This document shows positions 1 to 21,670 of a stretch of 21,670 bases of DNA, piece by piece. Position 1 is the first letter of the stretch, and each line of letters opens with the position of its first letter. Source of the DNA: a virus; the IMG/VR virus record IMGVR_UViG_3300026077_000465, positions 1-21,670 of that record. One strand, written 5' to 3'. The notes beneath the pieces are model-generated. The model did not search any database, was not told the origin of the DNA, and worked only from the letters and a program-made list of their open reading frames with translations. A program made the translations under genes and the position numbers.

Positions 1-2
1 CA

Positions 3-155
3 GCTAAAAATAATAACAAGAGTAGTAACAAAAATAAAACAACACCAGATACATATTCGGTTTATAATCCAAAAGTTGCGTATGATACTGGTAAAAAATA
101 CAAGCAAACTATTGGAAAAGCAGCTAAAGGTGGAATAAAATCTTCAAAAGCATAG
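3..155 (+). CDS. C-terminal end of an unknown lysine-rich protein (partial)
   Basis: An open frame runs from the left edge to a TAG at 153-155 and gives about 50 residues. They are rich in Lys, Asn, Ser and Gly and end in KSSKA. No start lies in the window, so the gene begins upstream. The tail is basic and of low complexity, with no motif I recognise. It is followed by a late-promoter motif and uvsW. In T4-like cyanophages structural genes often precede uvsW, but this fragment is too short to assign. Confidence 0.55.
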   Translation, partial: AKNNNKSSNKNKTTPDTYSVYNPKVAYDTGKKYKQTIGKAAKGGIKSSKA

Positions 156-169
156 GTTAAAAAACACAA

Positions 170-176
170 CTAAATA
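170..176 (+). promoter_or_regulatory. Late promoter motif CTAAATA upstream of uvsW
   Basis: CTAAATA resembles the T4 late -10 element TATAAATA, which is read by gp55. It ends 18 bases before the uvsW ATG. The same spacing (17-21 bases) recurs at four other places in the window, which supports a real promoter and a very short leader. Confidence 0.6.
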
Positions 177-194
177 ATTGATATTGACAATGTT

Positions 195-1661
195 ATGTCG
201 CATTTGATAATATCAAAAAAGAATGAAGTGCATCTTCAGATTGAATCTGAAATGCATGTTTATTATGAGTTAGCAGACTATTTCACCTTTGAAGTACCTG
301 GTGCAAAGTTTATGCCAACTTATAAAAATAAGTATTGGGACGGAAAGATAAGGTTATTTAATATTCAGAACAATCAAATATATGTCGGACTCTTAGATAA
401 GATCGTACAATTTTGTAAAGATCACGAATATACATATGACTTTCAACCAAGTAAGTTCTATGGTTTACCATTTGAAGTGAATGATGGTATCTCTGAAGAG
501 GGTGTTAAGGATTATATGAATGCTGTAAGTAAATATAAACCTAGAGATTATCAGATTCAGGGAGTACACGACGCTTTAAAATACAATCGTAGGTTATTGA
601 TATCTCCAACTGCTTCAGGAAAGTCGCTGATGATATACGGGATTGTGAGATATTACGTTGAAAGAAAACTAAGTATTCTGATAGTAGTTCCGACGACATC
701 TTTAGTAGAACAGATGTATAAAGATTTCGAGGATTATGGTTGGGATGTTGGTTCATTCTGCCATAAGATATATGCTGGTAAAGAAAGAGAAACAGACTCT
801 CAGGTAATTATTACAACTTGGCAATCAATCTATAAACTTCCTCGTAAATACTTTAATCGTTTTGGATGTGTAATTGGAGATGAAGCACATCAATTTAAAT
901 CAAAGTCATTAATATCTATAATGTCAAAACTTGATAATGCCAAATATCGTTTTGGTTTTACAGGAACTCTTGATGGGACACAGACACATAAGTGGGTATT
1001 AGAAGGATTATTCGGACCATCATATAAGATTATCAAGACTGATGAGTTGATGAAAAAGGGTCATGTTGCAACTTTAGATATCAATGTGCTGCTATTGAAA
1101 CACTCACCAAATAAATTTGAAACATTTGAGGATGAGATACAATATATTATTGGACACCAAAAGAGAAACAATTTTATTAAAAATCTTGCCCTTGATCTTA
1201 AAGGTAATACATTAATTTTGTTTGCAAGGGTTGAAGGACACGGAGAACCACTATATAACTTGATACAGGAGAGTAATGCACTTGAACAACGACAAGTCTT
1301 CTTCGTACACGGAGGAGTTGCAACAGAAGATCGTGAAGAGGTTCGCTCAATTACAGAAATGGAGAATAACGCAATCATTATTGCCTCATATGGAACCTTC
1401 TCAACAGGAATCAACATTAAGAATCTTCATAATGTCATCTTTGCTTCCCCATCTAAATCTCGAATACGAAACCTTCAATCAATTGGAAGAGTCTTAAGAA
1501 AGGGAAATAATAAAACAAAGGCAACTCTATATGATATTGCCGATGATATTAGTTACAAATCAAGAAGAAACTATACACTGAATCATTTGATAGAAAGAAT
1601 AAAGGTGTATAATGAAGAGAACTTCAATTATGATATTGTCAAAATTCCTTTAAAAAATTAG
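195..1661 (+). CDS. uvsW: UvsW-type RNA-DNA and DNA-DNA helicase
   Basis: This is a superfamily 2 helicase of 488 residues, close to T4 UvsW (about 500). T4 UvsW unwinds R-loops and branched DNA, remodels stalled forks and helps switch from origin-dependent to recombination-dependent replication. Visible motifs: Walker A SPTASGKS at residues 137-144, the DEAH box at 229-232, GFTGT (motif III region) near 254, and motif VI QSIGRVLRKG at 428-437. The N-terminal 110 residues, with YWDGKIRLF, match the small UvsW N-terminal domain. The start codon has no clear Shine-Dalgarno sequence but lies 18 bases after a late-promoter motif, consistent with late expression as in T4. Identification is firm; the host substrate preference is inferred from the family. 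Confidence 0.95.
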   Translation: MSHLIISKKNEVHLQIESEMHVYYELADYFTFEVPGAKFMPTYKNKYWDGKIRLFNIQNNQIYVGLLDKIVQFCKDHEYTYDFQPSKFYGLPFEVNDGISEEGVKDYMNAVSKYKPRDYQIQGVHDALKYNRRLLISPTASGKSLMIYGIVRYYVERKLSILIVVPTTSLVEQMYKDFEDYGWDVGSFCHKIYAGKERETDSQVIITTWQSIYKLPRKYFNRFGCVIGDEAHQFKSKSLISIMSKLDNAKYRFGFTGTLDGTQTHKWVLEGLFGPSYKIIKTDELMKKGHVATLDINVLLLKHSPNKFETFEDEIQYIIGHQKRNNFIKNLALDLKGNTLILFARVEGHGEPLYNLIQESNALEQRQVFFVHGGVATEDREEVRSITEMENNAIIIASYGTFSTGINIKNLHNVIFASPSKSRIRNLQSIGRVLRKGNNKTKATLYDIADDISYKSRRNYTLNHLIERIKVYNEENFNYDIVKIPLKN

Positions 1662-1662
1662 A

Positions 1663-1669
1663 CTAAATA
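1663..1669 (+). promoter_or_regulatory. Late promoter motif CTAAATA upstream of the first LSm-like gene
   Basis: This copy is identical to the motif before uvsW and begins two bases after the uvsW stop. It ends 19 bases before the next ATG. The context and spacing match a gp55-dependent late promoter. Confidence 0.6.
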
Positions 1670-1688
1670 ATAATACAAGTATTCTGGA

Positions 1689-2105
1689 ATGATGGGAGAA
1701 GAATTTCACGCAGTCTTAAAATTAATAACTGGAGAGGAAATCTTCGCACTTGTTTCTGTCGATGAAAATGATGGAGACTCAATTATTATGCTTTCAAATC
1801 CAGTCATAATGAAGATGCTTTCAAGTCCTGCAGGAAAGTATGTAAAGGTCAAACCTTGGTTAGAATTACCAGATCAAGATTTATTTCTAATAAAGTATGA
1901 TAAAATTATTACAATGTCTGAAGTAAATGATGAGCAAATGATAAAGTTTTATACTCGTTACTTAAATGAAGATGATATTGATATCGAAATAGATGGTCAA
2001 GTAGCCTTGAATGATAAGATGGGATTTTTAACTACAGTTGAAGATGCTCGCAAGAGCCTTGAGAATATCTTTAAGAATAATATAGATAAGCCTAACAACC
2101 CTTGA
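1689..2105 (+). CDS. LSm-like small conserved phage protein (paralogue 1)
   Basis: A 138-residue protein. The first 90 residues look like a short beta-barrel of the Sm/LSm type: KLITGEEIFALV, then an acidic turn, DSIIMLSNPVIM, a Pro-Trp pair (KPWLELPD) and DLFLIKYDKIITM. The C-terminal 50 residues are acidic and probably helical. The gene at 16144 encodes a shorter protein with the same order of signatures, so the two look like paralogues. The start may be the ATG at 1689 or the next codon at 1692; a weak GGA lies just upstream. The role is unknown: RNA binding would be the family-based guess, and nothing here proves it. It is placed between uvsW and gene 55, behind its own late promoter. Confidence 0.75.
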   Translation: MMGEEFHAVLKLITGEEIFALVSVDENDGDSIIMLSNPVIMKMLSSPAGKYVKVKPWLELPDQDLFLIKYDKIITMSEVNDEQMIKFYTRYLNEDDIDIEIDGQVALNDKMGFLTTVEDARKSLENIFKNNIDKPNNP

Positions 2106-2142
2106 ACCTCTACAAAGGTTATTGTACATAGATTTCACTGAC

Positions 2143-2171
2143 TTGTCAAGTCTGATAAATTATGTTATACT
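2143..2171 (+). promoter_or_regulatory. Sigma70-like promoter for gene 55 operon
   Basis: TTGTCA at 2143-2148, a 17-base spacer and TATACT at 2166-2171, preceded by TGT (extended -10). The predicted transcription start is near 2178, just before the ATG at 2194. One mismatch in each hexamer and ideal spacing make this one of the best host-type promoters in the window. It would allow early expression of the late sigma factor and of genes 47 and 46. Confidence 0.7.
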
Positions 2172-2193
2172 ATCAATATATTCAGTCAGGTAT

Positions 2194-2673
2194 ATGGCAA
2201 AGAAAAAATCAGAGCATTATGTAAATAACCGTGAACTTCTAGAGGCATTAATAGTTTATCGTGCAAAGGTAAAAGAAGCAGCAGAGAATGATTTACCTAA
2301 ACCACGTATCACAAATTACTTAGGTTCCTGTTTTTTAAAGATAGCGACACACTTATCATATAAACCAAACTTTGTTAATTATATGTTTCGTGATGATATG
2401 ATATCTGATGGTATTGAGAACTGTGTGCAATATATTCATAACTTTGATCCTGAGAAGTCAAGAAACCCATTTGCTTATTTTACTCAGATAATACACTATG
2501 CATTTTTAAGAAGAATTCAGAAAGAGAAGAAACAGTTAGAAATTAAAACAAAGATAATTGAAAAGACAGGATTTGAAGAAGTGATGACTGTAGATGATGG
2601 TGCAATGACAGGTAGTAGTTCTGATTATAATACAATTAAAGATAATATTCAGTACAAGTCCTCAAATAGATGA
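2194..2673 (+). CDS. 55: gp55-type late-transcription sigma factor
   Basis: A 159-residue homologue of T4 gp55 (185 residues), which binds host RNA polymerase and, with the gp45 clamp, recognises late promoters. The N-terminal YVNNRELLEALI, the central DDMISDGIENCVQYIHNFD and NPFAYFTQIIHYAFLRRIQKEKK match gp55 (region-2-like sigma segments). The frame is open back to an ATG at 2122, but those 24 extra residues would overlap the promoter at 2143-2171. The ATG at 2194 (MAKKKSEHYVNN) sits after the promoter and has AGG just upstream, so I choose it. The stop overlaps the gene 47 ATG by four bases (ATGA). The target motif of this protein is probably the CTAAATA/ATAAATA set found in the window. 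Confidence 0.93.
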   Translation: MAKKKSEHYVNNRELLEALIVYRAKVKEAAENDLPKPRITNYLGSCFLKIATHLSYKPNFVNYMFRDDMISDGIENCVQYIHNFDPEKSRNPFAYFTQIIHYAFLRRIQKEKKQLEIKTKIIEKTGFEEVMTVDDGAMTGSSSDYNTIKDNIQYKSSNR

Positions 2674-3710
2674 AGTTAGTAATTATAACAGACCAACACT
2701 TTGGTGCAAGGAAAGGTGCTGATTACATACACAAATATTTCAAAAAGTTTTACGATAATACCTTTTTTCCATACTTGGAGAAAAATAAGATTGATACTAT
2801 CGTAGATATGGGAGATACTTTTGATAATCGTCGTAATATTGACCTAGCAACGCTTGAGTGGTCAAAGAAAAATTATTATGACAGATTACAGGCAATGGGT
2901 ATTAAAGTCCATACAATCGTTGGTAATCATACTGCATACTATAAAGATACAAATGAAATTAATACTGTAGACCTTTTATTAAAGGAATATGATAATGTAA
3001 TTGTTTATTCAGAACCAACTACAGTTAATATTGGTGGATTAGATATCTTAATGGTTCCTTGGATAAATGAAGAGAATAAATTACAAACTCTTGAAACAAT
3101 GAATGCTACATCAGCAGATGTAGTTATGGGTCATTTAGAGTTGAATGGTTTTGTTGCAACTCGTGGTCATACAATGGAACACGGAATGGATACGAAGGCA
3201 TTTGATAAATTTTATCGAGTTTACTCAGGTCATTATCATACTCGTTCTAATAATGGAAAGATATATTATCTAGGAAACCCATATGAAATGTTCTGGAATG
3301 ATGTTTTAGATACAAGAGGATTTCATATCTTTGATACAAAAACTATCGAACATAAACCCATAAACAATCCTTACAGGTTATTCTATAATATCTACTACGA
3401 AGATACAAATTATAAGTTGTTTGACACTAGAGAATTTAAGGATAAGATAGTTAAAGTAATTGTAAAGAAGAAAACCGACCAAAAGCAATTTGAAAAATTT
3501 ATAGATAAATTATACAACTCTGGTATTCAAGACTTAAAGATAATTGAAAATTTTGTATTAACTGAAAGTTCAGACTTTGAAGTTGAAGAAACTGAGAATA
3601 CGATAGGTATATTGAATCGCTATATTGATGAATCTGAGTTTGAAGGAGATAAAACTCTTATTAAAGGAATTCTACAGAAAATATACACCGAAGCTTGCGA
3701 GGTAGATTAA
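2670..3710 (+). CDS. 47: gp47, recombination endonuclease subunit (SbcD/Mre11-like)
   Basis: A calcineurin-like metallophosphoesterase of 346 residues, as in T4 gp47 and SbcD/Mre11. With gp46 it resects DNA ends for recombination-dependent replication. Metal-binding motifs are complete: D8-x-H10 (TDQHFG), GD at 48-49, GNH at 85-87, GH at 154-155 (VMGHLE) and the GHYH ending at H190. The C-terminal 150 residues should hold the capping and gp46-binding parts. It starts within the gene 55 stop (ATGA) and ends in TAATG shared with the next gene, so it is translationally coupled at both ends. Confidence 0.95.
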   Translation: MKLVIITDQHFGARKGADYIHKYFKKFYDNTFFPYLEKNKIDTIVDMGDTFDNRRNIDLATLEWSKKNYYDRLQAMGIKVHTIVGNHTAYYKDTNEINTVDLLLKEYDNVIVYSEPTTVNIGGLDILMVPWINEENKLQTLETMNATSADVVMGHLELNGFVATRGHTMEHGMDTKAFDKFYRVYSGHYHTRSNNGKIYYLGNPYEMFWNDVLDTRGFHIFDTKTIEHKPINNPYRLFYNIYYEDTNYKLFDTREFKDKIVKVIVKKKTDQKQFEKFIDKLYNSGIQDLKIIENFVLTESSDFEVEETENTIGILNRYIDESEFEGDKTLIKGILQKIYTEACEVD

Positions 3711-3988
3711 TGTATCTTCTTACACTTAAAGACAAACGGGACGATGGTGCCTATGCAGTCTTAAATCGTTATGGAGAAAAAGTTCTCTTTATGTTTGAAG
3801 AAGAGGATGACGCTGAAAGATATGCTATGATGTTAAATGATGATGAAGATGCTGACTTAAATGTAATAGAAATTGAAGATACAGTTGCCATAAAGACTTG
3901 TAAGCTGTATAATTATAAGTACGCAGTGATCACACCGAACGATATAGTCGTTCCACCACCTAAGAATGATAACGTTTCAAAAGATTAG
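3710..3988 (+). CDS. DUF3110-like small protein between genes 47 and 46
   Basis: A 92-residue acidic protein. The core GAYAVLNRYGEKVLFMFEE followed by DDAERYAMML resembles the cyanobacterial DUF3110 family, where a central 'FEdeDDAxRYaxxLE' signature is typical. The end, with VPPP, is also similar. An upstream TTG at 3695 is in frame, but the ATG at 3710 is preferred because it overlaps the gene 47 stop (TAATG) and has GAGGT about six bases upstream. It overlaps the start of gene 46 by 23 bases. The function is unknown; its position inside the 47/46 pair hints at a role with that nuclease, but this is inference. Confidence 0.75.
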   Translation: MYLLTLKDKRDDGAYAVLNRYGEKVLFMFEEEDDAERYAMMLNDDEDADLNVIEIEDTVAIKTCKLYNYKYAVITPNDIVVPPPKNDNVSKD

Positions 3989-5678
3989 ATGGAAGAATTT
4001 TCTGTCAACTGGAGACCAGTTTTCAGAAATAGATTTCCAAAAAAATGCAACGAATTTGATAGTCGGAACAAACGGTACAGGGAAATCCACAGTATTGGAT
4101 GCCCTAACTTTTAGTTTGTTCAACAAACCTTTTCGTAAAATAAACAAGTCTCAACTTGTAAATGCGACAAATGAGAAAGATGCTCAAGTTGAAGTTGAAT
4201 TTGATATTAATGGAAGACAATATCTAGTTCGTAGATGTATGAAACCAAATCTCTTTGAGATAGAGGTTGATGGTCAAAAGATGCATAAACAAGCAGATGA
4301 CCGTGCGATGCAAAAGATATTAGAAGAAAATATATTAAAAGTAAATTATAAATCATTTACACAGATAGTCATACTTGGTAGTAGTGCCTTTGTTCCCTTT
4401 ATGCAACTGTCAGGGTCAAATCGAAGAGAAGTGATAGAAGACTTGTTGGATATTCGTATCTTCTCAGCGATGAATCTGATTATTAAAGAAAAAATTAGAA
4501 AACAGAAAGATGAGATAAGAGTTTTAGATTTATCAAGAGAGAATGTAAAAGATAAATTAGATATGCAAAAGAAGTTTATCGAAGAGTTAGAGAATCGTGG
4601 AAAGGCAAATATCCAAGGAAAACAAGATAAAATTACAACTCTTCTTGATGAGCAGGATGAGTATACATCTAATAATTCTAAATTAGAATGTGATGTTGTA
4701 GAGTTGGTCAAAGAACAGGAAAAGGTAACAGGAGCGAATAAAAAGTTAAAGACTCTAAACAAATATAAAGGTCAATTGAGTCAGAAAGTAGCAACGATTA
4801 CTAAAGAACATAAATTCTTCACAGAAAATACGGTATGTCCTACATGTACTCAGGATATAGAAGAGTCTTTTCGTTTAAATAGAATTAATGATGCTCAAAC
4901 TAAAGCAAAAGAGTTGCAAACTGGTTATCAAGAACTAGAAAAAGCAATTAAAAACGAAGAAGAGCGAGAGCATCTCTTTACCAAATTATCAAAGGAGATT
5001 ACTAAACTCAATAATGGCATTTCTCAAAACAATACTCGAATTTCTGGATGTCAACGACAGGTCAGAGATTTGGAATCAGAAATTCAAAAACTTACCACTC
5101 AACTTGCAAATAGAAATACTGAGGATGAAAAATTAAAAGAGTTTAACCAAAGTCTCCAAAACATTTTTAAAGAACTAGCAGATAAGAAAACCGATATCAT
5201 GTATCATGATTTCGCATATTCGCTATTGAAAGATGATGGAGTTAAGACAAAAATAATTAAAAAGTATCTACCACTTATTAATCAGCAGGTCAATCGTTAC
5301 TTGCAGATGATGGATTTCTATATCAACTTTAAGTTGGATGAGGAATTTAGTGAAACGATAGAATCACCTATTCACGAAAACTTTTCATACAGTTCTTTCA
5401 GTGAAGGTGAAAAGATGCGTATTGACTTAGCATTACTATTCACTTGGAGAGAAGTTGCAAGAGTTAAGAACTCAGTAAATACTAACTTATTGATTATGGA
5501 TGAAGTGTTTGATAGTTCTCTCGATGGTATGGGAACTGATGAATTCTTGAAGATAATACGTTTTGTTATTAAAGATGCAAATGTATTTGTTATATCTCAC
5601 AAAGCAGATTTACATGATAAATTCAATAGTGTGATTCGATTTGAAAAGGTTAAAGGTTTCTCTCGTGTTTGTTCTTAA
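3966..5678 (+). CDS. 46: gp46, recombination endonuclease subunit (SbcC/Rad50-like ATPase)
   Basis: An ABC/SMC-type ATPase of 570 residues (T4 gp46 is about 560), partner of gp47 in DNA end resection. Walker A is GTNGTGKST at 34-42. Long coiled-coil arms flank a zinc hook CPTC at 291-294. The ABC signature is FSEGEK at 478-483, and Walker B is LLIMDE with D512-E513. All catalytic parts are present. The start ATG overlaps the preceding gene by 23 bases. The stop codon TAA shares bases with the ATAAATA late motif that serves the next unit. Confidence 0.95.
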   Translation: MITFQKIRWKNFLSTGDQFSEIDFQKNATNLIVGTNGTGKSTVLDALTFSLFNKPFRKINKSQLVNATNEKDAQVEVEFDINGRQYLVRRCMKPNLFEIEVDGQKMHKQADDRAMQKILEENILKVNYKSFTQIVILGSSAFVPFMQLSGSNRREVIEDLLDIRIFSAMNLIIKEKIRKQKDEIRVLDLSRENVKDKLDMQKKFIEELENRGKANIQGKQDKITTLLDEQDEYTSNNSKLECDVVELVKEQEKVTGANKKLKTLNKYKGQLSQKVATITKEHKFFTENTVCPTCTQDIEESFRLNRINDAQTKAKELQTGYQELEKAIKNEEEREHLFTKLSKEITKLNNGISQNNTRISGCQRQVRDLESEIQKLTTQLANRNTEDEKLKEFNQSLQNIFKELADKKTDIMYHDFAYSLLKDDGVKTKIIKKYLPLINQQVNRYLQMMDFYINFKLDEEFSETIESPIHENFSYSSFSEGEKMRIDLALLFTWREVARVKNSVNTNLLIMDEVFDSSLDGMGTDEFLKIIRFVIKDANVFVISHKADLHDKFNSVIRFEKVKGFSRVCS

Positions 5679-5684
5679 TAAATA
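5678..5684 (+). promoter_or_regulatory. Late promoter motif ATAAATA before the small-gene unit
   Basis: ATAAATA begins at the last base of the gene 46 stop codon and ends 17 bases before the ATG at 5702. The preceding bases are TTA, so the full octamer is AATAAATA, one base from the T4 consensus TATAAATA. Confidence 0.6.
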
Positions 5685-5701
5685 TCTAAAAACGAACAAA
5701 A

Positions 5702-5902
5702 ATGGCTTGGCATATTAAAAAAACAAGTATAATGGGTTCACCTGTTGGAACAGTTTATTATAAAGGTAATAAGCGTTGGACAGAAACCTATGCAGATCGT
5801 GCTACATATACTTCTCAAGCAAAAGCAAAAGCAGAGGATTACATCTGGACAAAGAAAACAACTAATGGTTGGGATGTAACCGCTGTAAATGAGAGTGCAT
5901 AA
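5702..5902 (+). CDS. Small conserved-type protein, unknown function
   Basis: A 66-residue basic protein (MAWHIKKTSIMG...) with several aromatic residues and a YADRATY segment followed by AKAKAEDYIW. I recognise no domain with an assigned function; it has the look of small proteins common in T4-like cyanophages. It is the first gene after a late-promoter motif, with a 17-base leader and no clear Shine-Dalgarno sequence, so late expression is likely. Its stop overlaps the next ATG (TAATG). Confidence 0.7.
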   Translation: MAWHIKKTSIMGSPVGTVYYKGNKRWTETYADRATYTSQAKAKAEDYIWTKKTTNGWDVTAVNESA

Positions 5903-6168
5903 TGATTTTCTTTTCGATTATTCTCTCATTTTTTGCAAATCATCTACCTGTGATGTATGTTCAAGTACCTCAATGGGCAGATGATTGGGCAGTATGTGCT
6001 GTAGATATACCAGATGCTAAATGTCATTGGTATGTTGTTGCACCTGACAATACATTTGGTGAGGGATTTAGTTGGGAAGATGCACCTTGGTTTGATGCAA
6101 ATGGTTTGAATGATGTTGCACCAATGCAAGAAATTTCAGTTTTAGAAAAATTACAGAGGAAAAAATGA
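5902..6168 (+). CDS. Small protein with a hydrophobic N-terminus, unknown function
   Basis: An 88-residue protein. Residues 1-12 (MIFFSIILSFFA) are strongly hydrophobic and could be a short membrane anchor or signal sequence, but no positive charge precedes them. The rest is rich in Trp and acidic residues, with segments such as QWADDWAVCAV and CHWYVVAP and two cysteines. Start and stop overlap both neighbours (TAATG upstream, ATGA downstream), so it is co-translated in the late unit from 5678. No family recognised. Confidence 0.65.
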   Translation: MIFFSIILSFFANHLPVMYVQVPQWADDWAVCAVDIPDAKCHWYVVAPDNTFGEGFSWEDAPWFDANGLNDVAPMQEISVLEKLQRKK

Positions 6169-6425
6169 AAACATTTAATCAGTTTGCAGAAGATGCAGAA
6201 AAAATTAAAGAATTGGGTGATACCATACAAAATAATAAAGGTGTAAAAAAAATTAAAAAGAGTCTAGAGTCTGGAAAGATAGATATTAATCAACTTAAAG
6301 ACTTTGCAAAAAGTGATGATATCAAAAATCTTAAATCTACCGCAATCAATACATTATTAGATGTTGGTCAATCATACTTGAATAAAGCAAAAGAATCAGC
6401 TAATAAAGGCGGTAAACAAAAGTAA
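6165..6425 (+). CDS. Candidate head-targeted small basic protein (capsid-targeting-like N-terminus)
   Basis: An 86-residue, lysine-rich, probably all-helical protein. The N-terminus MKTFNQFAEDA closely resembles the capsid-targeting sequence MKTYQEFIAEA of T4 internal proteins, which sends them into the prohead core and is then cut off by the gp21 protease. A possible gp21-like site (I/L-x-E) is IKE at residues 14-16. The body lacks aromatic residues after residue 7 except one Phe and one Tyr and ends with KGGKQK, which fits a DNA-bound internal protein. It has a strong ribosome site (AGAGGA, 6155-6160) and is in a late-promoter unit. The assignment is by N-terminal similarity only. Confidence 0.65.
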   Translation: MKTFNQFAEDAEKIKELGDTIQNNKGVKKIKKSLESGKIDINQLKDFAKSDDIKNLKSTAINTLLDVGQSYLNKAKESANKGGKQK

Positions 6426-6440
6426 CCAGTTGATAAAGTG
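6425..6440 (+). repeat. Intergenic element copy 1 (ACCAGTTGAYAAAGTG)
   Basis: Sixteen bases directly after a stop codon that match the element at 9207-9222 at 15 of 16 positions. In both places a G/C-rich hairpin follows, and a TATAAT starts 50-51 bases after the element's first base. GTTGA at 6429-6433 can also pair with TCAAC at 6446-6450, which would compete with the downstream hairpin. Function unknown; transcription control is the likely role. Confidence 0.55.
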
Positions 6441-6447
6441 TCTACTC

Positions 6448-6467
6448 AACCGTCCCAAGGGGCGGTT
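6448..6467 (+). terminator. Hairpin, probable terminator after the late small-gene unit
   Basis: AACCGTCCC pairs with GGGCGGTT (one T-G pair) around a very short AA-centred loop. The stem is strong, but only TCGTTGTT follows, so the U-tract is weak. It lies between genes in different transcription units, which supports a terminator or a leader structure. Confidence 0.5.
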
Positions 6468-6471
6468 TCGT

Positions 6472-6480
6472 TGTTATAAT
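6472..6480 (+). promoter_or_regulatory. Extended -10 promoter TGTTATAAT
   Basis: A perfect TATAAT at 6475-6480 with TGT immediately before it. No good -35 hexamer is found 16-18 bases upstream, as that region is the hairpin. The start would be near 6487, 17 bases before the ATG at 6504. Confidence 0.55.
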
Positions 6481-6503
6481 AGGTACATAAAGCAAACAAC
6501 ATT

Positions 6504-8711
6504 ATGACAGTCCAACACGAAATCAAATCACAACTTGCTAAACTACTTGCTACAGAAGATATTATAGTTGAGCATAAGAAAGTTGAAACAGCAGAGTTTA
6601 ATGTACAGACTCGTGTACTTACACTTCCTATGTGGGAGAAAGCAAGTAATGGAGTGATTGATATGTTAGTTGGTCACGAAGTTGGACACGCACTCTACAC
6701 ACCTGATACTGAGTGGTGGAAGGAGGTTCAGATACCTCAACAGTTTGTCAATGTTGTTGAAGATGCTCGTATTGAGAAGTTAATCAAGAGAAGATATGAA
6801 GGACTTAACAAGACATTCTATAATGCATATCACGAACTATCAGATAAGGACTTCTTTAATATTGAGAACGCAGACCTAAGTGATTTCAATCTTGCAGATA
6901 GAGTGAACCTATACTTCAAGATTGGTCATTTTGTTGATATTGATTTTACTACTGAAGAGAATTTTCTTGTAAGTAAGATTGAATTAGCAGAGACATTTGA
7001 AGAGGTATTGAAATTATCTGAAGAACTATACAAAATGTGTAAGCAACAATTAGAGCAAGATAGAAAAGAAAGACAGGAAGTAGAGAATGATACAGGTATA
7101 GACTTAGGTGATGAGACTTTTGATGGTACACCTAAAGGAGAAACAGAAGAGTCTGGAGAGGAAGTAGATTTAGATTATCAGAAATCAGAATCTCAACCAC
7201 CAACAATCGAAGAGATTGAAGATATGATAGATGAACTCAATGGTCGTCCTCAACCAGAAAATACAGAACCAGAAGTTGAAACAATGGATGCTCTTGATGA
7301 AGCACTCAAAGATTTAATTAATAGAGGTGGTCGTGAGAATCATTACATTGAATTACCAAAGGTAGATATTGACCAAGTTGTAATCTCAAATGAAAGAGTT
7401 CATAAAGAATTTAAAGAGCATTGGACTAATTTAAACACAAGAATACAAAGTCAATTCAAACAAAATCCAAACTACTTTATTTCACTTTGTAATCCTGAGA
7501 GAATACCAGAGTCCTATGACCCATTTGAAGAATTAGATAAAGACTTCTACGCATTCAAAAAGTCTGCACAAAAAGAAGTGAATTATCTTGTCAAAGAGTT
7601 TGAGTGTAAAAAATCTGCAGGTGCATATGCTCGTGCTACCACAAGTCGCACTGGTGTTCTTGATACAACTAAACTTATTAATTATAGATTTAGTGAAGAT
7701 GTATTCAAGAAAGTTACTGTTCTTCCTGATGGTAAGAATCACGGACTTGTATTCATACTTGATTGGTCAGGTTCAATGAATAATGTAATGATGGACACAT
7801 TGAAGCAACTTTACAATCTTATCTGGTTCTGTCGCAAAGTTCAAATACCTTATGATGTCTATGCATTTTCAAATGATTATCCTAGACCTGCGATGTATGC
7901 AAATAGAGAAACTTTCTATGAACCAAAGGATATGATGGCAGAAGTAAGTAATAGTTTTGCTTTATTGAATATGTTCAGTAGTCAAACTAAGACAAAGGAT
8001 TTAGATACACAAATGATTAATATCTGGAGGTCTGCGTGTACTTTCGCTTGGAATATAAGTACACCTTACTTAGATGTACCATATGGATATAGATTATCTG
8101 GAACACCTTTAAATGAAGCAATGGTTTCTTTACATCAACTTCTTCCACAGTTTCAAAAGAAAACTGGTGCAGAGAAAGTACAATGTGTAGTTCTTACAGA
8201 TGGAGAAAGTCAACCACTTCGTTATCATCGTGAGGTTCAAAGACAATGGGAAGATGAACCATATATGGGCACAAACTACTTTGGAGAAAGTTGTGTATTG
8301 CGTGACCGTAAGTTAGGTAAGACTTATGTTTCAAAAGACTCTAGTAGATATGAATGTACAGATATGTTACTTCATAACCTAAGAGATAACTTCCCACAAA
8401 TTAATTTTATTGGTATCCGTGTTCTTCCAAGTCGGGAAGGTGGTTCATTCATTCGTAGATACTGTGGATATGAAACTGATGCATCAAACAAAATGATGCA
8501 TCGTTGGAAGAAAGAAAGGTCTTTTGCAATCACTACATCTGGGTATCACACTTACTTTGGTATGGCATCATCTGCTCTTAACAATGATAGTGAGTTAGTT
8601 GTTAAAGAAGATGCAACTAAAGCAGAAATTAAGAGAGCATTTGCAAAGAGTCTTAAAGGAAAGAAGATGAATAAGAAGATACTAAGTGAATTCATAGAAT
8701 TAGTAGCTTAA
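6504..8711 (+). CDS. HEXXH plus VWA domain protein (CobT-like, partner of the CobS-type ATPase)
   Basis: A 735-residue protein. The N-terminal part has HEVGH at residues 58-62, with a downstream VEDARIE (84/85-91), the pattern of a zinc metallopeptidase core. Residues about 180-270 are an acidic, low-complexity linker. The C-terminal half is a von Willebrand A domain with the metal-ion site DWSGSM at 420-425 and VVLTDGESQ downstream. This layout resembles CobT and other VWA partners of MoxR/CobS AAA+ ATPases, and such an ATPase is encoded at 9298. Cyanophage annotations often call it a peroxidase or CobT; neither activity is evident. A metal-dependent remodelling or proteolytic role is inferred. 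It is expressed from the promoter at 6472. Confidence 0.85.
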   Translation: MTVQHEIKSQLAKLLATEDIIVEHKKVETAEFNVQTRVLTLPMWEKASNGVIDMLVGHEVGHALYTPDTEWWKEVQIPQQFVNVVEDARIEKLIKRRYEGLNKTFYNAYHELSDKDFFNIENADLSDFNLADRVNLYFKIGHFVDIDFTTEENFLVSKIELAETFEEVLKLSEELYKMCKQQLEQDRKERQEVENDTGIDLGDETFDGTPKGETEESGEEVDLDYQKSESQPPTIEEIEDMIDELNGRPQPENTEPEVETMDALDEALKDLINRGGRENHYIELPKVDIDQVVISNERVHKEFKEHWTNLNTRIQSQFKQNPNYFISLCNPERIPESYDPFEELDKDFYAFKKSAQKEVNYLVKEFECKKSAGAYARATTSRTGVLDTTKLINYRFSEDVFKKVTVLPDGKNHGLVFILDWSGSMNNVMMDTLKQLYNLIWFCRKVQIPYDVYAFSNDYPRPAMYANRETFYEPKDMMAEVSNSFALLNMFSSQTKTKDLDTQMINIWRSACTFAWNISTPYLDVPYGYRLSGTPLNEAMVSLHQLLPQFQKKTGAEKVQCVVLTDGESQPLRYHREVQRQWEDEPYMGTNYFGESCVLRDRKLGKTYVSKDSSRYECTDMLLHNLRDNFPQINFIGIRVLPSREGGSFIRRYCGYETDASNKMMHRWKKERSFAITTSGYHTYFGMASSALNNDSELVVKEDATKAEIKRAFAKSLKGKKMNKKILSEFIELVA

Positions 8712-8717
8712 TAAATA
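8711..8717 (+). promoter_or_regulatory. Late promoter motif ATAAATA before the 54-residue gene
   Basis: ATAAATA starts on the last base of the preceding stop codon and ends 21 bases before the ATG at 8739. The preceding TTA gives AATAAATA. Confidence 0.55.
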
Positions 8718-8738
8718 GAGTTACAATAAAATAATATT

Positions 8739-8903
8739 ATGGTAAGAGTTACACCTCAAGACGCACAAGCTATGAAGGATGCATATGCAAAAATGTATGC
8801 ACCAAAAGAAGAACCACAACCTGAGCCCGAAGCAACATCAGGACTCCAATTGGGGAGGGAGGTTGATTTATCTTCAGAATCTTCTGAAGAGGAATCAGAA
8901 TAA
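8739..8903 (+). CDS. Small acidic protein, 54 residues, unknown function
   Basis: The frame from ATG 8739 to TAA 8901-8903 encodes MVRVTPQDAQAMKDAYAKMY followed by a proline/glutamate-rich middle and a Ser/Glu tail ending SSEEESE. It is flanked by its own late motif upstream and by another that overlaps its stop codon, which supports it as a real gene. No family recognised. The acidic tail could be a binding peptide for a basic partner; this is speculation. Confidence 0.6.
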   Translation: MVRVTPQDAQAMKDAYAKMYAPKEEPQPEPEATSGLQLGREVDLSSESSEEESE

Positions 8904-8906
8904 ATA
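8900..8906 (+). promoter_or_regulatory. Late promoter motif ATAAATA before the HeH-like gene
   Basis: ATAAATA overlaps the stop codon of the 54-residue gene and ends 21 bases before the ATG at 8928. Two consecutive small genes thus each carry their own late motif. Confidence 0.55.
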
Positions 8907-8927
8907 AAACGTATACAAAAAAGAACT

Positions 8928-9206
8928 ATGTCTAGATTTGGAGATTTGATTCACGCAAAAACTACTCAAGCACCAGTTGTAGAAACACCAGTAGTAGAAG
9001 AACCACCTGTGGTCGAAGAAGTACCTGTGGTAGACACAGCACCTGCATCTGTTGAGGAACCTGTTGACCCAGAACCTCTTGATTTATGGAGTCTATCGAA
9101 AGATGAACTAGAAGACTACGGACGCACAATCGGCATTGAACTTGACCGTAGGCATAGTAAATCAAAGTTGGTTAAGGAATTAGAAGATTTTATAGAGACA
9201 AAATAA
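8928..9206 (+). CDS. Small protein with Pro/Val/Glu repeats and a C-terminal HeH/SAP-like domain
   Basis: A 92-residue protein in three parts: a short N-terminus (MSRFGDLIHAKTTQA), an extended acidic linker of degenerate PVVE units at residues 16-36, and a helical C-terminus, WSLSKDELEDYGRTIGIE with RRHSKSKLVKELEDFI. The last part looks like a helix-extension-helix (HeH/SAP/LEM-type) fold, which often binds nucleic acid. Late motif upstream, and a strong terminator downstream. A virion or DNA-binding accessory role is an inference. Confidence 0.7.
   Translation: MSRFGDLIHAKTTQAPVVETPVVEEPPVVEEVPVVDTAPASVEEPVDPEPLDLWSLSKDELEDYGRTIGIELDRRHSKSKLVKELEDFIETK
8973..9035 (+). repeat. Degenerate in-frame PVVE repeat
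   Basis: The coding DNA repeats CCA/CCT-GTW-GTR-GAA units four to five times, giving PVVE-T-PVVE-E-P-PVVE-E-V-PVVD. It is an extended linker and a likely site of length variation between related phages. Confidence 0.6.
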
Positions 9207-9222
9207 ACCAGTTGACAAAGTG
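9207..9222 (+). repeat. Intergenic element copy 2 (ACCAGTTGAYAAAGTG)
   Basis: Identical to the element at 6425-6440 except for C instead of T at position 10. It again begins right after a stop codon, contains a perfect TTGACA, and lies 51 bases before a TATAAT with a terminator hairpin in between. Confidence 0.55.
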
Positions 9223-9228
9223 GCACAC

Positions 9229-9254
9229 AAGGGGTTTTATTGACCCCTTTTTTT
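9229..9254 (+). terminator. Rho-independent terminator
   Basis: AAGGGGT (9229-9235) pairs with ACCCCTT (9243-9249) around a 7-base loop, and a run of seven T ends at 9254. It is a textbook terminator, separating the late small genes from the CobS-type ATPase gene. Confidence 0.85.
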
Positions 9255-9257
9255 GAC

Positions 9258-9263
9258 TATAAT
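9258..9263 (+). promoter_or_regulatory. -10 element TATAAT upstream of the CobS-type gene
   Basis: A perfect TATAAT directly after the terminator, 34 bases before the ATG at 9298. The sequence 17 bases upstream (TTTTAT) is a poor -35, so activity may need an activator or a relaxed sigma. The arrangement parallels that at 6472-6480. Confidence 0.5.
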
Positions 9264-9297
9264 AATACTATAGTTAAGAAACAACACTTTTATTATT

Positions 9298-10407
9298 ATG
9301 CCTTTTGAAACAAAAATGACCTCCGAGCAAGCAATCGAAAAACTTAGAGACCTATATGGTACTGAGATTACAACTGCAGATATCAAAGCATTCTGTGCTA
9401 TGAATGATATCACTTATCAAACTGTTACTAAGAAACTACAAGATTTTAAAGTAGCAAAAGGTAAGTGGAATCTTGAGGTTACAGTTGCAGCAGTAGAGAG
9501 TATTGAGAAGTCTTTTAAATCTCCTGCAGTATTACCTGCATCAGAAAAGAATTTAGTTCCTGCAGTTGATGAAACATTTTTTAAGTTTGGAAACTTTGCA
9601 GATATCAAGAAAGTAATACAATCAAAACAATTTTATCCAACATTCATTACTGGACTATCTGGTAATGGTAAAACATTCTCTGTAGAACAAGCTTGTGCTC
9701 AGTTAGGTAGAGAACTTATTCGTGTAAACATTACTATCGAAACAGATGAAGATGACCTTATTGGCGGTTTCCGTCTTGTTGATGGTGCCACAGTATGGCA
9801 TAACGGACCCGTTATCGAAGCACTTGAGCGAGGAGCAATCTTGTTACTTGACGAAATCGACCTTGCCTCTAACAAAATCCTCTGCCTTCAGAGCGTCCTT
9901 GAGGGAAATGGAGTTTTCCTTAAGAAAATTGGCAGATTCGTTAGACCCGCCAAAGGATTCAACATACTTGCCACCGCAAATACTAAGGGTAAAGGTTCAG
10001 ACGACGGACGCTTTATTGGAACTAACGTGCTCAACGAAGCATTCCTTGAAAGATTCCCAGTAACATTTGAGCAAGCATATCCAAGTGTTAACAATGAAAT
10101 CAAACTTCTAGGTTTACACGCAGATAGAGTCGGTGTTAAAGATGCTGAGTTTGTCAAGAAACTTGTAGATTGGGCAGACATAATCCGTAAAACATTCTAT
10201 GATGGTGGTATCGAAGAGTTAATCAGTACTCGTAGATTGGTTCACATACTTCGTGCTTATAGTATCTTCAAGAACAAAGCAAAAGCAATCCAAGTTTGTA
10301 TAAATCGTTTTGACGATGAAACAAAGCAATCATTTATGGAGTTGTATGACAAAGTAGATGCTGACTTTGAAATGCCTGAGAACAATGAATCTGTGGAAAA
10401 AGTATAA
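9298..10407 (+). CDS. cobS: CobS/MoxR-type AAA+ ATPase
   Basis: A 369-residue AAA+ ATPase of the CobS/MoxR group, the gene usually named cobS in cyanophages. A small N-terminal helical region (residues 1-55) precedes the ATPase core. Walker A is GLSGNGKT at 119-126, Walker B ILLLDEID with D185-E186, sensor-1 ATANT with N228, and a candidate arginine finger in ERF (R252). In bacteria CobS works with CobT to insert cobalt into the corrin ring, but here the likely partner is the HEXXH-VWA protein at 6504, and no CobN is seen. The B12 role is therefore uncertain. Bases about 9780-10020 have higher GC and more C-ending codons than the rest. The end overlaps pebS by 23 bases. Confidence 0.88.
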   Translation: MPFETKMTSEQAIEKLRDLYGTEITTADIKAFCAMNDITYQTVTKKLQDFKVAKGKWNLEVTVAAVESIEKSFKSPAVLPASEKNLVPAVDETFFKFGNFADIKKVIQSKQFYPTFITGLSGNGKTFSVEQACAQLGRELIRVNITIETDEDDLIGGFRLVDGATVWHNGPVIEALERGAILLLDEIDLASNKILCLQSVLEGNGVFLKKIGRFVRPAKGFNILATANTKGKGSDDGRFIGTNVLNEAFLERFPVTFEQAYPSVNNEIKLLGLHADRVGVKDAEFVKKLVDWADIIRKTFYDGGIEELISTRRLVHILRAYSIFKNKAKAIQVCINRFDDETKQSFMELYDKVDADFEMPENNESVEKV

Positions 10408-11008
10408 AGATGTCCTACACGAAACATTCCCCCTCCATAATGGAGTAGGGAGTGTTTGGGCACAATGGGAAAGTAAACGTACCTTCTTAACTGCAAAGAC
10501 CTACACAACACCACTCATTATCAAATCTAGAGAGGTTGAGATATGGAGTGATAAAAGTTGTATTTACAACAATATAATCTATCCAAAGACGGGCAGTAAC
10601 TTGCCCTGTTTTGGTATGGACTTGATGGCATTCAATGAAAAGAGAGTTATCATTGTATTTGACTTTCAACATCCAGTTGAAAAATATCTTTTTTCAGTTG
10701 AGGGATTACCAAAGGCAGATAAAGAATATAGATTTTTTGAAATGGGAAATCATTTTTCAGAGAATATCTATGTTAGATATACTACCTTTGATGAAGTGGA
10801 TGAACATCTAGAAATGTTTACTAATTACTTGACAAAGTATAGAGATATGTTAGAATTAGAGAAACCCACTGGTGTAGATACTAGTGTTTACAAGGACTTT
10901 GATGCTTATATGACTAAACTCGACCCAGTTGGAGGATATCTTACTGGAAAGTTTGGTAAGGAAAAGGCAGAGAGTCTTGTAAATGATTTCTTGTTTTGCT
11001 ATGGTTAA
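10385..11008 (+). CDS. pebS: Ferredoxin-dependent bilin reductase, phycoerythrobilin synthase type
   Basis: A 207-residue member of the HY2/ferredoxin-dependent bilin reductase family. PebS makes phycoerythrobilin from biliverdin in two ferredoxin-driven steps. The stretch LPCFGMDLM, then VIIVFDFQHP, KYLFSVEGLP, RFFEMGNHFS and MTKLDPVGGY is very close to PebS of Prochlorococcus phage P-SSM2. The catalytic aspartates are D79 (FGMD) and D180 (KLDP), offset by the same 26 residues from D105 and D206 of that enzyme. The frame is open to an ATG at 10358, but the ATG at 10385 (MNLWKKY) fits the family better. PebA or PcyA-like specificity is a less likely alternative. No heme oxygenase gene is in the window. 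Confidence 0.92.
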   Translation: MNLWKKYKDVLHETFPLHNGVGSVWAQWESKRTFLTAKTYTTPLIIKSREVEIWSDKSCIYNNIIYPKTGSNLPCFGMDLMAFNEKRVIIVFDFQHPVEKYLFSVEGLPKADKEYRFFEMGNHFSENIYVRYTTFDEVDEHLEMFTNYLTKYRDMLELEKPTGVDTSVYKDFDAYMTKLDPVGGYLTGKFGKEKAESLVNDFLFCYG

Positions 11009-11594
11009 TGCATGGAGTTTACTAGGTTCAATAGTAAACGGAACATTTGAGGAGGATTACCCACTTATGGATAAATCTAAAGAAGGATGGAGTGAAGAAG
11101 ATGAAATCCGAGAACTAGATGACTACTATGGATTTAGGAATGTAGGAGCAGGTAATACTGCTTTTGAGGATGATGGATTAGATTATGAAATCGATTCTAT
11201 GGCAAACATAGATGATATGTACTCTCATCACTTTACAACAAATACAGAGGAAAAAATGTCAGCACACTATTTTAAATATCACGAAGAAGAAATTTTAAAA
11301 GATATTGAAGAATATGTATCAAGAACTTATCAAGGACATTATACAGGAAATTCATATGAGTTTCGTAATGTTCAGACATTAGATTTGATGGCAGCTAAAG
11401 AACTTGCATCAGGTTTCTGTCAGGCAAACATACTGAAATATGGAAGTAGGTATGGAAACAAAGACGGAAGAAATACAAAAGACTTGATGAAAGTCATACA
11501 TTATGCTATGCTATTATTACATTTCGATGGGCACTATGGAGAACCATCTATGTCAAAAGGAAACATTGACCAAATTGACCACAACATGCCTTAA
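10983..11594 (+). CDS. DUF3310-like protein with an acidic N-terminal extension
   Basis: A frame of 203 residues. The first 90 are acidic and poorly structured (for example EEDEIRELDDYYGF). From M92 (base 11256) the sequence MSAHYFKYHEEEI continues to ANILKYGSRYG, KDLMKVIHYAMLLLHFD, which matches the HY...AxxYxxRxG...DLxKaxHY pattern of DUF3310, a small phage family of unknown function. Three starts are possible: 10983, 11001 (MVNAWSLLG, 8-base overlap with pebS) and 11256, which alone has a strong ribosome site. Both a long and a 112-residue form may be made. Confidence 0.75.
   Translation: MISCFAMVNAWSLLGSIVNGTFEEDYPLMDKSKEGWSEEDEIRELDDYYGFRNVGAGNTAFEDDGLDYEIDSMANIDDMYSHHFTTNTEEKMSAHYFKYHEEEILKDIEEYVSRTYQGHYTGNSYEFRNVQTLDLMAAKELASGFCQANILKYGSRYGNKDGRNTKDLMKVIHYAMLLLHFDGHYGEPSMSKGNIDQIDHNMP
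11243..11258 (+). promoter_or_regulatory. Ribosome binding site for an internal start in the DUF3310-like gene
   Basis: The 16 bases TACAGAGGAAAAAATG are identical to those that start the gene at 6165 (6152-6167). AGAGG sits five bases before the in-frame ATG at 11256, exactly where the DUF3310-like domain begins. Confidence 0.6.
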
Positions 11595-11596
11595 TT

Positions 11597-12271
11597 ATGG
11601 AATTCATGAAATTATCAGACAGCACACTTACAGTTCTTAAGAACTTCGCAGGAATCAACAACTCAATACTTGTAAAGGAAGGAAGTCAACTTCGCACTAT
11701 ATCTGTTGCAAAGAACATTTTAGCAGAAGCAGATATACCAGAGGACTTTCCTAGAGATGTTGCAATATATGACCTTAACCAGTTTTTAAATGGGTTAAGT
11801 TTACATCAAGACCCAAACCTTGATTTCACAGAGGATGCATACATTTCGATTGAAGAAGGTAAAAGAAGAGTTAAGTATTTCTATGCAGACCCACAGGTAA
11901 TTATTGCTCCACCAGATAAAGAGATTAATTTACCAACTCAAGAAGTAACTTTCCAATTAGAAAGTACATCATTAGAAAAACTTGTAAAAGCAGCAGCAGT
12001 ATACCAACTACCTGACTTATCTGTAATTGGTAAAGGTGGAGATATTCATATGGTTGTTCGTGATAAGAAGAATGATACATCGAATGAATATGCTGTTTAT
12101 GTTGGAGAGACAGACCAGACATTTGAATTTAATTTCAAGGTAGAGAATATTAAAATTATACCTGGTGCTTATGATGTTATTATCTCATCTAAGTTACTTT
12201 CTGAATTTACAAATAAACAATATAATCTTAAGTATTTCATAGCACTAGAACCAGATTCAACATTTGGTTAA
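11597..12271 (+). CDS. 45: gp45 sliding clamp
   Basis: A 224-residue homologue of T4 gp45 (228). Three copies form a ring on DNA that tethers the DNA polymerase and also activates late transcription through gp55. Matching segments are MKLSDSTLTVLKNFAGIN at the start, AEADIP, DVAIYDLNQFLNGLSL, and the end KYFIALEPDSTFG. T4 gp45 begins MKLS, so the second ATG at 11606 may be the true start; the first ATG lacks a ribosome site. The gene ends in TAATG, coupled to the next gene. Confidence 0.94.
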   Translation: MEFMKLSDSTLTVLKNFAGINNSILVKEGSQLRTISVAKNILAEADIPEDFPRDVAIYDLNQFLNGLSLHQDPNLDFTEDAYISIEEGKRRVKYFYADPQVIIAPPDKEINLPTQEVTFQLESTSLEKLVKAAAVYQLPDLSVIGKGGDIHMVVRDKKNDTSNEYAVYVGETDQTFEFNFKVENIKIIPGAYDVIISSKLLSEFTNKQYNLKYFIALEPDSTFG

Positions 12272-12462
12272 TGTATAATCTTACAGAGGAAGAATGGGAA
12301 TGTGTAAGGGTGTGTGTAAATAACGCACCCATACCTTATGACATTACAAAGAAAAAAATACCTGCTGATATCTTAGCAAAGATAGGGCAACCAACTCTAA
12401 AGAGAGAGGAAGGAATACCCGAAGTAAAATACGATTTAACACAATACGGAATATTTGATTAA
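12271..12462 (+). CDS. Small conserved-type protein downstream of gene 45
   Basis: A 63-residue protein with MYNLTEEEWECVRVCVNN at the start and a Pro/Ile-rich middle (KKKIPADILAKIGQP), ending YDLTQYGIFD. No domain recognised. TAATG overlaps at both ends show translational coupling with gene 45 and the following gene. Confidence 0.7.
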   Translation: MYNLTEEEWECVRVCVNNAPIPYDITKKKIPADILAKIGQPTLKREEGIPEVKYDLTQYGIFD

Positions 12463-12737
12463 TGAAACTGACACAAGAAATTATTGACCAAATACAAGAA
12501 GCAATGCTTCACACCAAGAAGGATGGTACTATCAACTGGAGTGATGAAGATGAAATTGAGGTGCAATTAGCAGGAACATTTGCTGCTGATAGATTTATTG
12601 TTATTAAAAACAAATCTAAAAATCCTGTTGTAAGTGCAGCACCACATCCTTACTTTGATTATGAAAAAGGTGTGTTTACTAAAGATGGCAGAGAAGAATA
12701 TATGAAAGAGCAGAAGGAATTAAAAAATGAAATTTAG
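12462..12737 (+). CDS. Small conserved-type protein, unknown function
   Basis: A 91-residue protein, starting MKLTQEIIDQIQEAMLHTKK, with a GTFAADRFIVIKN segment that looks like a beta-strand pair, and a charged helical C-terminus (EEYMKEQKELKNEI). I recognise no functional family. It is coupled to the upstream gene by TAATG, and its end overlaps the PurS-like gene by 11 bases. Confidence 0.7.
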   Translation: MKLTQEIIDQIQEAMLHTKKDGTINWSDEDEIEVQLAGTFAADRFIVIKNKSKNPVVSAAPHPYFDYEKGVFTKDGREEYMKEQKELKNEI

Positions 12738-12987
12738 TGCAAGAGTTTATATTAGATTAAGAGCGTCAGTATCTGATGCTGCAGGAAATGCTGTTAGAGC
12801 AAATGTAAATAAAGTTGCTGCTGATATAAAAGTAGACAAATTAAGAATTAATAAAATTATTGAACTCACATTTGAATGTGAAAATGAAAAAAAAGCAAGA
12901 GAGCAATTAGATATACTAAGTGATAGAATGTTTGCAAATATAGTGATTGAAGATTGGGAATATGATTTGGAAGAAATTATAAATTAA
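12727..12987 (+). CDS. purS: PurS-like subunit of phosphoribosylformylglycinamidine synthase
   Basis: An 86-residue protein, the length of bacterial PurS (about 80-85). Family signatures are in order: VYIRLRASVSDAAGNAVRAN (PurS: VYVxLKxxVxDPQGxAVxxAL), KIIELTFEC, and the C-terminal MFANIVIEDWEYDLEEI (PurS: LLANxVIEDYxYEVEEV). In bacteria PurS bridges PurL and PurQ, which make FGAM in purine synthesis. Neither PurL nor PurQ is encoded here, so it would have to act with host subunits or has another role. Recognition is by motif only. Confidence 0.78.
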   Translation: MKFSARVYIRLRASVSDAAGNAVRANVNKVAADIKVDKLRINKIIELTFECENEKKAREQLDILSDRMFANIVIEDWEYDLEEIIN

Positions 12988-12996
12988 TTGTCAGAA

Positions 12997-13212
12997 ATGA
13001 ATATTTGTGCTAAGATATGGAAGGTATGGAAGTATGCTCTTGGTTCATTCCAAGATGAAACTACCAAAAAGTATGATGATATTATCTGTGTTATCAGAAC
13101 TTTTATCTTCTTACAACTTGTGATTACCAATTGTTTTATCGTTGCAGGAAACATACGACACTGGAACGATCATTATACACAACCATATTATGAATCCTCA
13201 AGACACAACTAG
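12997..13212 (+). CDS. Small single-pass membrane protein
   Basis: A 71-residue protein starting MNICAKIWKVWKYALGSF. A hydrophobic segment at about residues 29-51 (DIICVIRTFIFLQLVITNCF...) is a probable membrane helix, and the basic, Trp-rich N-terminus suggests it stays in the cytoplasm. The in-frame TTG at 12988 would add three residues. The sequence looks like a small membrane protein common in T4-like cyanophages; its function is unknown. It overlaps the next gene by 23 bases. Confidence 0.65.
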   Translation: MNICAKIWKVWKYALGSFQDETTKKYDDIICVIRTFIFLQLVITNCFIVAGNIRHWNDHYTQPYYESSRHN

Positions 13213-13339
13213 AATTGCTAATGCACTTGAAAGAATTGCACAGGCACTAGAGCACTTCAATATTGAACACGCTCACATTGACGAAATTGATCACAATCAC
13301 GTTGAAGGTGATGTAAACACTCATCCTAAGACTTGGTAA
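13190..13339 (+). CDS. Very small histidine-rich protein, unknown function
   Basis: The frame from ATG 13190 encodes 49 residues, MNPQDTTRIANALERIAQAL, followed by a His-rich region with EHAHIDEIDHNHVEG. The first part is an amphipathic helix; the histidines could bind metal. A longer form from a TTG at 13142 is possible but weak. The stop is shared with the next ATG (TAATG). Confidence 0.55.
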   Translation: MNPQDTTRIANALERIAQALEHFNIEHAHIDEIDHNHVEGDVNTHPKTW

Positions 13340-13875
13340 TGAATATATTTGTAACAGACCCTTGCCCACATAAGTCGGCAGAGGTTCTACCTGATAAACA
13401 CATTGTAAAGATGCCACTTGAGACTTGTCAAATGTTGGCAGTAGTTTACTCTAAGTGGTATTTTAATTGGGGTGATGAACTCCTACACAAAAAGGATGGT
13501 AGTCCTTATAATACAAAGAAAGGTGCCTTCAGAGGTCATCCTTGCACCGTATGGGCAGCAGAAGATATTAAGAACACTGCTTGGTTACTTGCACACGGTG
13601 TTGCTTTGTGCTATGAATATTACAAGAGATATGAAAAAGTTCATTCTTGCTCTGACACAATCAATGAAGCAAGAAGTGCATTTCTTAAATACTCTGACCA
13701 AAAAGACCTTACATCTAGTAGGGAAGTAAAAACATTCGCATTTGCAGGTCCCGATGAGTTTAAATATGACACAAGCATTGACACTTTTACTGCTTACAAA
13801 CGTTATATATCGTCCAAACCTTGGGCTGCATCTAATTATCTACGTGACCCATCCAAAAAACCAAATTGGCTATGA
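13339..13875 (+). CDS. Conserved-type phage protein with a DKHIVKM motif, unknown function
   Basis: A 178-residue protein starting MNIFVTDPCPHKSAEVLPDK. HIVKMPLETCQMLAVVY suggests a buried helix with catalytic-type residues, and GHPCTVWAAEDIKNTAWLL follows. The C-terminus is Pro- and Trp-rich (KPWAASNYLRD). I know this type of protein only as a widespread phage protein of unknown function. The upstream in-frame TTG at 13333 adds two residues, but the ATG overlapping the previous stop (TAATG) is preferred. The end overlaps the next gene by ATGA. Confidence 0.7.
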   Translation: MNIFVTDPCPHKSAEVLPDKHIVKMPLETCQMLAVVYSKWYFNWGDELLHKKDGSPYNTKKGAFRGHPCTVWAAEDIKNTAWLLAHGVALCYEYYKRYEKVHSCSDTINEARSAFLKYSDQKDLTSSREVKTFAFAGPDEFKYDTSIDTFTAYKRYISSKPWAASNYLRDPSKKPNWL

Positions 13876-14348
13876 AAGAATTTGATTATGACCTCGATTA
13901 CAAAAAACTTGATTTTACAGATAAGGAAACTCGTAAACTTTATCGTATTGGAAGGGGAGAGCAAGGAGTTTTATTGGTTCGCCCTTATACTAACACTATT
14001 TGTACTCATTGGAGATTCAAAACTCCTAGAGAGGCAGTAATATCTTCCAATCGTATCTTTGGAATGTATCTTGATTACCGAGATGAAAAAGATTTCATCG
14101 GTATGGATATGTGTCGTAAATTTTTAGAAATGGGTTTTACTCGTTCAAGAAGATATGCTAATCATAAGACAGGAAAGAAATATGATGAAGAAGGAAATGT
14201 AAGACCCCAAGAGCCAGACCATATGACTAATAAATTTGCTGAATCTGCAAAAGTATTTAAGAAAGTTCGTGACATAGTTGCAAAAAGTGATGATTATGTT
14301 AAGATGAGAAAACAATGGAGGGCAAAAGAAAATGCAATTAATATCTAA
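13872..14348 (+). CDS. DUF4385-like protein
   Basis: A 158-residue protein. The N-terminal FDYDLDYKKLDF, then LYRIGRGEQGVLLVRPYT, the middle CTHWRFKTPREA, and FIGMDMCRKFLEMGFTRSRR followed by HKTGKKYD match the DUF4385 family, found in phages and bacteria and of unknown function. The ATG at 13872 overlaps the previous stop by ATGA. An in-frame TTG at 13866 would add two residues and is less likely. Confidence 0.75.
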   Translation: MKEFDYDLDYKKLDFTDKETRKLYRIGRGEQGVLLVRPYTNTICTHWRFKTPREAVISSNRIFGMYLDYRDEKDFIGMDMCRKFLEMGFTRSRRYANHKTGKKYDEEGNVRPQEPDHMTNKFAESAKVFKKVRDIVAKSDDYVKMRKQWRAKENAINI

Positions 14349-14562
14349 AGATGACCCAAGATATTTCTCTCAAACTTCTGATGGCTCTTATGATCGTCAT
14401 CATTACAAGATAGTTTGCCCTAATAAAAGTTTTGTGGTAGAATCTTGGGATGAGGTTCAAGAATATTGGTGGAATAATTGTCGTTCACCTTGGTTTGAAG
14501 GAACAGTTATTCACGTTATTGATAAACCAAAACCAAAGAAACAATCTAAAGGTTTTAAATAA
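14332..14562 (+). CDS. Small conserved-type protein upstream of gene 44
   Basis: A 76-residue protein, MQLISKDDPRYFSQTSDG, with a WDEVQEYWWNNC segment and a basic C-terminus (DKPKPKKQSKGFK). The centre reads like a small mixed fold with many aromatic residues. No family recognised. It overlaps the upstream gene by 17 bases and is coupled to gene 44 by TAATG, so it is co-expressed with the clamp loader. Confidence 0.68.
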   Translation: MQLISKDDPRYFSQTSDGSYDRHHYKIVCPNKSFVVESWDEVQEYWWNNCRSPWFEGTVIHVIDKPKPKKQSKGFK

Positions 14563-15503
14563 TGAGTGATTTTATATGGGTTGAAAAATACAGACCCACT
14601 ACAATTGATGAGTGTATTCTACCAAAGAGTATCAAGAAAACTTTTCAAGATTTTGTTGATAGAGGAGAGATACCAAATATGCTACTGTCAGGTCCACCAG
14701 GCATAGGTAAGACCACAGTAGCAAAAGCATTGTGTAATCAACTAGGAGCAGATTACTATGTCATTAATGGGTCGGATGAAGGACGTTTTCTGGACACTGT
14801 TCGGACGAATGCAAAGAACTTCGCATCTACCGTCTCTCTTACAAGTGAGTCGAAACATAAAGTCATTATCATTGACGAAGCAGACAATACCACTTCCGAT
14901 GTACAGCTCCTTCTCAGAGCGTCTATTGAGGAGTTCTCCAAAAACTGCAGGTTTATCTTTACGTGTAACTACAAAAACAAAATTATCGACCCTTTACATA
15001 GTAGGTGTACTGTTGTTGATTTCTCGATTAATAAAAAAGACAAACCAACAATAGCAACACAATTCTTTTCAAGACTAACTAATATTCTTGAACAGGAGAA
15101 GATTGATACAGATAAGAAAGTTGTAGCACAATTAATCAATCAACATTTTCCAGATTGGAGAAGAGTGTTAAATGAGTGTCAAAGATATTCAGTTAGTGGA
15201 AAAATAGATAGTGGCATATTAGCAGCATTTTCAGATGTATCTGTAAATGATTTAATGAGGAACCTTAAGACAAAAAATTTTGCAGAAGTTCGTAAATGGT
15301 GTGTAGATAATCTTGATAATGATTCTGGTGTATTGATGAGAAGAATATATGATTCACTATATGAAGTTCTTGTTCCAACCACTATACCTGCTGCAGTATT
15401 GATTATTGCAAAGTATCAATATCAGATTGCTTTCGTTGCAGACCAAGAAATAAATTTACTTGCCTGTCTTACAGAGATTATGGTGGAGTGTGAATTTAAA
15501 TAA
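14562..15503 (+). CDS. 44: gp44 clamp loader large subunit (AAA+)
   Basis: A 313-residue AAA+ ATPase (T4 gp44: 319), which with gp62 loads the gp45 clamp. Walker A is GPPGIGKT at 44-51, Walker B IIIDEAD with D105-E106 and the DEAD-like box, and the SRC motif at 147-149 carries the arginine finger. The C-terminal half should form the collar. Its partner gp62 is not next to it but at 21035. The centre of the gene (about 14760-14940) is richer in G and C and in C-ending codons than the rest, a possible sign of recombination. Confidence 0.94.
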   Translation: MSDFIWVEKYRPTTIDECILPKSIKKTFQDFVDRGEIPNMLLSGPPGIGKTTVAKALCNQLGADYYVINGSDEGRFLDTVRTNAKNFASTVSLTSESKHKVIIIDEADNTTSDVQLLLRASIEEFSKNCRFIFTCNYKNKIIDPLHSRCTVVDFSINKKDKPTIATQFFSRLTNILEQEKIDTDKKVVAQLINQHFPDWRRVLNECQRYSVSGKIDSGILAAFSDVSVNDLMRNLKTKNFAEVRKWCVDNLDNDSGVLMRRIYDSLYEVLVPTTIPAAVLIIAKYQYQIAFVADQEINLLACLTEIMVECEFK

Positions 15504-16093
15504 TGCTTAAAGTTTTAAAAAATCCAACTACAAATTTATATCATCGTTTTAGGAATCTTGTGTTGTCTGGTGATTTTTCTTGGCATTATGGTATGTCAAC
15601 GGATACTAAAGAAGAAAATCCACCAGGTCATATGCATATGGAGTTTTATGGTCATACATTTGTAACAAGACCAGAAGCAACTTGTTATTGTGAGTCTACT
15701 TCACCATTTACAACTGAAAGCATACAAGTTTTACGGGAAATAATTGACCATAATGATTTGTTTAAAACTTATATTTTTACAAGGGCATCAGCAAACTGCA
15801 CTTTTCCAAATGAGGGTGCACAATTATCACACCCTCATGTAGACCATAATTTTCCACATTTTAATTTAATAGTTTATCTTACAGATACAGGTGGTGAAAC
15901 ATTTGTAGAGGATGAAGTTTTTAATCCTAAAATTCACGATGTGGTTTTATTCAGAGGAAAACATTATATGAAAAGACCAACCAGAGATAGAAGAATTATT
16001 TTAGTTGCAACCATATTACCAACGGATGATGATGGTTTAGAGTCAATTGGACTTCAAAGTAATCACGATAAAATATCTGCTGCAAATGGTTAG
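15503..16093 (+). CDS. 2OG-Fe(II) dioxygenase-like protein 1
   Basis: A 196-residue protein with the double-stranded beta-helix signature: HVDH (H112-x-D114), LIVYLTDTGGETF, and a distal H154 (RGKHYM) followed by an arginine pair at 163/164 that would bind 2-oxoglutarate. The facial triad is complete, so it is probably active. Such oxygenases are frequent in cyanophages; substrates are unknown, and protein or nucleic-acid hydroxylation are the usual guesses. TAATG couples it to gene 44. Confidence 0.82.
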   Translation: MLKVLKNPTTNLYHRFRNLVLSGDFSWHYGMSTDTKEENPPGHMHMEFYGHTFVTRPEATCYCESTSPFTTESIQVLREIIDHNDLFKTYIFTRASANCTFPNEGAQLSHPHVDHNFPHFNLIVYLTDTGGETFVEDEVFNPKIHDVVLFRGKHYMKRPTRDRRIILVATILPTDDDGLESIGLQSNHDKISAANG

Positions 16094-16094
16094 A

Positions 16095-16123
16095 TTGACT
16101 TTATACACTTTTCTTGCTAAAAT
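16095..16123 (+). promoter_or_regulatory. Sigma70-like promoter for the accessory block
   Basis: TTGACT (16095-16100), a 17-base spacer and TAAAAT (16118-16123), preceded by TGC (extended -10). Each hexamer differs from consensus at one position. A second candidate, TATAAT at 16123-16128, has a 22-base gap to the same -35 and is less likely. It sits in a 50-base gap before the ATG at 16144. Confidence 0.65.
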
Positions 16124-16143
16124 ATAATTAATACAAAAAATAA

Positions 16144-16428
16144 ATGACAGTAAAACTAATTCGTATGTGGTCTGGTGAAGATGTTATCACCGATATTGTT
16201 GAAGAGACAACTGATTCTTATGTAATTGAAAATCCAATAGTTGCTGTTCCCTCTCCACAAGAGGGAAGAATCGCATTTGCACCTTGGTCTCCTTTACTTC
16301 AAAAAGATAAGATTGAAGTAACTAAAAAGTATGTTGTATACGAAGGAAATCCTCAAGATGAAATTATTGAACAGTATAATACTATGTTCAGTAAAATATC
16401 TCAACCAACTAAAAAAATAATTTTATAA
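16144..16428 (+). CDS. LSm-like small conserved phage protein (paralogue 2)
   Basis: A 94-residue protein. It shares its layout with the product of 1689: VKLIRMWSGEDVITDI, an acidic turn, DSYVIENPIVAV, a Pro-Trp pair (FAPWSPLL), KKYVVYE and a C-terminal helix. This is the pattern of a short, five-strand LSm-type barrel. It is the first gene after a sigma70-like promoter, so it should be early, whereas paralogue 1 has a late motif. The role is unknown. Confidence 0.72.
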   Translation: MTVKLIRMWSGEDVITDIVEETTDSYVIENPIVAVPSPQEGRIAFAPWSPLLQKDKIEVTKKYVVYEGNPQDEIIEQYNTMFSKISQPTKKIIL

Positions 16429-16703
16429 TGTCTAAATCAACTTTCGCTAAAACTAAAGCACAAATTAAATCTTATCAATATTATTTGTTCTGGGGTGCTT
16501 GCACATTTGCAGTGATGGCAGGACAAATTTTTGTTGGTGCAGGGTATCAATCAATGTCTAATTCAGTAAAAGACCTTACTGAAATAATTGAAGTTAAAAT
16601 GGAATGGGATGAATTAAATGAAAGAAGAAATAGTGGAGGATATGGAGGAGTTATGCCAATGATAGATCCTGATGATTACATTATCTGGGAATCAATTAAT
16701 TAA
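16428..16703 (+). CDS. Small membrane protein, unknown function
   Basis: A 91-residue protein with a basic N-terminus (MSKSTFAKTKAQIK) and a hydrophobic segment at about residues 18-38 (YYLFWGACTFAVMAGQIFVG), a likely membrane helix. The C-terminal part is acidic, with a Gly-rich stretch (RRNSGGYGGVM). TAATG overlaps at both ends. No family recognised. Confidence 0.68.
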   Translation: MSKSTFAKTKAQIKSYQYYLFWGACTFAVMAGQIFVGAGYQSMSNSVKDLTEIIEVKMEWDELNERRNSGGYGGVMPMIDPDDYIIWESIN

Positions 16704-17545
16704 TGTCTCTAAAATCTTTTAAAACACCATTACGCTATCCTGGTGGCAAGTCTCGTGCTTGCAAAAAGATGGAACCATTTTTTCCAGATTTAAGAGATTA
16801 TAATGTATATTATGAACCATTTTTAGGTGGTGGTAGTGTAGCATTACATATTACAAAAAAATATCCTAATCTAAAAATTGTAGTTAATGATTTGTATGAA
16901 CCATTATATAATTTTTGGTTGAGATTACAAGTTGATGGAGATTATGTACATAAGGAATTACAACAATTAAAATCAAGATATCCTGATCGTGGTTCTGCGA
17001 GAGGATTATTTGAAGATGCAAAAGAAAAATTATATGACTTAGATGTATCAGATAAAGACCGTGCTGTTTGTTTTTATATTATTAACAAATGTTCTTTTAG
17101 TGGTCTTACAGAATCATCATCATTTTCAGAGCAAGCAAGTGATGCAAATTTCTCACTGAGAGGTATTGATAAATTACCAGTTTATAGTAAGTTAATTAGG
17201 AATTGGTATATCACTAATGTTGACTATCAAGTTTTGTTAGGAGATAAAGAAAAAACTTTCGTATACCTTGACCCACCATATGATATCAAGGATAATTTAT
17301 ATGGTAAGAAGGGTTCTATGCACAAAAAATTTGACCACGATGATTTTGCAAAAAATTGTGAAATATATAATTCAGAGATGCTTATAAGTTACAATTCAGA
17401 CCAATTGGTTAAAGATAGATTTAAAGAATGGAATTGTGCTGAATTTGATTTGACATATACTATGCGTTCAGTAGGAGAGTATATGAGAAATCAAAAATCT
17501 AGAAAAGAATTACTTCTTTTTAATTACAATACAGGAGTTTTTTAA
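16703..17545 (+). CDS. dam: D12-class DNA adenine-N6 methyltransferase (Dam-like)
   Basis: A 280-residue methyltransferase of the D12 (alpha) class, transferring methyl from S-adenosylmethionine to adenine N6. Motifs: LRYPGGKS at 10-17, EPFLGGGS at 38-45, and the catalytic DPPYD at 190-194. The length fits Dam/T4 Dam (about 260-280). No restriction partner is adjacent, so self-protection or regulation is more likely. GATC sites occur in the window, but whether GATC is the target is not known. It is coupled by TAATG to both neighbours. Confidence 0.9.
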   Translation: MSLKSFKTPLRYPGGKSRACKKMEPFFPDLRDYNVYYEPFLGGGSVALHITKKYPNLKIVVNDLYEPLYNFWLRLQVDGDYVHKELQQLKSRYPDRGSARGLFEDAKEKLYDLDVSDKDRAVCFYIINKCSFSGLTESSSFSEQASDANFSLRGIDKLPVYSKLIRNWYITNVDYQVLLGDKEKTFVYLDPPYDIKDNLYGKKGSMHKKFDHDDFAKNCEIYNSEMLISYNSDQLVKDRFKEWNCAEFDLTYTMRSVGEYMRNQKSRKELLLFNYNTGVF

Positions 17546-17712
17546 TGGACGAGAGACCATCAGATATGTATCAGGACATGATGAAACTCAATATGTTGTA
17601 TGAGGAGATGTGTTGGGATAATGATGATATTCTAGAATTTTATCCTGACTATAAAAACAATACAATCATTATCCGAAATAAAACTATGGATGATGAACAA
17701 GTAAACGGATAG
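17545..17712 (+). CDS. Very small acidic protein between dam and gcvP
   Basis: The frame from ATG 17545 to TAG 17710-17712 gives 55 residues, [20 protein letters not shown] with [14 protein letters not shown] and a short C-terminal strand ([10 protein letters not shown]). A good GGAG lies eight bases upstream, and the ATG shares a base with the dam stop. Only one base separates its stop from gcvP. No family recognised. Confidence 0.65.
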
Positions 17713-17713
17713 T

Positions 17714-20476
17714 ATGTCAGAGTTTTTAAAACGTCATATCGGACCTTCAGAATCAGAGCAACGCAAAATGCTTGCTGATTTAGGTCTATCTACCATTGAT
17801 GAATTGGTAAGAGAAATTGTTCCAGATTCTATACTACTTCGTGGTGATAGTAACTTGCCAGAAGGATGTAGTGAACAAGAGGCACTTGCAGAATTAAAAG
17901 AAATTGCTTCACATAATATTGTCAAGAGAAGTCTAATCGGACAAGGATATTATGGAACAATTACACCACCAGTAATACAGAGAAATGTATTTGAGAATCC
18001 TGCTTGGTATACCTCTTACACACCATATCAGGCAGAGATATCACAAGGTAGATTAGAAGCATTATTTAATTATCAAACACTGATTACAGAACTCACTGGA
18101 TTACCAGTTGCAAACGCTTCATTATTAGATGAAGGAACTGCAGCAGCAGAGGCAATGATACTTGCATATAATCAAGGTAAGAAAAAACAATTCATAGTTG
18201 ATGATAAGATATTTCCACAAACATTAGAAGTATTACAAACTAGAGCAAGACCATTAGGTATTGATATTGTCAAGGTTGACTTAGATGCTTCAATACCAAT
18301 AGCTTTCTTTGCTGATGCTTTTGGATTTATTACACAACTACCAGACAACCACGGTAATATAAAAATTCGTGATGGAGTAATGAGACTTGCAGATGCTTGT
18401 AAGTGTATGAAGATTGCAATAGTTGATCCACTCGCACAGGTTCTAATGCAACCTGTAGGAGAAATGGGATTTGATATTGCAGTGGGTAGTATGCAGAGGT
18501 TTGGAGTACCAATGGGATTTGGCGGACCACACGCAGCATTCTTTGCAATTACAGATAAGTATAAAAGAAAAATACCTGGTAGAATCGTAGGACAATCTGT
18601 TGATGCTCAAGGTAACAAAGCACTAAGACTCGCATTACAAACCAGAGAACAACATATCAGAAGAGATAAAGCAACATCTAATATTTGTACTGCTCAAGCA
18701 TTACTCGCAAATATGGCAGGATTTTATGCTGCGTATCATGGAGCAGAGGGTCTTAAGAATATTGCGACTCGTATTCTAACTTACCGTGAAATTTTAAGAA
18801 AAGGATTATTCTGGTTAGGTATCGATGTAGATGATACTGAAGGATTTGATACGATTCGTTTTAAAAGTTTTCTTGCTGTTGAAGGATTTAATGTTCGTTA
18901 TGAAGAAGACCATACTATCATAACTTTAGACGAACTTACGACTCTTGATGAAATAAAACAGTTGTTAAATTCACAACAAGATTTGGTTAACAAAAGCGAT
19001 ACTATTGATCATATTGTTGAATCTGTAGGTAGATATAAGTGGAAAAACATACCAGAGAGAACTAAACCTTGGTTAAGGCAAGATGTTTTCAATCGTTATC
19101 ACAGTGAAACTGATATGATGAGATACATCAATGAGTTAGTATCTAAAGATTTTTCACTTGTAAATGGTATGATGCCACTTGGTAGTTGTACAATGAAATT
19201 GAATGCAGCATCAGAGTTGATGCCAGTAAGTTGGAATGAGTTTGCAAATATGCACCCATTTGCACCAGAACATCAAACTTTGGGATACCAAAGAATTATG
19301 TTTGATTTACAAGAATGGTTATGTGACATTACTGGTTTTGCTGAAGTGTCATTACAACCAAATGCAGGTTCACAAGGAGAGTATGCAGGTCTATTAGCAA
19401 TACAAGAATATCATAGAAGTAATGGGGATACAAATCGAAATGTATGTCTGATACCTACAAGTGCACACGGAACTAATCCTGCATCAGCAGTGATGGCTGG
19501 TATGAAGATAGTTCCTGTCAAATGTGATGATGAAGGTAACATAGATTTAAAAGATTTAGAAAAGCAAGCACTTATGAACTATCTTGAGTTGTCTTGTATT
19601 ATGATTACATACCCATCAACTCACGGTGTATTTGAACCAACTATCAAAGACATTTGTAGAATTGTTCACGAAAATGGTGGACAAGTTTATCTTGATGGTG
19701 CAAACTTAAATGCACAAGTATTATTAGCAAAACCTTGTGAGTATGGTGCAGATGTATGTCATATGAATTTACATAAGACATTCTGTATTCCTCACGGTGG
19801 TGGCGGTCCTGGTGTCGGTCCGATTGGTGTTGCAGAACATCTTGTTCCTTTTATGCATCACCGTGTATCAGCAGCAGTTCAAGGTAGTGCATCTATATTA
19901 CCTATCAGTTGGATGTATATAAGAATGATGGGTGCTGATGGATTAAGAAAAGCAAGTGAAATATCTTTACTTACAGCAAACTGGTTAGTACATCGTATTG
20001 AACCATTCTTCAAAGTATTATACAAAGGTAATAATGGAAGAGTTGCACACGAATGTATCTTTGATGTGAGACACTATGATGGTATCAGTGCTGAAGATGT
20101 AGCAAAGAGATTGATGGATTATGGTTTTCATGCACCTACATTATCTTGGCCAGTTACGGGAACAGTGATGGTTGAACCAACCGAAAGTGAATCTTTATAT
20201 GAACTTGAAAGATTTGGTGCTGCGATGGTAAGTATTCGTAGAGAGATTGATAAGAATAAAGATATCTTGAAAAACTCACCTCATACAGCAAGGGTTGTAA
20301 GTTCGGACAAATGGGACTATAATTATAGTCGTGAAGAGGCAGCGTTTCCCGCCAATCAAACTAATAAGTTTTGGCCAGCGATATCACGAATCGATAATGT
20401 TTACGGGGATCGTAATCTTGTTTGCTCTTGTGAAAATTATTTTGATGATGTAATTAATGAAAAAAATACAGTTTGA
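17714..20476 (+). CDS. gcvP: Glycine dehydrogenase (decarboxylating), P-protein of the glycine cleavage system
   Basis: A 920-residue, apparently complete GcvP (cellular enzymes are about 950). The P-protein decarboxylates glycine with pyridoxal phosphate and passes the aminomethyl group to lipoylated H-protein. Visible parts: the N-terminal [31 protein letters not shown] and [14 protein letters not shown]; the C-terminal half with [13 protein letters not shown] and [10 protein letters not shown]; and the lysine that binds PLP, K688, in [20 protein letters not shown]. No frameshift or stop is seen, and its base composition is like the neighbours'. H-, T- and L-proteins are absent, so host partners would be needed. 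It is one base after the 55-aa gene; its end overlaps the next gene by 20 bases. Confidence 0.95.
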
Positions 20477-21035
20477 CGATTGTATTTGTCACAGTAAGAT
20501 AAAAAATCATTATAAAATAAAGGATGAAATTTTATCTGAAATTGATAAGTGCGATGATGATAATCTAAATGCTGTTGATTCATATCATACAGATAGTATT
20601 TCAAAATTAGATTGGATTAAATCTAGTGATACTGATAGACCTTGGGTTAAAATATTTTTACCAGAGTTTTGTGAGGATGTGAAAGAAATAGTTTCAAGTA
20701 TGTGTTATAATAGAATTAATATAAAACAGATGTGGTATCAACAATACTTAGAGGGTGATACTCACGGTTGGCATATTCATGGTCAACATTACACTGGAGT
20801 TTATTATCTAGAATTTCCTGATGGATGTTCTAAAACTGAGGTTTGTTCTCCTTATAATTTAAAAACAAAACAAATTGATGCTGTTGAAGGTGATTTAATT
20901 GTATTTCCTGCACATTGTATTCATCGAGGACTACCAAATAAAAAAATTAGAAAAACTATTGTATCTTTTAATTTTGATGTAATCGCTAACACAAAGGATG
21001 GATTACCTGCCTTAAATCTTAACTTATTAAAATAA
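20457..21035 (+). CDS. 2OG-Fe(II) oxygenase-like protein 2, with HxH in place of HxD
   Basis: A 192-residue protein resembling phage 2OG-Fe(II) oxygenases. The core [20 protein letters not shown] is followed by [17 protein letters not shown] and [10 protein letters not shown]. The proximal motif reads H106-I-H108 rather than the usual HxD; the distal His is H156, and R165 is the likely 2-oxoglutarate-binding residue. The missing Asp may change metal binding, or the family may differ from the classical one. The ATG lies inside the gcvP end (20-base overlap), and TAATG couples it to gp62. Confidence 0.75.
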
Positions 21036-21415
21036 TGGAACTTAAAGATTGGTTAAATTCAATAAATCAAACAAAGAAAAACTTAATAGATAATGACCCT
21101 TCGATTGAGAAAGATTATCCACCATATGTAATCAATCGTTGTTTTTCTGGACACTTGGATGCGGTTCTTTTTGCTAATGAAATGAATAGGTATAATTTCT
21201 TACCAAAGAAGATGCAATACGACTTTTATATAAATACCCTCAGAACTAAGAAGAGATTCTCTCCTTGGCTTCGTAAGGATATGATCAAAGACCTTGATTA
21301 TGTGAAACGTTATTATGGTTATAGTAACGAAAAAGCAAAACAAGCTTTGAAGATTCTGACAAAAAAACAACTCAACTTTATAAAATCTAAATTTGATACT
21401 GGAGGAGCGAAATGA
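21035..21415 (+). CDS. 62: gp62 clamp loader small subunit
   Basis: A 126-residue protein with [38 protein letters not shown] and KKMQYDFYINTLRTKKRFSP, as in the short gp62 of T4-like cyanophages (T4 gp62 is longer, 187 residues). It completes the clamp loader with gp44, but that gene ends about 5.5 kb upstream. It ends in ATGA, overlapping regA, as in T4, where 62 and regA are neighbours. Confidence 0.85.
   Translation: MELKDWLNSINQTKKNLIDNDPSIEKDYPPYVINRCFSGHLDAVLFANEMNRYNFLPKKMQYDFYINTLRTKKRFSPWLRKDMIKDLDYVKRYYGYSNEKAKQALKILTKKQLNFIKSKFDTGGAK
21401..21407 (+). promoter_or_regulatory. Strong ribosome binding site of regA
   Basis: GGAGGAG at 21401-21407, four bases before the ATG at 21412. 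It is one of the strongest in the window and decides the start. Confidence 0.7.
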
Positions 21416-21670
21416 GTGTTGTTAAAGAACCTGTTGTGAAATGGTCTCCCGACCAAATGATTGAAGTTACATTAAATGAACCAGATGATTTCCTAAAAGT
21501 CAGAGAAACTCTCACAAGAATTGGTGTAGCAAGTAGGAAAGAGAAGAAGATATATCAAAGTTGTCACATACTTCATAAACAAGGAAGGTATTATCTTGTC
21601 CACTTTAAAGAACTTTTTGCTCTTGATGGAAAACACGCTAACCTTACTTCTAATGATGTTCAGCGTCGCA
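21412..21670 (+). CDS. regA: RegA translational repressor (partial, cut by window edge)
   Basis: The visible 86 codons match T4 RegA, an RNA-binding protein that blocks translation of early phage mRNAs: MIEVTLNEPDDFLKVRETLT, RIGVASRKEKKIYQSCHIL, YYLVHFKELFALDGK. T4 RegA begins at the MIE methionine, here residue 16 (21457), so this version has 15 extra residues. The ATG at 21412 is favoured by a strong ribosome site, and it overlaps the gp62 stop (ATGA). The C-terminus is beyond the window. Confidence 0.9.
   Translation, partial: MSVVKEPVVKWSPDQMIEVTLNEPDDFLKVRETLTRIGVASRKEKKIYQSCHILHKQGRYYLVHFKELFALDGKHANLTSNDVQRR

Follow-up and report, generated by a model that had tools for sequence, protein, structure and literature searches.

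The window analysed here is a 21,670-base stretch of viral DNA (IMG/VR record IMGVR_UViG_3300026077_000465) that makes up the record in full, and all searches of the source phage cover exactly this stretch. Its DNA matches Prochlorococcus phages, Synechococcus phages, and marine viruses from single cells; the source is a T4-like cyanophage, a virus of marine cyanobacteria. The purS gene lies between the genes for the sliding clamp gp45 and the clamp loader gp44 (Table 1). Single-base overlaps link gp45 to the two short open reading frames (ORFs) that follow it, and the second of these runs into purS. Because the ORFs from gp45 through purS overlap, purS is probably read within the gp45 transcription unit; the original prediction of a PurS homologue in a sliding-clamp operon thus agrees with the layout of the reading frames. 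The antisense strand of the purS stretch is interrupted by stops. Promoter-like sites in the window number 14, where shuffled sequence would give 15.6, so there is no excess; terminator-like sites number 2, against 1.2, which is nothing notable. PADLOC gave no match for purS or for the two ORFs preceding it.

Table 1. Features of the window, with positions counted from its first base.
Feature	Position	Strand	Details
Ferredoxin-dependent bilin reductase	10358-11008		PF05996, E 7.2e-17; further auxiliary gene
gp45 sliding clamp	11597-12271	+	PF09116, E 2.9e-12; phrog_223, E 3.8e-87
63-aa ORF, function unknown	12271-12462	+	phrog_37679; start shares one base with gp45 stop
91-aa ORF, function unknown	12462-12737	+	phrog_475; adjoins purS upstream, overlapping it
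purS	12727-12987	+	86 aa; ATG 12727, stop 12985-12987; overlaps preceding ORF by 11 bases
71-aa hydrophobic ORF	12997-13212	+	phrog_1679; widespread in cyanophages, no tie to purS
gp44 clamp loader	14562-15503	+	phrog_168, E 1.2e-135
Lone GcvP (glycine dehydrogenase)	17714-20476	+	920 aa; TIGR00461, 1252 bits; 73% identity to P-HM1
gp62 clamp loader A subunit	21035-21415	+	PF16790, E 1e-7

The family of the next ORF, phrog_1679, occurs in 212 phage records. A fixed partner gene 3' of purS was considered and rejected, as the next genes differ among phages. In ACG-2014e and ACG-2014d, for example, the ORFs 3' of purS (L174 3276-3479 and L176 3276-3470) are labelled phosphoribosylformylglycinamidine synthase but match phrog_618 (function unknown), not PurS.

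Two closely related IMG/VR contigs, L010 (235,761 bases) and L008 (64,151 bases), share the gene order gp45, two small ORFs, purS, gp44, dam, gcvP, and gp62. At the protein level, their gp45 is 97% identical to that of the window and their PurS only 80-82%; PurS therefore changes faster than gp45. Immediately before its purS, the L010 contig carries a 514-aa tryptophan-halogenase-like ORF (6455-7999; PF04820, E 8.5e-107) that is absent from this place in the window. The GcvP of L010 (13091-15849) is broken into four tblastn pieces in shifted frames, where L008 and a third contig, L014, each give one piece; the split may reflect an assembly error or decay. The final 636 bases of the window match both L010 and L008 at 93%, and a PurM gene (TIGR00878, over its cut-off) begins approximately 1.6 kb (L010) or 2.1 kb (L008) past the start of gp62. 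Judging from these relatives, PurM is therefore very likely to be present in the source phage too, about 1-1.5 kb beyond the end of the window.

Assignment and divergence of the phage PurS

The window protein scores above the cut-offs of two PurS profiles (PF02700: 63.6 bits, E 2e-17, cut-off 22.2; TIGR00302: 55.8 bits, cut-off 39) and matches phrog_1282 (PHROG 1282; E 6.5e-30). The profile check suggested in the original prediction was thus passed with both, but the score with NF004630, the strict NCBI equivalog for PurS, fell below the cut-off (66.4 bits against 75). This profile also missed five of six other phage PurS proteins scanned, the sixth being that of S-SCSM2R with 75.2, and gave 98.4 bits for one Prochlorococcus PurS. 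In view of the NF004630 score, the protein is classed here as a homologue within the PurS family rather than as a demonstrated functional equivalent. The residues invariant across 34 aligned phage and host PurS sequences (L11, V15, D17, G20, A22, R40, K43, N71, V73, and E75) are all present in it, and its RxGK stretch reads RINK (G42 is N).

Among proteins of solved structure, the best sequence matches are the PurS proteins of B. subtilis, M. jannaschii, T. maritima, and others. AlphaFold2, supplied with the window protein and 19 viral relatives, returned a best model with a mean pLDDT of 89 (68.9-79.7 for the remaining four of five) and a predicted strand-helix-strand-helix-strand fold. PurS chains fill the first 11 ranks in Foldseek (TM-score 0.59-0.72, rmsd 2.9-4.4), and in VIA the PurS entries reach Z 8.8-9.8 over 79-82 residues (rmsd 2.6-3.4), with the next entries at 5.8 or below. 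In the model, the PurS fold is complete, extending across all of its approximately 80 residues.

Selection and descent were assessed with 32 phage PurS sequences (the window, 27 from IMG/VR, and 4 from named phages) and 22 host sequences, the latter comprising 20 from Prochlorococcus, Synechococcus, Cyanobium, and uncultured cyanobacteria and 2 from Microcoleus. The truncated sequences L029 and L030, as well as L128, a PurS from Pelagibacteraceae that a tblastn search with the window protein had missed, were excluded from the tree, the dN/dS analysis, and the column counts. Across 373 non-independent pairs of the 32 phage genes with 0.1 < dS < 1.5, the median dN/dS was 0.196 (range 0.004-0.46); for the window it was 0.084 against its nearest relative, L002, and 0.077-0.317 against the 16 relatives giving a finite value. 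Phage purS is thus under purifying selection, which together with the retained predicted fold supports a working protein.

In a midpoint-rooted tree built from a short alignment (94 columns), all 32 phage sequences form one clade against the 22 host sequences, on a long branch of their own and with support of 99/99. Removal of the long branches L145 and L037 and use of a simpler model gave the same split of 31 phage and 21 host sequences at 100/100. As to a host origin, the median identity of 43% between phage and picocyanobacterial PurS, close to the 42% between picocyanobacteria and Microcoleus, points to no particular donor. Several host-invariant or near-invariant columns are altered in all 32 phages (L16 to S or D, P18 to A or S, E21 to N, and G31 to A or S), P72 is I, V, T, or E in 31 of them, and G42 is N in 26, including the window.

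The separate clade and these altered columns, together with the frequent company of PurM, would suit a remodelled subunit: phage PurS would displace host PurS and alter the working or regulation of PurL-PurQ, for instance its nucleotide need or glutamine coupling, or would hand FGAM to phage PurM. This reading is rather unlikely, as several of the columns also vary in solved PurS proteins and function need not change; 8j3n has T at P18, M. jannaschii PurS has Y at G42, and B. subtilis PurS has T at P72 and S at E21. The phage proteins are, moreover, no further from picocyanobacterial PurS than the latter is from that of Microcoleus. Since solved PurS proteins vary in this way, the changed columns indicate divergence, not loss of function. 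A more specific version is likewise unlikely: cyanophages would have captured PurS alone, perhaps once, and evolved it into a takeover subunit that occupies the place of host PurS in the host PurL-PurQ enzyme. The enzyme would then escape host regulation, or be docked to phage PurM so that FGAM, which is unstable, is passed on directly.

Partner enzymes in phages and hosts

As the original prediction had stated, the window holds no PurL or PurQ; tblastn with the Prochlorococcus proteins finds neither. Likewise, tblastn found neither in 29 IMG/VR PurS loci, two of which (L003 and L004) yielded PurM. The L010 and L008 contigs, the closest relatives, also gave neither. Some of the phage records scanned with profiles are fragments, and both sets include P-HM1, which lacks PurS: the PurQ profile matched none of 9 records, and the PurL profile exceeded its cut-off in none of 12 (7 and 5). 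Four weak PurL profile matches all fall within PurM genes. Among 50,697 phage records searched by tblastn (E up to 1e-3), Prochlorococcus PurL and Prochlorococcus PurQ each matched 28; no PurL match was named Prochlorococcus, Synechococcus, Cyanophage, or Marine virus, and no PurQ match was cyanophage-named. Thus, no partner pair of PurL and PurQ was found in the same genome across the window, the 29 loci, and the profiled records.

Two records from these searches are of separate interest. Microcystis phage MaAM05 (MW495066.1, 241791-243860) has an annotated purL that is 47.5% identical to the Prochlorococcus PurL query; the PurS tally contains no Microcystis record. In OR845008, listed as a Staphylococcus "phage," genes for PurM, PurL, and PurQ and a weak match to PurS lie inside 6 kb on one strand, an arrangement that would be expected of a bacterial pur operon.

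A tblastn search with the window PurS (E up to 10) returned 166 of the 50,697 phage records, of which 164 are named Synechococcus, Cyanophage, Prochlorococcus, or Marine virus; none of these 164 matched host PurL or PurQ. The other two are Staphylococcus records, the listed one matching at E 0.2. The gene is therefore not new: it is cyanophage purS, PHROG 1282, and ordinary for cyanophages. Its phrog_1282 match, the 164 cyanophage-named records, and purifying selection place it within this known auxiliary metabolic gene. Among the best 60 of the 166 records, 35 carry the label "5(,5)-phosphoribosylformylglycinamide amidotransferase" or purL/PurL, 18 are hypothetical, 5 are unannotated, 1 is called phosphoribosylformylglycinamidine synthase, and 1 PurS. 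In the five records that were opened (P-SSM7, P-SSM2, Syn33, ACG-2014e, and ACG-2014d), the purL/PurL-labelled gene is the small PurS.

In the literature, one study reports purS in myo-cyanophages, with high abundance in oxygen-deficient zones and an association with LLV Prochlorococcus (PMC9983427), and another lists it as the synthase subunit among auxiliary genes (PMC10436341). A 2016 review lists purH, purL, purM, and purN in cyanophages (PMC5083919). Since the purL-labelled genes opened proved to be PurS and no cyanophage-named record matched PurL or PurQ, the "purL" of this review is probably the same purS gene. The main text of PMC4022391 names none of purL, purS, and purM; PMC5082946 does not mention purL, purine, purM, or glycine, and PMC11360552 does not mention purS, purL, or gcvP. 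The literature searches returned no paper that names cyanophage, purS, and purL together, or that joins cyanophage, phosphoribosylformylglycinamidine, and "purine biosynthesis."

Host genomes were reached via GcvP loci. Of 28 such genomes, 22 yielded PurS; two Prochlorococcus single-cell genomes and four non-cyanobacteria did not. PurL exceeded its cut-off in 10 of 15 genomes; the misses were two gammaproteobacteria with a long PurL (open frames of more than 1,300 aa) and three Prochlorococcus genomes that are probably incomplete. PurQ did so in 8 of 10, both misses being Prochlorococcus. Picocyanobacteria thus encode separate PurL and PurQ, as far as these genome sequences indicate, and purS stands directly before purQ in all eight host genomes in which both were found. 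Separate PurS, small PurL, and PurQ, with a PurS homodimer required for efficient function, are described in two papers (PMC3815217, PMC3261824).

A frequent companion of phage PurS is PurM, which matches 199 phage records, 171 of them cyanophage-named. In 22 hand-picked phage records, 7 carry both PurS and PurM, 2 PurS only, 1 PurM only, and 12 neither (Fisher p 0.0015, for records that are related and were partly chosen for PurS). PurS stands without PurM in S-SCSM2R and in one ACG-2014d record (158,300 bases), though other ACG-2014d records have PurM; PurM stands without PurS in S-RIM44. Three of four PurS-bearing IMG/VR contigs encode PurM, and the fourth is a 79-kb fragment without it. 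The PurM match of ACG-2014e (KJ019054.1, 182356-183288) holds one in-frame TGA. In P-HM1 (L036), a gene labelled purM (15344-16003) has ferredoxin as its product (T4-GC 171), and one MED4-213 record has a purM-labelled gene beside GcvP; the PurM profile found no PurM in the P-HM1 or MED4-213 genome, and the label may have been carried over from a neighbour. Sullivan 2010 counts purM among the P-HM1 genes missing from P-HM2 (PMC3037559).

GcvP is a looser companion. That GcvP and PurS together reflect a focus on purine precursors, as the original prediction suggested, is plausible but loose. GcvP lies inside the fetched stretch in 10 of 29 IMG/VR PurS loci, but P-HM1, P-HM2, and MED4-213 carry GcvP without PurS. 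With this, and with GcvT found in none of eight phage records searched, the idea that GcvP and PurS form one module was rejected. The lone full-length GcvP is a second case of a single subunit of a multi-part host enzyme being carried alone.

The proximity of purS to gp45 and gp44, with several cyanophages carrying it in the gp45-gp44-gp62 region, raises another alternative, namely that the PurS fold was co-opted for a non-purine task, for example as a protein-binding module of the replication complex. Cellular PurS, a homodimer, has been put forward as a potential module for protein-protein interactions (PMC3815217, PMC3261824). The position of the gene, however, is not fixed: it follows gp44 in Syn33 and S-SCSM2R and regA in P-SSM2, lies a few genes past baseplate genes in P-SSM7 and ACG-2014e, and is found near psbD, PurC, and PurM in S-CAM8. 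Because it moves in this way, and because phage and host PurS share ten invariant columns, such a role is quite improbable.

Proposed role of PurS and comparison with known systems

Phage PurS is probably an auxiliary metabolic gene product that supplies host PurL-PurQ with a subunit, raising flux from FGAR to FGAM for phage DNA synthesis. The FGAR amidotransferase (FGAM synthase) has three parts, of which PurS is the small, non-catalytic one. In this mechanism, phage PurS would be made alongside the replication genes and would join host PurL and PurQ. If PurS is the limiting part, the increased amount of active PurL-PurQ-PurS complex would convert FGAR to FGAM faster, and PurM, encoded by the phage in close relatives in addition to the host's own, would form AIR and thereby feed purines into phage DNA.

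Subunit supply appears to be the best explanation of the family assignment, the predicted fold, the place in the operon, the lack of phage PurL and PurQ in the searches, the presence of both in hosts, purifying selection, and co-occurrence with PurM. Counterpoints are the NF004630 miss, the long branch, the altered host-invariant columns, the two PurS records and the 79-kb contig fragment without PurM, and the one PurM record without PurS.

The opposite effect, in which phage PurS would bind PurL or PurQ non-productively as a decoy and slow host purine synthesis, is highly improbable. It would accord with the non-catalytic subunit being found alone in the phages searched, but related phages also encode enzymes that catalyse steps of purine synthesis, which makes a block unlikely: besides PurM, S-CAM8 has PurS, PurC, and PurM annotated inside 3 kb, with PurC two genes past PurS, and PurN was found in 2 of 8 records searched (P-SSM2 and P-SSM7). 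Nor would a DNA-making lytic phage obviously gain from such a block. Thus, of the two roles originally envisaged, a boost to host FGAM synthase fits purifying selection, PurM co-occurrence, and separate host PurL and PurQ, and the decoy gained nothing in its favour. The main value of the analysis lies in a correction: the "purL" labels on the small PurS mislead, and PurS-bearing cyanophages appear to carry just the small subunit of FGAM synthase. That phages carry a non-catalytic subunit of a three-part host enzyme in turn raises a testable question, i.e., whether PurS is limiting in FGAM synthase during infection or phage PurS alters the enzyme.

Compared with known systems, the window gene is closest to cyanophage purS (PHROG 1282) of P-SSM2, P-SSM7, Syn33, and the ACG-2014 phages, with which it shares the family, the kind of phage, and often the gp45-gp44-gp62 region. 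It falls within their size class (84-107 aa in 32 phage sequences), and its PurS is about 43-60% identical to the copies in named phage records; like the window, P-SSM2, P-SSM7, Syn33, and S-SCSM2R have no PurQ and no PurL over the cut-off. The G42N change of the window is common to 25 of 27 IMG/VR sequences and is not seen in L026, L027, P-SSM2, P-SSM7, Syn33, or S-SCSM2R. With the solved PurS proteins of B. subtilis, T. maritima, and T. thermophilus (1t4a/1twj, 3d54, and 2cuw; 3d54 is by its title a PurLQS complex), the phage protein has fold and sequence family in common, at 22-35% identity in the structural alignments. Unlike the phage sequences searched, these organisms encode PurL and PurQ themselves; the profile controls for both were positive in B. 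subtilis, T. maritima, and a Thermus. Picocyanobacterial PurS (Prochlorococcus, Synechococcus, and Cyanobium) belongs to the same family, with a common stretch around SDRL-ANPVIEDW and up to approximately 47% identity. In the eight host genomes noted above, purS adjoins purQ, whereas phage purS has no neighbouring purQ and forms a separate clade.
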